From: Candidatus Brocadiaceae bacterium
Lineage (GTDB): Bacteria; Planctomycetota; Brocadiia; SM23-32
Length of the DNA: 64,000 nucleotides
NCBI GenBank assembly: GCA_012728835.1
Contig: JAAYEJ010000043.1
Location: 62,001 to 126,000, forward strand
Reading direction: 5' to 3'
A program made the position numbers and the translations under genes. The notes under the pieces were generated by a model. That model worked only from the letters and a program-made list of their open reading frames with translations, had not been told where the DNA came from and searched no databases. How positions within the stretch are numbered: position 1 is the first letter of the stretch; every line of letters begins with the position of its first letter. Positions 1 through 64,000 of this stretch are shown here, in pieces.

Positions 1-752
1 CAGAGCAGGTCCAGGGCCTCCTCCTCGGGCGGGGCGATCCGCAGGTAGAGGAAGCCTTCCTCCTCTCCCCTGCGCATAGCCAGCACACGGTGGCCGGCCG
101 CCCGGGCGGCGGGTTCTTCCCACTCGTAGTAGTCCCTGAACTTCGCGCCTTCCTTCTCCTTGCCGCTGACCACGCGGGAACGGATGGTGGCCTTCGCCTT
201 GAACAGCTCGCGCATCTGCGCGCGGGCGTCCCCGTCCTCGCTCACGCGCTCGGCGATGATGTCACGCGCGCCGGCCAGCGCCTCCTCGGCCGACTCGACG
301 CCCTTCTCCGCATCCACAAAGGCGCCGGCTTCGCGGACGGGGTCGGCCCCGTCCTGCTGCAGGAGAAGGAGGTCGGCCAGAGGCTCCAGCCCTCTCTGGC
401 GGGCCATCTGTGCGCGTGTGCGCCGCTTGGGCCTGTAGGGCAGATACAGGTCCTCCAGGTCGGCCAGCGTGGCGGCTGCGGCGAAGCTCTCCCTCAACCG
501 GTCCGTGAGCTTGCCCTGCTCCTGGACGGACTTCAGCACCGCGTCCCGGCGCTTGTCGAGGTCACGCAACTGCTGCAGGCGATCGCGGATGGCGGCGATG
601 GCGACCTCGTCGAGGGAGCCCGTGGCCTCCTTGCGGTAGCGGGCGATAAACGGGACCGTGGCGCCCTCGTCCAGCAGAGCGGCGGTCGCCGCCACGGCCC
701 CGGCGTTGACGGCCAGTTCCGAACCGATCAGCGTTGCATGCGTTCCGGCCAT
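1..752 (-). CDS. tex: Tex-family S1 RNA-binding transcription accessory protein (N-terminal part)
   Basis: Only the first 250 codons are in the window; the gene continues past its left edge. The conceptual protein starts MAGTHATLIGSELAVN and contains the typical Tex N-terminal signature VPFIARYRKEATGSLDEV near residues 35-52, followed by LYLPYRPKRRTRA near residue 108. Tex (YhgF) is a cytoplasmic nucleic-acid-binding protein of about 750 residues with an N-terminal Tex domain, a YqgF-like fold, HhH motifs and a C-terminal S1 domain. Only the N-terminal part can be checked here. The ATG at 752 has a GGGAAGAG-like ribosome site about 10 nt upstream and lies about 55 nt after a plausible promoter, so this start is preferred. 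Family assignment is firm; exact role in this organism is inferred. Confidence 0.93.
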   Translation of the reverse strand, partial: MAGTHATLIGSELAVNAGAVAATAALLDEGATVPFIARYRKEATGSLDEVAIAAIRDRLQQLRDLDKRRDAVLKSVQEQGKLTDRLRESFAAAATLADLEDLYLPYRPKRRTRAQMARQRGLEPLADLLLLQQDGADPVREAGAFVDAEKGVESAEEALAGARDIIAERVSEDGDARAQMRELFKAKATIRSRVVSGKEKEGAKFRDYYEWEEPAARAAGHRVLAMRRGEEEGFLYLRIAPPEEEALDLL

Positions 753-814
753 TGCGGTGGGTTCTCTTCCCGAAGGCACGACGGATGGTGCGGCCCCAAG
801 GTGGGAGAGCGACC

Positions 815-844
815 ATGTTACCCCGGGCCGCGCCCCCAAGCCAA
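815..844 (-). promoter_or_regulatory. predicted sigma-70 promoter of tex
   Basis: Minus strand: -35 TTGGCT (844-839), 18-bp spacer, -10 TAACAT (820-815). The implied start near 808 leaves a leader of about 55 nt before the tex ATG. Confidence 0.45.
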
Positions 845-864
845 GCGCCGGCAGAAGACGCCCG

Positions 865-1737
865 TCAGCCGCCGCGGCAGAGGGGGCCGAGTTCCCGAAT
901 GGCCGTCAGGAGCCGCTTGCGGTTCGTCGGGCGACACGGGATCCACTGGGTGACCAGGATGCCGGTGCCCCCGTAACGCAGCAGGGCGTCGCGCCACCCG
1001 CGCAGGTTGTCGGGCTCGCGTCCCGGCGCCCCCCAGACCTCGAAGCGCTTGCGCCGCAGCCGCCGGACCTCCTCGGCCTTGACCCGGGCGTAGCCCCACG
1101 GAACCTGGATGACGTCCCTGGCGATCTTGCCCTCCGATGCCCGCGACTTCTCCACGTGGGCCTCGGCGCTGGAGTAGTCCTGGCAGTCCTTCCACATGAT
1201 GGTGCGCAGGCCGCGCTCCTTGAGGCCCGCGTCCAGCACGTTGATGGTCTCGGCGTACTGCCGCAGCGAATGCCAGTGGTCCTCGTCCATCCCGATGTGG
1301 AAGTAGCGCGCCGGCTTGCAGGCGTCGATGGCCTCGTCGATCAGCAGGAAGGCACGCCGCCAGAAGCCCTCGCCGTCGAAGGGCCGATGGTACGGCCGCA
1401 TCCAGTGCGTGTGCTGGTTGAGGCCGCTGCCGGCGAAGTTGAGCTTCGGCACCACCTCGATGCCCCTCTTCCGGGCGCACCCCGCGATCCTGCTCAGAGT
1501 CGCCATGGGCACCGAGTAGGGCCGCGCCAGCTCGGGATGCGACTTGAACCGGACCCCGTCGGCGATGTCGATGACGAGCAGGTTCATGTCGACCTGAGCC
1601 ATCGCGTCGATCACCTCCAGGGCCAGGTCGACGTCGATGGGCTTCTCCCGGGGCTTGCGCTTGACCCAGTTGGGGTCGTAGTGGGACATGTGCAGCATGA
1701 ACGCGCGCACGGGCAGCACCGCCTCCTGCTTCGCCAT
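865..1737 (-). CDS. GH20-like TIM-barrel glycosidase or relative
   Basis: A cytoplasmic-looking protein of 290 residues without a signal peptide. The motif HIGMDEDHW near residues 147-155 resembles the HxGxDE catalytic motif of family 20 beta-hexosaminidases, where Asp-Glu polarises the acetamido group and acts as acid. The alternation of LLVIDIADG, IEVVPKLNF and TIMWKD strands fits a TIM barrel. The N-terminal non-catalytic domain of classical GH20 enzymes is absent, and the protein is short for the family. The start is the ATG at 1737, which has GGGAGG seven nt upstream; the longer ORF from 1779 overlaps the preceding gene's stop. It lies 42 bp after the URO-D family gene and is probably its operon partner. 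Substrate is unknown; a non-hydrolytic role cannot be excluded. Confidence 0.6.
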   Translation of the reverse strand: MAKQEAVLPVRAFMLHMSHYDPNWVKRKPREKPIDVDLALEVIDAMAQVDMNLLVIDIADGVRFKSHPELARPYSVPMATLSRIAGCARKRGIEVVPKLNFAGSGLNQHTHWMRPYHRPFDGEGFWRRAFLLIDEAIDACKPARYFHIGMDEDHWHSLRQYAETINVLDAGLKERGLRTIMWKDCQDYSSAEAHVEKSRASEGKIARDVIQVPWGYARVKAEEVRRLRRKRFEVWGAPGREPDNLRGWRDALLRYGGTGILVTQWIPCRPTNRKRLLTAIRELGPLCRGG

Positions 1738-1779
1738 CGTCCTGCCTCCCAACCTCCATGGGGCGGGCCGCAGCGGCAC

Positions 1780-2757
1780 TCACATGCCTGCCGCTGCCAG
1801 CTCCGCCACGTAGTTGCGAATCCACAAGACGCTCTCCGGCGGCGTCTCGTACGGCAGGGCGCCGGTGCCCAGACACACGTTGGGCCGCCCGGCCGCCAGA
1901 GCGAGGATGCGATCGACCTCGCGCCTGATCTCCTCGACCGATCCGGACGCCACGACGTCGGGCGCAGTGTTCACGCGCACGGTCACGTCCGTCCGGTCTC
2001 CCATGCACCGCATGAAGGCGGCCTGGTCGGTCTCGGCCGGGCAGATCACGTAGCCCGTGCCCGTCGACAGAATGTCGTCGAGGATCGGCGTGGTGTCCCC
2101 CCCGATGATGCAGGGGACGGGGTGGCCGACCACGTGCGCGGCGCGCTCGATCATGTCCGCCAGCGGCGGAAGGACGACCTGATGGAACAACCTGGGCGAG
2201 AGCAGCGGGGGCGCGGCCGCCGACTCGAAGAACGCGATGTCCAGCCCCCGACTCCGCACGTTCGCGCAGAAGGTCACCTGGCCGTCGACCAGGTGGCGCA
2301 GGGCCGCGCGTGTCTCCTTCGGCTGCAGGGCCACGCCGATCAGCAGCCGGTCGAGCCCCAGCAGGCTGGCGGCGATCGAGAACGGCCCGCTGACGGGTAT
2401 CCGCACGTCGGCCTCGGGGAACTCGGCCGCCAGCCGGGCGCCGACCTCCAGCACCATGGGCAGGCGGCCGTCGCAAGACGGGTTCGGAAGCCGCAGGGCC
2501 CGCACGGCGTCCAGGTCGGCGCACGGATGCTCGGTGACGGCCGGCAGGCCGTTGCCGCCCGGATCGCGGACCGTCGCGCCAAGGGCCTCCGCTTCCAGGT
2601 TGTAGATGTCGATGCCGACGACGATGGGGCGATGCGCGTAGAGCCGATAGGCTTCGGCATGCCCCTCGAACATGAGTTCGGGATCGCGGGAGACGTCCCA
2701 GGGCCGTCGGTTGATGACCCGCGCGGCGTGCTCGTAGACGGAGGGAGCGAAGTCCAA
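1780..2757 (-). CDS. uroporphyrinogen decarboxylase (URO-D/MtaA) superfamily protein lacking the zinc motif
   Basis: A 325-residue protein of the URO-D superfamily, which includes HemE and the corrinoid-dependent methyltransferases MtaA, MtbA and CmuA. The recognisable block is IIGGDTTPILDDI followed by GALPYETPPESV near the C-terminus. In methyltransferases the first block reads HxCGNTTP and a later Cys completes a zinc site; here the His and first Cys are replaced by Ile and Gly, and the final Cys is also missing. Methyl transfer by the usual zinc mechanism is therefore unlikely. The start is TTG at 2757, with AAGGAG eight nt upstream and a promoter just before it; the longer frame from 2820 would overlap that promoter. 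It is first in an operon with the GH20-like gene. Function unknown. Confidence 0.75.
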   Translation of the reverse strand: MDFAPSVYEHAARVINRRPWDVSRDPELMFEGHAEAYRLYAHRPIVVGIDIYNLEAEALGATVRDPGGNGLPAVTEHPCADLDAVRALRLPNPSCDGRLPMVLEVGARLAAEFPEADVRIPVSGPFSIAASLLGLDRLLIGVALQPKETRAALRHLVDGQVTFCANVRSRGLDIAFFESAAAPPLLSPRLFHQVVLPPLADMIERAAHVVGHPVPCIIGGDTTPILDDILSTGTGYVICPAETDQAAFMRCMGDRTDVTVRVNTAPDVVASGSVEEIRREVDRILALAAGRPNVCLGTGALPYETPPESVLWIRNYVAELAAAGM

Positions 2758-2791
2758 GCGTCTTCTCCTTCCAGACAGGTCCGGAAGGGAG

Positions 2792-2820
2792 AGGCTACCC
2801 CCTGCGCGGCCGCGCGTCAA
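2792..2820 (-). promoter_or_regulatory. predicted promoter of the URO-D / GH20-like operon
   Basis: Minus strand: -35 TTGACG (2820-2815), 17-bp spacer, -10 TAGCCT (2797-2792). Transcription would begin near 2785, about 28 nt before the TTG start at 2757, which supports that start. Confidence 0.5.
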
Positions 2821-2879
2821 TGCGCAGGTCCCTCGGATGCCCCTCTCAACGCACCGGGCACGGCGATCGGCCGGGCCCC

Positions 2880-4394
2880 TCAGCGGGTGATGATCGGCGG
2901 CAGCCTGCGGAAGATGTCGAGGAACATGTCCGTCAGGTTGCTGTGATCGGCCGAGTAGTAGTGGGCGGCGTTGGTCTTCTCGGCGATGACCCGGTGGACG
3001 TCCGTGTCCACGTCGTTGCCGAAGGTCACGCAGTAGACGCGCACGCCGCCGTTCCTGGCCCGCTGGGTCTGCGTGGCCATGGCCGCCCCGACGGTCGGAT
3101 GGATCTCGGTGGTGACCGACTCGCCCAGGAACTGGTAGGTCACCGTGGTGCTGTCATAGGTCCTCCCGTTGAGCACGTTGGCGCAGCCGTCGGTGAGCAG
3201 GATCATCACCTTGTGCCCGAAGCCCGACGCCCGCCCGGAGTCGATCAGTTCGTCCAGAGCACCCCTCATGCCGTTCGGCTCGGCCGTGCCGCCGCAGGGC
3301 GTGAGGGCCTGGAGCTTCGTCTGCAGCGCGGCGAAGTCGTTGGTCAGGACCTGATCGGTCACCGACTGCGATGCGTAGGTGACAAGCCCCGCCGCATCGT
3401 CGACGGGCCTCAACAGGTCCACGAACGCGCAGGCGGCATCCATGGTGTCCTGCAGGGGCTGGACAGGCCCCGTGGAGGTGGCGTAACCGCAGCTGCTGCT
3501 GATGACATCGTAGTAGGTGCTGGCCAGCCAGTTGTTCCACGGACTGGCGTAGCGCCCATAGATGGTGATGCCGGGCGGCACCTTGATCCAGCCGCTCTGC
3601 ACCGTGTTCGGAGAATCGGAAGAACGGAAGTTGAAGTAGCGATTCGAATTGAGACGGCTCCTGATATGGTCCGGAAGGAAATCGGTGACGACGTCGCCCG
3701 TGGCATCGTCCCGGGCCTCGAACCAGGCCGTCTGCGTATACCAGTAATAGCCGGAGCGCCTTCGCGCCTGGTGCGGGACCCAGTACCAGCCCGACGGACT
3801 CGCGTCCATCTGCGGTTCGTCCGGATCCTGGGCCGTGGGCTTGAGCTGCACCCCGGGGGTATCGAAGCACATGGAGCCGGACCGATCGAGCGTGAACACG
3901 ACGTAGCGGCGAGGCTTCGTCCCGACGGACACCACGTCGGCGATCTGCGCATCCTCCCAGCCGAAGACCGGCCCGAACGAAAGCGGCACCGGCCCGTCCG
4001 GCGACGCGTCCGTGCGCCGCCCCGTCACGCGAACGCTGTCGACGATGCCGCTCTGGGCCTCGGGGATGAACGCATGAGTGGCCGGATCGTAGTGGCCGAA
4101 CTCGATGTCCTCGGTTCCCAGCGACAGGTGCTCGCCGTCGACGGTATTGGCGTGGGCCAGCGCGGTCGCCTCGGCCAGGGCGAGCGCCTTCTCGTCCTCG
4201 GTCACAATGCCGAGGAGCTGAGAGGCCCCGGCCAGGGCCGCCGCGTCCACCGCGCTCTGCAGCTGCGCCTTGCACGTGAAAAGCCGGCCGACGTCGATCG
4301 TCAGCACACAGATCGCCGCCAGCAGCATGATGACGACGGCAAACAGCACGAGAACCTGTCCGCCCCTCCGCTCCTGGCCCAACAGACGGTGCAT
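2880..4394 (-). CDS. TadG-like protein with von Willebrand factor A domain
   Basis: A 504-residue protein with an N-terminal TadE/TadG-type anchor: a short RRGGQ segment, one hydrophobic helix near residues 13-33, then DVGRLFTCKAQLQSAVDAAALAGAS, which is split here by a short space of comment only in the family description and is typical of TadG N-termini. A vWA domain follows from about residue 163, with the MIDAS motif DRSGS at 170-174 and later DGCAN. TadG proteins sit in the inner membrane of Tad/Flp pilus systems, but no other Tad gene is visible. The ATG at 4394 has GGGGGAGG seven nt upstream. It starts 15 bp after the exported HEAT-like gene and is likely co-transcribed. A surface or metal-dependent adhesion role is inferred. 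Confidence 0.8.
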   Translation of the reverse strand: MHRLLGQERRGGQVLVLFAVVIMLLAAICVLTIDVGRLFTCKAQLQSAVDAAALAGASQLLGIVTEDEKALALAEATALAHANTVDGEHLSLGTEDIEFGHYDPATHAFIPEAQSGIVDSVRVTGRRTDASPDGPVPLSFGPVFGWEDAQIADVVSVGTKPRRYVVFTLDRSGSMCFDTPGVQLKPTAQDPDEPQMDASPSGWYWVPHQARRRSGYYWYTQTAWFEARDDATGDVVTDFLPDHIRSRLNSNRYFNFRSSDSPNTVQSGWIKVPPGITIYGRYASPWNNWLASTYYDVISSSCGYATSTGPVQPLQDTMDAACAFVDLLRPVDDAAGLVTYASQSVTDQVLTNDFAALQTKLQALTPCGGTAEPNGMRGALDELIDSGRASGFGHKVMILLTDGCANVLNGRTYDSTTVTYQFLGESVTTEIHPTVGAAMATQTQRARNGGVRVYCVTFGNDVDTDVHRVIAEKTNAAHYYSADHSNLTDMFLDIFRRLPPIITR

Positions 4395-4409
4395 ACGGAA
4401 CCTCCCCCT

Positions 4410-5492
4410 TCAACGGGGCATCGCCTCACCCACACCACCCTCTTGTGCCTCGGCAGCCTCCCGGGAGCGCCGCGACCGCAGCTCTTCCTCCCCTCGGAGG
4501 AGTTCGCCGACGATGCGCGCCTTCTCCTCTGCCGTCACCTCATGCCACGGTCCGTCGCCGCCGGGAACGTCCTCCCCCGCCTCAGCGGGCTCGGGAGGGT
4601 CCTGAGAGGCCGGCGCCTGTGCGTCCGACGGCACCAGCGCCTCCAGGAGCGCCTGGAAGGCCGCGTCCGCGATCTGCGGCCGGTCCGACACCGCCATGGC
4701 GGCCAGATCGGTCAGGACCTGCGGCGACGGCCGCTCGGCCAGAACGCCCGGGACGGCCGCCCGGAGGTCCATGTCCAACGACTCGTCCCCCGTGGCCGCC
4801 ACCAGCTCGGCGCAGGCTGCCGGGTCACCGCATCGGTAACGGGCCATCGCCAGTTGCGTCCGGCCGGCCGGGGACGTCACCAGGCGCCCGGCAGCCTCCA
4901 GCACGGGCAGGTGCGCGGGGTCGCGCCCGAGGCCCAGGCCCCGCGCCGCCTCGCAGATCAGCGCCTCCACGGGCGCCGCGTGCTCGGCCTGAAGGTAGCC
5001 CTGCAGCGCACGGATCGCCTCGGGCGTGCGCAGGTCGCTCAGCACGCGCAGCGCCTGCAGGCGGTCCGCATCCGTCCTGGCCGCCTTCAGCAACCCCGGC
5101 AGGCGCTGCAGCAGCCGCCTGTGCCCCAGCCGGAGGGCCAGCGTGGCCAGGGCGCCCGCGTAGGTCCCGGACGGCCCCTTCTCCAACTCCTGCTCGACGA
5201 CGAGCACGGCGACCAGGCGATGCCCCAGAAGCCAGCGCACGTCCTCGCCGGTCTGCCAGGCGGCTCCGGACTCCGCGTCCGTGCGGATGCGGCCCACGCG
5301 CCGCACGGACTCCTCCAGAAGCGCGCGCCGCGGCGCGGTGCCGCGGGCATAGGAACTCCACAGGATGTCCGGCTCGGGGGCCTCGCCGGCCCGCACGGGC
5401 ACCAGACAGGCCAGAAGCGCCACCATCGCGGCGGACAACAGGCCCCGCCGGCGCGCGCCCAGACCGCGGCCACCAGACACAGAATGATACAT
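4410..5492 (-). CDS. exported HEAT-repeat-like protein
   Basis: A 360-residue protein beginning MYHSVSGGRGLGARRRG, then a hydrophobic stretch LLSAAMVALLACLVPVRA that looks like a Sec signal peptide with cleavage after residue 35 or so. The rest is rich in Ala, Leu and Arg and shows repeated helical pairs of about 30-35 residues (for example LRTPEAIRALQGYLQ and DPAHLPVLEAAG), which suggests HEAT or Armadillo-like repeats. The C-terminus is acidic and charged. The start at 5492 is chosen for the signal peptide; the longer frame to 5645 runs back into the divergent promoter region. It lies directly upstream of the TadG-like gene. No enzymatic motif was recognised; a periplasmic scaffold is a guess. 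Confidence 0.6.
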   Translation of the reverse strand: MYHSVSGGRGLGARRRGLLSAAMVALLACLVPVRAGEAPEPDILWSSYARGTAPRRALLEESVRRVGRIRTDAESGAAWQTGEDVRWLLGHRLVAVLVVEQELEKGPSGTYAGALATLALRLGHRRLLQRLPGLLKAARTDADRLQALRVLSDLRTPEAIRALQGYLQAEHAAPVEALICEAARGLGLGRDPAHLPVLEAAGRLVTSPAGRTQLAMARYRCGDPAACAELVAATGDESLDMDLRAAVPGVLAERPSPQVLTDLAAMAVSDRPQIADAAFQALLEALVPSDAQAPASQDPPEPAEAGEDVPGGDGPWHEVTAEEKARIVGELLRGEEELRSRRSREAAEAQEGGVGEAMPR

Positions 5493-5632
5493 GCGCAACG
5501 CCCTTTCGCGCCCATACGGCCTGCTGGGTCCCGCCACCCGGGGCCCCGAACAGGCCGTTGACTCACAATAGTGCACTGTCATATGCGCAAACCGTGTGCC
5601 GCGACAATCGCCCCCGGCCGCCGGCCTGCGCA

Positions 5633-5661
5633 TTGAACCCACCACGCGCCCGTGGTATACA
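5633..5661 (+). promoter_or_regulatory. predicted promoter of the CE7-like esterase gene
   Basis: Plus strand: -35 TTGAAC (5633-5638), 17-bp spacer, -10 TATACA (5656-5661). The leader to the ATG at 5762 is about 95 nt. Confidence 0.5.
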
Positions 5662-5761
5662 TCGGCGGCTGCGGCGGCGCGCGGACTCCGCCGTGTCGAT
5701 CGGCCGCCGTCAACGGGCCGGCAGGCCGTAGCCCGTCATCTGCCCAGGAGGGAACCGTCCC

Positions 5762-7051
5762 ATGAGGAGAACCACGATGCCTCTGCTGCTGGTCGCCGCG
5801 GCACTGCTCTGCCCGGTCGTAATCGCCGCCGCTCAGACGGTGGAACTGACGGTCCGGAATGAGCGGGCCGACGCCCTGTACCAACGGGGCGAAACGGCGA
5901 CGTTCATCATCGAGATGAAGACGGCGGGCGAGCCGGCCACCGGAGTGCCCGTGGACGTGGAGCTGTCCACGAACGCGTTCCGGCAGAGCGAACGCCGCCG
6001 CGTCGTGCTGGAGGACGGACAGGCCCGGGTTCCCGTCACGCAGGAGGAGTCCTGCGTGCTGTGGGTGCGGGTGACCTACCAACCGGACGACGGCGATCCT
6101 GTCCGGGCGCTGACTGGGGCCGCCTTCCATCCGGAGGGTATCGAGCCGTCCCTGCCGTGCCCCGACGACTTCCGTGCGTTCTGGGACGCCCGGAAGGCGC
6201 GCATGGACGCCCTGCCGATGAACCCCGTCCTGACGCCCGTGCCCTCGCCCGTCGAGGGCTACGAGGTCTTCAGCGTCACCATGGACGGCCTGGACGGCAC
6301 GATCGTGACCGGCTACCTGGCCAAGCCGGCCGGCGACGGGCCGTTCCCCGGGCTCGTGCGGTTCCAGTGGTCCGGCGTCTACTCCCTGGATCCGAACTGG
6401 GCGCTCAACTACGCCCGCCTGGGCTACCTGGCCTTCAACATGAACCCGCACGACATTGAGAACGGCCTGCCCGAGCAGCACTACAAGGACCTCGTCCGGG
6501 GCCGCCTGGCCGCCTACACGCACCAGGGGCGCGAGAGCCGGGAGACGAGCTACATGGGCCAAATGGCCCTGCGGTGCCACCGTGCCGTCGAGTTCGTCGC
6601 CGCCCAGCCCGAATGGGACGGCCTCCACATGGTCTCCACGGGCCACAGCATGGGCGGCTTCCAGGCGCTGGCGGCGGCGGCGCTCAACCCCCGGGTGACG
6701 GCCGTGGCGGCCGACGCGCCCGGCGTCTGCGACCAGACGGCGGCCCTGGTGGGCCGCGCGCCCGGCTGGCCGCACCTGGTCATCGTCAGGGGCAACGAGC
6801 CCGACCCGGCCACGCTCACGGCCGCGCGCTACGTGGACTCCGTCAACTTCGCAGCACAGATCACGGTGCCCGCCCTCATCGGGACGGCCTTCCAGGATCT
6901 CACGTGCCCGTCGTCGGGCGTGTTCGCTGCCTACAACGCGCTGCAGGGGCCCAAAGAGGTGGCCGTGGACCCCCTCAGCGGCCACAGCGGGCAGAAGCCC
7001 AACTGGAGCCGCCGATCGCAGGAGTTCCTGCGCGAACACCGGGGCCGGTAA
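5762..7051 (+). CDS. secreted acetyl xylan esterase-like alpha/beta hydrolase (CE7 type)
   Basis: A 429-residue exported hydrolase. A signal peptide covers about residues 6-25 (MPLLLVAAALLCPVVIAAAQ). Residues 26-125 form a beta-rich domain, followed by the acetyl-xylan-esterase-type alpha/beta domain. The nucleophile elbow is GHSMGG (Ser296); Asp379 in DLTCPSSG and His408 in SGHSG complete a plausible triad, in the order seen in CE7 enzymes, which deacetylate xylan, small sugars or cephalosporin C. The ATG at 5762 has AGGAGGG nine nt upstream; the second ATG at 5777 also has a GGAG site. It is followed 39 bp later by an SGNH hydrolase gene, so the pair may deacylate polysaccharides. Exact substrate is inferred. 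Confidence 0.8.
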   Translation: MRRTTMPLLLVAAALLCPVVIAAAQTVELTVRNERADALYQRGETATFIIEMKTAGEPATGVPVDVELSTNAFRQSERRRVVLEDGQARVPVTQEESCVLWVRVTYQPDDGDPVRALTGAAFHPEGIEPSLPCPDDFRAFWDARKARMDALPMNPVLTPVPSPVEGYEVFSVTMDGLDGTIVTGYLAKPAGDGPFPGLVRFQWSGVYSLDPNWALNYARLGYLAFNMNPHDIENGLPEQHYKDLVRGRLAAYTHQGRESRETSYMGQMALRCHRAVEFVAAQPEWDGLHMVSTGHSMGGFQALAAAALNPRVTAVAADAPGVCDQTAALVGRAPGWPHLVIVRGNEPDPATLTAARYVDSVNFAAQITVPALIGTAFQDLTCPSSGVFAAYNALQGPKEVAVDPLSGHSGQKPNWSRRSQEFLREHRGR

Positions 7052-7090
7052 GCGCACTCACACTCCCCAACAGACCAGAGGATGACGCAT

Positions 7091-7723
7091 ATGGCAGGAC
7101 TGATCGAGCAGCGGGCCGTCGTGCTGTTCCAGGGCGACAGCATCACGGACTGCGGACGCGACCGCAAGAACGGCGCCGACATGGGGCGCGGCTACGCATT
7201 GATGGCGTCCGCATGGTTCTCGGCGCTGAATCCGGAGAAGGAAGTGGAGTTCATCAACCGCGGCATCAGCGGCGACACCGTGGTGGACCTGAAGGCCCGC
7301 TGGCAGAGCGACTGCATCGATCTGAAGCCGACGTGGGTCTCCGTACTGATCGGCATCAACGACACGGCCCGCGCCTTCACGCGCGACACGCCGACCTCGC
7401 CGGAGCAGTTCGAGTCCGACTATCGCGGCCTTCTGGATCGCGTCCGCAACGAGTGCGGCGCGCGCATCGTCCTGATCGAGCCGTTCCTGCTGCCCTCGAT
7501 GCCGGAGCGAGCGGCGTGGCGGGAGGACCTGGACCGGAAGATCGAGTCCGTCCACCGGCTGGCGACGGACTTCGAGGCGCTGCTGGTGCCGATGGACCAG
7601 ATGTTCCGGAATGCCTGCACGCTGCGCGAGGCGCGGTGGTGGTCGCACGATGGCGTGCATCCGGGCGCAGCCGGCCACGCGCTGATGGCGCAGGCATGGC
7701 TCGCGGCCCTGAAGGTCATCTGA
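7091..7723 (+). CDS. SGNH/GDSL-family hydrolase
   Basis: A 210-residue cytoplasmic protein with all SGNH blocks: GDSIT with the nucleophile Ser close to the N-terminus, NRGISGDT carrying the oxyanion Gly, GINDT carrying Asn, and DGVHP with the catalytic Asp and His near the C-terminus. Such enzymes are esterases or acetylhydrolases acting on acylated sugars or lipids. The ATG at 7091 is preferred because AGAGG lies nine nt upstream; an ATG at 7082 is immediately abutted by that site. There is no signal peptide, in contrast to the upstream esterase, suggesting that it processes imported products. The gene ends just before a strong bidirectional terminator. Confidence 0.87.
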   Translation: MAGLIEQRAVVLFQGDSITDCGRDRKNGADMGRGYALMASAWFSALNPEKEVEFINRGISGDTVVDLKARWQSDCIDLKPTWVSVLIGINDTARAFTRDTPTSPEQFESDYRGLLDRVRNECGARIVLIEPFLLPSMPERAAWREDLDRKIESVHRLATDFEALLVPMDQMFRNACTLREARWWSHDGVHPGAAGHALMAQAWLAALKVI

Positions 7724-7740
7724 GACCGAGCGCACAAAGG

Positions 7741-7780
7741 AGAAGCTCCCGCGCGGTCGCGGCCGTGCGGGAGCTTCTTT
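7741..7780. terminator. bidirectional rho-independent terminator between SGNH hydrolase and HU genes
   Basis: A perfect 12-bp inverted repeat (7741-7752 with 7767-7778) encloses a 14-nt loop and is followed by TTT on the plus strand; the minus strand reads CCTTTG after the stem. It sits 17 bp after the SGNH stop codon and 34 bp from the convergent HU gene. Confidence 0.85.
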
Positions 7781-7814
7781 CTCGATCGGATGCGGGCGTT
7801 CGCGCGTACGGCGG

Positions 7815-8099
7815 CTACTTGCCCATGATCGCGTCTTTGGCCGCCTTGGCGACACGGAACTTCAGCGCCTTCTTGGCGGGGATCCGGATCTTCTCCCCCG
7901 TGGCGGGGTTGCGGCCCATCCTGGCCTTGCGCTTCACGACGACCAGCTTGCCGAGCCCGGGCAGCGTGAAGCCGTTCTTCGCCTGCTTGTAGGCCAGGTC
8001 CGCCTGCGCCTCCAGCAGGTCCGTCACCTGCTTCTTGGTCAGCTCCGTCTTCTCCGCCAGCGCAGTCACGATCTGCGCCTTCGTCATGGCCTTTGCCAT
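7815..8099 (-). CDS. HU/IHF-family DNA-binding protein
   Basis: A 94-residue histone-like protein, normal length for HU. It begins MAKAMTKAQIVTALAEKTELT, contains the dimerisation helices, the hinge GFTLPGLGKLVVVKRKARMG, the DNA-binding arm tip GRNPATGEKI, and the C-terminal strand and helix ending in AAKDAIMGK. The ATG at 8099 has AGAGGAG five nt upstream, so the longer frame from 8135 is rejected. Such proteins bend DNA and compact the nucleoid. It is probably monocistronic, with its own promoter upstream and a bidirectional terminator downstream. Confidence 0.95.
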   Translation of the reverse strand: MAKAMTKAQIVTALAEKTELTKKQVTDLLEAQADLAYKQAKNGFTLPGLGKLVVVKRKARMGRNPATGEKIRIPAKKALKFRVAKAAKDAIMGK

Positions 8100-8143
8100 T
8101 GCGGCTCCTCTCGGCAAGGGGGTTGGGGACGACATACGGCAGA

Positions 8144-8173
8144 ATCATACAGAATGATCCGGTGCCGAAGCAA
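8144..8173 (-). promoter_or_regulatory. predicted promoter of the HU gene
   Basis: Minus strand: -35 TTGCTT (8173-8168), 18-bp spacer, -10 TATGAT (8149-8144). The leader to the ATG at 8099 is about 38 nt. Confidence 0.45.
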
Positions 8174-8211
8174 GCACAAACCCCCGCCGCCATTGCACGG
8201 ATGCCGTCCGC

Positions 8212-8257
8212 CGGCCGATGGGGTCAACGCCCGTCGGCCGATCGGGTCAACGCCCGT
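8212..8257. repeat. 23-bp tandem duplication across the tolC-like stop codon
   Basis: Two head-to-tail 23-bp copies (8212-8234 and 8235-8257) differ at one base. The second copy contains the last codons and stop of the TolC-like gene; the first lies just beyond it, so the duplication does not change the protein. Confidence 0.85.
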
Positions 8258-9818
8258 CGGCGCCCGACGACGTGCCCTGCTCGACCAGCGAGATGCCCTT
8301 GCGCTCCAGCAGGTCGCCCTGCGCGGCCCACAGCGCGGCCAGCGCCGTCACGTAGTCCGTGCGGGCACCGACCTCGTCGCGCTCGGCATTGGCCAGGGCG
8401 GCCTGGGCGTCCAGCACGTCGGTGCTGTCGGAGTCGCCCACCTCGTACGCACGGGTCTCCTTGTTCAGCAGGTCCCGGGCAAGTTCACGCGCGCGCCGGG
8501 CGCTCTCGATGCGCCCCTCGGCCGTCTGCAGATTCTGCAGGGCGTCGGCCACATCCCGGGTGATGGTTTCCAGGGCGGCATCGCGGCGCAGGGCGGCGAT
8601 GCGGCGCTCCAGGGCGGCGACGCGCTGCTCGGAACGCGCGGTGCGGTTGGGGAACGGCACTTCGAACCGCAGGCCGGCCCGCCAGCTGTCGTAGTCGGCG
8701 TCCCGGACGTGATCGATGCCGCCGGACAGGCTGTCGTCCAGGCCCAGCAGGCTGTAGCTGACGAACGCCTGGAGCCGGGGCAGCGTCTGGTTCCGGGCGA
8801 ACCGGCTGCGCAGTTCGGCGTTGTCGATGGCCAGTTCGGCCTGGCGGTAGTCGGGGCGGAAGCGCCGCGCGACGGCCATCGCCTCGGCCAGCGAGGTCTG
8901 CTGCGGCTCGTAGGGCGGCAACTCGCCGAGCGAGAACTCCACGTCGGCCGACAGCTCGTCCAGCACCCCCATCAAGCGCAGCAGCCGATGGCGGAGCTGC
9001 TGGACGCGGTTCTCCGCGTTGAGGATCGCCACGGACTGCGCGGCGGCGCTGGCCTCGGCACGCGAGATGTCCTTCTTGGTTCCGGGCCCGACCTGTTCGC
9101 GCCGGGTGGCGACGCGCACGAGGCTCTCGGCCCGGGCGCGCTGCTGTTCGCGCACGGCCAGATCGGCGGTGGCGTAGTACAGCTCCCAGTAGACCTGCTC
9201 CACCTCCAGCAGGTTGGCCATGATGGACTGCCGCCGATCCTCCAGCGAGGCCAGATGGTTGTTGGCGGCCAGGACGATGTGCGTCCGGTTGATGTCGACG
9301 CCGAAGTCCTTCAGGAGGTCCTGACTGATGCCGAGGGTCACTTCGGGCCCGTACAGGGGGTTCAGGGCGCTTCGGCCCGTCAGGTCGCGGGAGTACGCAT
9401 TGGAGGCGGCCATCGAGACGTCCGTCCCGGTCACCAGCCGCTTGCGCAGGCCCACGACGACGTCGCTGTCCCTCGTGCGCACCCTGTCCAGCGGGACGCC
9501 GGCCACCGGGACCTCCGTGCGCCCTGCCGAGGCCTCGGCGAACACGGTCAGGTCGAAGGCGCCCTCGGCACCCGTGATGGCCGCTTCGGATATGTCGACC
9601 TGGACGTCGGCGATGCGGATGTCCTTGTTGGCGGCCAGGGCGCGCAGGATGCACTCGCGCAGGGTCAGCACGGGAGGAACGGCCGGGTCCGTCGGCGCGG
9701 CCGCCGCCTCACCGGGGGCGTCGTCCGATGCCGCGACGGCCCGGGCGCACGCAAGGCCGCACGCAACGCACAGGGCGGCCAGGATGACGTACGATCGTCG
9801 GATTCTGAAGGCGCTCAC
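8247..9818 (-). CDS. TolC-family outer membrane efflux protein
   Basis: A 523-residue exported protein, near the usual TolC length. An N-terminal signal peptide covers residues 10-30. The body has two OEP repeats: one with LTLRECILRALAANKDI and the coiled coil to about residue 290, the second beginning TSLAEAMAVARRFRPDY and ending with a coiled coil rich in AALERRIAALRRDA. The late motif EVGDSDSTDVLDAQAAL is typical of TolC-like proteins. These trimers form the outer-membrane channel of type I export and tripartite efflux systems. The gene follows the HlyD-like gene by 54 bp and is last in the ABC-DUF1854-HlyD-TolC operon, so it very probably serves that exporter. Confidence 0.92.
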   Translation of the reverse strand: MSAFRIRRSYVILAALCVACGLACARAVAASDDAPGEAAAAPTDPAVPPVLTLRECILRALAANKDIRIADVQVDISEAAITGAEGAFDLTVFAEASAGRTEVPVAGVPLDRVRTRDSDVVVGLRKRLVTGTDVSMAASNAYSRDLTGRSALNPLYGPEVTLGISQDLLKDFGVDINRTHIVLAANNHLASLEDRRQSIMANLLEVEQVYWELYYATADLAVREQQRARAESLVRVATRREQVGPGTKKDISRAEASAAAQSVAILNAENRVQQLRHRLLRLMGVLDELSADVEFSLGELPPYEPQQTSLAEAMAVARRFRPDYRQAELAIDNAELRSRFARNQTLPRLQAFVSYSLLGLDDSLSGGIDHVRDADYDSWRAGLRFEVPFPNRTARSEQRVAALERRIAALRRDAALETITRDVADALQNLQTAEGRIESARRARELARDLLNKETRAYEVGDSDSTDVLDAQAALANAERDEVGARTDYVTALAALWAAQGDLLERKGISLVEQGTSSGADGR

Positions 9819-9872
9819 GGTCTCTGCTCCTTGGGTCTGCTCGCCGGATCGGGGGGGCGCGGCGGCCGCCCT

Positions 9873-11177
9873 TCACCGGACCTTGATGACGGCGCGGGCC
9901 GTCATGCCGTGCTTGAGTCCGGGAGGCAGTTCCTCGCGCAGGCGGATCTTCACCCACACCCGCTCGCCCTGGGCGGCCGGGCCGACGTCTCCGCCGCTGT
10001 CGCGCGACTGCGTGTGCTCGCTGATCTGCGTGACCTCGCCCTCGAGGTCGGAGCGCGGGCCGGCCAGGATGCGCACATGGGCGGGCTGGCCGACGCCGAC
10101 CAACGGTGCGTCCCTCTCACTCACGTAGGCGTCGATCCAGAACCCCTTGCCGGGATCGGCGACCAGGACGACCGTCTCGCCGCGCCGGCAGAACTCGCCG
10201 ACGTTCGGGTAGATGCGCGTGACGATGCCGGGCACGTCGGTGTCGACGCTGGCCGCCCGGAGCGTGCTCCGCGCCCGGTCCAGCCCGGCCTGTGCGCCGT
10301 CCAACTGTGCCTTCGCGCCTGTGACCCGCTCCTCGGCCACGGTCACCTGCATCTGCTGGGCCAGGACGAGCGCCAGTTGCGCGCGGGCTTCCTCCAGTTC
10401 CGCCTCACGGGCGGTCAGGGCGCTCTCGACAGCCCGGACGTCCTCCTCGAACGCGCCGGCGCAGAGCCTCTGCACCTCCAGTTCGGCCTGGCGCACGGCG
10501 TTCTTCTGCAGAGCCAGTTGCGTCCGGGCGATCTCCAGGGCATGCCGGGACTCGATGCCCTCCGTCAGGAGTTCCTCGGACTGCTGCACCTCCAGTTCGC
10601 GCAGCGCCTGCAGGGCGCGTGCGGAATCCAGCCGGGACCGGGCGGCGTCGATCTCCTCCTGGCGAACCCCCTTCTTGACCCGCTCGAGCACGGCGCGCGC
10701 CTCGGCACACCGCGCCTCGGCCACGTGCACCTGCGCCTGTGCGCGCGCCTCCTCGGAAGCCCTCAGGGAACGTGTCATGGCCAGCGTCTCCTGCGCCTGC
10801 AGGTATTCGCTCGTGCGCAGGGCCATCATCGCCTCGGCGGCCTCCACGGCGGCGCGCGCCTCGGCGTCGTCCAGCCTCAGCAGCTGGCGGCCGGCCTCCA
10901 CGTGTTCCTGCTCTTCTGCCACGACGGCCACGACGCGGCCGTCCGCCTTCGGCGAGATACTCACAACGGAGGCGGCGAGCGTGGCGCTCACAGTGCTGAC
11001 GTGGGTGTAGGACCACCAGATCCAGAGCCCGACGGCCAGCAGCGAGCCGCACAGGACGACAGCGGCTCCGGTGATGAGACGCAGCAGCCATCTGCGCTGC
11101 TTCGGGGGAGGCTCGGCGCCCCGCGCCTGTCTGCGCAGTTGGTAGGCCGCGCTCAGATTCGTTTCCTGCTCTGCCAT
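9873..11177 (-). CDS. HlyD/EmrA-type membrane fusion protein
   Basis: A 434-residue periplasmic adaptor. One transmembrane helix lies near residues 30-52 (LITGAAVVLCGSLLAVGLWIWW), followed by a barrel/lipoyl half-motif VVSISPKADGRVVAVVAEEQEHVEAG, a very long Ala/Glu-rich coiled coil (about residues 95-310), and the second lipoyl half with VPGIVTRIYPNVGEF. The C-terminal strand contains PPGLKHGMTARAVIKV, typical of the beta-barrel end. The ATG at 11177 has GAGG about seven nt upstream; the longer frame from 11270 is rejected. It lies between DUF1854 and TolC genes and should bridge the ABC exporter and the outer-membrane channel. Confidence 0.9.
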   Translation of the reverse strand: MAEQETNLSAAYQLRRQARGAEPPPKQRRWLLRLITGAAVVLCGSLLAVGLWIWWSYTHVSTVSATLAASVVSISPKADGRVVAVVAEEQEHVEAGRQLLRLDDAEARAAVEAAEAMMALRTSEYLQAQETLAMTRSLRASEEARAQAQVHVAEARCAEARAVLERVKKGVRQEEIDAARSRLDSARALQALRELEVQQSEELLTEGIESRHALEIARTQLALQKNAVRQAELEVQRLCAGAFEEDVRAVESALTAREAELEEARAQLALVLAQQMQVTVAEERVTGAKAQLDGAQAGLDRARSTLRAASVDTDVPGIVTRIYPNVGEFCRRGETVVLVADPGKGFWIDAYVSERDAPLVGVGQPAHVRILAGPRSDLEGEVTQISEHTQSRDSGGDVGPAAQGERVWVKIRLREELPPGLKHGMTARAVIKVR

Positions 11178-11304
11178 TTCAGGTCCTCGTAGTGTCCCCA
11201 TCCGCCGGCGAACGGAGAGGGATCGGGTAAGGATGGGCGCACAGAGTGCGCGCGCCGATCGGCGCTGCAACGTGTGTTCCCCTCTGCGGGGACGTGCGTG
11301 TTCC

Positions 11305-11856
11305 TCAGGTCTCGCTGCGGACCAACGCCTGGCTGCGTTCGTCCAGTTCGGTGACGTTCGGAATCTCGAATCGGTTGCCGTCGGCGTCCACGATCATCAC
11401 GCGGTCGCCGGGCAGTCTGCGGATATGGCGGTTGCGGTCGACCACTTCGAACATAGCATACCCGCGATCGGTCTTCACCTCCCAATGGCTGACGCCCATC
11501 TTCTCGGAGACGGCGTCGACGCGCAGTATCGTGGCCACGTAGTAGACCCGCTTGAGCGCGGCCTCCAGAGCCCGGCGGCTCTCCCTGTCCAGATTCTGCG
11601 GATGCGCCAGCAGCAGCACCTCCTTGTCGTTCTCATCCATAAAGCTGACGTAATCGGCCTTTCCCGACAGGGGGAAGGTCCGCCGCGGCCGCACGTTCTC
11701 GTACTCCCGGCCGTCCACGCTCACGTGCAGCCTGTGGAACGGATCCTCCCAGATGCGCGCCCCCTCCGGCTGCGTCAGCCACCCCGGACGCCCCTCCCGG
11801 GCCGCCGTCAGGGTGTCGTGGAGTTGTCCCGCCTGCGGTGCATCTGCCTGGGCCAT
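11305..11856 (-). CDS. DUF1854 family protein
   Basis: A 183-residue soluble protein. After about 55 variable residues it shows the conserved DUF1854 pattern: RRTFPLSGKADYVSFMD, then DRESRRALEAALKRVYYVATI, GVSHWEVKTDRG, and a C-terminal DADGNRFEIPNVTELDERS. DUF1854 has no established biochemical function; from memory, members occur next to ABC exporters, including in cyanophycin gene clusters, but no cyanophycin enzyme is visible here. It starts seven bp after the ABC exporter stop and is clearly co-transcribed. A regulatory or accessory subunit of the exporter is the simplest inference. Confidence 0.8.
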   Translation of the reverse strand: MAQADAPQAGQLHDTLTAAREGRPGWLTQPEGARIWEDPFHRLHVSVDGREYENVRPRRTFPLSGKADYVSFMDENDKEVLLLAHPQNLDRESRRALEAALKRVYYVATILRVDAVSEKMGVSHWEVKTDRGYAMFEVVDRNRHIRRLPGDRVMIVDADGNRFEIPNVTELDERSQALVRSET

Positions 11857-11862
11857 CGGATT

Positions 11863-14154
11863 CTACCACGCCTTCATCTGAGACAACTCGGACTGCAGCT
11901 TGCAGAGCCGGCTGTAGAGGCCGCCGGACTCGATCAGTTCCGCATGCGTCCCGCTCTCCACCAGCTTGCCGCGCTCCAGCACGAACAGCCGGGTCGCCTT
12001 GCGCAGGGTCGAAAGCCGGTGCGCGATGGCGAACGTCGTGCGGTTCTGCACGAGCCGTTCCAGCGCCGCCTGGATCAGGGCCTCCGTCTCGGTGTCCACC
12101 GACGCCGTCGCCTCGTCCAGGATCAGGATGCACGGGTCCCTCAGGATGGCGCGCGCGATGGAGATGCGCTGGCGCTCACCACCCGACAACGTCTGGCCGC
12201 GCTCTCCGATGATGGTGTCGTACCCGTCGGGCAGGCGCATGATGAAGTCGTGCGAGTTCGCCGCCTTGGCCGCCTCGATGATCTCGTCGGCCGTCGCGTC
12301 CGGCCGCGAGTAAGCGATGTTGGACCAGACGGTGCCGTGGAACAGATACGGGTCCTGCAGCACGACGCCGATCTGCTGCCGGAACGCCGTCAGGTCCAGA
12401 TCCTCGATGTCGATGCCGTCGATCAGAATGGAGCCTTCGTCGACGTCGTAGAACCGGGCGATCATGTGGACGGTGGTGCTCTTGCCGGCGCCGCTGGGGC
12501 CCACCAGGCCGATCATCTCGCCGGGCTCCACGCAGAACGAAACGCCGTCCAGCGCATACTTGCCGGGCTCGTAGCTGAAGCGCACATTGTTGAACTCCAC
12601 CCTGCCCTTCAGCGGGTCCAGCACCACGCCGCCCCTCGTGCCGACCGGCTCCGGATCGGTGTCAAGGACCTCGAACACACGCTCCGCAGAGGTGACGCAC
12701 CGCTGGAGCGTGTGGTTGATGCGCCCGAACTGCTGGACGGGCGTATAGAACTGCATCAGGTAACCCGTGAACGCCACGAGCGTTCCCAGAGTGGGGTCCT
12801 TGCCCCCGCTCTTGACGACCATGTAGCCGCCGACCGTGAGGATCAGGATCGAGCCCAGGGCCGTCATGATGCGCAGGAACGGGAAGAAGCCGCTCTGAAG
12901 CTTGACGGCCATCATCTCCTGGCGCATCAGTTCGGTGCTGTAGACGCCGAACCGATCGGACTCGCGGCGCTCCTGGGCGAACGACTTGACGACGCGGATG
13001 CCCGGAATCGTGTCCGCCAGGATGGCGCTGAGACCCGCCCACCGCCGCCAGATGCGGTGATACAGGGCGTGGATGTACTTCCCGAACAGGTAGGTGGCCA
13101 GGAAGATGAGCGGTGTCGGAGCCAGCGCCAGCAGGAACAGGCGCCAGTCCAGCAGCAACAGGATGACGGCGATCAGGATCATGGTGACGATGTTGACCAG
13201 TATCTCCTGGAAGCCCTCGGTGATGAACTGCTGGAGGCGGTTGAGGTCTCCGGTCACGCGGGCCATGATCTGGCCGGTCTGGTTGCGGTTGTAGTAGCTG
13301 AGGCGCAGCATCTGCAGGTGGTCGTACAGCTCCACTCGCAGGTCCAGCAGCACCCGGTTGCCCAGCCATTGCATCAGATACATGCGGAACATCGACACGG
13401 CGGCCGACCCCACGTGCGAGCCGACCAGGGCCAGCACGATGACCGGGAAGAGACTCAGGTTGGCCGGCGTGATCACCTTGTCGATGAGCGTCTTGGTCAG
13501 ATACGGCGGCGTCAGGCCCAGGCCCGTGATGACGAACGTCAGCGAGAGGCCGAGCAGCGCCAGCCACTTGTACGGCATCACGTGCCTGAGGAGCCGCGAC
13601 AGGACCTGCCGCCGGTCGATGCAGAACAGGCAGACCTCGCCGCCCCGCCGCAGGGCCCGGCCGCACTTCGGGCACCGGTGTTCGGGCCGGCGCGTGGCCG
13701 CCGGGCGCAGTTCCTCGATCGACTTGCCGCTGCCCCTGCCCTCGACGATGGCGCGGAGGAAGTTGCACAGGTCCGCGGCCTCGTAGTGGGATCCGAGCGA
13801 GAAGTGGGCGACTTCGTAGCCCTTCTCCTCGGTGGAGATCACCAGCCCGCTGGACCCGACGTACTCGCGGATCTCGGCGCCCGTGATCGCTTCCAGAGGC
13901 AGGTCGAAGGTGATCGCCGCCTCGCCCTGGCGACCGTTCGGCGACATGACGATCAGGCGCCGGTCGGTCAGGAAGACCCAGCTCTCGCCGAACGATCCGT
14001 CCGACGTGATGTCGGCAAACAGACAGGCGGCCACGCGCTCATCGGGATGGAGCACGCCCCGCAGCCACTCCACCACGTCGTCAGGCAGGGCCTCGACCTG
14101 TGCCGAACCCGCAGGGGGGGGGATTACTTGCGCTACGCCGGACATGATCGCCAA
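11863..14154 (-). CDS. ABC exporter (fused permease/ATPase) with PH-like and zinc-ribbon N-terminal domains
   Basis: A 763-residue half transporter. Residues 20-140 form a beta-rich domain (ESWVFLTDRRLIVMSP) that resembles bacterial PH-like domains. Residues 161-178 form a zinc ribbon, CPKC then CLFC. Six transmembrane helices follow (about 195-490), then the nucleotide-binding domain with Walker A GPSGAGKST (552-560), signature LSGGE (656-660), Walker B ILILDEAT and the H-loop AHRLST. The ABC core matches lipid A, peptide or multidrug exporters (MsbA/LmrA type). It is first in an operon with DUF1854, HlyD and TolC genes, which suggests export across both membranes. The extra cytosolic N-terminal domains are unusual and may sense cargo or regulate the pump. 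Substrate unknown. Confidence 0.9.
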   Translation of the reverse strand: MAIMSGVAQVIPPPAGSAQVEALPDDVVEWLRGVLHPDERVAACLFADITSDGSFGESWVFLTDRRLIVMSPNGRQGEAAITFDLPLEAITGAEIREYVGSSGLVISTEEKGYEVAHFSLGSHYEAADLCNFLRAIVEGRGSGKSIEELRPAATRRPEHRCPKCGRALRRGGEVCLFCIDRRQVLSRLLRHVMPYKWLALLGLSLTFVITGLGLTPPYLTKTLIDKVITPANLSLFPVIVLALVGSHVGSAAVSMFRMYLMQWLGNRVLLDLRVELYDHLQMLRLSYYNRNQTGQIMARVTGDLNRLQQFITEGFQEILVNIVTMILIAVILLLLDWRLFLLALAPTPLIFLATYLFGKYIHALYHRIWRRWAGLSAILADTIPGIRVVKSFAQERRESDRFGVYSTELMRQEMMAVKLQSGFFPFLRIMTALGSILILTVGGYMVVKSGGKDPTLGTLVAFTGYLMQFYTPVQQFGRINHTLQRCVTSAERVFEVLDTDPEPVGTRGGVVLDPLKGRVEFNNVRFSYEPGKYALDGVSFCVEPGEMIGLVGPSGAGKSTTVHMIARFYDVDEGSILIDGIDIEDLDLTAFRQQIGVVLQDPYLFHGTVWSNIAYSRPDATADEIIEAAKAANSHDFIMRLPDGYDTIIGERGQTLSGGERQRISIARAILRDPCILILDEATASVDTETEALIQAALERLVQNRTTFAIAHRLSTLRKATRLFVLERGKLVESGTHAELIESGGLYSRLCKLQSELSQMKAW

Positions 14155-14222
14155 CCGCTCGCCCGCGGACTCGATCAGGCTTTGACTACAGAGATGGAAC
14201 GTCGACCGCCGCCAAACATCCT

Positions 14223-14251
14223 ATTTTAGGCCCCCCGACCGTGACCATCAA
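14223..14251 (-). promoter_or_regulatory. predicted promoter of the ABC-DUF1854-HlyD-TolC operon
   Basis: Minus strand: -35 TTGATG (14251-14246), 17-bp spacer, -10 TAAAAT (14228-14223). The start would be near 14216, about 62 nt before the ABC gene. Confidence 0.6.
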
Positions 14252-14309
14252 GAGGATCAGCGAAAACATGACGGATTTGGCGCAACGCACGGCCCGGCGG
14301 ACTCGCCGC

Positions 14310-14338
14310 TTGCGCCCGCCGGGCTCCGGCGGTAGTGT
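14310..14338 (+). promoter_or_regulatory. predicted promoter of coaB
   Basis: Plus strand: TTGCGC (14310-14315), 17 bp, TAGTGT (14333-14338). The leader to the GTG at 14368 would be about 22 nt. The -10 match is weak. Confidence 0.35.
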
Positions 14339-14367
14339 GTGCGGCACTCCAGACGGAGGGACACTCC

Positions 14368-15048
14368 GTGGCCGACGACCTGGCCGGCAGACGCGTGCTG
14401 ATCACCAGCGGCCCGACGCGGGCCCCCATCGACGCCGTGCGCTACATCGAGAACCGCTCCAGCGGCCAACTCGGCACGTGCATCGCCCGGCAGGCGCTCG
14501 CCCGCGGCGCCCAGGTGGTCCTGGTGGCCGGCCCCGCAAGCCGCACGCCCGACCCGGATGCCCTGACGCCCGGCCAGAGAGAGCGCCTGCACGTGGTCGC
14601 CATCGAGACCGTCCCGGACCTCGTCGCCGCTCTGGAGGCCGAACTGACCGGGCCGGCGCCGCCGGACGCGGTCATCCACGCGATGGCTGTGCTCGACTAC
14701 GTGCCGGCCGACACGGCCGCCGGCAAGACGCCGTCGGGCCGCCAGGAGTGGCTGGTGCGCCTGGTGCGGACGCCGAAGGTCATCCTCCGCATCCGCGACC
14801 TGGCCCCGCGGGCCTGCCTGGTGGGGTTCAAGCTCGAGGTCGGACGCACGGAAGAGGAGCTTCGAGAGACGGCGCTGAAATCGCTGCGCGCCAGCCGCGC
14901 GGACCTGGTCGTCGCCAACGACCTGAACGGCATCACGGCCGACCGGCACCCGGCCCTGATCCTGGCACCCGACGGAACCGTGCTGGCCCGCCCCTCGACG
15001 AAGGCCGAGATCGCCGCCCGCCTCTGCGATCTGCTGGCAGGCCGGTGA
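14368..15048 (+). CDS. coaB: phosphopantothenate-cysteine ligase domain protein (stand-alone CoaB)
   Basis: A 226-residue protein equivalent to the C-terminal CoaB half of bacterial CoaBC. CoaB ligates cysteine to 4-phosphopantothenate in coenzyme A synthesis. The N-terminal signature VLITSGPTRAPIDAVRYIEN with RSSGQLG is diagnostic; a Rossmann-like VVLVAGPAS and the block ADLVVANDLNGI follow. The CoaC decarboxylase half is absent and no coaC is in the window. The usual KK pair before the D-V-V-A-N-D block is replaced by Arg-rich residues, so activity is likely but not certain. The GTG at 14368 has GGAGGG seven nt upstream and is preferred over the frame opening at 14335. Confidence 0.85.
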   Translation: MADDLAGRRVLITSGPTRAPIDAVRYIENRSSGQLGTCIARQALARGAQVVLVAGPASRTPDPDALTPGQRERLHVVAIETVPDLVAALEAELTGPAPPDAVIHAMAVLDYVPADTAAGKTPSGRQEWLVRLVRTPKVILRIRDLAPRACLVGFKLEVGRTEEELRETALKSLRASRADLVVANDLNGITADRHPALILAPDGTVLARPSTKAEIAARLCDLLAGR

Positions 15049-15051
15049 CGG

Positions 15052-16347
15052 TCACTCCAGCACGCCCGTCAGCGACAGCCCCTTGCGCGCGGTGCAGCGG
15101 ACATGGACGACCTGCCCGAGCCGGCCGCCGTCGGCGGGCACGGTCAGCCGCACGTAATGGTCCGTATACCCGCTCAAACGCCCGACCGGCCCTTCGCGCT
15201 CCAGAAGCACCCGCACCCGGTGCCCCACGAAGGACTCCGCCCAGTCCGCCGCCAGCAAGTTGGCCAGACCGCGCAGCGCGCGTCCGCGCGTGCCCACGGC
15301 GTCCGCGGGCGCACGGCCGTCCATCGAGGCGGCCGGCGTGCCCGCACGCGGGCTGTATGGGAAGACGTGGATGCGGCTGAACCGGACGACGCGGCAGAGG
15401 TCCATCGTGTTCTCAAAGGCGGCGGCGTCCTCGCCCGGGAACCCCACCATCACGTCCGTGGAGATGGCGGGCGCCCCCAGGGCCGCCCGCGCCCGTGCAA
15501 CCGTGTCCAGATACTCCGCGGGCCGGTAGCGGCGCCCCATGCGGCTCAGCACGCCCGCGTTACCGCTCTGCAGCGGCAGGTGCAGGTGCGCGCAGACGGC
15601 GGGATGCGCCATCGCGGCCAGCAGTTCGTCGGTCACCTCGCCGGCCTCGATCGAACTCAGCCGGACGCGTTCGACGCCATCGGTTTCGGCGACCGCCGTC
15701 AGCGCGCGGGCCAGCGACGGGCGGTCCGGCAGATCGCGGCCATAGAAGCCGGTGTGGATGCCGGTGAGGACGATCTCCGGGAACCCGGCGTCGGCCAGCC
15801 GCCGCGCCTCGGCGGCCACGTCGGCCACGGGGCGGCTGCGCGGCCGGCCCCGCACGTGGGGGAGGATGCAGTAGGCGCAGAACGCATCGCAGCCGTCCTG
15901 CACCTTCAGGAACGCCCGCGCGCGCCCGTCGAACGACCGGATGCCGAAGTCGCCGGCCGGCACGCCGTCGCCGGCCGCCGGCTGTCCGGCGGCCGCCGGC
16001 TGCCCGGCGGCCGCCTGCAGCAGCGCCCGCCATTCGGTGCGCCGGAACCGGCCCGCGATCCCGGCCGCCTCCGGGGGCCCGTCCGGCCGGGCCTCCACGC
16101 CGCAGCCGGTGACGAAGACGGCGGCGCCAGGGTTCTCGCGCACGAGCCGGGCGGCAAGCTTCCGGCTCTTGCGGTCGGCCACGGCGGTGACGGTGCACGT
16201 ATTGACGATGCAGACGTCGGCCGGCCGGCCGGGCCTGGCCGCCTCCAGCCCGCACGACTCCAGCGCCTCGGCCAGGCGCCGGGAGTCGTAGACGTTGACC
16301 TTGCAGCCGAGCGTCTCGATTCGATAGGTCCGGGGCGTGGCGGGCAT
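15052..16347 (-). CDS. mtaB: tRNA (N6-L-threonylcarbamoyladenosine(37)-C2)-methylthiotransferase
   Basis: A 431-residue radical SAM methylthiotransferase of the MiaB/MtaB family. It converts t6A37 to ms2t6A37 in tRNAs reading ANN codons. The N-terminal UPF0004 domain holds cluster cysteines in TLGCKVN, NTCTVT and VTGCG; the radical SAM motif CDAFCAYCILP has three Cys; LHLPLQSGN and MVGFPGED are conserved core motifs; a TRAM-like domain ends the protein. A low-complexity GQPAAA repeat, encoded by an 18-bp tandem repeat at 15973-16015, is inserted between the first two domains. The ATG at 16347 is preferred; a TTG at 16374 would overlap the malic enzyme stop. It is last in the GT4-malic enzyme-mtaB run. 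Confidence 0.92.
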   Translation of the reverse strand: MPATPRTYRIETLGCKVNVYDSRRLAEALESCGLEAARPGRPADVCIVNTCTVTAVADRKSRKLAARLVRENPGAAVFVTGCGVEARPDGPPEAAGIAGRFRRTEWRALLQAAAGQPAAAGQPAAGDGVPAGDFGIRSFDGRARAFLKVQDGCDAFCAYCILPHVRGRPRSRPVADVAAEARRLADAGFPEIVLTGIHTGFYGRDLPDRPSLARALTAVAETDGVERVRLSSIEAGEVTDELLAAMAHPAVCAHLHLPLQSGNAGVLSRMGRRYRPAEYLDTVARARAALGAPAISTDVMVGFPGEDAAAFENTMDLCRVVRFSRIHVFPYSPRAGTPAASMDGRAPADAVGTRGRALRGLANLLAADWAESFVGHRVRVLLEREGPVGRLSGYTDHYVRLTVPADGGRLGQVVHVRCTARKGLSLTGVLE

Positions 16348-16370
16348 GGGTCGGCGGACGGCAGGCCCCC

Positions 16371-17528
16371 TCAACGCCGGGCCACGCCCGTGCGACGGGC
16401 GGCCCCGGCGACGGCGTCGGCGACGGCGCGATGGACGGCCCTGTCCATGAAATCGGGAAGCAGTTCGCCCTCGGGCGCCAGCGCGGCCAGCGCCGAGGAG
16501 GCGGCGACCTTCATCTCCTCGTTGATTGTGCGCGCACGCGCGTCAAGCGTTCCGCGGAATATGCCCGGGAACCCCAGCGCGTTGTTGATGTGCCGGCCGT
16601 CGTCGGCGACGGCGGCCCCGGCGGCGACCGCCTCGTCCGGCCAGACCTCCGGCACGGGGTTGGCCATGGCGAACACGATGGGGTCGGCCGCCATCGAGCG
16701 CACCATCTCCGGCGTGACCGCGCCGGCGCTGCTGACGCCGACGAACAGGTCCTTCCCGCGCATCACGTCGGCCAGCGAGCCGCTCTGGCGCTCGCGGTTT
16801 GTGACGGCCGCGATGGCCTCCTTGGCCGGGTTCATGCGGTCGGGCCGGCCGGCGTAGATGGCGCCGGCCCGGTCGCAGAGGACGACGTCGGCGACGCCGT
16901 AGGACAGCAGGAAGCGCGCCACGGCCGACCCGGCGGCCCCGGCCCCGTTCATGACCACCCGCAGGTCCTCGGCCCGCCTGCCCGTCTGCTTCAGCGCGCT
17001 GATCAGGGCGCCGAGCACGACGACGGCCGTTCCGTGCTGATCGTCGTGGAACACGGGCAGGTCGAGCCTCTCCTTCAAGGTGTCCTCCACCTCGAAGCAG
17101 AGCGGTGCGGCGATGTCCTCCAGCAGGATGGCGCCGAAGGTCGGCGCCACGGCCTCCACCGTGTCGATGATGCGGGCGGCGTCCCGGCTCTCGACCAGCA
17201 GCGGCACGGAGGCGACGTCCACCATCTCCATCAGGATGACGCTCTTGCCCTCCATGACGGGCATGGCGGCCTTCACCCCGACGTCGCCGAGGCCCAGCAC
17301 AGCCGTCCCGTTGGTGATGACGGCGACGGTGTCGCCGGCGGACGTGTAGTCGTAGTACTTGTCCGGTTCGGCCTCGATGAGCCTGCTCACCTGGGCGACG
17401 CCGGGCGTGTAGACCTGCCGGAGCTGCTCGAGGGTCCGGAGCCGCAAGCGGCTGGTCATGCGCGTCTTGCCGCCCTCATGGAGGGCCAGGATGGCGTCCA
17501 GCGTCGGGTCGACTTCTCTGCGTCTCAT
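16371..17528 (-). CDS. NAD(P)-dependent malic enzyme (short bacterial type)
   Basis: A 385-residue enzyme, the usual length of short bacterial malic enzymes, which decarboxylate malate to pyruvate. The N-terminal domain has VYTPGVAQV (catalytic Tyr) and GLGDVGVKAAMPVMEGK (catalytic Lys). Metal-ligand segments are FEVED and FHDDQHGTA. The NAD domain shows the Rossmann motif MNGAGAAGSA near residue 195 and the late block VFAMANPVPEV. The C-terminal phosphotransacetylase domain of longer enzymes is missing. Cofactor preference cannot be told from sequence alone. It starts 45 bp after the glycosyltransferase gene and abuts mtaB. Confidence 0.93.
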   Translation of the reverse strand: MRRREVDPTLDAILALHEGGKTRMTSRLRLRTLEQLRQVYTPGVAQVSRLIEAEPDKYYDYTSAGDTVAVITNGTAVLGLGDVGVKAAMPVMEGKSVILMEMVDVASVPLLVESRDAARIIDTVEAVAPTFGAILLEDIAAPLCFEVEDTLKERLDLPVFHDDQHGTAVVVLGALISALKQTGRRAEDLRVVMNGAGAAGSAVARFLLSYGVADVVLCDRAGAIYAGRPDRMNPAKEAIAAVTNRERQSGSLADVMRGKDLFVGVSSAGAVTPEMVRSMAADPIVFAMANPVPEVWPDEAVAAGAAVADDGRHINNALGFPGIFRGTLDARARTINEEMKVAASSALAALAPEGELLPDFMDRAVHRAVADAVAGAARRTGVARR

Positions 17529-17573
17529 CGGGGGATCGTGCCTGCCATGCTGTCGGAGAGGGGGACGACGCCG

Positions 17574-18764
17574 CTACCACTCCCCCTTATACCGGTCCGG
17601 CGCCGGGCAGGCAAGCGAACGGGCGCGCAGGACCTCGTCGTAGACGCCGCAGACGCGCCGAACGTGCTCGGCCAGGCCGAAGTCCGCCCGCACGCGGCGC
17701 GCACCTGCGCGGCCCATGGCCGCCCGGGCACGGTCGTCGCTCAGCACCCGCTCCAGCGCATCCGCCAGGGACTCGGCGGACAGGTCCCGCACGAGCACGC
17801 CCGTGCGGCCGTCCTCGACGACCTCCGCCACCCCCCCGAAGCCCGTGGCCACCACCGGCGTCCCCACCGCCATCGCCTCCAGGACGACGCGCCCGAACGG
17901 CTCCGCCTCGCTGGCGACGGCCAGCACGTCTGCGTCGGCCAGGAGGGAGGCCACGTCCGTCCGGAATCCCAGGAACCGAACCGTGCCCTCCAGGCCCAGG
18001 TCGGCCGCCAGGGCGTGCAGACGCAGTCCGTAGGCCGCATTCCGGGCCAAACTGGCGTCGCCGGCGACGGCGGCCGTCAGCGGCAGCCGGCGCTCGCGCA
18101 GGATGCACAGGGCGCGGAAGAGCCGCTCGTACCCCTTCCAGGGCGCCATCTGGGCCACGAACGCCACCAGCGGATCGCCCTCGGCCACGCCCAGCTCGGC
18201 CCGCGTGCGGCCCGGGCGCGCCTGCCGCGCGAAGGCATCCGCGTCGATCGCGTTGTGGATCACGTGCATGGCAGGCCGAGCGCCGGCCGGCAGGGCCGCC
18301 TCGCGCGCGACGGCCCGGCTGACGGCGATGACGGCGTCGGCCAGGCCCGCGCACACGTGCACCGCCCGGCGCACGCCGCGCAGATCCCGCAGGTGCCAGA
18401 CGCACGGCACCCCGGCCAGGGCCGCGGCCAGACCGGCCGCCGGCATGGCCCCCATCGTGTTGACGTGCACCAGCGAGACGCCGCGCCGCCGCACGTAACG
18501 GGCGATGGCGACGGCGGCAGCGGCCACGCGGCCGGCCGTCCAGGCCAGGGCCGCCGGATGCGGGCGGCGCCGCAGCAGGGGCATCGGCACGCGCACGACG
18601 GGCACGCGCGCACGCTCCAGGGCGCGTGCCAGGGGGCCGGCGGCGGGCACCGCGGCCAGCGGCTCCCAACGCCCGCGGTCGAGCCCCCCGAGGAGCTGCA
18701 GCAGGCTCCCCTCGGCCCCGTAGAGCCGGCACGATCCGTTCACGTAGAGCACACGATGGGGCAT
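17574..18764 (-). CDS. GT4-family glycosyltransferase
   Basis: A 396-residue GT-B glycosyltransferase. The N-terminal half begins HRVLYVNGSCRLYGAEGSLLQLL, with the gly-rich loop of acceptor-binding domains, and contains VHVNTMGAMPA. The C-terminal half has VAFVAQMAPWKGYERL, the retaining GT4 motif EPFGRVVLE (E-x7-E), and VATGFGGVAEVVEDG. Such enzymes add sugars from nucleotide donors in capsule, LPS or glycolipid synthesis; acceptor unknown. The predicted -10 hexamer lies only about ten nt before the ATG and no Shine-Dalgarno is visible, so the mRNA may be nearly leaderless. It heads the run with malic enzyme and mtaB. Confidence 0.88.
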   Translation of the reverse strand: MPHRVLYVNGSCRLYGAEGSLLQLLGGLDRGRWEPLAAVPAAGPLARALERARVPVVRVPMPLLRRRPHPAALAWTAGRVAAAAVAIARYVRRRGVSLVHVNTMGAMPAAGLAAALAGVPCVWHLRDLRGVRRAVHVCAGLADAVIAVSRAVAREAALPAGARPAMHVIHNAIDADAFARQARPGRTRAELGVAEGDPLVAFVAQMAPWKGYERLFRALCILRERRLPLTAAVAGDASLARNAAYGLRLHALAADLGLEGTVRFLGFRTDVASLLADADVLAVASEAEPFGRVVLEAMAVGTPVVATGFGGVAEVVEDGRTGVLVRDLSAESLADALERVLSDDRARAAMGRAGARRVRADFGLAEHVRRVCGVYDEVLRARSLACPAPDRYKGEW

Positions 18765-18773
18765 GACAAAGGC

Positions 18774-18802
18774 ATTCTATGGCAACCGGCCGGCCTCCGC
18801 AA
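18774..18802 (-). promoter_or_regulatory. predicted promoter of the GT4 gene, giving a near-leaderless mRNA
   Basis: Minus strand: TTGCGG (18802-18797), 17 bp, TAGAAT (18779-18774). The start would be near 18767, three nt before the ATG at 18764. Confidence 0.45.
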
Positions 18803-18821
18803 AGCGCCCGCCGACGGGCAT

Positions 18822-18850
18822 TTGCACTCCTGTTCACAGGCCGGTATGCT
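18822..18850 (+). promoter_or_regulatory. predicted promoter of the Re-citrate synthase-like gene
   Basis: Plus strand: TTGCAC (18822-18827), 17 bp, TATGCT (18845-18850). The leader to the ATG at 19019 is about 160 nt, GC-rich and with several short GGCCGG palindromes. It overlaps no part of the divergent GT4 promoter. Confidence 0.5.
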
Positions 18851-19018
18851 TGACCATGGCCGGACCGGCCCCCCCGCGGAGGCCGGCCGGCGGCACTCGG
18901 CCTCTGGGGACACCACCTCCTGATGAGAGACGCCCCTACCAGGTACGCCGCCGGGCCCGACCGCCCGATCCGGCGTGTGACCGGTCGGCGCCATGTGTGA
19001 CGGATGGAGGCGACCCCG

Positions 19019-20413
19019 ATGCTGAAGTTCGACGAACGCACACAGACCCTGCTCCGCGAAGAGCACCTGTTCGAACTCCAGGAGCCGATACACCCCGAGT
19101 ATTACGACGACCTGTTCCCGGACGGGGCGGTGCCGAAGATCATCTTCAACCACCGCCACGTGCCCATGCGGCCCGCCGCCGAGACGTGGATCACCGACAC
19201 CACGTTCCGGGACGGCCAGCAGGCCATGGCCCCGATGACGACGCGGCAGATCGTCGACCTCTACAAGATGCTGCACCGGCTGGGCGGGGAGCACGGCCTG
19301 ATCCGCACCAGCGAGTTCTTCGTCTACGAAGAACACCACCGGCACGCGGTCGAGGAGTGCCTGTCGCTCGGGTATGAGTACCCGCAGGTGACGTCCTGGA
19401 TCCGCGCGCATCCGAAGGACTTCCAGCTCGTCAAGGACATGGGCCTGGAGGAGACGGGCATGCTGACCAGCGTGTCCGATTACCACATCTTCCACAAGTG
19501 GCCGGGCTCGAACCGCCGGCAGGCCATCGACCGCTACCTGGCCGTCGTCAAGGAGGCCCTCAGCGCAGGCATCCGGCTGCGCTGCCACTTCGAGGACATC
19601 ACGCGGGCGGACTTCTACGGGTTCGTCGTGCCCTTCGCCATCGAACTGCGCAAGCTCGCCGAAGAAAGCGGCATCCCCATCCGCATCCGCGCCTGCGACA
19701 CGATGGGTTACGGCGTCACCTATCCCGGCGCCAGCCTGCCCCGGAGCGTGCCGGGGATCATCTACGGCCTCAACTACCACGCCGGCATTCCCAGCGAATG
19801 GCTGGAGTGGCACGGGCACAACGACTTCCACCGGGCGCTCATCAACTGCACCACCGCCTGGCTCTACGGCTGCTCGGCCGCCAACGGCACCCTGCTGGGC
19901 ATCGGCGAGCGCACCGGCAACCCGCCCATCGAGGCGCTCGTCATCGAGCACCTGGCCCTGCGCGGCGACGACCCCACCGTGGACACCCGCGTCATCACCG
20001 AGATCGCCCGCTACTTCCGCCAGGAGATCGGCTACAGCATACCCCCGCAGCAGCCCCTGGTCGGCGCGCGGTTCAACACCACCCTGGCGGGCATCCACGC
20101 CGACGCCCTGTCCAAGGACAAACGCATCTACACCATCTTCGACACCGAACAGGTCCTCGGCGTGCCGCCCGACATCCGCATCACCGACAAGTGCGGCCGC
20201 GCCGGCATCGTCTACTGGGTCAACCTGCACCTGGCACTCGAGGGCGACCGCGCCGTCGGCAAGGACCACCCCGGCGTTCAGGCCATCCTGGACAACGTCA
20301 CCGAGCAGTATGCCCGCGGCCGGGTCACCGTGATGAGCGAAGAGGAGATGTTCGGCCTGGTGGCCCAGCACATGCCCGAACTGGCCGACCGGATAGATGC
20401 CGTGCGGGCCTGA
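19019..20413 (+). CDS. DRE-TIM metallolyase, probable (Re)-citrate synthase / isopropylmalate-synthase-like
   Basis: A 464-residue enzyme of the isopropylmalate/homocitrate synthase superfamily. The metal and acetyl-CoA site motif TDTTFRDGQQ lies at 59-68; the metal-binding HGHND is near residue 260; GCSAANGTLLGIGERTGN follows. The N-terminal segment PEYYDDLFP and the C-terminal VGARFNTTLAGIHADAL suit the subgroup that contains clostridial Re-face citrate synthase, as I recall it; classical LeuA has instead a regulatory domain that is absent here. It would condense acetyl-CoA with oxaloacetate or another 2-oxoacid. The ATG at 19019 has GGAGG eight nt upstream. The next gene is a phosphoesterase 34 bp downstream. 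Substrate assignment is inferred, the superfamily is certain. Confidence 0.8.
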   Translation: MLKFDERTQTLLREEHLFELQEPIHPEYYDDLFPDGAVPKIIFNHRHVPMRPAAETWITDTTFRDGQQAMAPMTTRQIVDLYKMLHRLGGEHGLIRTSEFFVYEEHHRHAVEECLSLGYEYPQVTSWIRAHPKDFQLVKDMGLEETGMLTSVSDYHIFHKWPGSNRRQAIDRYLAVVKEALSAGIRLRCHFEDITRADFYGFVVPFAIELRKLAEESGIPIRIRACDTMGYGVTYPGASLPRSVPGIIYGLNYHAGIPSEWLEWHGHNDFHRALINCTTAWLYGCSAANGTLLGIGERTGNPPIEALVIEHLALRGDDPTVDTRVITEIARYFRQEIGYSIPPQQPLVGARFNTTLAGIHADALSKDKRIYTIFDTEQVLGVPPDIRITDKCGRAGIVYWVNLHLALEGDRAVGKDHPGVQAILDNVTEQYARGRVTVMSEEEMFGLVAQHMPELADRIDAVRA

Positions 20414-20447
20414 CCTCATCCAACTGCAGCAGAACGGACGGGCGCCG

Positions 20448-21221
20448 ATGATCGCTGTCATCAGCGACATTCATGCCAACTACGACGCACTGGAAGCCGT
20501 ACTGACCGAGATCGACCGGCTCCGGCCGGACCGCGTCATCTGCCTGGGCGACATCGTCGGATACGGGCCCGAGCCCGCCGCCTGCGTGGACGCCGTGCGC
20601 GAACGCTGCGAGGTGACCGTCTGCGGAAACCACGACTACGCCGTCATCTACGGCGCCAACGACTTCAGCCCCCCCGCCCGGGCCAGCATCGAGCGGCACC
20701 GCCGCAGCCTGATGCCGCGCGTGCAGGCCGGCGACCTCGACCGGGAGCGGCAGGAACGCTGGGAGTTCCTCAAGACGCTGCCCTACCGCCACGTGCACGA
20801 CTCCTGGCTGTTCGTCCACGCCGCCCCCCGCAACCCCGTCGTCGAGTACCTCCGCAAGGTCGACGTGATGCTCGACATGACCCAGAAGATCGCGGAGAAC
20901 TTCCGCCAGATGGACTGGCTCTGCTTCATCGGCCACACCCACCAACCGGGCATCATCCTCCCCGAGATGAAGTTCCTCGCGCCCGAGGAACTCGAAGACG
21001 GCATCTACAGGCCCGAACACCACAGCAAGGCCATCATCAACGTGGGCAGCGTCGGCCAGCCGCGCGACGGCGACTGGCGGGCCTGCTTCGTCACGGTCCA
21101 GGACGACGGCCTTGTGCGCTACCACCGCGTCGCCTACGACCTGGACCGCGCGGTGGCCAGAATGGCGGAATCGCCCTACGGCGACCCCGCCCTCGCCGAA
21201 CGCCTCCGCCGCGCCCGCTGA
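20448..21221 (+). CDS. calcineurin-like metallophosphoesterase (YfcE-like)
   Basis: A 257-residue cytosolic phosphoesterase. All five metallophosphoesterase blocks are visible: SDIHAN (D-x-H), LGDIVGYGP (GDxxGYG), CGNHDYA (GNHD), FVHAAP, and FIGHTHQP (GHTH). The fold binds two metal ions and hydrolyses phosphomono- or diesters. The start is taken as the ATG at 20448 because the family begins directly with the first block; the longer frame overlaps the upstream gene's stop. It lies 34 bp after the Re-citrate synthase-like gene, perhaps co-transcribed. No specific substrate can be inferred. Confidence 0.9.
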   Translation: MIAVISDIHANYDALEAVLTEIDRLRPDRVICLGDIVGYGPEPAACVDAVRERCEVTVCGNHDYAVIYGANDFSPPARASIERHRRSLMPRVQAGDLDRERQERWEFLKTLPYRHVHDSWLFVHAAPRNPVVEYLRKVDVMLDMTQKIAENFRQMDWLCFIGHTHQPGIILPEMKFLAPEELEDGIYRPEHHSKAIINVGSVGQPRDGDWRACFVTVQDDGLVRYHRVAYDLDRAVARMAESPYGDPALAERLRRAR

Positions 21222-21266
21222 GGCCGCCGCCCCCGGCGCCGCGTGGCCCGCGGCACGCGCGGACGC

Positions 21267-21295
21267 TTTACGCGCACGGGCGGTTCGCTTATAGT
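21267..21295 (+). promoter_or_regulatory. predicted promoter of the URO-D / GH2 operon
   Basis: Plus strand: TTTACG (21267-21272), 17 bp, TATAGT (21290-21295). Leader of about 47 nt to the ATG at 21350, which has AGGAGG nine nt upstream. Confidence 0.55.
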
Positions 21296-21349
21296 GCGGC
21301 CCCGTGCTTCCACCGGAGGCCGCCGGGCATCCCAGGAGGATCGCCACCG

Positions 21350-22372
21350 ATGACGGGCCGGGAGATCGTGCGCCGGACGCTGACCTTCGAGCGGCCGGAA
21401 CGCATCGCAATGTCGCTGCCGCCGCCCTACCCGAACGACTTCTGCAGCGCGGGCGTGGGCGAGGACCCCCGCCGTCCGGAAGGGAGCTGGGCGCAGGTGG
21501 ACGAGGCCCGCTGGGAGCGCGTCGACGAATGGGGCAACACATGGGCGCGCATCGAAGGGATCACCAAGGGTGAGGTGGCCCGCGGGGTGCTGGAGGACTG
21601 GGACCGGATCGACGAGATCGAGCTGCCGGACTACAGCCTCGCGTCGCGCTACGAGGCGGCGCGGAACGCCTTCGGCGCGTGCGCGGACGCCTTCCGGCTC
21701 GGCTGGCTGCCCGGATTCCCGTTCAGCATCGCCCGCAAGATGCGGCGCATGGACAACTTCCTGGCCGACGTGCTGGCGGAGCCGGAGCGCGTGCGCCGGC
21801 TGCTGGCGATGGTGGAGGCGCAACTGCACCACGCCGTCCGCCGGCTGGCCGAGGCGGGCGCCGACGGCGTGATGTTCTGCGAGGACTGGGGCACGCAGGA
21901 CCGGCTGCTGGTGAGCCCGCGCGTGTGGCGCGAGGTGTTCGCGCCCGGCTTCCGGCGCCTGTGCGCGACGGCGCGCGAATGTCGGGTCTTCGTGCTCATG
22001 CACTCGTGCGGCTACATCCGCGAGGTCATGGTGGACCTGATCGCGGCCGGCATCGCCTGCTTCCAGTTCGACCAGCCGGCGCTCTACGGGATCGAGACGC
22101 TCGGGCGGGACTTCGCCGGGCGCGTGACCTTCTGGTGCCCGGTGGACATCCAGACGACGCTCCAGACGCGGGACACGGCCCGGATCGCCGCCGAGGCCCG
22201 CGAGATGATCGACCGCCTGGGCCGCGGCGGAGGCTTCATCGCCGGCTGCTACGGCTCCAACGAGGCGCTCGGGCTCGACCCCCGTTACCAGGACACGGCC
22301 TGCCGCGCGTTCGTGCAGCACGGCGCGCCGGCCCTCAGGCCGCAGGCGAGCGGCCGCCTGACGTCTTCCTGA
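21350..22372 (+). CDS. URO-D/MtaA superfamily protein with intact zinc-type motif
   Basis: A 340-residue URO-D superfamily protein. It opens with TGREIVRRTLTFERPERI, the usual start of non-HemE members. The motif MHSCGYIREVM (HxCG near residues 223-226) and the later GGFIAGCYGSN supply the His, Cys and Cys pattern that binds zinc in corrinoid-dependent methyltransferases MtaA, MtbA and CmuA. A methyl transfer role is therefore possible, in contrast to the paralogue at 1780-2757. No corrinoid protein gene is adjacent. The next gene, 24 bp downstream, is a GH2 glycosidase. HemE function is unlikely, because the HemE substrate-binding motifs are not seen. Confidence 0.78.
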   Translation: MTGREIVRRTLTFERPERIAMSLPPPYPNDFCSAGVGEDPRRPEGSWAQVDEARWERVDEWGNTWARIEGITKGEVARGVLEDWDRIDEIELPDYSLASRYEAARNAFGACADAFRLGWLPGFPFSIARKMRRMDNFLADVLAEPERVRRLLAMVEAQLHHAVRRLAEAGADGVMFCEDWGTQDRLLVSPRVWREVFAPGFRRLCATARECRVFVLMHSCGYIREVMVDLIAAGIACFQFDQPALYGIETLGRDFAGRVTFWCPVDIQTTLQTRDTARIAAEAREMIDRLGRGGGFIAGCYGSNEALGLDPRYQDTACRAFVQHGAPALRPQASGRLTSS

Positions 22373-22396
22373 ACACACAAGACAACCCAGGTACCG

Positions 22397-24772
22397 ATGA
22401 CCATGCAGACGATCCCGCTCGACGGCGACTGGCAGTTGACCTACCTCCCGGAGGCCGCCTCGAAGGTGCGCCACCCGGACGACCTCATCCAGGCGGGGCT
22501 GATGCGCGTCCCGGCCCGGGTGCCCGGCAACGTGGAACTGGACCTGATGCGCGCCGGGGAGCTGCCGGACCCGTTCGTGGGCAGGAACAGCCGCTCGCTG
22601 CGCGCGCTCGAGCTGTGCGAGTGGTGGTACGCCCGCGAGTTCGACGTGCCGCACTACGCGCCCGGCACGCCGTGGGAGATCGTCTTCGAAGGGCTCGACA
22701 CGTTCGCCACCGTCTGGGTGAACGGGATGGAGGTCGGGCGCTCGGACAACATGTTCATCCCGCATCGGTTCGACGTGACCGACGCGCTGCGGCCCGGGCC
22801 GAACCAGATCGCCGTGCGCCTCGGGTCGGCGCTGGCCCAGGCTCGCCGCCACCACTACGACGTCGGCCAGGTGAGCTGGGAGCGCCGGGACGAGTGTCAG
22901 TTCGTGCGCAAGCCGGCGCACACGTGGGGCTGGGACATCATGCCGCGCGCCGTCTCGGCGGGCATCTGGCGGTCCGTGCGGCTCCGGCAGCGGCCGGCCA
23001 CGGCCATCGAGCAGGTCTACTACTGGACGCAGGCCCTGCGCGGCGACGAGGCCGTCCTGGGCGTGAAGTACCACTTCCGAACCGACGCGCCCGTCCTGCA
23101 GAGGCTGGCGATGCGGTTCCGGGGCGAGTGCGAGGGGCACGTGTTCGAGTGCGACTGGCCGGTGGAGTTCATCACCGGGCATCTGCCCATCCGCGTGCCC
23201 GGCGCGCGGCTCTGGTGGCCCAAGGGCTACGGCCGGCCGCACCTCTACACGGTGACCGCGCAGCTTCGCCTCGGCGACCAGGTGCTGGACGAGCGCACCG
23301 AACGGATCGGCATCCGCACCATCGACGTGGACCGCACCGAACGGGCCGGCGGTGCGCCGCCCGTGCCGGTGGGACGCCACCGGCGGCGTCTCGACGCCGA
23401 GCCGTCGCCGGACGGGCACTTCGTGTTCCGCGTCAACGGGGAGCCGGTGCTCGTCAAGGGCAGCAACTGGGTGCCGCTCGATCCGTTCCACAGCCGCGAC
23501 GCCTCGCGCCTGGGCCAGGCGTTCGAACTGCTCGACGACGTCGGGTGCAACATGGTCCGCTGCTGGGGCGGGAACGTGTATGAAGACCACGCGTTCTTCG
23601 ACCTCTGCGACGAGCGGGGCGTGATGGTCTGGCAGGACTTCGCCTTCGCCTGCAACCGTTACCCGCAGACGGCGGAGTTCCTGGATGCGGTGCGCCTCGA
23701 GGCCGAGGCCGTCGCCGCAAAGCTCCGGAACCACCCGAGCCTGGCCATCTGGTGCGGCGGCAACGAGGTGGACCTGGCCTACTCCCGCGACGGTCTGCGG
23801 CCGGACCAGAACCGCATCACCCGCGAGGTGCTCCCGCAGGTCCTCCACCGCTGCGACCCCTACCGCCACTACGTGCCCTGCTCGCCCTACGTGTCGCCCC
23901 AGGCGGGGCTCCGAGGCGAATCGTACGGCCGCCAGACCGAGCAGCACCTCTGGGGCCGGCGGGACTTCTTCCGGGGGCCGTTCTACTCGCAGCACACCGC
24001 CCACTTCGTCGGCGAGACCGGCTACCACGGCTGCCCCAACGTCTCGTCCATCAAGCGCTTCATCACCCCCCAGAAGCTCTGGCCCTGGTCGGAGAGCGAC
24101 GAATGGCACCATCACTCGACCTACCACTGGTATGAGCTGCCCATCTCGCGCCCCCGAAACGACCTGATGGCCCACGAGGTGGAGGAGATGTTCGGACACG
24201 TGCCGGACGACCTGGACACCTTCGCGCTGGCCAGCCAGATCGCCCAGGCCGAGGCGAAGAAGTACTTCATCGAGCTGACCCGCCGCCGCAAGTGGCATAC
24301 GGGCGGCATCCTGTGGTGGAACCTGCTGGACGGCTGGCCGCAGTTCTCCGATGCCGTCGTCGACTACTACCTGGGCAAGAAGCTGGCCTATCACTACATC
24401 CGCCGCGTGCAGCAGCCGGTCTGTCTGATGCTCGCCGAGCAAGGCGCCCAGGAGGGCCTGCCGCTCATCGTCGGCAACGACAGCTCCGAGGATGCCCACG
24501 TGCGCTACCGCGTGCAGGACGCCGAGTCCGCCGCAACGGTGGCGGAGGGCGACTTCACGGTGCCGGCCAACCAGAACTGGCTCCTGGAGCGCGTGCCAGT
24601 GGACCCGTCGCAGCAGAGGCTCTACCTGATCGCCTGGGAGAGCAACGGGACGCTGCTCGGGAACCACTATCTGGCCGGAGACCCGCCGTTCGACCTGGCG
24701 CAGTACGTGCGCCGGCTGCCGGCCATCGCCGCGCTGGAACGGCCGTTCGACCCGAGGACCGTCGCGCGTTGA
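22397..24772 (+). CDS. GH2 beta-mannosidase-type glycoside hydrolase
   Basis: A 791-residue GH2 enzyme of mannosidase type, without a signal peptide. The N-terminal jelly-roll contains WWYAREFDVP and VIWVNG-like FATVWVNGMEVG; Ig-like domains follow; the TIM barrel carries the acid/base Glu457 in WCGGNEVD and the probable nucleophile Glu540 in VGETGYHG. The segment MVRCWGGNVYEDHAFFDLCDERG is typical of beta-mannosidases, as is GGILWWNLLDGWPQFSDAVVDYY; both are quoted in part. It would release mannose from the non-reducing end of oligosaccharides in the cytosol. It is second in an operon with a URO-D protein, and plsY follows after 13 bp. Confidence 0.88.
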   Translation: MTMQTIPLDGDWQLTYLPEAASKVRHPDDLIQAGLMRVPARVPGNVELDLMRAGELPDPFVGRNSRSLRALELCEWWYAREFDVPHYAPGTPWEIVFEGLDTFATVWVNGMEVGRSDNMFIPHRFDVTDALRPGPNQIAVRLGSALAQARRHHYDVGQVSWERRDECQFVRKPAHTWGWDIMPRAVSAGIWRSVRLRQRPATAIEQVYYWTQALRGDEAVLGVKYHFRTDAPVLQRLAMRFRGECEGHVFECDWPVEFITGHLPIRVPGARLWWPKGYGRPHLYTVTAQLRLGDQVLDERTERIGIRTIDVDRTERAGGAPPVPVGRHRRRLDAEPSPDGHFVFRVNGEPVLVKGSNWVPLDPFHSRDASRLGQAFELLDDVGCNMVRCWGGNVYEDHAFFDLCDERGVMVWQDFAFACNRYPQTAEFLDAVRLEAEAVAAKLRNHPSLAIWCGGNEVDLAYSRDGLRPDQNRITREVLPQVLHRCDPYRHYVPCSPYVSPQAGLRGESYGRQTEQHLWGRRDFFRGPFYSQHTAHFVGETGYHGCPNVSSIKRFITPQKLWPWSESDEWHHHSTYHWYELPISRPRNDLMAHEVEEMFGHVPDDLDTFALASQIAQAEAKKYFIELTRRRKWHTGGILWWNLLDGWPQFSDAVVDYYLGKKLAYHYIRRVQQPVCLMLAEQGAQEGLPLIVGNDSSEDAHVRYRVQDAESAATVAEGDFTVPANQNWLLERVPVDPSQQRLYLIAWESNGTLLGNHYLAGDPPFDLAQYVRRLPAIAALERPFDPRTVAR

Positions 24773-24785
24773 CGGGAGGCCGCCC

Positions 24786-25436
24786 ATGATCCTGGCGACG
24801 GCTTGGGGGTGGGGCCGGCACCTGCTGCCGGTCGCCGCCTACCTCTGCGGGTCGGTGCCGTTCGGCTTCCTGGCCGCACGTCTGGTCCGGGGCGTGGACA
24901 TACGCGAGACGGGCAGCCGCAACATCGGCGCCACGAACGCCGCACGCGCGCTCGGGTTCCGCTACTTCCCGCTGCTGGTGCTGCTGGACCTGGCCAAGGG
25001 GTTCCTGCCCACGCTGGCGGCGCAGCACGTTGTCCCGGCCGGCGACGGCGCGGTGGCACCGCTGGCCATCCTGACGGGGATCGCGGCCATCGTGGGGCAC
25101 GTCTTCCCGGTCTTCCTGGGCTTCAGGGGCGGCAAGGCCGTGGCCACGGGCGGAGGCGTGTTCCTGGCCCTGTCGCCTTGGGCGGTGCTGGCGGCCGGCC
25201 TGGCCTGGGGGGTCGTGTTCGCGCTGACGCGCTACGTCTCGCTCGCCTCCATCGTGGCCGCGGTGGTGCTGCCGGTGGCGGTGTGGTTCCGGTCCCCGGA
25301 TGTCTGCGGGGTCTGGGACCCGCTGACGGCGTTCGCCGCCGTGGCGGGGGCGTTCGTCATCTACCGCCACAGGGGGAACATCCGCCGCCTTCTGGACGGG
25401 ACGGAGAACCGGATCGGCAGGCCCCGCACGCCGTGA
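24786..25436 (+). CDS. plsY: glycerol-3-phosphate acyltransferase PlsY
   Basis: A 216-residue integral membrane acyltransferase using acyl-phosphate to make lysophosphatidate, the first step of phospholipid synthesis. All PlsY motifs are present: GSVPFG, then RETGSRNIGATNAAR (motif 1), GHVFPVFLGFRGGKAVATGGG (motif 2, here 21 residues long in full, so only its ends matter: GHVFPV and GGKAVATGGG), and RHRGNIRRLLDGTENR (motif 3). About five transmembrane helices. The ATG at 24786 has GGGAGG seven nt upstream. It may be co-transcribed with the GH2 gene, although metabolically unrelated. It converges on the DHH gene with seven bp between stops. Confidence 0.96.
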   Translation: MILATAWGWGRHLLPVAAYLCGSVPFGFLAARLVRGVDIRETGSRNIGATNAARALGFRYFPLLVLLDLAKGFLPTLAAQHVVPAGDGAVAPLAILTGIAAIVGHVFPVFLGFRGGKAVATGGGVFLALSPWAVLAAGLAWGVVFALTRYVSLASIVAAVVLPVAVWFRSPDVCGVWDPLTAFAAVAGAFVIYRHRGNIRRLLDGTENRIGRPRTP

Positions 25437-25443
25437 GCCGCCG

Positions 25444-26502
25444 TCATGGCGGCCCTTCGGGCAGGTCCGACAGGTCGGTCAGGGGCCGGCGGCGGGCGGC
25501 GTCGGGGTCGTATCCCAGCGCCTCGAGAAGGCGGCGCTCGATCCGGCCCTCGGTCAGTTCGCCGTGTTCCTCGTCCTCGATCTCCAGGCTCCCGCCGGCG
25601 ATCATGCCGTGCCCGCCCGCCTGCCTCCGGCCGATGACGCCGCGCAGAAGCGACCCGGCGTTGGCGTTCGGCTTGACCGTGCGGAGCGAGACGAGCATGC
25701 GGTGCTCGTAGACGCCCGTGCACAACGCCCAGTCGACGCCATCGACGCTGACGAGCACGTCGGCCATCTCGGACGGGACGTCGGGGTTGGCGACGGCGCC
25801 CATGTGGCAGATGCCCACGGCGTCGGCGACCCAGGCGGTGCGGATCACGCGGTCGAGTTGCAGGAAGAACGACACCGGCCGCGGCGGATGGCGCAGGCGC
25901 CCCAACAGGCGCTGGTCGGAGACGGGGAAGGCCGCCAGGAAGGCGGCCACGTCCGCCCGGGTGGCCTCGCGCCCCAGGTCCTGCGTCTCGCTGGCGATGC
26001 CGTAGCAGACGGCCGTGGCCAGGCGCGAGGTCAGTGACAGGCCGGCGCTGACCACGTATTCCGTCAGGATGGTGGAGACGGCCCCGTAGGCCGGGCGCAC
26101 GTCCACGTGCGGCACGCCATGGAGCTTCGTGCCCGGGTGGTGGTCGATGACGGCGACCACCTCGGCGTCCGCCGGCAGGGAGTTGTTGCCGAAGCCCGGT
26201 TGGGTGTCGACGACGATGATCGGGCTTCCCGCCTCGAAGTCGGCCTTGTCGACCTGCTGCAGGGGGATGCCGAGGGAGCGAACCATGTGGCGGTTCTCCG
26301 AGCGGCCGATGATGCCGCCGTACCCGATGCGGACCCTGGTCTTCAGGGTCTCGCTCAGCAGATGCCGCAGGCAGAGGGCGGCGCCCATGGCATCGGGGTC
26401 CGGGTTGTCGTGCGTCAGGACGAGCACGTCCGGCCGGTCGCTCAGGAGGGCCAGCAGCCGCCTGACGCGTCCCTTGCTGGAAGACAGCCTGTATCGACGC
26501 AT
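25444..26502 (-). CDS. DHH-family phosphoesterase (NrnA-like)
   Basis: A 352-residue DHH/DHHA1 protein. The N-terminal DHH domain has LTHDNPDPDAMGAALC (metal-binding D-x-D), VVDTQPG and VIDHHPG, the family's hallmark DHH. The C-terminal DHHA1 region has the Gly-rich GRRQAGGHGMIAGG. Related enzymes degrade nanoRNA (2-5 nt), pAp or cyclic dinucleotide products. The N-terminal extension with basic residues is short. It is last in the five-gene minus-strand cluster starting at tpx, 16 bp after the DUF2156 gene. Exact substrate cannot be told from sequence. Confidence 0.9.
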   Translation of the reverse strand: MRRYRLSSSKGRVRRLLALLSDRPDVLVLTHDNPDPDAMGAALCLRHLLSETLKTRVRIGYGGIIGRSENRHMVRSLGIPLQQVDKADFEAGSPIIVVDTQPGFGNNSLPADAEVVAVIDHHPGTKLHGVPHVDVRPAYGAVSTILTEYVVSAGLSLTSRLATAVCYGIASETQDLGREATRADVAAFLAAFPVSDQRLLGRLRHPPRPVSFFLQLDRVIRTAWVADAVGICHMGAVANPDVPSEMADVLVSVDGVDWALCTGVYEHRMLVSLRTVKPNANAGSLLRGVIGRRQAGGHGMIAGGSLEIEDEEHGELTEGRIERRLLEALGYDPDAARRRPLTDLSDLPEGPP

Positions 26503-26518
26503 GCGACGCCCCTGCGGC

Positions 26519-27394
26519 TCAGCGCGGCCCCGGTCCGGCCCGCGCCACGAACTTGTCCACCATGTGGTGGGGAAGGTAGCTCTCCTTGGCGTGCCGGAGG
26601 CCCGGGATGCCCAGGTCCTGCTCGCGGTTGACGAACTCGAACGGGGCCAGGCCGTAGGCGCAGAACCACTGGTTCATCACCTGGTAGAGGCCCGGGAACT
26701 CCGTCATGGCCTTCTCGAAGTGGACGACGGCCGTCGTCTCGTTGAGTGCCTGGCCGATCGAGAACGCCTCGATGCGGCCGGCGACGCGGACGGCGCCTCC
26801 GATCAGGCCGAAGTCCTCGAAGTGGTCGAACGTCTCGCGCAGCGCCCAGTACTCCTCGGCCAGGCCCATGGTCGCCTCCATGTCGCGGGCCTCGGCCCAG
26901 CGTTCGTTCATCTCCTCCAGCTCCGGGAGCAGCGCGGGCGTGACCTCGCAGTACTCGCACTCGCAGGCGTTCAGACAGCGGTTGACGAGGTTCTTCTTGC
27001 GGTGGTACCGGCGCCCCGCGAGTTCGGCCAGGTCCCGGCGCAGGTACACGTAATCGGAGTTATCCCGATCGGCGTGGACGGCCAGCCCGGCGTCCGCCAG
27101 CGCCTCGGCGACTTCGGCCGTGATCCTGTGGAACGTGGTGATGCCCGCCCGGCGCAGCGGCTCGACCAGCGCGCGCGGGTCCGCCTCGCCCAGCGGCGGC
27201 CCCAGCACGCACCATTCCTCGCCCCTCAGGTCCAGGAACACCAGCAAGCCCCCGACCTCCGCGAGCCGCACGGGCCGGTGGAAGCGCCACGCGTACAGGT
27301 TCGGGAAGGTCTGCTCCGAGACCTGCGGGGGGAAGCTCCGGAGGCGCTCACTCACCAGCGGGAGGTGGGCCAGTTCAACGGGTCGGAAATCCAC
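26519..27394 (-). CDS. DUF2156 (phosphatidylglycerol lysyltransferase C-terminal-like) protein
   Basis: A 291-residue protein with two GNAT-like folds. Diagnostic segments are DNSDYVYLRRDLAELAGRRYH, shown here only by its ends DNSDYVYL and LAGRRYHRKKN, and NREQDLGIPGLRHAKESY near the C-terminus. The family includes the catalytic domain of lysyl-PG synthase MprF, but stand-alone DUF2156 proteins have no membrane flippase domain and mostly unknown substrates. A Cys-rich stretch NACECEYCEV lies mid-protein. The start is GTG at 27394 with GGAGG about eight nt upstream. It lies 12 bp after the DUF255 gene. An aminoacyl-tRNA-dependent transfer is possible but not shown. Confidence 0.83.
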   Translation of the reverse strand: MDFRPVELAHLPLVSERLRSFPPQVSEQTFPNLYAWRFHRPVRLAEVGGLLVFLDLRGEEWCVLGPPLGEADPRALVEPLRRAGITTFHRITAEVAEALADAGLAVHADRDNSDYVYLRRDLAELAGRRYHRKKNLVNRCLNACECEYCEVTPALLPELEEMNERWAEARDMEATMGLAEEYWALRETFDHFEDFGLIGGAVRVAGRIEAFSIGQALNETTAVVHFEKAMTEFPGLYQVMNQWFCAYGLAPFEFVNREQDLGIPGLRHAKESYLPHHMVDKFVARAGPGPR

Positions 27395-27406
27395 CTGCGG
27401 CCCTCC

Positions 27407-29509
27407 TCAGAGCTTGCCCGAACGCAGACCGGCCAGTTGCCGGCCCAGCGCATCGGCGTCCTGGACCGGCGCCCGGCAGACTCCGTCAGAGCACAGGTAG
27501 GCGGCGGCGCGCCCGCCGACGGGTCGGCGGCTCGCCAGGAGGGGGAGCGTCTCGGCCAGTTCGGCGGCCTCGTCGGCCCGGGCGCCCGCCAGCGTCAGGT
27601 CGGGCACGTAGGCTTCGCGGGCCCGGCTCAGGAGTCCCTGTCCGCCCGGACAGTCGGTGCCCGCGATCACGAGTTCCCTGGGCGGCGCCAGGAGGCGCAG
27701 CGTGGCCGACAGCAGGCCGGGCGCGCCCTCCGGATTCGCCTCGATGAGCGGCCGGCAGGTGGTCAGGCCCCGCGCGGCCACGTCGGCGTACTGCCGGCAG
27801 TCCTCGAGGGCGCTCAACCGGAGCAGCGCATGGCACGCGGCGGCATGGCCGGACGGCGCGGGGCCGCCGCCCAGGTCGTGCAGGGCGGCGATGAGCGGCT
27901 CGTTGCCCCGGCCCGTCTCGGCGAACAGGCCGTGCCCGCTGTCCCAGTACTGCCTGACCATCGTGTCGGCCAGCGCCCGCGCCGACCGGATGTGCTCGAC
28001 CTCGAACGTGGCCCCGTAGAGGTCCAGCAGGGCGCCGCAGGTGAAGGCGTAGTCCGTCAGGAATGCCGGGCCGTCGGCGCGGCCCGCCGGGAGCACGTGC
28101 ACCAGCCGTCCGTCGGGGCCGCCGGCACTGAGGAGCAGTTCGACGCACTGACGGGCCGCCTGCAGGTAGCGCGGCTGCCCGGTGGCGCGGTAGAGGCGCG
28201 TCAACCCGGAGACGGCCAGCGCGTTCCAGTCGGTCAGAACCTTGTGGTCCACGGCCAGCGGGGTGCGCCGGCTGCGCTCCTCGAAGAGCCTGCGGGCGCC
28301 GCTCCGGATGACGGCGTCGGCCTCGGCGGAACCGATTCTGAACAGCCCGGCGATGCAGTTGACCGTCAGCGTACGGGAGAGCACGCTGCCGGCCGTCTCC
28401 CCGGCGCCGCCCCTGTCCACGCCGAAGTAGCGCGCAACGATGCGGCCGTCGTCTCGGCCCAGGCAGTCCAGGATCTGGCCGTAGGTCCAGAGGTAGAAGG
28501 CACCCTCCCGACCGTCCGTGTCGGCGTCCTGGGACGCGAAGAACCCGCCGTCGGCCCCGCACAGTTCGCGCAGCATGTACTCGGCGGTGGCCACGGCGGT
28601 CGGCAGGCAGCCGGGGCGGCCGGTTGCCCGATGGGCGTCGGCATAGAGGCCCACGAGCTGCGCGCTATCGCAGAGCATCTTCTCGAAATGAGGGACACGC
28701 CACTCGCGATCGACCGTGTAGCGGTGGAAGCCGCCGCCGATCTGGTCGAACAGGCTGCCGCTGCTCATCCGGTCCAGGGTGCTCAGGGCCATCAGGTGGC
28801 ATCGCTGGTCGCCCGTGTGGCCCCAGTAGCGGAGCAGGAAGTGGAGCAGGGGGGCCTGGGGGAACTTGGAGCCGGTGCCGAACCCACCGTATTCCATGTC
28901 GAAGCGCGCCGCGCACGCCCGCAGCACGGGCTCCCACAGGTCGGCGGAGAGAGGCTCCCCGGCGGGTTCCGGGATGGAGGCGCTCCGCAGGGCATCCAGG
29001 ATGCGGGCGGCGGACTGATGGACGCCGTCCCGGCGGTCCGCGTAGGTCGAGCGGACGGCTTCGAGCACCTGCGGGAACCCGGGGAGTCCGGCACGGTCTT
29101 CCGGCGGGAAGTAGGTGCCGCCGAAGAAGGGCACTCCGTCCGGCGTCAGGAACACCGTCAACGGCCAGCCGCCCAGGCCGGTCATCAGTTGGAGGGCGCG
29201 CATGTAGAGGGCATCCAGGTCGGGGCGCTCTTCCCGGTCGACCTTGACGCAGACGAAGTGGGCGTTCATCGCGGCGGCGATGGCCGGGTTCTCGAAGCAC
29301 TCGCGCGCCATCGCGTGGCACCAGTGGCAGGCCGAGTAGCCGATGCTCAACAGGATGGGCTTGTCCTCGGTCCGGGCGCGCTCGAGCGCCTCGGCTCCCC
29401 AGGGGTACCAGTCCACGGGCTGCGTGCTGTGCTGGCGCAGATACGGACTGGCGCTTTCGGCCAGGCGATTGCCGCCGGCCGCGTCCCTCCACTGGTCACC
29501 TGCGGACAC
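27407..29509 (-). CDS. DUF255 thioredoxin-fold / six-hairpin protein (YyaL/SPATA20 family)
   Basis: A 700-residue protein of the conserved YyaL family. The N-terminal DUF255 thioredoxin-like domain contains SASPYLRQHSTQPVDWYPWG, then YSACHWCHAMARECFEN with a CHWC redox-type motif at about 59-62, and GGWPLTVFLTPDG. The rest is an alpha/alpha barrel resembling GlcNAc 2-epimerase or cellulase folds. Family members occur in all domains of life; function is not established. The GTG start at 29509 follows the amrS stop directly (TGAGTG), which indicates translational coupling. The adjacent radical SAM, thiol peroxidase and DUF2156 genes suggest a redox-related pathway. Confidence 0.92.
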   Translation of the reverse strand: MSAGDQWRDAAGGNRLAESASPYLRQHSTQPVDWYPWGAEALERARTEDKPILLSIGYSACHWCHAMARECFENPAIAAAMNAHFVCVKVDREERPDLDALYMRALQLMTGLGGWPLTVFLTPDGVPFFGGTYFPPEDRAGLPGFPQVLEAVRSTYADRRDGVHQSAARILDALRSASIPEPAGEPLSADLWEPVLRACAARFDMEYGGFGTGSKFPQAPLLHFLLRYWGHTGDQRCHLMALSTLDRMSSGSLFDQIGGGFHRYTVDREWRVPHFEKMLCDSAQLVGLYADAHRATGRPGCLPTAVATAEYMLRELCGADGGFFASQDADTDGREGAFYLWTYGQILDCLGRDDGRIVARYFGVDRGGAGETAGSVLSRTLTVNCIAGLFRIGSAEADAVIRSGARRLFEERSRRTPLAVDHKVLTDWNALAVSGLTRLYRATGQPRYLQAARQCVELLLSAGGPDGRLVHVLPAGRADGPAFLTDYAFTCGALLDLYGATFEVEHIRSARALADTMVRQYWDSGHGLFAETGRGNEPLIAALHDLGGGPAPSGHAAACHALLRLSALEDCRQYADVAARGLTTCRPLIEANPEGAPGLLSATLRLLAPPRELVIAGTDCPGGQGLLSRAREAYVPDLTLAGARADEAAELAETLPLLASRRPVGGRAAAYLCSDGVCRAPVQDADALGRQLAGLRSGKL

Positions 29510-30571
29510 TCACCTGCTCCCGCTGGAACTCGAATGCCGGTTCGTCGCCGGCGACTCCAGTACGATGGGCACATCTCGGCCGCACTGTGGACAACGGGGC
29601 TCGGTCAGACGTATCTCAGGGCGAGAGAAGCCCTTCCGACGTATCAGCACGCCCCCGCAGCCGGGGCAGCGGGTCGTCTGCCCCTCCGGCGTCGGCACAT
29701 TGCCCAGGTAGACGTAGTTCAGCCCGGCCTCCCGGCCCGCCTGTTCGGCCGTCCGCATGGTCTCCAGCGGGGTCGGCGGCAGGTCGGTCGCACGGTAATC
29801 GGGATGGAAACGCGAGATATGCCATGGGATATCCGGCGACAGGCCGGCCAGGAAGTCGGCCAGCTCCCGCAGTTCCCCCGGGGAGTCGTTGGCCCCCGGT
29901 ATCAGCAGCGTCGTCACCTCGACGTGGATGCCGGCCCGATGCATGGCCGCAATGGCGTCCAGCACCGGCTGGAGCCGCGCGCTGCACTGGGTGCGGTAGA
30001 AGTCGTCGGAGAACGCCTTCAGGTCGACGTTGGCGGCGTCGATCAGGCCCGTCATCGCCTCGACGGCCTCAGGCGACTGGTAGCCGTTCGTGACGAAGCT
30101 GTTCTTGAGGCCGCGCTGCCGGGCCAGCCGTACGCAGTCCAGCGCGTACTCCATGACGATGGTCGGCTCGGTGTAGGTGTAGGAGATGCCGGCGGCGCCC
30201 CGGGCCGCCGCCTCGTCGACCACGTCCTGCGGGGGCACGCAGGGCAGGCCCTGGAGGACGGAGACGGCGTCGATCTGGGAGATCTGCCAGTTCTGGCAGA
30301 ACGGGCAGCGGAAGTTGCACCCGGGCGTCGCGATGGAGTAGGCCGTCGTTCCGGGCAGGAAGTGATAGAAGGGCTTCTTCTCGATCGGGTCGAGGTGACG
30401 CGCGGCCAGCCGGCCGTAGACCAGGCTGATGAGCCTGCCGTCGATGTTCCGGCGCACGCGGCAGAATCCCGTCCGGCCCGCGGCGATGTGGCACCGGTGG
30501 CTGCAGAGGAAGCAGTCGACCGCTTGATGGTCGCCCTCCTCATACAGGACGGCCTCTGCCGATGTGTCCAT
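29510..30571 (-). CDS. amrS: AmmeMemoRadiSam-type radical SAM enzyme
   Basis: A 353-residue radical SAM protein. The N-terminus has a Cys-rich segment CFLCSHRCHIAAGRTGFC typical of AmrS; the SAM-cluster motif is CNFRCPFC near residue 89; YTYTEPTIVMEYALD and VDLKAFSDDFYRTQC are family signatures; a C-terminal zinc ribbon has CPGC and CPQC. AmrS usually acts with AMMECR1 and Memo proteins, neither of which is in the window. Its reaction is not established. The stop abuts the GTG of the DUF255 gene, a coupling that makes a shared pathway likely. It starts 24 bp after tpx. Confidence 0.9.
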   Translation of the reverse strand: MDTSAEAVLYEEGDHQAVDCFLCSHRCHIAAGRTGFCRVRRNIDGRLISLVYGRLAARHLDPIEKKPFYHFLPGTTAYSIATPGCNFRCPFCQNWQISQIDAVSVLQGLPCVPPQDVVDEAAARGAAGISYTYTEPTIVMEYALDCVRLARQRGLKNSFVTNGYQSPEAVEAMTGLIDAANVDLKAFSDDFYRTQCSARLQPVLDAIAAMHRAGIHVEVTTLLIPGANDSPGELRELADFLAGLSPDIPWHISRFHPDYRATDLPPTPLETMRTAEQAGREAGLNYVYLGNVPTPEGQTTRCPGCGGVLIRRKGFSRPEIRLTEPRCPQCGRDVPIVLESPATNRHSSSSGSR

Positions 30572-30594
30572 GCCCGTGCCTGCCGTTCGTGTGG

Positions 30595-31116
30595 TTAGGG
30601 CGTCAGTGTGCGCAGGGCCGCCAGCGCCGCCTCGTAGTCCGGATGCTCCGTGATCTCCGGCACCAGTTCCATGTAGGCAAGGCGGCCCTCGCGGTCGATC
30701 ACGAAGATGGACCGTGCCAGCAGCCGCATCCCTTTGATGAGCACGCCGTAGGAGGTGCCGAAATCGGCGGTCACGTGGTCGGAGAGGACGCGCAGGCGCT
30801 CGACACCCTCGGCACTGCAGAAGCGCGTCAGCGCGAAGGGCAGGTCCTGGCTGATCGAGAGCATGACGACGTCGCCGGGCAGGGAGGCGGCGGCCTCGTT
30901 GAAGCGCTTCGTCTGGACCGAGCAGACGCCGGTGTCCACGCTGGGGACGGCGCTGATCAGGATGACGTTGCCCCAGGACCGGTTCAGGCGGAACTCCTTC
31001 CAGTTTTTGTCGACGGCGGTGAACTCCGGAGCCGGATCGCCGACCTTGAGGCGCGGCCCGAGCAGCACCACCGGATCTCCCTTCATCGTGACCAGCCCGG
31101 TATGTTCCTCAAGCAT
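30595..31116 (-). CDS. tpx: thiol peroxidase (Tpx-type peroxiredoxin)
   Basis: A 173-residue atypical 2-Cys peroxiredoxin, usual length for Tpx. It has LLGPRLKVGDPAPEF at the N-terminus, the peroxidatic Cys in SAVPSVDTGVCSVQTKRF, and the resolving Cys in RFCSAEGVERL, spaced as in Tpx. The C-terminal part contains YGVLIKGMRLLARSIFVID, and LVPEITEHPDYEAAL. The enzyme reduces hydroperoxides with electrons from thioredoxin. The ATG at 31116 has GGAGG five nt upstream; the frame from 31170 is rejected. It heads the cluster tpx-amrS-DUF255-DUF2156-DHH. Confidence 0.95.
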   Translation of the reverse strand: MLEEHTGLVTMKGDPVVLLGPRLKVGDPAPEFTAVDKNWKEFRLNRSWGNVILISAVPSVDTGVCSVQTKRFNEAAASLPGDVVMLSISQDLPFALTRFCSAEGVERLRVLSDHVTADFGTSYGVLIKGMRLLARSIFVIDREGRLAYMELVPEITEHPDYEAALAALRTLTP

Positions 31117-31276
31117 GGCAGCCTCCTTCCGTCTACTTGCACAAGGACTGCGTGGAACGTGCGTGTCCACGCCGACTGACAGACGCCCTCTACTCCTGCC
31201 CGCCCCGGCGGCTGCGCCGAGCGCCCCGCCCGAGGCGCCGGCCCGGCAAAGCCGTGGAGGACACGTGTCGGTCGCC

Positions 31277-32359
31277 TCAGTAGCCGAAGTCCGCCCGCAC
31301 GCTGCCGCCGGCCGCCCCGGCCCCGTCCTTCAGCATCGCCTTCGCCTCGTCGGCCAACCACGAGTACCTGTGCCACCAGGGCGGGCTGACCCGCCGGGCC
31401 AGGGCCGTGACCTGGCGCATGCGCGGCCGCGCCAGACGGGCGAACGACTCCGCCAGCGAGTCCAGGTCGCGAGTCTCCGGCAGCGTGAATGCCTCCTTGA
31501 AGTAGGCCCGTCCGCACATCGGCCCCGCGACCAGGTCGCACACCAGTGCGTATTGGGCGGCGTACTGCTCGAAGTCGACCGCCGCGCTCAAGAGCAGCAT
31601 GGGCCGGTTGACCAGGCGGGCCATCTCCACGGCCGCGCTCCGGACTTCGTCGGGAGAGCTGATGCGTTCGACGCCCCCGTCCTCTCCCTCGACCCAGAGC
31701 ATGGGTACCTGGGTCTTGTAGAAATGCCCGTACGGAGAGAAGTCCTCCGCCATCCGCACAACGCCGTCCGGCAGGCGACGGGCCATGTCGGCCCTGGACT
31801 CGCCGGGCCGCTGCAGGATCAGCGTCTCATTGAACAGCGGCTTGTCCAGCCGGCAGGCGCGCTCGTAGACGTCCGCCAGCCAGTCGAGGTTCCGCTTCCA
31901 GCTCTCCGGGTGGTCTGGGTCCAGCTTGACGAGCGTCTTGAACCCATCCAGCGTGTCGGCCGCCTCCTCGGGCTCGACGGCCAGGCGGGCAAGCTGCCCG
32001 CGCCCGCCGTCGATCGACTCGGTGCGGGTGTCCTCCAACCTGCCGATCAGCATGGTGCGGGGCCCCAGGAGGTCCCGGAACCCGGGGCTCTGGAAGGCGA
32101 GGCTGTTGAACAGCGCGGCGGACGCCTCCCCTTCGAGCTTGCGGGCGAAGCGACGGCAGATCCCGGCCACGTCGGCGTCCGTGGCCTTGCGCTCCTTGCC
32201 CACGTGTGTCAGGTACGACTCGAAAAGCCTCAGGTACGAACTGTGCTGGTCGGAGGCGAACACGTCCAGCGTCCCGGCCGGCGCGAAGCGGGCCAGGGTC
32301 CGCACGATGCCTTCGCTGACGGATGCTCCGTCGGGATACTCGGCCCACTTCGTCGCCAT
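31277..32359 (-). CDS. LacD-like class I aldolase (DeoC/LacD family, tentative)
   Basis: A 360-residue soluble protein with a TIM-barrel-like pattern. The N-terminal LDVFASDQHSSYLRLFE resembles the ASDQRGS start of tagatose-1,6-bisphosphate aldolases. TLVKLDPDHPESW carries a Lys that could form a Schiff base, and LWVEGEDGGVERI, DLVAGPMCGRAYFKEAF and PPWWHRY are further conserved-looking parts. The family also includes sulfofructose-phosphate aldolases, so the substrate could be another sugar phosphate. The ATG at 32359 follows GGGGGAG. It lies between tpx and the ferredoxin gene. Superfamily is fairly likely, substrate open. Confidence 0.5.
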   Translation of the reverse strand: MATKWAEYPDGASVSEGIVRTLARFAPAGTLDVFASDQHSSYLRLFESYLTHVGKERKATDADVAGICRRFARKLEGEASAALFNSLAFQSPGFRDLLGPRTMLIGRLEDTRTESIDGGRGQLARLAVEPEEAADTLDGFKTLVKLDPDHPESWKRNLDWLADVYERACRLDKPLFNETLILQRPGESRADMARRLPDGVVRMAEDFSPYGHFYKTQVPMLWVEGEDGGVERISSPDEVRSAAVEMARLVNRPMLLLSAAVDFEQYAAQYALVCDLVAGPMCGRAYFKEAFTLPETRDLDSLAESFARLARPRMRQVTALARRVSPPWWHRYSWLADEAKAMLKDGAGAAGGSVRADFGY

Positions 32360-32427
32360 GGTGGCTCCCCCCTATCGGTCCCGCCTGTGGCCCACCCGCC
32401 ACCGGGCCCGGTGCTGCGTCCTGCCCG

Positions 32428-32616
32428 TCAGTCCTCTTCCAGGACGATCGCCTCGGTCGGGCACTCCTCGGCGGCCTGGCGGCACGCTTCCTCGGCGGCC
32501 TCGGGCACCTCGTCAACGATCACTTCGGCGAACTCCTCGCCCATCTCGAAGACCTCCGGGCACGTGTCACAGCAGAGCCCACAGGCAATGCAGTCGTCCG
32601 ATACAGTGGCTTTCAT
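32428..32616 (-). CDS. [4Fe-4S] mono-cluster ferredoxin
   Basis: A 62-residue ferredoxin starting MKATVSDDCIACGLC. Cluster ligands are likely Cys9, Cys12, Cys15 and the late Cys in EECPTEAI; Cys19 and the Cys in AACRQ-like EEACRQA could form the disulfide seen in Thermotoga-type ferredoxins. The protein is very acidic and of usual length. It carries electrons for low-potential enzymes, perhaps the radical SAM or polyferredoxin proteins nearby. The ATG at 32616 has GAGG five nt upstream. It is preceded by about 380 nt of apparently non-coding DNA that begins with a perfect consensus promoter. Confidence 0.93.
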   Translation of the reverse strand: MKATVSDDCIACGLCCDTCPEVFEMGEEFAEVIVDEVPEAAEEACRQAAEECPTEAIVLEED

Positions 32617-32996
32617 TACGGCCTCACAGCGGTAGAGTGTGAAAAGGGTCGATCTCCCATGCGCGCGTCGGCCCCCCGCAGGGCGCCTTCCGCGTCCGCC
32701 ATCCGTCGGGCTCCGTCGCCCGTGCGGACGCTTCCGAACCGCCGGGGGCGGACGCGCGCAGCCTCCGGTGTCCGTGTGTCCAGGTACGCGCCGGCCGCGA
32801 ACAACCCGGGCGGCCCGTCGGAACAAGCCCACCCCGCGTGGCGCCCGCTGACCCGCCGCACGCATCCTCCAGCCCCTCAGGGGCCCGATGGACAAAGGCG
32901 CTCGCCCCGCTCCTTCGGGGCGAATGCCCTCCCGGTTCCGTGCCCGCGTCCGTTGCGGCAGGGGAAGGCACCCCCGCGCCCCGACCGTCGATTGCC
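32617..32996 (-). other. long, apparently non-coding transcribed leader or small RNA region upstream of the ferredoxin
   Basis: About 380 nt between the start implied by the promoter at 33003-33031 and the ferredoxin ATG. I see no convincing gene on either strand. On the minus strand it contains a 7-bp hairpin (32922-32916 with 32909-32903, six-nt loop), a 10-bp stem CGCGTCCGCC (32756-32747) pairing with 32700-32691 around 46 nt, and a GCCCC-TGA-GGGGC hairpin near 32880. It lacks the conserved cores of RNase P RNA, tmRNA and SRP RNA. It may be a structured leader, an unknown small RNA, or simply GC-rich spacer. Confidence 0.35.
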
Positions 32997-33002
32997 TTCG
33001 CG

Positions 33003-33031
33003 ATTATAGACAGGCTCCCATCGGCTGTCAA
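33003..33031 (-). promoter_or_regulatory. perfect consensus sigma-70 promoter
   Basis: Minus strand: TTGACA (33031-33026), 17-bp spacer, TATAAT (33008-33003), matching the bacterial consensus at all twelve positions and ideal spacing. It reads toward the ferredoxin gene; the start is near 32996. The alpha/beta hydrolase gene ends 30 bp upstream. Confidence 0.85.
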
Positions 33032-33060
33032 CATGCAAAACGGGCGCCCCTTGCGCGGCG

Positions 33061-33945
33061 CTATGGTGTCTCACGCGCTGACAGAAACCGCACGATCTCC
33101 GCAACGGCTTCGGCCCGCTCGTGGTCGTGCAGGAGGTGGTGGTTCGAGCGGTGGAAACCGGCCTCCGGCAGAACGGCGCGCGGCATCTGCGCAACGACCC
33201 GCCGCGCCGCCGTCCACGAGCACGTCTCGTCGGCCGAGGAATGCACCAGCAGCACCGGCATCGCCAGCGTGCCGGGGACGACGTCCGTGCGGGCGCGTCG
33301 CCGGATCTCCATGAGCGCCCCGAGGGCCGTGGCGGGATAGGCGCGGTAGGCGACGATCCGGTCGCGGCCGTCCGGCCGGTTCAGACGCGTCAGCCCGGGA
33401 GGCCGCACAACGTACTGAACGAACGGCGAGAGCAGGCGCCACCACGTCTGCGCCCTCAGCCCGTAGTACCACTTGTGGCACACGTCGCAGAACGGCGCCA
33501 CCAGCACCATGCGCTCGGGGGGCTCCTCGGAGGCCAGGATCATGGCGATCGTGCCGCCCATGCTGAAGCCGATCAGCGCAACGTCGCCGTAGCGGGCCCG
33601 CATGTCCCTGTAGTGATCCCGCGCGGACGCCAGCAACTGCTCCCCGGTCACGCCGGCCATGTCCGCCGGACGGCGTCCGTGGCCCGGGTGGAGGGGAACG
33701 TGGACGTCCCATCCCGCCTCGTCGAGGGCGCGGGGCAGGTCGCCGAAGTCCAGCGGAGTGCTCAGCCAGCCGTGCAGGAGAAGGCAGCCGCGCAGGCGGC
33801 CGCGGTCGATGCGAATCGGCCGGATGCCCAGATCGGGCGACCGGGCCACAGCGTCCGCCGCCGCCGAGTTGAAGCAGATCAGGGCCGTGGCGGCCACCAG
33901 GGCCGCCCGCACAAGCCAGTGGTAGACGCTGCGCACGACGCCCAT
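33061..33945 (-). CDS. alpha/beta hydrolase (carboxylesterase/monoglyceride-lipase-like), membrane-anchored or exported
   Basis: A 294-residue hydrolase. Residues 8-32 are hydrophobic (VYHWLVRAALVAATALICFNSAA is quoted only in part: LVRAALVAATALICF) and may be a signal peptide or anchor. The catalytic parts are LLLHGWLSTPLDF (oxyanion HG), GFSMGG (nucleophile Ser), VHSSADETCS (Asp) and EAGFHRSNHHLLHD (His). This arrangement suits esterases such as Est30 and monoacylglycerol lipases. The ATG at 33945 has GGAGG four nt upstream. A possible TTGACG promoter lies near 34030. Neighbours give no pathway. Confidence 0.85.
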   Translation of the reverse strand: MGVVRSVYHWLVRAALVAATALICFNSAAADAVARSPDLGIRPIRIDRGRLRGCLLLHGWLSTPLDFGDLPRALDEAGWDVHVPLHPGHGRRPADMAGVTGEQLLASARDHYRDMRARYGDVALIGFSMGGTIAMILASEEPPERMVLVAPFCDVCHKWYYGLRAQTWWRLLSPFVQYVVRPPGLTRLNRPDGRDRIVAYRAYPATALGALMEIRRRARTDVVPGTLAMPVLLVHSSADETCSWTAARRVVAQMPRAVLPEAGFHRSNHHLLHDHERAEAVAEIVRFLSARETP

Positions 33946-34187
33946 CGGTCCTCCATCGGTCGGCGGCCCGGTCCGCCCGGCGGCGGGCCCCCGCTCGCAC
34001 GATGATGCGTCAACAGAACCCGCCCGTCAAGCAGAAAGGGCATCCAGCGCCCGAGACGGCGGGGACTGGAAACCGGGCGCCCCGAACCCCGACAATGCAC
34101 GCTCGAAACCCGGAGCAGGGCCGAACGCTTCGATGCCTCCGGGCGGACGGCCGGCGCACTTCCACCCCCGACGGATGGTAACGCCCA

Positions 34188-34472
34188 ATGGGCTGCGGAT
34201 GCATCATGTCCATCATCGCCATGGCGGTGCCCCGCGTGGCGATGGTGGCGATCCTGGTGCTGACGGACTGGTTTGCGAAGTCGTTCGACACCGTGCTGTG
34301 GCCGGTCCTGGGCTTCGTGTTCATGCCCTACACGACGCTCGCGTACATCGCGGCCATGGGCCGGGGCGGCGACCTGCGCGGCGGGTGGATGGCGCTCTTC
34401 ATCGTCGCCATCCTGGTCGACGCCGGCCAGTGGAGCGGCGGGCGCTTCCTCTCCCGCCGCCGCCGGAAGTAG
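34188..34472 (+). CDS. small hydrophobic membrane protein
   Basis: A 94-residue protein with three hydrophobic segments: about residues 5-28 (SIIAMAVPRVAMVAILVL), 36-57 (VLWPVLGFVFMPYTTLAYIA) and 66-81 (GWMALFIVAILVDAG), ending in a strongly basic tail RRRRK. The PRV and LGFVFMPYTTLAY segments look conserved in small uncharacterised bacterial membrane proteins I recall. The Cys-containing start MGCGCI is unusual. No good Shine-Dalgarno was found, so the start could be the Met at residue 7. It converges with the polyferredoxin gene, 24 bp apart. Function unknown. Confidence 0.6.
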   Translation: MGCGCIMSIIAMAVPRVAMVAILVLTDWFAKSFDTVLWPVLGFVFMPYTTLAYIAAMGRGGDLRGGWMALFIVAILVDAGQWSGGRFLSRRRRK

Positions 34473-34496
34473 CCGGGCGGCCCTCCGCCCACCTTC

Positions 34497-36023
34497 TCAT
34501 CCCCCACCCGGCGCGGCGAGTTCGCGCCACCCGGCCGTGACACGCACCGCAGCCGGACCCGGCAGGGGGCAGGCGGCCTCGCACCGGCCGCAGCCCGTGC
34601 ACAGCTCGGCCCGCACGAAGGGCAGAAGCAACTCCTCGCCGCCGACCCGCACGCGCCGGAAACCGATGGCCTTCCCGGGCACCGGGCAGACCGACTCGCA
34701 GACTCCACAGTTGTGCCCGTCGGCCGTGAAGCCCGGCTCCTCTCGCCTCCCGTAGGCGCGCCAGGGGATGCAGCGCGTGCGGTCCACGGCGGCCAGGCCC
34801 GCGGCCGTCGCATGCTTGCGGGCCGGCGTGAACGCCGGGATGGCGCCGGTCGGGCAGGCGCGTCCGCACAGATCGCAGTCATACTCGCAGTACCCGGGCC
34901 GGAACCGGAGCCTGGGCGTCCAGAGCGACTCGACGCCCGCCTCCAACCCGGCCGGCTGGATGACCTGCGTCGGGCAGACGCGCATGCACTGCCCGCAGCG
35001 CACGCAGAGCCCCAGGAAGGCCTCCGGATCGCGCCCGACCAGCGGGGGGCGGATCAGCGGGTCGCCCTTTGCGTGCGCCCACTCCGGGCGGATGCGCATC
35101 AGCGGGTAGGTCACCGCACCCGCCAGGGCCGCCGTCAGTGCACCGCGCCGCGTCAGGTCCACCTCGGGGGGGCGCGCCTCGTGCGCGCCCCGAAGGAACC
35201 GGATCGCGTCCGTCGGGCAGACGGGCTGGCACTGCAGGCAGAGCACGCATTCGTCGTGAAGCGTGCGCCGTCCGTCGGGCGAGATGCAGCCCATCGGGCA
35301 GGCGGCCGCGCAACACCCGCATTCGGTGCACGCCTCGCTGACGGAGCGTCGCGCCGGCGCCGCCCGGGCCGCCAGGGCGTGCATCGCGCCCAGCGGACAG
35401 AGGTAGCGGCACCAGAAGCGCCGCCGGATGAGCCCCAGCCCCAGGACGGTCAGCAGCAGGAGACACGTGGCCGCATGGAGCCGCACGACCGGCTCGGGGG
35501 CCGCCCCCGCCGCCCTCCGCACGCCGGCGTGCACGCCGAGGATGAAGCCCCGCGAAGCGATGCTCAGCGGATCGAACAGAGCGAACCAGGTCAGCCCGGC
35601 GAACGCCGCCGTCAGCGCGGCCGCCAGCAGGTAGTACTTGAACCGCCGGCCGCGCACGTGCTCGAAGTCGGCGTCGTCCGGCCGATCGGCCGCGCGCGGG
35701 CCACGGCCCTTCAGCCGGCCGATGACGGCGTCGGCGGCGTCCAGCGCCGCACCCAGCGGGCACACCCAGCCGCAGAACCATCGTCCCACCAGCAGCGCGG
35801 CCGCCAGCAGGAGGAGTCCGGGCCAGAACGCCGTCAGAACGCGCCACGCGGCGACCGACGCGCCGATGCCGTCGTACGCGCTCAGGCGCATCGGCCAGTC
35901 CGCCCGCCGGTCGGCGGCCGCCAGCGCCGGTGCCCCCACCAGGAGGGCCAGGAAGGCAAGGAACGCCAGGACCTGCACAGTGCGCCGGACCCGGCACGGC
36001 CATCGGGGGCTCTGCGTTGCCAC
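34497..36023 (-). CDS. NapH/NosR-like membrane polyferredoxin with six 4Fe-4S motifs
   Basis: A 508-residue protein. An N-terminal membrane part has about five helices with two NapH-type motifs, FCGWVCPLG and WCRYLCPLG. Soluble ferredoxin modules follow: CTECGCCAAACP, CVLCLQCQPVCP, CVRCGQCMRVCP, CEYDCDLCGRACP, CGVCESVCP and CTGCGRCEAACP, so up to six clusters. Between the second and third modules lies LTRRGALTAALAGAVTYP, a twin-Arg-like hydrophobic stretch that could be a further membrane helix. Such proteins pass electrons between quinol or flavin donors and periplasmic or soluble reductases. The GTG at 36023 is preferred because GAGG lies nine nt upstream and the promoter ends at 36076. It follows lpxB. 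Confidence 0.85.
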   Translation of the reverse strand: MATQSPRWPCRVRRTVQVLAFLAFLALLVGAPALAAADRRADWPMRLSAYDGIGASVAAWRVLTAFWPGLLLLAAALLVGRWFCGWVCPLGAALDAADAVIGRLKGRGPRAADRPDDADFEHVRGRRFKYYLLAAALTAAFAGLTWFALFDPLSIASRGFILGVHAGVRRAAGAAPEPVVRLHAATCLLLLTVLGLGLIRRRFWCRYLCPLGAMHALAARAAPARRSVSEACTECGCCAAACPMGCISPDGRRTLHDECVLCLQCQPVCPTDAIRFLRGAHEARPPEVDLTRRGALTAALAGAVTYPLMRIRPEWAHAKGDPLIRPPLVGRDPEAFLGLCVRCGQCMRVCPTQVIQPAGLEAGVESLWTPRLRFRPGYCEYDCDLCGRACPTGAIPAFTPARKHATAAGLAAVDRTRCIPWRAYGRREEPGFTADGHNCGVCESVCPVPGKAIGFRRVRVGGEELLLPFVRAELCTGCGRCEAACPLPGPAAVRVTAGWRELAAPGGG

Positions 36024-36075
36024 AGGTTGCGTCCTCTGGTTGAGCGCTGTTGCCGTTGCGTCACGCGTTCCTCTG

Positions 36076-36104
36076 AGCGTAGTGCACGGCCGCCGGCGCG
36101 TCAA
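36076..36104 (-). promoter_or_regulatory. predicted promoter of the polyferredoxin gene
   Basis: Minus strand: TTGACG (36104-36099), 17 bp, TACGCT (36081-36076). Leader of about 46 nt to the GTG at 36023. A TTG at 36104 that opens the longest frame falls inside the -35 hexamer and is therefore unlikely as a start. Confidence 0.55.
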
Positions 36105-36122
36105 CCGGCACGCGGCGTATGC

Positions 36123-37253
36123 TCACAGCAGCGAGAGCGCCGTCTCGGCCGCCCGGACCGACGCGCCGGGCACGGCAAAGCCGCTCAGCGCCTCCGCCAT
36201 TCCGCGCCGGCACGCCTCGTATGCCTCGGCATCCTGCAGCAGGCGCAGCCCCTGCCGCGCAAGCCAGTCGGGCTCGTCGCGCCGCATCACCTTCTCGGCG
36301 CAGACCTCCCGCCCGGCCAGCGTGTTCACCAGCGTCACCCAGGGCGAGCTGGCGATCCCGTAGGCGATGAAGAGCAGGAACGGCGTGCATCGGTAGAAGA
36401 CGACCATCGGTGTGCCCTGACTGGCGATCTCCAGGGTGATCGTGCCGGACTTGGTCAGGCAGATGCGGGCGGCCCGCGCCAGTTCCAGCGGTGTAACGTC
36501 GTCCACGAGCACGATCAGACGTTCGTCGCGGATCAGGGCCGCCGCCATCGCGCGCAGCGCAGGCGGACAGCGCAGGACGAAGGCCGCGTCCGGCACGGCC
36601 GTCCGGATCATGCGGCAGGCGGCCTCGAGCATGGGCATGTGCGCGCGCACCTCCTGGAGCCGGCTGCCGGGGAACAGGCCCACCAGTTGGGCGCCGAATC
36701 GTGCACGCAGGCGCTCGACGGCCGCCGGCGAGGGCGGGTTCTCCGCGATCTCGTCGAACAGCGGATGGCCGATGAACCTCGCGGGGACCCCGTAGCGTTC
36801 GTACAACGGCGGCTCGAACGGGTAGATCAGCCCGGCCAGCGTGACCCACCTGCGCAGCTTCTTCAGCCGGTAGGCCGCGTGAGCCCACACCTGGGGCGGG
36901 ATGTAGTAGAAGACGGGCAGGCCCCGTCGCGTCCCCTCGCGGCTCAGATACAGGTTGAACCCACCGAAGTCCATCGGCAGCACCAGGTCCACGCCTTCCC
37001 GATCGATGTAGTCGCAGCAGGTCATCAGCCGGCGGTGGTGGCGGTTCAGTCGGGCCACGTTGTGCATCCACATGGCGCTGCCGCGCTCCCAGTCGGCCGA
37101 GAGTTCGTGAAGGCCTTCCTCGGCCATGCGCGTCATGCCCAGCCCCACGAACCGGACGTCGGGCTCCAGGCGGCGCATCGCACGCATGAGCCGGGCGGCG
37201 TGCAGATCGCCCGAAACGTCGCCGACGCCAAGAAGAACGCTCAGAGGTGCCAT
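36123..37253 (-). CDS. lpxB: lipid-A-disaccharide synthase
   Basis: A 376-residue GT19 enzyme, usual LpxB length. It condenses UDP-2,3-diacylglucosamine with lipid X to make the lipid A disaccharide at the inner membrane. The N-terminus has VLLGVGDVSGDLHAARLM, the AGExSGD-type motif in altered form; later VFYYIPPQVWAH, GLFPGSRLQEVRAH and LTKSGTITLEIASQGTPMVV, all typical LpxB blocks. The ATG at 37253 fits the family start; longer frames to 37868 or 37965 run across the promoter. It is the clearest marker of an LPS-bearing outer membrane. No other lpx gene is adjacent. Confidence 0.93.
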   Translation of the reverse strand: MAPLSVLLGVGDVSGDLHAARLMRAMRRLEPDVRFVGLGMTRMAEEGLHELSADWERGSAMWMHNVARLNRHHRRLMTCCDYIDREGVDLVLPMDFGGFNLYLSREGTRRGLPVFYYIPPQVWAHAAYRLKKLRRWVTLAGLIYPFEPPLYERYGVPARFIGHPLFDEIAENPPSPAAVERLRARFGAQLVGLFPGSRLQEVRAHMPMLEAACRMIRTAVPDAAFVLRCPPALRAMAAALIRDERLIVLVDDVTPLELARAARICLTKSGTITLEIASQGTPMVVFYRCTPFLLFIAYGIASSPWVTLVNTLAGREVCAEKVMRRDEPDWLARQGLRLLQDAEAYEACRRGMAEALSGFAVPGASVRAAETALSLL

Positions 37254-37294
37254 GTGGCGGCCTGCCCTTGCTCGCGGTCGGTGCGGAGGACACC

Positions 37295-37323
37295 ATACTA
37301 CGCCATGCCCCGCCCGCATCCAA
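37295..37323 (-). promoter_or_regulatory. predicted promoter of lpxB
   Basis: Minus strand: TTGGAT (37323-37318), 17 bp, TAGTAT (37300-37295); start near 37288, leader about 35 nt. Confidence 0.55.
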
Positions 37324-37380
37324 GGCGCCGTTGCGGCCTGAGGGGGATGTCCGCACACGGCCGCCTCCGGCGTTCCGGGA

Positions 37381-37409
37381 TTGAGGCCCGAGCGGGAAAG
37401 CGCTATGAT
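37381..37409 (+). promoter_or_regulatory. predicted promoter of the exported HEAT-like gene
   Basis: Plus strand: TTGAGG (37381-37386), 17 bp, TATGAT (37404-37409). Leader about 143 nt to the ATG at 37559. The 305-bp divergent spacer 37254-37558 holds this promoter and that of lpxB, and no further gene was seen. Confidence 0.55.
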
Positions 37410-37558
37410 GCTTCGGCAGAGGGTGTGTGGACGCGTGCCCACCGGTGACGGCCGCGCCGCTGCCTCGCGCCGCAGGCCGCCTCGGACCGCGAGAGGCGGC
37501 GTCCTGAGCCGAGGAACCGTGCCGAGACCCGTCCGACGGGCGGGATGGGAGCAGAACG

Positions 37559-38881
37559 ATGAGAACCATGGCGGTTCGATGGACCGTCGTCTGCCTGATC
37601 GGCGGGCTGCTGGCGGTGGGGACGGCCGCCCAGGAGCAGGCGGGCGTGGGCACGCTGCTGCGCATCGCCGTCTCGCCGAACGACGCCGGCCCGTTCGGGT
37701 GGGTCCGGCGGCGCGTGGCCATCCAGCAGCTCGCCATGGCGGCCGAGGGCGAGGCCCTGGAATACGCAATGCTGCTCCCCCTGCTCGACACCGGTGACAT
37801 GCGCCTGCTGAGGCAGGACGTCGGAGAGTGGCCGTGGGAGGTCGCCCGTGTGCTCGCCCCGCGCGCACCGGGCGCCGACGTGCTGCTCCTTGCGCGGCTG
37901 GAGAGCCTCCGGCACCGGCAAGACGAACGCCTGTGCGTCACGGCGCTGGCGGGGGCGCTGGCCATGGCCCGGCACCCCGACCCTCAGGTGACCGCCTCCC
38001 TCGCGTCGATGGCAGACTACCGCCTGCCGGGCACGCGCGAGCGCCTGGTGCTTGCCCTGGCGCTGGCCGCCCGGGGCGACACGACGCGGGACTGGCGGGC
38101 GGAGGCCGCCGACGCCATGGCGGACGGCGAGGTGACCGACGACGCCATCCTGGAGATGCTGTGTCATGCCGCGCCGCAGCTCGGGACCAGCGGCGTGCTG
38201 TCGGACGCACTATGGGCGCGGATCGAGCGCGCGCCCGATCGGGGGCCGGACGCCCTGACGGTCTGCGCGTTCGCGGCGCTGGCGCCGCGGCCCGTTCATC
38301 CGGACCGCGTGTCCCGGCTGCGCGAGGCCGTCCGGGAGAGCGCGAACTACGAAACGGCTGTTTCGCAGGGCGCCGCCTTGCTGGCGGCCCGCACGATGCT
38401 GGCCGACGAGCCCGAAGCGCTCGCTGCGGCCCTGGGCTTGCTGGCGTTCTCCGGGGGCCACACGGACGACCGGGTGCTGGACCTGACGGCCGACGTGATG
38501 GTGGGCGGAGACGATTGGGCGCAGGAGTTCGGCCTGGCCCTGGACTCCGGCTCGTGGCGCGTGCGCATCGGTGCGCTCCGCCTGCTCTGCCGCATGGGGC
38601 CGCGCGCCCGTGCACTGCGGCCGCACGTCGAGGCGCTGGAGGCGGACGAGGACCCCGCCGTGGCGGCGTGGGCCAGGGCGACGCGGGTCGTGGTGACGGG
38701 GCTGGGTCCGTTCGGGGAGTGGCCGTCGCTCGCGCCCGGTGGGCTCCGGCGTCTCATGCTGCGCGCGGAGGACCTGACGGTTGCCCGGTGGATGGGTACG
38801 CCGAGCGAACGCCTGGATGATGCGTTCTACAGAGCGCGCGCCGCGGCGGCCGGCCTGACGCCGACGTGGACCGAGCCGTGA
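37559..38881 (+). CDS. exported protein of unknown function, HEAT-repeat-like
   Basis: A 440-residue protein with a Sec signal peptide: MRTMAVRWTVVCLIGGLLAVGTAA, given in parts as VVCLIGGLLAVGTAA, cleaved near residue 24. The mature part is Ala/Leu/Arg/Asp-rich and predicted helical, with repeating segments such as DPQVTASLASMADYRLPG and PAVAAWARATRV that suggest HEAT-like solenoid repeats. No catalytic motif is visible. Its general composition and length resemble the exported protein at 4410-5492, so the two may be distant relatives. It converges with the lipase-like gene, 13 bp apart. Function unknown. Confidence 0.6.
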   Translation: MRTMAVRWTVVCLIGGLLAVGTAAQEQAGVGTLLRIAVSPNDAGPFGWVRRRVAIQQLAMAAEGEALEYAMLLPLLDTGDMRLLRQDVGEWPWEVARVLAPRAPGADVLLLARLESLRHRQDERLCVTALAGALAMARHPDPQVTASLASMADYRLPGTRERLVLALALAARGDTTRDWRAEAADAMADGEVTDDAILEMLCHAAPQLGTSGVLSDALWARIERAPDRGPDALTVCAFAALAPRPVHPDRVSRLREAVRESANYETAVSQGAALLAARTMLADEPEALAAALGLLAFSGGHTDDRVLDLTADVMVGGDDWAQEFGLALDSGSWRVRIGALRLLCRMGPRARALRPHVEALEADEDPAVAAWARATRVVVTGLGPFGEWPSLAPGGLRRLMLRAEDLTVARWMGTPSERLDDAFYRARAAAAGLTPTWTEP

Positions 38882-38894
38882 CGGACGGCGGCCG

Positions 38895-39719
38895 TCAGGC
38901 AGGGCGGGTGAGGTCGGCCGCGACCTCGAGGTAGAATGCCTCGATGCGGCGGCGGAAGGCGTCCAGCGCGTGCTCCGAGCCCGCGTCGCGCAAGTTCCAC
39001 CAGCCGATCTCGTTGCGGTGGTCGGCCTCGATGGTGCGGACAAAGTACTCGTCCCGCCATCGGGCGGACTGGACGGAGACCAGCCCGTCGTTGGGGCCCT
39101 CCTCCCGCTCGATGATGCGCCAGGGGATGCGCAGCCAGAGGGCCACCCGGTCCTCGGTCTGGGCACCGGCATAGGTGCGGAACCGTACGCCGCCGGCACG
39201 CTCGGCCGAGTCGGACTCGGCGTTGAAGGCCGCGCACCGCGCGCGCGTCAGGTCGCGGAAGCCGTTCAGGTCCAGGCCCCAGCGGACGGCCAGGTCGACG
39301 GCGCCGTCGAGCCGCCTCAGAGCCCAGTCGGCGAAGCACGTGCCCCAGTGCGGCGTGCCGACCGTCGCGAGGCCCGCCACGCGGTCGTACATGCCGAAGC
39401 GGAACATCATGTGGCGCGCGTCCAGCCCGCCCATGCTGTGGGCGATGATGTAGACGCGCGGGGCCAGTGTGAAGTCGCGGGTGATGCGCAGCAGTTCGTC
39501 GCGCAACTCGGCCGCGCGCCGCTCAAGCGCGCCCGCCCAACTCACGTGCGAGTGGTGCACGTCGTAGCCGTGCCCGGTGAGCGTGCTGCGTATCCGGCGG
39601 AAGTAGTGCAAGCGGTCGTCGGCCGCATCGTCCAACTGGAAGACGACGTCCGTCAGCTCGTCGAACCGGCAGATGCCGTGTGCGAGCACGATGGGATACG
39701 GGGCGGCGTCCATGGTCAT
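38895..39719 (-). CDS. lipase-like alpha/beta hydrolase
   Basis: A 274-residue hydrolase similar in outline to bacterial triacylglycerol lipases. It begins with the beta strand PIVLAHGICRFDEL (oxyanion HG), the nucleophile elbow AHSMGGLDAR, the lipase-type VGTPHWGTCFADWAL, Asp in GPNDGLVSVQSA and His in EADHRNEIGWW. No signal peptide is seen, in contrast to secreted lipases, so it may act inside the cell on acylated metabolites. Two ATGs at 39719 and 39713 are possible. The gene lies 37 bp after the unassigned gene at 39757 and may be co-transcribed. Confidence 0.83.
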   Translation of the reverse strand: MTMDAAPYPIVLAHGICRFDELTDVVFQLDDAADDRLHYFRRIRSTLTGHGYDVHHSHVSWAGALERRAAELRDELLRITRDFTLAPRVYIIAHSMGGLDARHMMFRFGMYDRVAGLATVGTPHWGTCFADWALRRLDGAVDLAVRWGLDLNGFRDLTRARCAAFNAESDSAERAGGVRFRTYAGAQTEDRVALWLRIPWRIIEREEGPNDGLVSVQSARWRDEYFVRTIEADHRNEIGWWNLRDAGSEHALDAFRRRIEAFYLEVAADLTRPA

Positions 39720-39756
39720 CCCCCCCGCGGGCTTCTCCGAGGGCCAACGGCGTCGC

Positions 39757-40521
39757 TCAGGGCGTCAGAAACGGCGGCTCGCCCCGGATGTCTTCGATGG
39801 CGCCGACGGCCCGGTCCACCTCCGAGGGAGCGCCCCAGACGGCCAGCCGGATGCCGCCTTCGGCGCCGGCGATGCCGCCGGCCGCGATCGGGGCGGCGCG
39901 GGCGCCACTGAGAAGGTCGACGGCCTCGATCTCCGTGAATATCTCGCCCGTCAGCGGCCAGAGCATGGGACCGTCGCCGTCGAGGCCGACGTCGGCCATG
40001 TCCTGGTAGAGGGCCGTCAGGTCGCCCGGGATGCTCTTCTCCAGGCCGACCGGGATGATCAGGTGGATGCGGCGGGCGACGATCGTGCCCAGGGTGGCGC
40101 CCATGGTGCCGCCCGTGGGATGGCCCACCAGGACGGCAGCCTGGCCCAGGTCGTAGTTGAGCGCGTTGGCGCCCTTGATGAAGACGTCGCCGGGGCCCAT
40201 GTCCGCGACCGCGTCGACGGCCTTGACGCCGTGCTGGGGCTCGCCGCAGCGCAGGACGAGGTCGGGGATGTCCGCGCTGGTCCGGGCCCATTCCGCGCCG
40301 TGCGAGGGTCTGGTCGTGCCCATGCAGTAGTGCGGCTTGTCGATCCCGGTCTGCGCGAGTTCCTCGTAGACGTAGCCGTTCGTCGAGCCCTTCGCAACGA
40401 CGACGGTGCCCTGGGCGAGCGCCCTCATCACGGCCGGATGGCGCTTGAGCGCGCGCGCGATGAGCCGTTTCGATTCGGAGACGGTCAGGACGAAGCTGCG
40501 CTGGCGGACGGATGCGGGCAT
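39757..40521 (-). CDS. conserved protein of unknown function
   Basis: A 254-residue soluble protein that I do not recognise. It has Gly-rich conserved-looking loops: VVVAKGSTNGYVYEEL (residues 40-55), GPGDVFIKGANALNYDLGQ (108-126), VGHPTGGTMGATLGTIVARR and a C-terminal IAAGGIAGAEGGIRLAVWG. The pattern of alternating strands and Gly-rich turns suggests an alpha/beta nucleotide- or CoA-binding fold, but no known motif fits. A strong ribosome site AAGGAGG precedes the ATG at 40521. It lies between a sugar isomerase-like gene (47 bp upstream) and a lipase-like gene. No function is claimed. Confidence 0.6.
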   Translation of the reverse strand: MPASVRQRSFVLTVSESKRLIARALKRHPAVMRALAQGTVVVAKGSTNGYVYEELAQTGIDKPHYCMGTTRPSHGAEWARTSADIPDLVLRCGEPQHGVKAVDAVADMGPGDVFIKGANALNYDLGQAAVLVGHPTGGTMGATLGTIVARRIHLIIPVGLEKSIPGDLTALYQDMADVGLDGDGPMLWPLTGEIFTEIEAVDLLSGARAAPIAAGGIAGAEGGIRLAVWGAPSEVDRAVGAIEDIRGEPPFLTP

Positions 40522-40568
40522 GGGAGTCCTCCTTGCCGATGGTCTTGCACGGGGTGTTGTGTTTCCAG

Positions 40569-41402
40569 TCAGTCGGGCCAGACGCCGTCAAGTGCCTCCT
40601 TGGTGGCGCGAACCGCGTCCTCGGCGGGCATCCCGGCCAGGCGACTGCAGAACGGCTCGACGATGACCGGGCCCGTGTAGCCGATCCGCTTCAGGTTCGC
40701 CAGGAAGCGTGCGCAGTCGAACGCGCCGCCCGCGTTGGGCAGCTCGCGAACGCCGTCGAGCTGCTCCTCGGCCGGCACGCCGCCGATGCCGTCGTTGACG
40801 TGTACGTTGACGATCTGCGGGTCCGAGAGCGCCAGCACGTCGTCCATCCGGCCGCCGCTGGTAAACAGGTGGAAGGCGTCCAGCAGCAGGCCGACGTTCC
40901 CGGTGGGCACGGCGCGGCACAGCGTGAGCATCTGGTCCATCGTGTGGATGAACTCGTACTTCTTGCCCGCGCGCAGGGTGGCCGGGCCGACGAACTCCAG
41001 GCCGAGCCGCCCCCCGTGGGCGTCCAGCACCGCCGCAATCTCGCGCACACGGCTCAGAAGCAGGTCGAACAACTCCGCATAGGGCGACTCGTCGGAGGCG
41101 CAGGGCACCCACGTGGACGCGCGGAGCGCGCCGATGCGGCCGCAGCACTCGGCAACGGCCGGCAGGTCCTCGAGCTGCGCCCGGTACTCCGCCTCGGGCC
41201 CGAGCAGCTTGATCGGCAGGCCCCAAGGCCCGGCCTGCAGGCCGCGCTCCCGGAGCATCCGCACGACGGTCTCCGGCCCGGCGGACCGTGCGTAGCCCGG
41301 GTCGATCGCCACCCCGTCGAAGCCGAACCGAGCGGCCAGTTCGACGGATTCCTCGAAGCCGGCCTTGACCCGGATCGGGCCTGCGGCAAACACGCGAAAC
41401 AT
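40569..41402 (-). CDS. sugar phosphate isomerase/epimerase family TIM barrel (AP endonuclease 2 fold)
   Basis: A 277-residue protein. It has the xylose-isomerase-like TIM-barrel pattern: FGFDGVAIDPG near the N-terminus, RLGLEFVGP, VGLLLDAFHLFTSGG (Asp and His metal ligands), IVNVHVNDGIGGV and GYTGPVIVEPF with the final metal-binding Glu. Family members isomerise or epimerise sugars and inositols or cleave related substrates. No signal peptide. The ATG at 41402 has AAGGAG eight nt upstream. It lies 55 bp after ilvE and may be co-transcribed with the following unassigned gene. Substrate unknown. Confidence 0.85.
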   Translation of the reverse strand: MFRVFAAGPIRVKAGFEESVELAARFGFDGVAIDPGYARSAGPETVVRMLRERGLQAGPWGLPIKLLGPEAEYRAQLEDLPAVAECCGRIGALRASTWVPCASDESPYAELFDLLLSRVREIAAVLDAHGGRLGLEFVGPATLRAGKKYEFIHTMDQMLTLCRAVPTGNVGLLLDAFHLFTSGGRMDDVLALSDPQIVNVHVNDGIGGVPAEEQLDGVRELPNAGGAFDCARFLANLKRIGYTGPVIVEPFCSRLAGMPAEDAVRATKEALDGVWPD

Positions 41403-41457
41403 GGCGAGTCTCCTTGCAGCACGCGTTCGGGCGAAGGGCCCGGCGGGCGGCCGGCGG

Positions 41458-42324
41458 TCATTCGCCCCCGTTCCGGGTCAACTCGCGGAACATGCCCAGC
41501 AGCCTGCCCGTGATGGGGCCCGGCTTGCCGTCGCCGATCGACCGGCCGTCGATGCGCACGACGGGGATGATCTCGGCCGCCGTCCCGGTCAGGAAACACT
41601 CGTCCGCCACGAAGAGGTCGAACCGCGTCAGGATCGTCTCGCGGACCTCGATGCCCGCCTTCCGGGCCAGTTCGATCACGACTCCGCGCGTGATGCCGTC
41701 CAGCATGCCCGTGTGAAGCCCGGGCGTCAGAAGGGCGCCCTGGCGGACGATGAAGATGTTGTCGCCGGTGCATTCGGCCACGTAGCCTTCCTGGTTCAGC
41801 ATGATGGCTTCGCTCACGCCGGCCTGGAGGCCTTCGATCTTGGCCAGGATGTTGTTCAGGTAGTTCAGCGACTTGATGCGCGGGCTCAGGGCGTTCGGGT
41901 GATTGCGCAGCGTGGAGACGGTGACCACGTCGAGGCCCCGGCTGTAGAGTTCCGGCGGGTACAGCGTGATGCTGTCGGCGATGATGATGATCGAGGGGCG
42001 GGCGCACTTGTTGGGGTCCAGCCCCAGGTCGCCCACGCCGCGGGTCACGACCAGCCGGATGTAGGCGTCGGTCAGGCCGTTGACCTCCAGGGCCTCCCGC
42101 AGCTTGGCCGCCATCTCGTCCCTGGTCATCGGGATATCGAGGGCGATGGCCCGGGCAGACTCGTAGAGGCGGTCGACGTGGGCCCGGCAGCGGAATATGC
42201 GTCCGTTGTAGGCGCGGATGCCCTCGAAGACCCCGTCACCGTACAGCAGGCCGTGATCGAACACGGAGATGCGCGCCTTGTCCTTCTCGTAGAACTCCCC
42301 GTCAATGTAGATCTTGCGTCCCAC
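41458..42324 (-). CDS. ilvE: branched-chain amino acid aminotransferase
   Basis: A 288-residue fold-type IV PLP aminotransferase of normal IlvE length. It starts near KIYIDGEFYEKDKARISVFD, has HGLLYGDGVFEGIRAYNG, the PLP Lys in SPRIKSLNYLNNI, EGYVAECTGDNIFIV and the phosphate-binding TGTAAEIIPV. It catalyses the last step of valine, leucine and isoleucine synthesis. The longest frame begins with TTG at 42330, but a GTG at 42324 has GGGG seven nt upstream and is preferred. Its own promoter is predicted. D-amino acid transaminase is an alternative within the family, but the motif set suits IlvE. Confidence 0.92.
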   Translation of the reverse strand: MGRKIYIDGEFYEKDKARISVFDHGLLYGDGVFEGIRAYNGRIFRCRAHVDRLYESARAIALDIPMTRDEMAAKLREALEVNGLTDAYIRLVVTRGVGDLGLDPNKCARPSIIIIADSITLYPPELYSRGLDVVTVSTLRNHPNALSPRIKSLNYLNNILAKIEGLQAGVSEAIMLNQEGYVAECTGDNIFIVRQGALLTPGLHTGMLDGITRGVVIELARKAGIEVRETILTRFDLFVADECFLTGTAAEIIPVVRIDGRSIGDGKPGPITGRLLGMFRELTRNGGE

Positions 42325-42374
42325 GGGCAATCCCCTTCGGGTCTGTGGTTCTGCAGCGCGGTGCCAATGGAATC

Positions 42375-42403
42375 AAGGTAGCGGCTGGAGCCGCCCGACG
42401 CAA
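42375..42403 (-). promoter_or_regulatory. predicted promoter of ilvE
   Basis: Minus strand: TTGCGT (42403-42398), 17 bp, TACCTT (42380-42375); leader about 44 nt to the GTG at 42324. It lies between the lolD-like stop and ilvE. Confidence 0.45.
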
Positions 42404-42424
42404 CTGCCGGGCCGATCCGCCCGG

Positions 42425-43126
42425 CTACGACGCGATGCGGCCGTCCACGAGGGACACGACGCGGTCGGCCGAGTCCGCGATGCGGTCGTCGTGCGTGACG
42501 ATGACCAGGGTGCAGCCGGTGCGTTCGCGCAGTTCATTCAGCAGCCCCAGGGTGCGGCGGCCGGCCTCGCTGTCCAGGTTCCCGGTCGGCTCGTCGCAGA
42601 GCAGCACCTCCGGGGAGTTGATCAGGGCGCGGGCAATGGCCACGCGCTGGCGTTCGCCGCCGGAGAGCTGAGACGGCCGATGGCGGGCACGGTCGGCGAG
42701 CCTGACCATCTCCAGCATGTGCATGGCCTTCTCGGAGGCCCGGGCGCGGGCATCGCGCCAGCCGCGCACGCCGGCGGTGGCCAGCGCGGGCAGCGCCACG
42801 TTCTCCAGGGCGCTGAAGTCCGGAAGGAGGTGGTAGAACTGGAAGATGAACCCGAACAGGCGGTTGCGCCAGGCCGCCCGCTGCCCGCCGGAGAGTGCGG
42901 CCAGGTCGGTCTCGCCATGGAAGACGCGCCCCTCGGTGGGGGTGTCCAGCATGCCGAGCAGATGCAGCAGGGTGCTCTTCCCCGCGCCGCTGGGGCCCAC
43001 GATGCCGAGCTGCTCGCCCCGGCGCACCTCGATGCTGACGCCGTGCAGGACGCGCAGCCGCGTGCGGCCGATGCGGTAGTCCTTCACCAGCTCCTGCGCT
43101 CGCAGTACGGCGTCCGGCCGGCTCAT
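42425..43126 (-). CDS. LolD/MacB-type ABC transporter ATPase
   Basis: A 233-residue ATPase. It has Walker A GPSGAGKST, the Q-loop FIFQFYHLLPDFSALEN typical of the LolD/MacB subfamily, the signature LSGGERQRVAIARAL, Walker B VLLCDEPTGNLD and the H-loop VTHDD. LolD powers release of lipoproteins from the inner membrane by LolCE. No permease gene is adjacent, so the partner is elsewhere and a MacB-like or FtsE-like export role cannot be excluded. It starts 16 bp after the lysS stop, so it is probably co-transcribed with lysS. Confidence 0.88.
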   Translation of the reverse strand: MSRPDAVLRAQELVKDYRIGRTRLRVLHGVSIEVRRGEQLGIVGPSGAGKSTLLHLLGMLDTPTEGRVFHGETDLAALSGGQRAAWRNRLFGFIFQFYHLLPDFSALENVALPALATAGVRGWRDARARASEKAMHMLEMVRLADRARHRPSQLSGGERQRVAIARALINSPEVLLCDEPTGNLDSEAGRRTLGLLNELRERTGCTLVIVTHDDRIADSADRVVSLVDGRIAS

Positions 43127-43142
43127 GGGGGTGCCTCGTCGG

Positions 43143-44582
43143 TCAGAGGTCTTCTTCCGGGCGCAGCAGGGGGAACAGGATCACCTCGCGGATCGAGGCA
43201 CTGTTCGTCAGGAGCATGACGAGACGGTCGATGCCGATGCCCACGCCGCCGGCCGGCGGCATGCCGTAGGCAAGGGCGCGCAGGAAGTCGCGGTCCACGC
43301 GCTCGCGCTCCTCCTCGTGCCCGACCTGCTCCAGGAAGCGCCGTTCCTGCTCCCGGGGGTCGTTCAGCTCCGTGTAGGCGTTGGCGACCTCCATGCCGGC
43401 CACCATGAGTTCGAACCGTTCGGCCAGTTCAGGGTCGTCCGGGCGGGCCTTGGTCAGCGGGCAGACGGTCTTGGGGTAGTCGACCACGAAGACGGGGCCG
43501 GCGAGCCGGTCCTCCACGCACTTGTCGAGGATCTGCATGGCCAGCCAGTCGGGGTGCTGCGTGGCGGCGCCCTCCAGCTCCAGCCGGCCGGCCTGCGCGC
43601 GGATGGCGCCGACCTCGCCGCGCCGGATGCCCACGTGCTCCTCCAGCAGGCTCCAGAACGGCCGGCGGGGCCAGGGCGGCGTGAAGTCGACCTCCCGTTC
43701 GCCGAAGGTCTGCCGCAGCGAGCCGCAGACGTCGCCCGCCAGGTGGCTGATGAGGCCCTCGGTCAGGTCCATCATCGAACGGTAGTCGGCGTAGGCCTGG
43801 TAGGCCTCCAGCATGGTGTACTCGGGGTTGTGGCGCGTCGAGATGCCCTCGTTGCGGAAGTTGCGGTTCATCTCGAAGACGCGTTCCATGCCGCCGACCA
43901 GGAGGCGTTTCAGGTACAGCTCCGGGGCGATGCGCAGGTAGAGGTCGATGTCCAGGGCGTTGTGGTGCGTGCGGAAGGGGCGCGCGGCGGCGCCCCCCGG
44001 GATGACCTGCATCATCGGGGTCTCGACCTCCAGGAACCCGCGTTCCTGCAGGTAGGTGCGGATGGCGGCGACGATCTCGATGCGGCGGCGAAAGCCGGCA
44101 GCGACGTCGTCGTTCGAGAACAGGTCGGCGTACCGCTGCCGGCAGCGCTTCTCGACGTCGCGCAGCCCGTGCCACTTCTCCGGCGGGTTCAGCAGGGCCT
44201 TGGCGAGCACGACGAACTCGTCGACGAAGATGGTGACCTCGCCGGTGCGGGTACGGGTCAGCTCGCCCTCCACGCCGACGATGTCGCCCGGTTCGAGCTG
44301 TTCGTGAACGTGGAACACCTCCGGCCCGAGGCGGTTGAGCTGGAAGAAGACCTGGATCTGCCCGGTACGGTCCTTGATGTGGGCGAAGGTCGCCTTGCCC
44401 ATGGCGCGGAGCGTGGCGATGCGCCCGGCGGCGCGGACGGTCTCGCCCTGGCGCTGCTCGAAGCCGTCGAGCAGTTCGCGCACGGGCACGGCGCCGTCGA
44501 AGCGCCGGCCGTAGGCGTCGATGCCGAGCCGGCGCAACTCCTCCAGCTTGCGCAGTCGGAAGTCTTCGTACTCAAGGACCAT
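43143..44582 (-). CDS. lysS: class II lysyl-tRNA synthetase
   Basis: A 479-residue enzyme, usual for class II LysRS. The OB-fold anticodon domain (about 1-150) has VRAAGRIATLRAMGKATFAHIKD, shown in part as GRIATLRAMGKATF. Motif 1 region FLEVETPMMQVIPGGAAARPF, in part VETPMMQ; motif 2 FRNEGISTRHNPEYTMLE; motif 3 GVGIGIDRLVMLL. The ATG at 44582 gives the family's usual N-terminus and has GAGG nine nt upstream; the frame extends open far beyond, through the promoter and antisense to thrS, which is not coding. It is divergent from thrS. Confidence 0.96.
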   Translation of the reverse strand: MVLEYEDFRLRKLEELRRLGIDAYGRRFDGAVPVRELLDGFEQRQGETVRAAGRIATLRAMGKATFAHIKDRTGQIQVFFQLNRLGPEVFHVHEQLEPGDIVGVEGELTRTRTGEVTIFVDEFVVLAKALLNPPEKWHGLRDVEKRCRQRYADLFSNDDVAAGFRRRIEIVAAIRTYLQERGFLEVETPMMQVIPGGAAARPFRTHHNALDIDLYLRIAPELYLKRLLVGGMERVFEMNRNFRNEGISTRHNPEYTMLEAYQAYADYRSMMDLTEGLISHLAGDVCGSLRQTFGEREVDFTPPWPRRPFWSLLEEHVGIRRGEVGAIRAQAGRLELEGAATQHPDWLAMQILDKCVEDRLAGPVFVVDYPKTVCPLTKARPDDPELAERFELMVAGMEVANAYTELNDPREQERRFLEQVGHEEERERVDRDFLRALAYGMPPAGGVGIGIDRLVMLLTNSASIREVILFPLLRPEEDL

Positions 44583-44651
44583 ACGCCAGAACCTCGGGAG
44601 CGGATGGGCGGCGGGCGGACTCGGCCCCACGGCCGTGCTCGGGAACGCCGG

Positions 44652-44681
44652 ATTATAGCCCCCCGCACACGAGCGCGGCAA
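44652..44681 (-). promoter_or_regulatory. predicted promoter of lysS
   Basis: Minus strand: TTGCCG (44681-44676), 18 bp, TATAAT (44657-44652); start near 44645, leader about 63 nt. Confidence 0.6.
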
Positions 44682-44788
44682 GTGCTCGGCCCGCGCCCTG
44701 CGGCGCCCCCGCCCTGCGGGGGCCCCCGCCCTGCCGGGGCCGAGGCGGTCGGGACATGCCCGGAGTGGACAACTGGCCCGCGAACGCC

Positions 44789-44816
44789 TTGACAGCCCCG
44801 ACGGGCCCCTTATAAT
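44789..44816 (+). promoter_or_regulatory. strong predicted promoter of thrS
   Basis: Plus strand: TTGACA (44789-44794), 16-bp spacer, TATAAT (44811-44816). Both hexamers match consensus. Start near 44823; leader of about 170 nt to thrS. Confidence 0.75.
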
Positions 44817-44862
44817 GCCTGTAGGTCGTCTGTTCCGGGCAGCGTCCCGCCTCCGTCGATCT

Positions 44863-44958
44863 CTGCCGTCCTTGCCGTCGTCTCCATCCTCGTCGTGGCG
44901 TTCCGTGCGCGGCGGGTACGGCCCGGGACGAGGACGGCGATGGGCAGGACGGACGCAG
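44863..44958 (+). promoter_or_regulatory. long imperfect hairpin in the thrS leader
   Basis: Arms 44863-44894 and 44927-44958 pair in reverse orientation: TCCTCGTC with GACGAGGA at the top (8 bp), then CC/GG and TC/GA blocks separated by single mismatches, then CCGTCCT with AGGACGG, and CTGC with GCAG at the base. The loop is about 32 nt. It lies between the promoter and the ribosome site and may control thrS translation or RNA stability. Confidence 0.5.
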
Positions 44959-44993
44959 TCCCTCCAACATCCCCGGCCTCCGGTGAGGCAACC

Positions 44994-46928
44994 ATGAACG
45001 TGAGAATTCAACTCCCTGACGGCACCCGTGTGCGCCGACCGGCCGGCGCCACCGCGGCCGAGGTGGCCGCGTCCATCGGCCGCCGGCTCGCCGAGGACGC
45101 CGTCGCGGCGTCCGTGGACGGCGTGCTGATGGACCTGAACGTCCCCCTGGAGCAGGACTGCGAGCTGCGGATCATCACGATCAACACGCCCGAAGGGCTG
45201 GAGATCATGCGCCACAGCGCGGGGCACGTGCTGGCCTGCGCGGTGGGGCGGCTCTTCGCAGGCGTCCGGTTCGGCATCGGGCCGTCCATCCAGGACGGCT
45301 TCTACTACGACTTCGACATCCCGGAGGCGGCGCTCTCGGCGGACGACTTCGAGCGCATCGAGCAGGAGATGGCGCTGATCGTCTCCAAGGAACTGCCGTT
45401 CGTGCGCCGCGAAGTGCCGAGGGAGGAAGCGCGCCGCCTGATGGACGAGAGCGGCCAGGTCTACAAGGTCGAGCTGCTGGACGAGATCGAGGAGGGCATC
45501 GTCAGCCTCTACCAGGCGGCGGAGTTCGTGGACCTCTGCCGCGGGCCGCACGTGCCGCACACGGGCAAGCTGGGCGCGTTCAAGCTGCTCAGCGTGGCGG
45601 GGGCCTACTGGCGCGGCGACTCCGACCGCCCGCAGCTCCAGCGCGTCTACGCCACCGCCTGGCCGACCGAGAAGGATCTGGAGGACTACGTCCATCGCCT
45701 CGAGGAGGCCGAGAAGCGGGACCACCGGCGCCTGGGCAGGGAACTGGACCTGTTCAGCTTCGACGAGGAGATCGGCCAGGGGCTGCCCCTGTGGCATCCG
45801 CGCGGCTACGCGCTGCGGGCGGCCGTCGAACACTACTGGCGCCAGGTGCACGACGAACGCGGCTACGAGTACGTGTCCACCCCCCACATCGCCAGCGAAC
45901 GCATCTTCCGTCGCAGCGGCCACATCCCGAAGTATGAAGACACCATGTATGCCCCGCTGGACATCGACGGGGAACTCTACCGCGTCAAGCCCATGAACTG
46001 CCCGGGGCACATCAAGATCCTCCAGACCCGCATGCGCTCCTATCGCGACCTGCCGATCCGGTACGCCGAACTGGGCACCGTCTACCGCTACGAACTGAGC
46101 GGCGCCCTGCACGGCATGATCCGCGTGCGCGGGTTCACCATCGACGACGCCCACATCTTCTGCACCCCGGAGCAGTTGCGGGGCGAGATCATCGACGTGC
46201 TGGACCTCGTGGAGGAGATGCTCGGAACCTTCGGCTACACCTACAAGATGTACCTGGCGACCCGGCCGGAGGTCTACCTGGAGGCGGCGAGCGACGAGGA
46301 ATGGGAACGCGCCACCGAATCGCTGCGGAGCGCGCTCGAAGCGAAGCACCTGCCCTACGACATCGACGAGGGCGGCGGGGCCTTCTACGCGCCGAAGATC
46401 GACGTGAAGCTGTTCGACGCGCTCGGGCGCGAGTGGCAGGGGCCGACGATCCAGGTGGACCTGAACCTGCCGAAGCGCTTCGACGTCACCTACGTCGGCG
46501 AGGACGGCAAGGACCACGAGTGCATCATCGTCCATCGCGCCGTCCTCGGATCGATGGAACGGTTCGTCGGCGGGCTCATCGAACACTTTGCCGGGTGGTT
46601 CCCCGTATGGCTGGCGCCCGAGCAGGCGCGCCTGCTGCCGATCACGGACGCGCATGCGGAGTACGCCCGCGGCGTCCAGGCGCGGCTGCGCGCCGCCGGC
46701 GTGCGTGCCGGCTGCGACGAGCGCAACGAGACGATGGGCTACAAGGTGCGCGCGGGGATTGTGGACAAGGTGCCCTACCTGCTCGTGGTCGGCGACCGCG
46801 AGGCGGCCGAGGGCACGGTGAGCGTGCGCAGCCACGACGGGGGCAACGAGGGGGCGGTAGCCGTCGAGGACGTCGCGGCCCGCATCGCCGAGGAGATCCG
46901 ATCGAGGCGGCTCCCGGCGGGGTACTGA
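44994..46928 (+). CDS. thrS: threonyl-tRNA synthetase
   Basis: A 644-residue class II synthetase, full length. The TGS domain (about 1-60) starts MNVRIQLPDGTRVRRPAGA; the editing domain has HSAGHVLACAVGRLF (HxxxH) and DLCRGPHVPHTG; catalytic motifs include GLPLWHPRGYALRAAVE, MNCPGHIKI (zinc Cys), TVYRYELSGALHGMIRVRGF and the late VIVHRAVLGSMERF-like HECIIVHRAVLGSMERF; the anticodon-binding domain ends the protein. The ATG at 44994 has GTGAGG six nt upstream. It is transcribed from a consensus promoter and preceded by a hairpin leader, which recalls the translational control known for thrS in enterobacteria. An MFS gene follows. Confidence 0.97.
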   Translation: MNVRIQLPDGTRVRRPAGATAAEVAASIGRRLAEDAVAASVDGVLMDLNVPLEQDCELRIITINTPEGLEIMRHSAGHVLACAVGRLFAGVRFGIGPSIQDGFYYDFDIPEAALSADDFERIEQEMALIVSKELPFVRREVPREEARRLMDESGQVYKVELLDEIEEGIVSLYQAAEFVDLCRGPHVPHTGKLGAFKLLSVAGAYWRGDSDRPQLQRVYATAWPTEKDLEDYVHRLEEAEKRDHRRLGRELDLFSFDEEIGQGLPLWHPRGYALRAAVEHYWRQVHDERGYEYVSTPHIASERIFRRSGHIPKYEDTMYAPLDIDGELYRVKPMNCPGHIKILQTRMRSYRDLPIRYAELGTVYRYELSGALHGMIRVRGFTIDDAHIFCTPEQLRGEIIDVLDLVEEMLGTFGYTYKMYLATRPEVYLEAASDEEWERATESLRSALEAKHLPYDIDEGGGAFYAPKIDVKLFDALGREWQGPTIQVDLNLPKRFDVTYVGEDGKDHECIIVHRAVLGSMERFVGGLIEHFAGWFPVWLAPEQARLLPITDAHAEYARGVQARLRAAGVRAGCDERNETMGYKVRAGIVDKVPYLLVVGDREAAEGTVSVRSHDGGNEGAVAVEDVAARIAEEIRSRRLPAGY

Positions 46929-46943
46929 CCCGGGATCGGTCGC

Positions 46944-46957
46944 GGGACGTACGTCCC
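46944..46957. other. perfect 14-bp palindrome between thrS and the MFS gene
   Basis: GGGACGTACGTCCC, 16 bp after the thrS stop. It could be an operator or a minimal hairpin; only TTC follows, so it is not a convincing terminator. Confidence 0.4.
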
Positions 46958-46986
46958 TTCAGCCGGGCGGGACCCCCGGAGCAGCC

Positions 46987-48303
46987 GTGAACGACCACAA
47001 CCTCGAGATGACCGCCGTCGAGCGGTGCAATGCGTACAAGTGCACCGCCGGGGAAGGGTTGTTCGGCGTCGGCATGGGGTTCTTCTCGTCGGTGTCGGTC
47101 CTGCCGCTGCTCCTGCTTTCGCTGGGGGCGAGCGAAGTCCAGATCGGGCTGCTGGGAAGCCTGTTCTGGGCGGGCTGGCTGCTGCTGCAGCCGCTGGGCC
47201 TGTTCCTGTTCGGGCGACGGGTGCGGACCAAACGCCTGCTGGTGCCCTGGAGCCTGGGGTTTGCCGGCCCCACGTATCTGAGCATCGGGCTGATCGTCTG
47301 CCTTCTGGCCCCCTCGCACAGGGAACTCTGCGTGGTGGGTGTGCTGGGGGTCCTGGCCGTTCGCGTGATCGGCGGCGGCATGACCATTCCCTTCTGGTGG
47401 GACTGGCAGGCGATGGTGTTCCGGCGCGAGATCCGGGGGCGCGCCATCGGCATGCTGGCCGCCGCCTCGCCGCTGGGCACGGCCCTGGCCGCTCTGGCCG
47501 CGGGCAAGGTGGTCGAGTCATTCCGGTTCCCGGGCAACTACGTCCTGCTCTCGGTCGTCTCGTTCGTGTTCATCGTCGTGGCGCTCGGCGTCTACTGGCT
47601 GGTGCGCGAGCCGGAGTCCATGTCCGCCCCCCACCCGCCCACACCGGCCAGCCACCTGCTGACGCGCTTCCGGGAGTCGTTGCGTGAGCGCAACTTCCGC
47701 AGCTACCTCGTGGGCCGGCTGCTGATGACGCTCGGGTCGGGCGCGACGGCGTTCTACGCGCTGTTCTTCGTAAGCGGCGACGGCGGCGGGCTGACGGCCG
47801 GGGCAGTCATCATGCTCAGCGCCCTGCTGCCGATAGCGCAGTGCCTGGTCAGCTACCCCCTGGGCCTTCTGGGGGACCGCGCCGGGCACAAGATCGGCGT
47901 CGTGCTGGGAGCCGTCTGCCAGGTGGCGGCGATCCTGACGGCCTGGCTGTGGTCGGGGCCGCTCGCCTGCGCGACGACCTTCGCCCTGGTCGGCGCCGCC
48001 AGCGGGGCCTCGTGGGTCTCGCACGTGAACATGCTGTTCGAGACCTGCCCGCACGGCAGCCGCACGGCGCACATCACCCTCAGCAACATCGTGCTGGCGC
48101 CCGCCCTGTGGACCGTCCCGGTGCTGACGGGCTGGCTGATCAGCCATATCGGCCTGAGAAGCGGGATCGGCCTCACCCTTCTGCCCACGGTTCTGGGCAT
48201 CGCCTGGCTGGCGCTGGTGGTGCAGGAACCCCGCGAGGTGGAACTGACGCGGCAACGGCGGGCCGCCATCGACGGTCAGGCCCGGGGCGAGACGGCCTCG
48301 TAG
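46987..48303 (+). CDS. major facilitator superfamily transporter
   Basis: A 438-residue integral membrane protein with about twelve hydrophobic helices. The first loop has the MFS pattern SLFWAGWLLLQPLGLFLFGRRVRTKR, in part LFLFGRRVRTKR, and the second half repeats it as YPLGLLGDRAGHK (D-R-x-G-x-K-type motif A). Tail ends with RQRRAAIDGQARG. Substrate unknown; similar proteins in Planctomycetota and Armatimonadota often lie near sugar metabolism. The GTG at 46987 has GGAG five nt upstream. Its 3-prime end overlaps the convergent radical SAM gene by 28 bp. It lies 58 bp after thrS. Confidence 0.87.
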   Translation: MNDHNLEMTAVERCNAYKCTAGEGLFGVGMGFFSSVSVLPLLLLSLGASEVQIGLLGSLFWAGWLLLQPLGLFLFGRRVRTKRLLVPWSLGFAGPTYLSIGLIVCLLAPSHRELCVVGVLGVLAVRVIGGGMTIPFWWDWQAMVFRREIRGRAIGMLAAASPLGTALAALAAGKVVESFRFPGNYVLLSVVSFVFIVVALGVYWLVREPESMSAPHPPTPASHLLTRFRESLRERNFRSYLVGRLLMTLGSGATAFYALFFVSGDGGGLTAGAVIMLSALLPIAQCLVSYPLGLLGDRAGHKIGVVLGAVCQVAAILTAWLWSGPLACATTFALVGAASGASWVSHVNMLFETCPHGSRTAHITLSNIVLAPALWTVPVLTGWLISHIGLRSGIGLTLLPTVLGIAWLALVVQEPREVELTRQRRAAIDGQARGETAS

Positions 48304-49214
48304 TAGGTCTCGTACAGCCTCTGGCGGCGCGCCACACTCCCCTCGTCGAGCAGGACGCGCACGCACTTGACCGCCTCGTTCGGGTGCATGCCCAGCCCGT
48401 CGGCGATGTCCTTCACCGTGCAGGGGCGCCGCCGCAGCATGGCGAGGACCTCGGCCTGCTGAGCGGCGGCCCCGGGCAGTGGCGTGAAGTCGCGCACGGG
48501 CGCAATGATCTCCGCACGCGGCCCCAGCAGCTCGCAGATCGCCTCCATGCGGTCGCAGGCGGGCGGCCGCACGCCCTCCTCCGCCGGCGGGCGCACCGCC
48601 GTGTTCAGTTGCACGCGGTGCGGGTCGATCCGGTCGATGCAGCGGCCGAGCGCCTCCACCTGCCCGTCGGACGTGTTGACGCCGTCGATGAGGAACACCT
48701 CCACCCACATCCGCCCCGGGTGCTCGCGTCGCAGGCGCGCCAGGCCGTCCACCAGGCCCTCCAGCGTCAGTCCATCGTGGGGCCGGTTGACCCGCTGGAA
48801 GGTCTCCTCGTCGCCGGCGTCCAGGGACGGCAGCACCAGGTCGATGTCCGCGCAGGCCGCCCGCACGTCCGGCAGATGGAACAGCCCGCCGTTCGTCAGC
48901 AGCGCGATCGGCACCGGGCCGGCCGCCTTGATGCCCGTGGCGATCTCGCCGAAGCGTCTGTGCAGCGTCGGCTCGCCCGAGCCGCCCAGCGTCGCGTAGT
49001 CCATGTCGACGCCCTCGGCCAGACGCGCCCGCACGTCTTCGACGACGTCGTCGACGGGCACGTACTCGGCCCGTTCCATGGTCGTCCGGGGGGTGGGACC
49101 GAGCTGGCAGTACACGCAGTCGAAGTTGCAGGTCTTGTGCGGCACCAGGTCCACGCCCAGGGAGCGCCCCAATCGCCGCGACGGGACCGGGCCGTATGTG
49201 TATCTGTGTGTCAT
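48276..49214 (-). CDS. radical SAM protein of the COG0731 (wyosine-synthase-like) group
   Basis: A 312-residue enzyme. The start YGPVPSRRLGRSLGVDLVP, cluster motif CNFDCVYCQLG (C-x3-C-x2-C), LGGSGEPTLH and VLPSLDAGDEETFQRVNRPH match the COG0731 group related to TYW1. A winged-helix-like C-terminus follows (RRPCTVKDIADGLGMHPNEA, about residues 245-290), which is less usual and suggests nucleic-acid binding. It overlaps the trmO stop by four bases (ATGA), so the two are translationally coupled. Together with trmO this points to tRNA or RNA modification. The reaction is not established for bacterial members. Confidence 0.82.
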   Translation of the reverse strand: MTHRYTYGPVPSRRLGRSLGVDLVPHKTCNFDCVYCQLGPTPRTTMERAEYVPVDDVVEDVRARLAEGVDMDYATLGGSGEPTLHRRFGEIATGIKAAGPVPIALLTNGGLFHLPDVRAACADIDLVLPSLDAGDEETFQRVNRPHDGLTLEGLVDGLARLRREHPGRMWVEVFLIDGVNTSDGQVEALGRCIDRIDPHRVQLNTAVRPPAEEGVRPPACDRMEAICELLGPRAEIIAPVRDFTPLPGAAAQQAEVLAMLRRRPCTVKDIADGLGMHPNEAVKCVRVLLDEGSVARRQRLYETYYEAVSPRA

Positions 49215-49585
49215 GTGCGGGCCACCATCTTGATGTCGATTACGGGAGATCCGTCGAACGCGTCCAGCCCTTCCACCTCAAGCTCCAGGCCCTCGATCCG
49301 CCGAATCGTGACTTCCGTGGATCCCATCGGGTTGGGCCGCATGGGGCTGCGCAACGCAAACACGCCGCGCACGGCGCGCGAACGGTCGCCGCGCGGATGT
49401 CCCTGCAGCACGTGCCGCCGGGCCGCGTCGAGCCTGTGCATCCAGAAGATCACCTGGACGCGGTCGCCGGCCTCCAGCCCGAGCAGCGCCGGCTCGAACT
49501 CCGGGCGGATCTCGATCCTGCAGGGGCTCTCATCGCCCTCGCGCCGCACCGTGCCGACCGGCCGCACTTCGTAAGCCTCAGCCAT
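49211..49585 (-). CDS. trmO: TrmO-type tRNA (t6A37) N6-methyltransferase
   Basis: A 124-residue protein of the TsaA/TrmO family, which methylates N6 of t6A37 in some tRNAs. Conserved parts are VRPVGTVRR at the start, VIFWMHRLDAARR, RGVFALRSPMRPNPMGSTEV (in part RSPMRPNPMG) and the end DAFDGSPVIDIKMV, equivalent to DGTPVLDIKPY. It is shorter than E. coli TrmO (which has a C-terminal domain) and matches the short archaeal-type form. The ATG at 49585 has GGGAG five nt upstream. Its stop overlaps the radical SAM gene start. Confidence 0.9.
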   Translation of the reverse strand: MAEAYEVRPVGTVRREGDESPCRIEIRPEFEPALLGLEAGDRVQVIFWMHRLDAARRHVLQGHPRGDRSRAVRGVFALRSPMRPNPMGSTEVTIRRIEGLELEVEGLDAFDGSPVIDIKMVART

Positions 49586-49614
49586 TATACTCCCTCTCTT
49601 GCCTGCCGGCGCGT

Positions 49615-49643
49615 TTGCCGCGAGCTTCCCGCTCTGGTATCCT
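49615..49643 (+). promoter_or_regulatory. predicted promoter of the DUF3604 / MFS operon
   Basis: Plus strand: TTGCCG (49615-49620), 17 bp, TATCCT (49638-49643). Leader about 30 nt to the ATG at 49680, which has AAGGAG seven nt upstream. Confidence 0.45.
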
Positions 49644-49679
49644 CCCCGGACTCCGCACAGGAGTTCAAGGAGACGGAGA

Positions 49680-51197
49680 ATGGCGGATGATACCATCTTC
49701 TGGGGCGAGGTCCACACGCACACCGCCCTGAGCGACGGCAACGGCAGCGCGGAGGACAACTTCGCCGTCGCGCGCTCGCACCTGGACTTCTGGGCGATGG
49801 CCGATCACGCCTACGACCCCGTCGTGTTCAGTGCCGACTACCGGAAGATGCGCGCCGGCGGCCAACTGTTGAACGATCACTGGGCCGACGTGCAGGAACT
49901 CTGCCGCCAGAACGAGCAGCCCGGAAGCTTCGTGCCCCTCCTGGCCTACGAGTGGACCAACTACCAGTACGGCCATCACAACGTCTACTACCGCGACTAC
50001 GACCAGCCGATCCGCATGCCGGCCACGCTGCCGGAACTCTACGATGCCCTTCGCGGGGTGGAAGCCTTCGTCATTCCGCATCACACCGGCTACGCGGTCG
50101 GAAGCTGCGGAAAGAACTGGGACTACCATGACGATGCCCTCTCGCCGTTCGTGGAACTCTACTCGCTCCACGGCTCGTCCGAGGAGCCCGACGGCATTCG
50201 GCCACTGCTCACGCGGGGAAGCTGGATGGGACCCGGCGCGGCGGGCGGAAGCGTGCAGGAGGGACTCGCGCGCGGCTACCGGCTCGGCATCATGGCCTCC
50301 AGCGATTCCCACGGCGACCATCCCGGCGCCTACGACAACGGCCTGATCGCCGTCCATGCCCCTGAACTCACCCGGACCGCCCTGTGGGAGGCCATGGCCA
50401 ACCGGCACATCTACGGCATCACCGGCGACCGGATCGCCCTGGACTTTCGGCTGAACGGCCGGCCCATGGGCGCGATCGTGCGGGCAGAGGGCGCGCGCAG
50501 CCTGCAGGTCTCGGCCGTCGCCTGGGACGAGATCGAGCGGCTGGACGTCCTCAAGAACAACCGCATCTGGCGCAGTTCCTCCGAGCCGTGCCCCGCGACG
50601 CCATGGACGGCGGGACGGGTCCGCTTCCTGCTGGAATGGGGCTGGGACCAGAAAGGCCCGCACGACTGGACCGGTCGGATGGAGTTGCAGGGCGGCCGGC
50701 TGCGGCAGGCCATCCCCTGCTATCGCGGCAGCATGGCCTCGCGCCTGGGCACCGGTGTGGATCATCTGGAAGGCGGCCTCTGCACGTGGACGTCGCGGAC
50801 GGAGAAGCCGGAGGCGTGGGGATTCTCGCGCCGGTCGGCCGACGTGCTGGCCGTCGAGGCCGACTGCCGGCCCGACGCCCGATTCGACCTGACCATGGCC
50901 ACCGGCCGCTACCGCCGCCGGCTGAGCCTGTCGGCACGCGACGTCCTGGCGCGGTCACACCTCGCTTACATGGAGGACGTGCCGCCCACGAACGACGGCT
51001 CCCACTGGCGCAGCATGGAGACGTATCTCAAGCTGAAGGTGCATCGCGGCCACCCGATCGAGAGGTTAAGCGTCGACCTGTCGCTGGAAGACCCTGCGGA
51101 CGACTCGCCCGCTGGGGGAACGGACTTCTACTACGTGCGCCTGATCCAGAGGAACGGCCAGCGGGCCTGGTCCTCGCCCATCTGGGTGAAAGGCTGA
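49680..51197 (+). CDS. DUF3604/PHP-domain metal-dependent hydrolase-like protein
   Basis: A 505-residue protein. The N-terminal PHP-type motif is FWGEVHTHTALSDGNGS with HxH and D, followed by ARSHLDFWAMADHAYD; AFVIPHHTGYAVG and ASSDSHGDHPG supply further metal-binding His and Asp. The C-terminal 200 residues are beta-rich. DUF3604 proteins belong to the PHP hydrolase superfamily, but their substrates are unknown. Many have an N-terminal beta domain before the PHP part; here the protein begins directly with the PHP motif, while an orphan N-terminal domain is found in the chimeric gene at 58061. No signal peptide. An MFS gene follows eight bp downstream. Confidence 0.83.
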   Translation: MADDTIFWGEVHTHTALSDGNGSAEDNFAVARSHLDFWAMADHAYDPVVFSADYRKMRAGGQLLNDHWADVQELCRQNEQPGSFVPLLAYEWTNYQYGHHNVYYRDYDQPIRMPATLPELYDALRGVEAFVIPHHTGYAVGSCGKNWDYHDDALSPFVELYSLHGSSEEPDGIRPLLTRGSWMGPGAAGGSVQEGLARGYRLGIMASSDSHGDHPGAYDNGLIAVHAPELTRTALWEAMANRHIYGITGDRIALDFRLNGRPMGAIVRAEGARSLQVSAVAWDEIERLDVLKNNRIWRSSSEPCPATPWTAGRVRFLLEWGWDQKGPHDWTGRMELQGGRLRQAIPCYRGSMASRLGTGVDHLEGGLCTWTSRTEKPEAWGFSRRSADVLAVEADCRPDARFDLTMATGRYRRRLSLSARDVLARSHLAYMEDVPPTNDGSHWRSMETYLKLKVHRGHPIERLSVDLSLEDPADDSPAGGTDFYYVRLIQRNGQRAWSSPIWVKG

Positions 51198-51205
51198 GGA
51201 CCAGG

Positions 51206-52396
51206 ATGACCGGAGACCGACGCGCACCGAGTGTGCGGTGGCTCACCCTGACGGCATGGACGTCGCTGATCGTGTACGCCGCCACGTCCACGATCGTGTC
51301 CACGTCGCTCACGCGGATCGGCTCGGATCTGGGCCTGAGCCTGGCACGCCGGGGCGCGCTGGCACCGGCACGGTCGATCATGCTCGCCCTGGCGGCCTTC
51401 ACGGTCGGCTACATCGCCGACCGCGTCGGCAAGCGCCGGCTTCTGGGTGGCGCCGTCTTCTTCGCCTCCTTCGTCCTTCTGTGCCTGGGCACCGTCCAGA
51501 CCTACGCCGGCATGCTGGCCGCGACGCTGGCGCTCGGGGTCGGGCTGGGTGGCCTGGAGGCGCTTGTCAGCCCGCTCGTGGCGGAGCTGCACCCGGACGA
51601 CGTCGAACTGCACATGCCGCTGCTGCACGCCTTCTACCCGTTCGGCATCGTCGTATCGTCGCTGGCGGTGGGCCTCGCGCTCGACCGGGGTGTGCCGTGG
51701 CGCTCGCTGTTCGGGTTCACGAGCATCCCGATGGCCATGGTGGCGGCCATGTTCCTGTTCGGCCGATACGGCAAGCGGGAAGATGCGGGCCCCCGCCCGG
51801 CGCCCCTGCACGTCTCCACCGTGCTGCACAACCCCACGTTCTGGCTGCTGGCCGTCTCGATGATGCTGACCGCCGGCGTCGAGGGCACCCTGGTGCTCTG
51901 GACGCCGAGCTTCGTCCAGCACGAGTACGGCGGGTCGGCGTTCATGGCCGCCTCGGGCCTGACGGGCTTCAGCGCCGCGATGGCGGTCGGCCGGCTGGCC
52001 ACCGGCCTGGCGGCCCATCGTGTGCGGCTCCACAGGCTGATGGCCGGGCTCGCGCTGGCCGGCGCCCTGGTGACGGGCAGCCTGGTGGCCGTCCACCACC
52101 TGGGAGCCAACTTCGCCGCGTTCGCACTCAGCGGACTGCTCGTCGCCTGCTTCTGGCCCGGCATCCTGTCGATGGCCACGCGGCGGATCGCCGCCGGATC
52201 GGCCACGCTGCTGGCCATGCTCTCGGTGGGCGGCATCGCCGGCTACGGGAGCATACCGTGGCTGGTGGGGTTCCTGGCCGACCGGGTCGGGCTGCGCCTG
52301 GCCCTGGCCGTCCTGCCGACTGCCCTGACGGCGGCCGCGCTGGCCCTGCTGATGGCGGCCCGCCTGCACGACCGCCCCACGCTGGCGGACGGCTGA
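51206..52396 (+). CDS. major facilitator superfamily transporter
   Basis: A 396-residue membrane protein with about twelve helices. Motif A occurs as GYIADRVGKRRLLGG in the first half, and FLADRVGLRLALAV near the end. It begins MTGDRRAPSVRWLTLTAW. The ATG at 51206 follows GAGGACCAGG and lies eight bp after the DUF3604 stop, so the genes form an operon; the open frame upstream of this ATG overlaps the DUF3604 gene and is not coding. The pair suggests import of a substrate that the PHP-type enzyme processes. Substrate unknown. Confidence 0.87.
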   Translation: MTGDRRAPSVRWLTLTAWTSLIVYAATSTIVSTSLTRIGSDLGLSLARRGALAPARSIMLALAAFTVGYIADRVGKRRLLGGAVFFASFVLLCLGTVQTYAGMLAATLALGVGLGGLEALVSPLVAELHPDDVELHMPLLHAFYPFGIVVSSLAVGLALDRGVPWRSLFGFTSIPMAMVAAMFLFGRYGKREDAGPRPAPLHVSTVLHNPTFWLLAVSMMLTAGVEGTLVLWTPSFVQHEYGGSAFMAASGLTGFSAAMAVGRLATGLAAHRVRLHRLMAGLALAGALVTGSLVAVHHLGANFAAFALSGLLVACFWPGILSMATRRIAAGSATLLAMLSVGGIAGYGSIPWLVGFLADRVGLRLALAVLPTALTAAALALLMAARLHDRPTLADG

Positions 52397-52428
52397 GCGG
52401 AGGTCCGCCCGGCCGTGCCGCGGCGGTC

Positions 52429-52806
52429 TCAGGCGAGCTTCGTGGCGCCCGAGTAGACGGCCTCCACCTTGAGCGCGGCGGCGGCGTGGCCGGGGTGCTT
52501 TTCGGGGTTCCACCGCTTCATCCCGTCGAACACCTCGCCCTCGGTATGGTATTCGACCCGGCCCTTGACCTGATACGCCTTGCCGTCGGCGCCCATGAAG
52601 AGGAACGCTCCGCGGCTGCCGGCCTTCAGGTTCCTGCGGGTCTTGTCGAAGTAGTTGTCGGCCACGACCAGCGTGTCCTCGCCGTGCCGCCCCAGGCTGC
52701 CGACGTAGATCACGTTCGGTGTGCCGTCTTCGTCCACCGTGGCGAAGATGGCCGGACCCTCGCGATTCTCCCAGGCTTCGATCACGACATCCGGCAGAGC
52801 GGTCAT
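52429..52806 (-). CDS. pyridoxamine 5-phosphate oxidase-like FMN-binding protein
   Basis: A 125-residue split-barrel flavoprotein-like protein. The pattern PAIFATVDEDGTPNVIYVGS, FDKTRRNLKAGSRGAFLF and AYQVKGRVEYHTEG matches the PNPOx-like family, whose small members bind FMN or F420 and reduce diverse substrates; some bind heme. Enzymatic role cannot be told. The ATG at 52806 is preferred to the TTG at 52812. It follows the GlyA-GcvT gene by 17 bp. The spacer contains CCCCTAA twice in tandem, probably by chance. Confidence 0.83.
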   Translation of the reverse strand: MTALPDVVIEAWENREGPAIFATVDEDGTPNVIYVGSLGRHGEDTLVVADNYFDKTRRNLKAGSRGAFLFMGADGKAYQVKGRVEYHTEGEVFDGMKRWNPEKHPGHAAAALKVEAVYSGATKLA

Positions 52807-52823
52807 CTGCAAACCCCTAACCC

Positions 52824-55800
52824 CTAAGGTGTAGTGACGGCGGCGGCCTCCGCATAGCGCGTCGACCAGCCCTCCTTCTCCTCGATGGACGGGAACCGCC
52901 GCAGGGCGGTCAAATCGACGATTGCCCGCGGCTCAGGCGCGCCGGTGCAGGCGTCTGCAGGCACGCGTGCGCCGCGCACCGTGTCGCCCGGCGACGGCCG
53001 GAACTCCTCCTCCACGCACGCCAGCGCGATGAACGTCAGGTCCTCGTGCACGTAGGCAAAGCTCGTGACCTGCCCGACCGCCCGGCCGCCCTCGTCCAGG
53101 ATCACGTGCCCGGCCCGGAGCGTCTTGCGCCCCTGGCCGCTCAGGCGCAGGATGCCGCGCAGCGGGCCGTCGGTGCGGCGCATGTAGGCCGCCCGGCCGA
53201 TGAAGAACGGCACGTGGAAGCGCGGCACGAAGCCGTAGCCGGCCTCGGTCATCGAAAGGCCCAGGTCGCCCTCCAGTTCGTGCCCGAACAGGGGGAAGCC
53301 GGCCTCGATGCGTGTCGAATCGCGCGCGCCCAGCCCCGCCGGGACGACGCCCTGCGCGCGGCCCGCCTCCAGGCAGGTCTGCCAGAACTCGACCGCACGG
53401 TCCGGATGGAGGTAGACCTCGAAGCCCTGGATCTCGCCCGTGTAGCCGGTGCGCGCGACCCGAACCGGCATCCCGGCCAGCGTCACGACGGCGTGCTGGT
53501 TCGCGGACAGGTTGCGGATCCGGCGGCGACCGGCGGGGGCGTCGGCCAGGGCGGTGAGCGTCGCCGTCGAGGCCGGCCCCTGCAGGGCCAGCCCGGCCAG
53601 GCTGTCCTCGCCGGCATCCCGCAGGTCGCGGAACCGCACCGGGCCGTCCAGCCGCCTCGCCGGCATCTCCTCGTCGATGGCGCAGCGCCCGGACGCGACC
53701 GCATGGATCCAGTCCTTGACGCGGTCCGCGTTGGCCGCGTTCGCGACGATCATAAAGCGTTCGCGATCCAGGCGATAGACGAAGACGTCGTCGATGGCGA
53801 GGCCGTCCGGGCTCAGGATGCAGGAGTACTGGGCCTCTCCGGGGTCGAGCCGCGAGACGCAACTGGCCACCAACCCGTCCAGAAACGCCTGCGCGTGCAC
53901 GCCGCTGACCTCCAGCGCGCACATGTGCGAGACGTCGAACAGCCCGGCGGCCGTCCGGACGGCCCGATGCTCGGCGAAGATGCCCGTCGGGTACTGGACG
54001 GGCATCTCCCAGCCGGCGAAGGGCACCATCTTCGCCCCGGCCTCGACGTGGACCGAGTGGAGCACCGTGCGGCGCAGGGGCCCCTCCTCGATCGCAGGGA
54101 CGTGCGGCTCCGGCGCGGCCGGCCGCGCGGCGGCGTAGAGCACCGGCTGGCCGATGAAGTAGGGCTTGGTCAGGTCGACCTCCGGCTCGCCGTCGCAGTC
54201 CTCCAGAACGGCCTTGACGTCGGCCGGCAGGGACCGCACGTCCACGGGCTCGACGACCGTCGGGCCGTCGATCTTCGCCTGCAGGTCGCCCTCGTCGAAC
54301 AGCAGGTAGCCCTCGGACAGGCCGCGCACCCAGCGCACGACGGCGTGCGCCTGCCCGGCGTGCGGGAACAGCCACCAGCGCTCTTCGCGGCCGACGGACG
54401 GCGCCTCGAATGCGATGACGTCGTCGATCTCCTCCCCGCGGCAGTTGAACATGCGCGCGCGCACGGGCGTGCGGTCCGCCGGCAACCGTGCCGACAGCAT
54501 CTGGCCCAGCGCCAGGCGCACCTTGTCGCCGCGCAGCAGGAGGGCCGCCCGCCCGTTGTGCGCCGGCGGAGGCTCGTCCGCGACTTCGGGGCGCGGCGGG
54601 TACGGCAACTGCCGGGCGATCGCCTCCGTGCGCACGGCCGCCGACTCCAGAACCTCCGCCCGGACGCGGCCGCGGCACCGCCGTTCGCCCGCCGGCGACC
54701 AGATGGTGCACGTGTGCACGCTCCCGAGCACGGAACGGACGATGTCGGCGATCTCCCGAAGCTGCCCCTCCGTGACTCCGCGCTGGGTCAGCCAGGTCAA
54801 TCCGAACCGCAGGCCGCTCGCGTGCCCGCCGTCGGCGTCGCCGGCCAGCATGTTCTTGTTGCAGACGACTCCGGCCAGTTCCAGAAGGCGGGAGGCGATC
54901 TCGCCGTCCAGCGGCGTCGTGCCCTTCACCGGGAACGACTTCAGGTCGACCAGCAGCATGTGGGTGTTCGTGCCGCCGTATTCGAGCGTAAACCCTTGTT
55001 CAGAAAGGAGTTCACCAAACCGCCGCGTGTTCTCCACCGTCGCCCGCTGCAGCTCCCGGAACCCCTCGTAGTCCTCCAGGATGAGTTCGAAATGGCGCGC
55101 GATGCCCGCGATCGTGTTCATGTGCGGGCCGCCCTGCAGGCCCGGAAAGACGGCCATGTCGATCCGCCGTGCAATGGCAGGATCCGTGGTCAGGATCACG
55201 GCCCCGCGCGGGCCGCAGATGGTCTTGTGGGTCGTGAAGGTGACGACGTCGGCGTGCGGCAGGGGATTGGCGGCTGCACCGCCGACCACCAGCCCGGCCA
55301 GATGGGCCACGTCGGCCAGGAGCAGCGCCCCGACCTCGTCGGCGATGTCGCGCAGGGCCGCCCAATCGAAGTCCCAGGGATACGCCGAGGCGCCGCCGAC
55401 GATCATCCGCGGCCGCACCTCGCGCGCCATGGCGCGGATGCGCTCGTAATCGAGCCGCCGGGTCGCCTCGTCGATGCCGTACGAATGCACCTCGTAGGTG
55501 CGGCCGGACAGGTTGAACGGCGATCCGTGCGTCAGATGCCCGCCGTGGCCGAGTTCGAGGCCCATGATCCGGTCGCCGGGCTTCAGCAGCGCCTCATACA
55601 CCGACAGATTGGCGGCCGCACCGGACAGCGCCTGGACGTTCACGTAGATCTCGTCCGGCTCCGGACTGCCCTCCAGCCGGCCGAACGCGCGCGCAATGCC
55701 GTCGTGGGCGATCAGCTCGACGCGGTCGGCGTTCTCCGTTCCCTTGTAGAAGCGCTTGTCGGACAGGCGGGTACGCCAGCTCGCGAAACGCGGCACGTCG

Positions 55801-56024
55801 TAGGCGGCCTGCCGCGCGTCATGGCTCAGCAGGGGCTGAGGCAGGCCTTCGGCGTAGATGTTGCCCAACTCGCCCGCCAGCGGCGCCGCCGACTGCGGAT
55901 GGCAGATACTCTCGGACGGGATCATGACCAGCGTGCGCCACTGTCGATGGCGCTCCGCGTCGCACACCGAGTTCACGGCGGACTGCCGGCCATCCGACCG
56001 AGCGGCAAATGGGTATCCCGACAT
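52824..56024 (-). CDS. fused serine hydroxymethyltransferase-aminomethyltransferase (GlyA-GcvT)
   Basis: A 1066-residue fusion. Residues 1-440 are a PLP-dependent SHMT, with HGGHLTHGSPFNLSGR, LADVAHLAGLVVGG and the PLP Lys267 in TFTTHKTICGPRG. Residues 445-645 are a linker region with its own folded look (MFNCRGEEIDDVIAFEAPS, FDEGDLQAK, EVDLTKPYFIG). Residues 648-1066 are a GcvT protein, with SVHVEAGAKMVPFAGWEMP, GLFDVSHMCALEVSG, the folate-site Asp in NAANADRVKDW, and ARTGYTGEIQGFEVYL. SHMT makes serine from glycine and methylene-H4folate; GcvT makes methylene-H4folate from the aminomethyl-lipoyl H protein. Fusion could channel the C1 unit. No gcvH or gcvP lies nearby. The ATG at 56024 has GGAGG eight nt upstream. 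Confidence 0.93.
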   Translation of the reverse strand: MSGYPFAARSDGRQSAVNSVCDAERHRQWRTLVMIPSESICHPQSAAPLAGELGNIYAEGLPQPLLSHDARQAAYDVPRFASWRTRLSDKRFYKGTENADRVELIAHDGIARAFGRLEGSPEPDEIYVNVQALSGAAANLSVYEALLKPGDRIMGLELGHGGHLTHGSPFNLSGRTYEVHSYGIDEATRRLDYERIRAMAREVRPRMIVGGASAYPWDFDWAALRDIADEVGALLLADVAHLAGLVVGGAAANPLPHADVVTFTTHKTICGPRGAVILTTDPAIARRIDMAVFPGLQGGPHMNTIAGIARHFELILEDYEGFRELQRATVENTRRFGELLSEQGFTLEYGGTNTHMLLVDLKSFPVKGTTPLDGEIASRLLELAGVVCNKNMLAGDADGGHASGLRFGLTWLTQRGVTEGQLREIADIVRSVLGSVHTCTIWSPAGERRCRGRVRAEVLESAAVRTEAIARQLPYPPRPEVADEPPPAHNGRAALLLRGDKVRLALGQMLSARLPADRTPVRARMFNCRGEEIDDVIAFEAPSVGREERWWLFPHAGQAHAVVRWVRGLSEGYLLFDEGDLQAKIDGPTVVEPVDVRSLPADVKAVLEDCDGEPEVDLTKPYFIGQPVLYAAARPAAPEPHVPAIEEGPLRRTVLHSVHVEAGAKMVPFAGWEMPVQYPTGIFAEHRAVRTAAGLFDVSHMCALEVSGVHAQAFLDGLVASCVSRLDPGEAQYSCILSPDGLAIDDVFVYRLDRERFMIVANAANADRVKDWIHAVASGRCAIDEEMPARRLDGPVRFRDLRDAGEDSLAGLALQGPASTATLTALADAPAGRRRIRNLSANQHAVVTLAGMPVRVARTGYTGEIQGFEVYLHPDRAVEFWQTCLEAGRAQGVVPAGLGARDSTRIEAGFPLFGHELEGDLGLSMTEAGYGFVPRFHVPFFIGRAAYMRRTDGPLRGILRLSGQGRKTLRAGHVILDEGGRAVGQVTSFAYVHEDLTFIALACVEEEFRPSPGDTVRGARVPADACTGAPEPRAIVDLTALRRFPSIEEKEGWSTRYAEAAAVTTP

Positions 56025-56153
56025 CGTCTGGTCCTCCGGGGTCTGATGCGAAGAGACGTGCTGCGCACGGAAAGGGGGCCGCGCCTGCCCCCCCAGAAGC
56101 TAACACAGATCGCCCGCCGGGGCAACCCGCGCCGGCGCCGACCCGTTCGTCCG

Positions 56154-58058
56154 TCAGCGCCGCCCGCGCACGTGTTCATTGATGTAGGACAGCACCGTCT
56201 CGTGGAAGTGCAGACGATGGCGCGGCTCGTGGACGCCGTGGGGCTCGCGCGGGTAGAGCAGGAGGCGCGTTTCGACACCGCGCGCCTTCAGAGCCCGGTA
56301 GTACTGATGCGACTGGCCCGGCGGCACGCGCAGGTCGACCTCCCCGGTGATGACCAGCGTGGGGGTGGTCACGTTGCCGACGTGGTGCAGCGGCGACTGG
56401 TCGCGCCAGAACGCGTCGTCATAGCCCGCCGCGATGCCTCCGCCGCTGTAGAGCTGGAAGTCCGGGATGTCCGTCGTGCCCCACATGCCCAGGTTGTCCA
56501 CCACGGCCGCCACGGCCACGGCGCAGCGGAAGCGCCGTGTGTGGCCGATGATCCACGTGGTCATGTAGCCGCCGTAGCTGCCGCCGAAGACGGCCATCCG
56601 GTCGCCGTCGACGAGGCCGCGTTCGATCAGCGAGTCGACGCCCGCCATGATGTCCTTGTAGGGCGCATCGCCCCAGTTGCGGACGATCCTGCGGGTGAAC
56701 GCGCGGCCGTATCCGGTGCTGCCGCTGAAGTTGGGCATCAGGCACGCATAGCCGGCCGCGCAGAAGACGTTCGGCCCGACGGCGTTCCCGTAGTTCGTCA
56801 GCGAGGCGCCGTAGGGGCCGCCGTGCGGCATCAGGACCAGCGGATAGGGCTTCCGCGCGCGCGGTTTCGTCGGCAGGTAGAAGATGCCCTCGATCTCCAG
56901 GCCGTCGCTCTTCCACGTGACGACCTCAGAACGCGCGAGCGTCACGGCCGCCATGTCGCGGTTGACGTCTGTGAGGCACTCGGACGCGCGGGACGCATCG
57001 AAGGGCACGGAACAGAGTTCGTCCGGCGCCTGCGTCGCTGAACCGACGAAGAACACAAGGCCGGCGTCTCCGGCGACGGCCGATCCGAGGGCGGCCAGGC
57101 CGCCGGTATCCAGCCGCTCCGGCGTTCCGCCCACTTCGCAGACGTAGAGTCCGTGTCCGGTGCGCACGCCCGACTCGAACAGAACCCGACCGTCGGGCAG
57201 CCACTGCGGCATGATGCTGCGAAGGTCCGCCTCCGGGTGAACCATGCGGCGCTCGCCGGAGTCGAGATCGATCACCTTCGCGGTGTCGTGAAACAGGTCC
57301 CGTTCATCGTAGGCTTCGGTGAGAAGCACGGACGCGCCGTCAGCCGATACGTGCATGGGCGCCTCCATCAGGTGGCCTCGCACCGGCCCGACCGTGCGCC
57401 GCCCCTTGCCCTTCGCGTCCACAACCTTCAGGTCGGACTCGAACCACTGCGAGTTGACGGTCGCCGTGGGGCAGGCTGTGTAGACGAGGCCCCGGCCGTC
57501 CGGCATCCAGGCGGCGCTGCTCACGTGCTCGCCGTCGGCCGAGATCCTGCGGGGCTTGCCGCGCCCGTCGGCGTTGACGACCCAGAGCGCCCGGCGGCGC
57601 TCGTCGGCATCGACGGTGCGCCAGTCGCGCTTCTCCTTGTCCCTCTTCTTCTCGTCCGGCGTCCGGTCGGGCTGCGCGATGACGGCGAGGTGCCGGCCGT
57701 CGGGGCTCCAGACGTACTTCACGACGCCCTGCTCGAAGGCGGTCACCTTCCGGCCTTCGGACAGCTCCCGCTCCATGACGCAAACCTGCCCCTTGCCTCC
57801 CTCGCGCTCGGACAGGAAGGCCAGGCGCGTGCCGTCCGGCGAGAACTGCGGCTGCCACGCCTTGCCGCTGAAGGTCACCTGCCAGGCCCCGCGCTCCCCG
57901 GACCACGCCCGGATCTCGCTGAGGTTTTCGTTCTTCTCGAGATCCGGTTTCGTCACCTGGAACGCGGCGCGCCGCCCGTCCGCGGTCGCCGTCGGGCAGA
58001 TCAGAGTGCGATTTCCGAAGATGTCCTTCACTGTGAACAGCCGCTTCGACTTCGCCAT
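56154..58058 (-). CDS. S9 family peptidase (prolyl oligopeptidase/acylaminoacyl-peptidase type)
   Basis: A 634-residue serine peptidase with no signal peptide. The N-terminal seven-blade propeller has WD40-like repeats such as PQFSPDGTRLAFLS and YVWSPDGRHLAVIA. The C-terminal alpha/beta domain has GGPYG, the nucleophile motif FGGSYGGYMT, the Asp in GEVDLRVPP and the His in YPREPHGVHEP. These enzymes cut oligopeptides or remove acylated N-terminal residues. The ATG at 58058 sits two bp after the chimeric gene's stop and has GGAGG ten nt upstream, so it is translationally linked to that gene. Open frame upstream of it is not its own coding sequence. Confidence 0.92.
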   Translation of the reverse strand: MAKSKRLFTVKDIFGNRTLICPTATADGRRAAFQVTKPDLEKNENLSEIRAWSGERGAWQVTFSGKAWQPQFSPDGTRLAFLSEREGGKGQVCVMERELSEGRKVTAFEQGVVKYVWSPDGRHLAVIAQPDRTPDEKKRDKEKRDWRTVDADERRRALWVVNADGRGKPRRISADGEHVSSAAWMPDGRGLVYTACPTATVNSQWFESDLKVVDAKGKGRRTVGPVRGHLMEAPMHVSADGASVLLTEAYDERDLFHDTAKVIDLDSGERRMVHPEADLRSIMPQWLPDGRVLFESGVRTGHGLYVCEVGGTPERLDTGGLAALGSAVAGDAGLVFFVGSATQAPDELCSVPFDASRASECLTDVNRDMAAVTLARSEVVTWKSDGLEIEGIFYLPTKPRARKPYPLVLMPHGGPYGASLTNYGNAVGPNVFCAAGYACLMPNFSGSTGYGRAFTRRIVRNWGDAPYKDIMAGVDSLIERGLVDGDRMAVFGGSYGGYMTTWIIGHTRRFRCAVAVAAVVDNLGMWGTTDIPDFQLYSGGGIAAGYDDAFWRDQSPLHHVGNVTTPTLVITGEVDLRVPPGQSHQYYRALKARGVETRLLLYPREPHGVHEPRHRLHFHETVLSYINEHVRGRR

Positions 58059-58060
58059 GG

Positions 58061-58906
58061 TCAGCCACCCTCCCCATTCAGCGCTTGTCGATCCGTTCGG
58101 TCCGGCACGCGTGCCAGATAGACGCCTGCGAGCATAACGGAGATCCCGATGATCTGCATGGGCGCGAGACGCTCTCCCATGAACAACGCGGCCCCGATGC
58201 ACGAGACGCCCGGCACGAGGTACTGGTAGACAGCCGTGCCCGACGCCGTCGTACGCCCGATGGAGCCGTACCAGAGCAGCACGCCGATGAGGCCCACGAC
58301 CACCGCTCCGCCGTCCAGCGAGAGCGTCTGCCCCTGATAGCTCGTCGACGAGGCGTTTTGGAAGCGGTCCAGCGACGCGATCACGACGTCGAACTCCTGT
58401 CCAGGCTCGACTCCGGAGGGCGCCAGGATACGCACCGTCTCGGCCGGCCCCGGCGCGACGGCCAGCCGCGGCTCGCAGTCGGGCGCCTCGCCGCACACGC
58501 GCAGCCAGACCGGCTCGGTTCCGGAAGTGTAAGGAGCGAAAGTGTTGGCATACAGCACTCGGATCGGCGCACCGGCCTCGACGGCGCCTTCGGCCAGCGT
58601 GGCGATGACGTGGCGGCCGTGCCGGCACGTGCCTTCCGGGTAGGCAAGGTTCCGCCGGCGGATCTCGACGTCGAACCGCGCCGCGCCGCCGGGCGAGTGC
58701 ACCCGCACGAAATGCGCTGCATCGGGATCGTCGGCCTGGAGTTCCCGTGTGAAACTCGGCCCGGACACAAGCAGCCAGGAGTTCGGAAACTGTGCCTCGA
58801 CCGTGTCGCCGGGCACGAGCCGCCGGTCCGAACGCAAGACGATCTCGACGTCGCACGGCTCCCGCACAACGAACTGCCGCTCCGGTGCGTCCACTCTCAG
58901 AGTCAT
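58061..58906 (-). CDS. chimeric ORF: DUF3604-type N-terminal beta domain joined to the C-terminal helices of an EamA transporter
   Basis: A 281-residue frame. Residues 1-197 read like the N-terminal beta domain of DUF3604 proteins, ending in VEPGQEFDVVIASLDRFQN and SYQGQTLSL. Directly after that, about genome position 58318, the sequence becomes hydrophobic and matches the end of an EamA/DMT permease: GTAVYQYLVPGVSCIGAALF, GERLAPMQIIGISVMLAGVYL. The PHP part of DUF3604 and the first seven or so helices of EamA are missing. The reading frame is intact across the joint. It has a good promoter and an ATG at 58906, and is coupled to the S9 peptidase. A deletion fusion or misassembly are both possible; function is unlikely to be that of either parent. 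Confidence 0.7.
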   Translation of the reverse strand: MTLRVDAPERQFVVREPCDVEIVLRSDRRLVPGDTVEAQFPNSWLLVSGPSFTRELQADDPDAAHFVRVHSPGGAARFDVEIRRRNLAYPEGTCRHGRHVIATLAEGAVEAGAPIRVLYANTFAPYTSGTEPVWLRVCGEAPDCEPRLAVAPGPAETVRILAPSGVEPGQEFDVVIASLDRFQNASSTSYQGQTLSLDGGAVVVGLIGVLLWYGSIGRTTASGTAVYQYLVPGVSCIGAALFMGERLAPMQIIGISVMLAGVYLARVPDRTDRQALNGEGG

Positions 58907-58954
58907 TCGCCGAATCCCCTGCCACAGGCCGCTTACCTTCCGCTCGCGAGCGGC

Positions 58955-58983
58955 ATGATAGGCACGCACGGGCTGTGAAACAA
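58955..58983 (-). promoter_or_regulatory. predicted promoter of the chimeric ORF / S9 peptidase operon
   Basis: Minus strand: TTGTTT (58983-58978), 17 bp, TATCAT (58960-58955); leader about 42 nt to the ATG at 58906. Confidence 0.5.
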
Positions 58984-59003
58984 GCAAAGGAACAACGGCA
59001 GGC

Positions 59004-59033
59004 ATCCACAGATTACGCAGATGACGCAGATTA
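59004..59033 (+). repeat. 30-bp repeat, copy A (CACAGATT family)
   Basis: ATCCACAGATTACGCAGATG plus ACGCAGATTA, a 30-bp copy made of three 9-bp steps (CACAGATTA, CGCAGATGA, CGCAGATTA). It is inverted relative to copies B and C and lies 70 bp from B. Confidence 0.85.
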
Positions 59034-59103
59034 ACAACAGAGCCTGGCGAACGTAACGGCTGGGCAGCGGAGCAAATTGTTTGTTTTGTCCGTTTTTCCT
59101 CTG

Positions 59104-59133
59104 TAATCTGCGTAATCTGTGAAATCTGTGGAT
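59104..59133 (-). repeat. 30-bp repeat, copy B (CACAGATT family)
   Basis: Read on the minus strand it is ATCCACAGATTTCACAGATT plus ACGCAGATTA, with exact 9-bp periodicity (CACAGATTT, CACAGATTA, CGCAGATTA). Copies A and B can form a hairpin with a 70-nt loop. Confidence 0.9.
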
Positions 59134-59178
59134 AGCTCTGTCCTTCTGGTCGCGGATGCCCGGCCGGTGAGTTGGCGC

Positions 59179-59207
59179 TTGCTTGTCCTCAATGTATTTG
59201 TTACTTT
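59179..59207 (+). promoter_or_regulatory. possible promoter of the GxxExxY gene
   Basis: Plus strand: TTGCTT (59179-59184), 17 bp, TACTTT (59202-59207). The region is visibly more AT-rich than its surroundings. Another candidate, TTGCAG-17-TATTGA, follows at once. Confidence 0.35.
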
Positions 59208-59254
59208 GCAGTGCCGTAGAGGTATGTCTATTGATCTTCCGGAAGGGGGCCACG

Positions 59255-59644
59255 ATGGCCGGAGAGGACGCCACTCAGGATCCGCAGACGTATGCCATCA
59301 TCGGGGCGGCAATGGCTGTTCACACCGAACTCGGCTGCGGTTTCGTGGAGCCCGTCTATCAGGAAGCGTTGGCGCTTGAGTTGCGGCGGCAGCGCATTCC
59401 TTTTCAGCGGGAGGTTGAGCTCCCGATCTACTACAGGGATCAACGGCTCACCACCATCTACCGAGCCGACTTCATCTGTGAGGGGACCATCCTTGTCGAA
59501 CTGAAAGCGCTCGGTAAGCTGACTGAGCGTGAGAACGCACAGGTCATCAACTACCTCAAGGCGAGCGGCCTCCGGAAAGGCCTGCTCCTCAACTTCGGCG
59601 AGGTCAGCCTCCAGTACCGCCGCCTCGTCAACGGCCCACAATGA
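59255..59644 (+). CDS. GxxExxY protein (PD-(D/E)xK-like)
   Basis: A 129-residue protein of the GxxExxY family. The name-giving motif is at 29-35, GFVEPVY, preceded by AAMAVHTELGC. Further blocks are LPIYYRDQRL, YRADFICEGTILVELKAL (D, E and K spaced as in PD-(D/E)xK nucleases) and QVINYLKASGLRKGLLLNFG. The family is common in Planctomycetota, Bacteroidota and cyanobacteria; function is unknown, although nuclease ancestry is proposed from the fold. The ATG at 59255 follows GGAAGGGGG. The gene is bounded by direct 30-bp repeats and its DNA is less GC-rich than neighbours, which suggests recent arrival. Confidence 0.9.
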   Translation: MAGEDATQDPQTYAIIGAAMAVHTELGCGFVEPVYQEALALELRRQRIPFQREVELPIYYRDQRLTTIYRADFICEGTILVELKALGKLTERENAQVINYLKASGLRKGLLLNFGEVSLQYRRLVNGPQ

Positions 59645-59670
59645 TCAGCAGTTCTCTATTGGGGATCCGT

Positions 59671-59700
59671 TAATCCGCGTAATCTGTGAAATCTGTGGAT
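59671..59700 (-). repeat. 30-bp repeat, copy C (CACAGATT family)
   Basis: Same orientation as copy B with one mismatch (CGCGGATTA in the last step). B and C are direct repeats that flank the GxxExxY gene 537 bp apart. Confidence 0.9.
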
Positions 59701-59724
59701 GCCTTCTGTCGTCTGATGCCGGCA

Positions 59725-60420
59725 TCAGCTCTCGTGCGGCGGCGCGTCGAAGCGGTAGCCGATGCCCCGCACGGTCTGGATATATATGGGCCGGTGCTGG
59801 TCCGGCTCGATCTGCCGGCGGAGGGTGTTCACGCACTGATCGACGCTGCGCGGCGTCACGAAGACGCTGTGCCCCCAGACGGCGTTGAGCATCTGGTTGC
59901 GCGTCAGCGCCCGGCCCTCGCGTTCGACCAGCAGCACGAGCAGGTCGAACTGCTTCGGCGTCACGTGGATCTCTTCCCCGTCGCGGCTGAGCCGGCGGGC
60001 CTGCAGATCAAGGGCGAACGGACCGAACCGGATGACCTGCGGCCGCTCCCGCCGGCGACGCCGCAGCAGCGCCGCCACGCGCGCCATGAGTTCCAGCACG
60101 CCGAACGGCTTCGTGACATAGTCGTCCGCGCCGAGTTCAAGCCCCAGGACGACATCCGACTCCTGCCCCTTCGCCGTGAGCATGATGACGGGCATTTCGA
60201 GTCCCTCGCGGCGGATGAGGCGGCAGACCTCATAGCCGTTGATCCTGGGCAGCATGATGTCGAGCACGATCAGGTCCGGCCGGGCGTCCAATGCCGCGCT
60301 CAGCCCTGTCTCGCCGTCGGCGGCGGTAAGGACGCGGTAGCCTTCGAACTCGAAGTTGCCCTTCAGCCCCTCGAGCATCGCCGCATCGTCTTCCACAATC
60401 AGGATCGTCTCGTCGGGCAT
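59725..60420 (-). CDS. OmpR/PhoB-family response regulator
   Basis: A 231-residue regulator. The receiver domain (1-120) has the acidic pair Asp11-Asp12, the phosphoacceptor Asp54 in LIVLDIMLP, Thr82 and Lys104 in DDYVTKPFG. The C-terminal winged helix (about 130-228) has LTRNQMLNAVWGHSVFVTPRS and the end VRGIGYRFD. It should bind DNA as a dimer when phosphorylated by the histidine kinase encoded 11 bp upstream. The ATG at 60420 fits the family start. Target genes are unknown; the partner operon member is the TPR/pseudopilin-like gene. Confidence 0.95.
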   Translation of the reverse strand: MPDETILIVEDDAAMLEGLKGNFEFEGYRVLTAADGETGLSAALDARPDLIVLDIMLPRINGYEVCRLIRREGLEMPVIMLTAKGQESDVVLGLELGADDYVTKPFGVLELMARVAALLRRRRRERPQVIRFGPFALDLQARRLSRDGEEIHVTPKQFDLLVLLVEREGRALTRNQMLNAVWGHSVFVTPRSVDQCVNTLRRQIEPDQHRPIYIQTVRGIGYRFDAPPHES

Positions 60421-60430
60421 GGTTGATGCC

Positions 60431-62284
60431 TCAGGCCTCCGTCTCGCGGGCGATGGGCACCCGCACGGTGAAGGTGCTGCCCTCGCCCGGGGTGCTCTCG
60501 ACGTCTATGGTGCCGCCGTGCGCGTCTACGATGAACTTCACGATGCTCAGGCCCAGGCCGCAGCCTTCGGCGCGGCGCGCCAGATGGCTGTCGGCCTGGA
60601 AGAAGCGCTCGAAGGCGCGCCGTGCTTCACGCCGTGACATGCCGATGCCGTTGTCGGAGACGCGGAAGCAGACGGCGCCGTCAGCCGTCTCGGCCGAGAG
60701 TGCGATGCGCTTGTCCCGGCCGGTGTACTTACAGGCGTTGTCCAGCAGGTTGAGCAAGACGGTCACCAGCGCGTCGTGGTCGCCGCTGACCGCCGGCAGC
60801 GCTGGCGGCACGTTGACGTCGAATCGGCAGCCGCTCGCGCTGAACCGCTCGGCCACAACGTTCGCCGCCTCGTGAACGACCTCCTCGGGATGCAGTTCCG
60901 CCATTTCGAACGCCCGCTTGTTGCGCTCCATGCGTGAGAAGGTCAGGAAGTTGTCGATCAGCCGGGCCAGCCTTTCGTTCTCGCTGACGAGCAGGTCCAG
61001 GTAGCGCCGCGCCTGCGCCTCGTTCTCGAACCGCCCCTCGCGCAGTGTTTCAGCGAACATGCGGATGCACGCCAGCGGCGTCTTCAGCTCGTGCGTCACG
61101 GTGGCGACGAAGTCGTTCTTCAGCCGCGTCAGCTTCGCCTGCCGCAGCAGCGAGCGCCCGCCGACCAAGGCCAGAAGCACGACGGCGCCGATGCTCAGCA
61201 GCCCGGCCCAGAGGTAGCCGGCCGTCTCCCGCCCTGCCGCCTCGGAGAAAGGATCGCCGCCCTCCAGCATCAGCGCCAGCCGCCATCCGGGAAGCCGGTC
61301 CCCCGGCGATGCGGTCAGGAAGGCCTCCCCGCCATCCGGCGCACCCGGACGGCGCAGCACGATCGACGCGCCGGGCATGGCTCCGGTCTCCCGCGCGAGG
61401 AGCTGCATCTCGTCCAGCAGCCCCTCCTCGCAAAACAGCCCCACAACGCGGCCGTCGGCCGACGCGAGCCGCCAGACGCCCGGCAGCCCGGACGCCGTCA
61501 GCTCCGGCGCCGCAGGCGGTGTGGGGATGCGGGCCAGGTAGTCGGCCGCCAGGTCCTCGGCCGCGAGCGTGGGAAAGGCGAGCGCCTCCCCCTCAGTCTC
61601 TCGCAGCCGATGCATGAGGAAGCGGCGCTGCGCGGGCGGCATGGCGGGAGGGCCGTAGTCGTTCAGGCGTGCGATAAGCGCTTCGCGCAGTGCCAGGCGG
61701 CGGGCGTCGGCCGAATCCGGGATCAGTTCCAGCGCACGCAGCCCGGCCGGAGGCGCGACGAGACGGCCGGCGGAATCCCGGACCTCCGCCTGCCCGGGAT
61801 CCGAAAACAGCCCCCCCAGCAGGTCCGCGGCCTTCGCGGCGTCGCCTGCCGTCACCAGGGACTGCGCCTCGGCCCAGACGCCCGGCGGACGGGGAGTGAT
61901 CGCGGGCAGCACGGCGGCCGGCGCCGGATAGGCCACGCCTCCGGCTTCGTCATAGATGACGGCGGCGTCGCACGCGCGGGAAGACACAAGCGCGGCAAAC
62001 CGTTCCGCCGGCGGCGCCTCGGCGGCCGTCTGTTCAAGGCGGCCGGCCTTGTCGTTCCAGCGGTTCGAGACCGCATCCGCCGCCGCGTGCAGCCGCGGCT
62101 CATACACGTCGATCAGCTTCTGCCGCACGGCCAGGCGCGTGTTCCGCACGGCCTGCCCCATAAACCAGAGCACACAGGCCGTCGGCACGGCGACCGCCAG
62201 CGCCAGCAAGAGGAGCAGGCGCCACGACCCGCCACCTGCCCCAGCGCCCGTGCTGCCCACCCGTCTGAACTCACTCCTTGCCAT
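60431..62284 (-). CDS. membrane sensor histidine kinase with large extracytoplasmic domain
   Basis: A 617-residue kinase. A transmembrane helix lies near residues 22-42 (LLLLLALAVAVPTACVLWFM), a periplasmic part of about 310 residues follows with no recognised domain, and a second helix is near 360-385 (AGLLSIGAVVLLALVGG). The HisKA motif VTHELKTPL holds His398; the N-box is LLDNACKYTG, the G boxes DNGIGMS and GCGLGLS. It would phosphorylate the response regulator at 59725-60420. The ATG at 62284 overlaps the upstream gene by 14 bp, so the three genes are coupled. The unusually long sensor domain is Ala/Pro-rich. Signal unknown. Confidence 0.95.
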   Translation of the reverse strand: MARSEFRRVGSTGAGAGGGSWRLLLLLALAVAVPTACVLWFMGQAVRNTRLAVRQKLIDVYEPRLHAAADAVSNRWNDKAGRLEQTAAEAPPAERFAALVSSRACDAAVIYDEAGGVAYPAPAAVLPAITPRPPGVWAEAQSLVTAGDAAKAADLLGGLFSDPGQAEVRDSAGRLVAPPAGLRALELIPDSADARRLALREALIARLNDYGPPAMPPAQRRFLMHRLRETEGEALAFPTLAAEDLAADYLARIPTPPAAPELTASGLPGVWRLASADGRVVGLFCEEGLLDEMQLLARETGAMPGASIVLRRPGAPDGGEAFLTASPGDRLPGWRLALMLEGGDPFSEAAGRETAGYLWAGLLSIGAVVLLALVGGRSLLRQAKLTRLKNDFVATVTHELKTPLACIRMFAETLREGRFENEAQARRYLDLLVSENERLARLIDNFLTFSRMERNKRAFEMAELHPEEVVHEAANVVAERFSASGCRFDVNVPPALPAVSGDHDALVTVLLNLLDNACKYTGRDKRIALSAETADGAVCFRVSDNGIGMSRREARRAFERFFQADSHLARRAEGCGLGLSIVKFIVDAHGGTIDVESTPGEGSTFTVRVPIARETEA

Positions 62285-64000
62285 GTGCCCCTTCCAGGCG
62301 CGCGACCTCCTGCCTCAGGATTTCCACCTTCTTGATGGTGCCTTCATAATCCGCTTCTGCCCGCACGCAACGCAGTTCCGCTTCCGCAGCCACGCCCGGC
62401 TCGCCGACGCCACTCTGGTGAGCGGCCTCTGCGCGCTTCAGTGCCATTTGAGCGAAATGGACCTCCGCCCTGCCCTTGACGAGATCGGCCTCCGCCTCCG
62501 CAAGGCGGATGCGCAGGTCGGCAAGCTGCGCTGCGGTGCCCATGCTGCCCGCAGCCGTGTCATCGCTGCCTGCCGCAGTCCGGATGACGTCGTCGCCGGT
62601 GCCCTGTATCCCACTGACGTCGTCGCCGGTGCCCTGTATCCCACTGACGTCGTCGCCGGTGCCCTGTATCCCATCCGGGCCGTCGCTGGTGAGCCTGCAG
62701 AGACCGGGGCCGTCGGGGATGGGGAATGCGTAGCGGTAGGGCTTCCCCCATGGGTCGTTGGGCGACGACACGGCCCTGATGTACGGCCCATGCCAGTCCG
62801 CAACGCCTGCCGGCCGGGCGATGAGTGCATCGAGCCCCTGATCCGTCGTGGGAAAGGAACCGGTGTCAATCTCATACAGGGCCAAGGCGGTTCCCAGAGA
62901 GTCAAGGTCGGCAAGGAACGCCTGGGAGGGGGACGTCGCGGCGCCGACCATCTTGTACCTCACCATGACACGGCCCGCTCCGCCGCCGTTGTTCTGCAAG
63001 AACTGCAGCAAACCACGGCCTCCCTCCGCTGTCTGGAATGCGTAGACGACAGGCAGTCTGTCCCGTTCAAAGGCGAAGCGCGACTGCCCGGAACCGACAG
63101 CGGGCAGCGCCATGGCGGCAAGTTCCGCCGCAGAAAGGCCATGCCACGTGTCGGGGGTGCAAAGCCGAATGGCCGCATCGAACCCCGTCAGCTCCATCTT
63201 GTCCCCCCCGGTGTCGCATCCGGCGTCCACGCCGAATGCCCGCAGTGGAGCTGCGCTATTATCCAACTCATCGAGAGAGTAAACCTTCCCGCTCTCGAAG
63301 TCGACAAGGACGTTTTTGCCGCGCCCGAAGTCGGGCGGCAGCTCGATCATCGAACGGAACGCGGGCGTCGCCACTTCGGCCGGAACGTCCTGCACCAGCT
63401 TATAGCGGATCTTGACACCTCGCGGCGCCTGATCGCGCAGCTCCAGGATCTGCAGAATGCCTCTGCCCCCCTCGCGGGTCTTCAGCAGGTACGTGGCGGG
63501 AAGTGTCCCCTTCGCACTCATGAACACGGGGAAGCCCGGCACTCCCTTGCTGAGCATCTCCTCCTGCTCGAAGAAGGCCGGCTCGATCGTGTCCCACTCG
63601 GAGCTATGACACGGCACGACGACTACGTCGATCCCCGCAAGCCCGCCCTGCGGACCGGCCGTCTCCCCCGCCGCATCTATGCCCAGCTTGCGGATCGCGG
63701 CGAAGATCGCGTCTTCGCTCGCTGCTCGACCCACGCCCAAGTCCTGGGGCGAGTAGACTTTGCCCTTGTCAAAATCGATGAAGAAGTCGACGCCGTCGCT
63801 GTCATCGTTGACGAAACGTTCGATGACCGGCCCGAAGACAAGTTGCCCGGACGCCGGTACCGGTGGCTCCAGCTTCGCCAGTTCGTCCCGAGCCGAGCGC
63901 ACCAGCGCCTCCTGGTCCGCGTAACGTTCGGAGACCAGGGCGAACTGCTCAAGCGCCTTCTCCTTCTCCCCCTTGGCTAACAGGCACTTGCCGAGACGGT
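62271..64000 (-). CDS. large multidomain protein with TPR, duplicated beta domain, GspG-like pseudopilin segment and coiled coil (partial)
   Basis: Incomplete: about 576 residues are visible and the 5-prime end lies beyond the window. The first visible part, LGKCLLAKGEKEKALEQF, is a TPR motif. Two homologous domains of about 140 residues follow, each with DF-x2-GKVYS, a Trp region, LP-x-TY/YAF, T-x-EGGRG-x-LQ and IRYK/VRYK endings. Next comes a type II secretion GspG-like C-terminal segment: FPTTDQGLDALIARP, WHGPYI, DPWGKPYRY and DGPDGIQGTGDD, expanded by a 30-bp tandem repeat. A coiled coil closes the protein. It overlaps the kinase gene by 14 bp. Embedded pseudopilin domains without a prepilin N-terminus here suggest a non-pilus role, perhaps sensing. 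Function unknown. Confidence 0.75.
   Translation of the reverse strand, partial: RLGKCLLAKGEKEKALEQFALVSERYADQEALVRSARDELAKLEPPVPASGQLVFGPVIERFVNDDSDGVDFFIDFDKGKVYSPQDLGVGRAASEDAIFAAIRKLGIDAAGETAGPQGGLAGIDVVVVPCHSSEWDTIEPAFFEQEEMLSKGVPGFPVFMSAKGTLPATYLLKTREGGRGILQILELRDQAPRGVKIRYKLVQDVPAEVATPAFRSMIELPPDFGRGKNVLVDFESGKVYSLDELDNSAAPLRAFGVDAGCDTGGDKMELTGFDAAIRLCTPDTWHGLSAAELAAMALPAVGSGQSRFAFERDRLPVVYAFQTAEGGRGLLQFLQNNGGGAGRVMVRYKMVGAATSPSQAFLADLDSLGTALALYEIDTGSFPTTDQGLDALIARPAGVADWHGPYIRAVSSPNDPWGKPYRYAFPIPDGPGLCRLTSDGPDGIQGTGDDVSGIQGTGDDVSGIQGTGDDVIRTAAGSDDTAAGSMGTAAQLADLRIRLAEAEADLVKGRAEVHFAQMALKRAEAAHQSGVGEPGVAAEAELRCVRAEADYEGTIKKVEILRQEVARLEGAHGKE
62585..62674. repeat. 30-bp in-frame tandem repeat, three copies
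   Basis: Units 62585-62614, 62615-62644 and 62645-62674; the last diverges at its final two bases. It encodes repeats of the decapeptide DGIQGTGDDV-type (SGIQGTGDDV) on the minus strand, extending the calcium-site-like end of the GspG segment. Confidence 0.9.

What the first reader, a model, noticed from the sequence alone, without database searches (positions are those of the whole stretch)
62271..64000. Two-component system coupled to a TPR, duplicated-domain and GspG-like protein
The partial gene overlaps the histidine kinase start by 14 bp, and the kinase is followed by a response regulator, so all three are likely made together. The protein combines a TPR, two copies of an unassigned domain (GKVYS ... 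EGGRG ... RYK) and a pseudopilin-like C-terminal segment with D-rich repeats. Pseudopilin cores normally sit after a type IV signal helix, but here they are internal. This looks like an unusual signalling accessory, possibly presenting a calcium-binding or secretion-like module to the 310-residue sensor domain.
Basis: partly seen in the sequence, partly recalled or inferred. Interest (0 to 1): 0.65.

Follow-up and report, generated by a model that had tools for sequence, protein, structure and literature searches.

The report
Exported TPR partner of sensor kinase
The gene at the window's edge encodes an exported protein made together with a sensor kinase and its response regulator; it is one version of a three-gene signalling set that recurs across the bacterial phylum Planctomycetota, and it carries an unnamed domain that relatives attach to several other kinds of membrane signalling protein.

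Summary
The full gene, completed from the parent contig, encodes a 644-residue exported protein: signal peptide, TPR module, two copies of an unnamed domain ("DOM"), a GspG core with no pilin helix, and a coiled coil. It overlaps the histidine kinase by 14 bp, and a PhoB-type regulator follows 10 bp later.

(1) The trio recurs. In sampled Planctomycetota genomes, 19 of 35 genes with this TPR module sit beside an HK/RR pair, against 1 of 49 control loci. The TPR module stays constant while the C-terminal half varies. The kinases share a sensor that itself contains TPR repeats. (2) DOM has no Pfam or NCBIfam name, folds with high predicted confidence (pLDDT 95.5), and occurs in 52 loci, nearly all PVC genomes. 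It is fused to Ser/Thr kinases (28) or BlaR1-type peptidases (10), past a transmembrane segment in 41 of 41 proteins tested. In all three TPR+DOM loci an HK and RR follow, as here. One relative carries DOM inside the kinase's own sensor.

Best reading: an extracytoplasmic accessory sensor of the kinase, working like ExoR-ExoS-ChvI. The GspG loop exactly matches a published calcium-binding motif. Direct binding, its sign and the signal are untested.

The parts
62271..64000 (-). Exported partner protein, C-terminal 575 of 644 aa; the gene continues to position 64205 in window numbering, on the same contig
63870..63998 (-). In-window part (residues 70-112) of the N-terminal TPR module; the signal peptide and first TPR lie beyond the window
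63390..63845 (-). DOM copy 1 (residues 121-272), unnamed PVC extracytoplasmic domain
   Evidence: AlphaFold pLDDT 95.5
62943..63371 (-). DOM copy 2 (residues 279-421), divergent
62643..62924 (-). GspG (T2SSG) core without pilin helix (residues 428-521)
62649..62681 (-). GPDGIQGTGDD (residues 509-519), exact PERCAL calcium-binding motif
62585..62673 (.). 30-bp tandem repeat x3, 100% identical, duplicating part of the calcium loop (SGIQGTGDDV)
62274..62519 (-). C-terminal heptad-like coiled-coil segment (read from sequence)
   Evidence: a similar segment in L023
60431..62284 (-). Histidine kinase: TM 23-41, TPR-containing and PAS-like sensor 42-357, TM 358-376, HisKA 389-454, HATPase_c 501-612
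59725..60420 (-). PhoB/OmpR-type response regulator

Best explanation
The three genes form a three-component extracytoplasmic signalling system. The first gene makes an exported protein whose N-terminal TPR module docks on the TPR-containing periplasmic sensor of the histidine kinase. Its C-terminal half (two DOM copies plus a GspG core with a calcium loop) receives the signal and changes the docking, which switches the kinase, which phosphorylates the PhoB-type regulator. Supported by sequence and comparison: export signal, module make-up, gene coupling, recurrence of the trio, TPR repeats in the kinase sensor, DOM as an extracytoplasmic domain of signalling proteins. Inferred: direct docking, docking through the TPR, direction of control, the nature of the signal, and calcium's role.
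For: Trio in distant phylum-mates, in TPR-HK-RR or HK-RR-TPR order; 19/35 against 1/49, Fisher p 1.9e-8. Kinases beside TPR genes share sensor homology, and their sensor profile matches TPR chains. All 3 TPR+DOM loci in GTDB genomes are followed by HK and RR. L073's kinase carries DOM copies inside its own sensor, next to a partner with four DOM copies. DOM lies past a TM segment in 41/41 fusions to Ser/Thr kinase, M56 or ECF sigma. Exact PERCAL motif in the GspG loop.
Against: No contact data; complexes could not be modelled. 16 of 35 TPR-module genes have no HK/RR neighbour detected, though several sit at contig ends. The seed profile included HK-linked rows. In the window's own class the kinase sensor is nearly unique. 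The AlphaFold model of the sensor is only moderate (pLDDT 75) and Foldseek found no clear match.
Confidence: 0.62

Rival explanations
1. The exported protein is a target rather than a sensor: an envelope protein (scaffold or stress-responsive factor) regulated by the adjacent two-component system and co-transcribed for that reason.
For: Adjacent genes are often targets. The C-terminal halves vary widely (HEAT, DUF3352, STN-like, DUF3108, laminin-G) and 16/35 TPR genes lack an HK neighbour.
Against: The TPR gene precedes and overlaps the kinase in the window. DOM sits in the kinase sensor of L073 and in the exoplasmic part of other signalling proteins, which favours an input role.
Confidence: 0.22
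2. The GspG core and calcium loop give a structural, calcium-stabilised fold or surface attachment with no signalling role; only the TPR and DOM parts matter. (This can hold together with the best explanation, so the confidences overlap.)
For: GspG cores are appended to unrelated planctomycete proteins with DUF1579 or DUF1259 domains. L185's partner has the core but its calcium loop is missing.
Against: The nearest relative of the window's core is the core of another kinase partner (55% over 75 columns, SH-aLRT 90, not starred). The loop is tandemly tripled.
Confidence: 0.4
3. DOM is an HmuY-like haem-binding domain and the system senses haem.
For: The top eight Foldseek hits are all HmuY-family proteins, probability 0.75-0.99.
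Against: Best E 2.6e-3, TM about 0.5, large rmsd. No conserved His or Cys (at most 9% and 11%) and Met at most 32% in the DOM alignment.
Confidence: 0.05
4. Chance neighbours: an unrelated envelope gene that happens to overlap a two-component operon.
For: The window's own sensor-kinase type is rare in its class.
Against: Recurrence in many families, both gene orders, short gaps or overlaps.
Confidence: 0.05

Closest known systems
ExoR-ExoS-ChvI (RSI switch, Sinorhizobium; PMC4550343)
   Same: Exported helical-repeat protein controls the periplasmic domain of a histidine kinase that acts with a response regulator
   Different: ExoR is built of Sel1 repeats; here the repeats are TPR and are followed by DOM, GspG and coiled-coil parts. 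No sequence relation was tested, and binding is not shown here.
QseG-QseE-QseF (PMC12691602)
   Same: Gene for an accessory envelope protein lies in the kinase/regulator cluster and is conserved with it; QseG binds and activates the kinase
   Different: QseG is an outer-membrane lipoprotein acting through its C-terminal domain; the window protein has an SPI-like signal peptide and other domains
VbrK/VxrA histidine kinases (reviewed in PMC8534201)
   Same: Kinase sensor with TPR-like plus PAS-like parts; a sensing protein has been proposed to bind the TPR part
   Different: Foldseek did not list them among the 50 best matches of the window sensor
GspG major pseudopilin
   Same: T2SSG core and calcium-loop motif
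   Different: No type IV pilin helix; internal position; below the TIGR01710 cut-off
BlaR1-like M56 peptidases and Hanks-type Ser/Thr kinases of PVC bacteria
   Same: Carry the same DOM on the far side of a TM segment
   Different: There DOM is fused to the output domain in one protein; here it is on a separate exported partner

Membership tests
Two-component system (HK + PhoB-type RR) | HisKA, HATPase_c, receiver and winged-helix output domains | tested here: met
Planctomycete TPR/HK/RR trio (defined here) | Exported protein with the TPR module next to HK and RR genes | tested here: met
Planctomycete TPR/HK/RR trio (defined here) | Kinase sensor homologous to those of other trios, with TPR | tested here: met
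ExoR-ExoS-ChvI | Sel1 repeats in the exported protein | tested here: not met
   No Sel1 hit in the window protein or homologues; TPR families instead
ExoR-ExoS-ChvI | Direct inhibition of the kinase by the exported protein | not testable with these tools
   needs biochemistry
GspG pseudopilin | T2SSG core | tested here: met
GspG pseudopilin | N-terminal prepilin signal and hydrophobic helix before the core | tested here: not met
   DOM copy 2 precedes the core; no TM segment found in the protein
GspG pseudopilin | TIGR01710 equivalog cut-off | tested here: not met
   63.1 bits against 88.85
PERCAL calcium motif | G-x-D-G-x-x-[GN]-[TN]-x-D-D | tested here: met
   One exact match; two further copies partial (PMC3396595)
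PERCAL calcium motif | Calcium binding | not testable with these tools
   needs calorimetry
HmuY haem-binding family | Fold | tested here: inconclusive
   E 2.6e-3, TM about 0.5
HmuY haem-binding family | Conserved His or Met haem ligands | tested here: not met
VbrK/VxrA-type sensor | TPR-like plus PAS-like periplasmic sensor | tested here: inconclusive
   TPR by profile; PAS-like by the secondary structure of a moderate model; VbrK or VxrA not among the Foldseek matches shown

The most novel reading that the evidence does not exclude
Planctomycetota and their PVC relatives use a shared, undescribed extracytoplasmic input domain (DOM) that is plugged interchangeably into four signalling outputs (Hanks-type kinase, BlaR1-type peptidase, ECF sigma, histidine kinase), and a phylum-wide family of three-component systems keeps the input on a separate exported TPR partner that docks on a TPR-containing kinase sensor.
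Probability: 0.5. Interest if true: 0.75.

Novelty: new variant of a known kind. Interest (0 to 1): 0.6.

Why it matters
What planctomycete signalling proteins sense is largely unknown. A single input domain shared by four output types, with a separable exported partner in the histidine-kinase version, makes the question testable: a ligand found for one DOM could point to the stimulus class of many kinases and proteases. It would also extend accessory-protein control of histidine kinases, known from a few proteobacterial cases, to a phylum-wide design with interchangeable sensing ends.

Tried and rejected
Direct searches with the window kinase sensor found almost nothing in the class and few in the phylum, which at first suggested an isolated arrangement; the upstream genes of the distant hits and the TPR-module profile overturned that. 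A first alignment was too divergent for the GTDB scan; a tighter one worked. The DOM profile found no PDB relative by sequence. The haem-sensor idea was rejected for lack of conserved ligands. Capture of the window's GspG core from the genome's own type II pilin was not supported. Most long-ORF GspG hits were true pilins whose open frame merely extends far upstream; only L233, L239 and L240 were further helix-less cases. The DOM tree is mostly unresolved and says little about the number of fusion events. No sigma-70-like promoter was found upstream. Searches of the open paper library returned no description of this trio; that library lacks most subscription journals.

Full report
What is there. 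The ORF at 62271..>64000 (-) is the 3' part of a gene that completes on the same contig (G000:C43; the window is bases 62001-126000). The full product has 644 residues: a signal-peptidase-I-like leader (ATAQA|EE, read from sequence), a TPR module (about 27-112), two copies of an unnamed domain I call DOM (121-272, 279-421), a GspG core (428-521) and a coiled-coil tail. It overlaps the kinase start by 14 bp; HK and RR are 10 bp apart. Pfam names the GspG core (3e-22, cut-off 21 bits, scored 79), the kinase and the regulator, but not DOM; NCBIfam agrees. PDB chains of GspG match residues 426-521. The D-rich repeats are one 30-bp unit in three identical copies.

Calcium loop. The first copy, GPDGIQGTGDD at residue 509, fits the published PERCAL motif G-x-D-G-x-x-[GN]-[TN]-x-D-D exactly; the other two lack the leading Gly and the first Asp. 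PERCAL was defined from bacterial peroxidases and found in the GspG structure 3G20, where it coordinates calcium; a motif peptide bound calcium at 33-79 uM (PMC3396595). Calcium binding here is therefore likely but untested.

DOM is a real domain family. An iterated profile found it in M56 peptidases, an ECF sigma factor and other proteins. A scan of GTDB species genomes returned 52 loci, nearly all Planctomycetota, Verrucomicrobiota and relatives; a few records labelled as other phyla are probably mis-binned (one is identical to a Pontiellaceae locus). By local profiles, checked with Pfam on 20 proteins: 28 loci have DOM fused to a Hanks-type kinase, 10 to an M56 peptidase, 3 to the TPR module, and 11 are unassigned (short contigs or exported proteins). 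In all 41 proteins where DOM is fused to a kinase, M56 or ECF domain a predicted TM segment lies between output and DOM (simple hydropathy; this set includes a few loci fetched twice from different collections), so DOM is most likely extracytoplasmic. AlphaFold2 with 65 sequences gives pLDDT 95.5, pTM 0.88. Foldseek's top eight PDB hits are all HmuY-family proteins, but weak (best E 2.6e-3, TM about 0.5), and no His, Met or Cys is conserved, so haem binding is not proposed. No PDB chain matches the DOM profile by sequence.

The trio recurs. The kinase sensor alone finds almost nothing in the class. Two distant phylum-mates, however, showed an exported TPR-module gene directly upstream of a homologous kinase and regulator (L117, L118). 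A profile of the TPR module then found it in 33 of 197 sampled genomes. Of 35 fetched loci, 19 have HK or RR next door on the same strand, in either order. As a control, 1 of the 49 DOM loci without the TPR module has any HK; Fisher p 1.9e-8. Caveats: the seed rows included HK-linked genes, several of the 16 negatives are at contig ends, and the control loci are not random genes. All three GTDB loci with TPR plus DOM (L073, L086, L095, all labelled Phycisphaerae) have HK then RR directly downstream, the window's layout. The C-terminal halves of partners vary: HEAT, DUF3352-like, DUF3108/Big_5, laminin-G, STN-like, GspG.

Kinase side. Kinases beside TPR genes share their sensor region. The sensor-family profile matches TPR chains strongly. 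The AlphaFold model of the window sensor (pLDDT 75, 23 sequences) shows TM, helices 124-241, a mixed alpha/beta stretch 250-329 of PAS-like order, TM; Foldseek gave no clear match, so this part is tentative. In L073 the kinase has DOM copies inserted in this same sensor, while its upstream partner has four. The same domain occurring in the partner and in the kinase's sensor is the strongest single hint that partner and sensor act together.

GspG core. Its nearest relative in a small tree is the core in another trio's partner, L185 (55% over 75 columns, SH-aLRT 90, not starred), not the genome's own type II pilin (46%). Helix-less cores occur in at least three other planctomycete proteins, L233, L239 and L240, so an internal GspG core is uncommon but not unique.

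Mechanism. Shown by sequence and comparison: export signal, domain make-up, coupling, recurrence, shared sensor family, extracytoplasmic placement of DOM. Inferred: the partner docks on the sensor (perhaps TPR to TPR), DOM and the calcium-loaded core sense, the kinase switches. ExoR-ExoS-ChvI (PMC4550343) and QseG-QseE (PMC12691602) show that accessory envelope proteins can inhibit or activate kinases; VbrK/VxrA kinases have TPR-like plus PAS-like sensors, and a sensing protein has been proposed to bind the TPR part (PMC8534201). The window system works like these but is not shown to be a member of any. The main rival is that the exported protein is a regulated target.

Novelty. Accessory-protein three-component systems are known; this phylum-wide TPR version and DOM appear undescribed in Pfam, NCBIfam and the open papers searched. 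I call it a new variant of a known kind, interest 0.6.

Noticed in passing
L011:3088-4356 (-) (own genome, contig C53): ECF sigma factor fused through one TM segment to a DOM copy: a one-protein transmembrane sigma factor.
   Followed up: partly
L073:335-6232 (+), Phycisphaerae SM23_33: Partner with four DOM copies, followed by a histidine kinase with further DOM copies inside its sensor.
   Followed up: partly
L013:3563-6286 (+) (own genome, contig C12): Exported-looking protein with a DOM copy and ankyrin repeats.
   Followed up: no
L233:4525-7755 (-), L239:4671-6065 (-), L240:3612-5537 (-): GspG cores without a pilin helix attached to DUF1579, to DUF1259, and to a multi-TM protein.
   Followed up: partly
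window 52824-56024 (-): One ORF joins serine hydroxymethyltransferase and glycine-cleavage T protein (GcvT) domains.
   Followed up: no
window 59183-59644 (+): Small PD-(D/E)XK nuclease family protein (PDDEXK_3) just beyond the regulator, on the opposite strand.
   Followed up: no
window 56154-59009 and 58061-59005 (-): S9 prolyl oligopeptidase ORF overlapping, in another frame, an ORF with a partial EamA transporter match; the true gene starts are unclear.
   Followed up: no
L067 and L092: A record labelled Deltaproteobacteria carries DOM copies identical to those of a Pontiellaceae record with a similar isolate name: probable mis-binning.
   Followed up: no
L182 and L183: Kinases with the same sensor family lie next to CheW-like and methyl-accepting-protein-like genes (judged by eye) rather than a detected TPR-module gene.
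   Followed up: no
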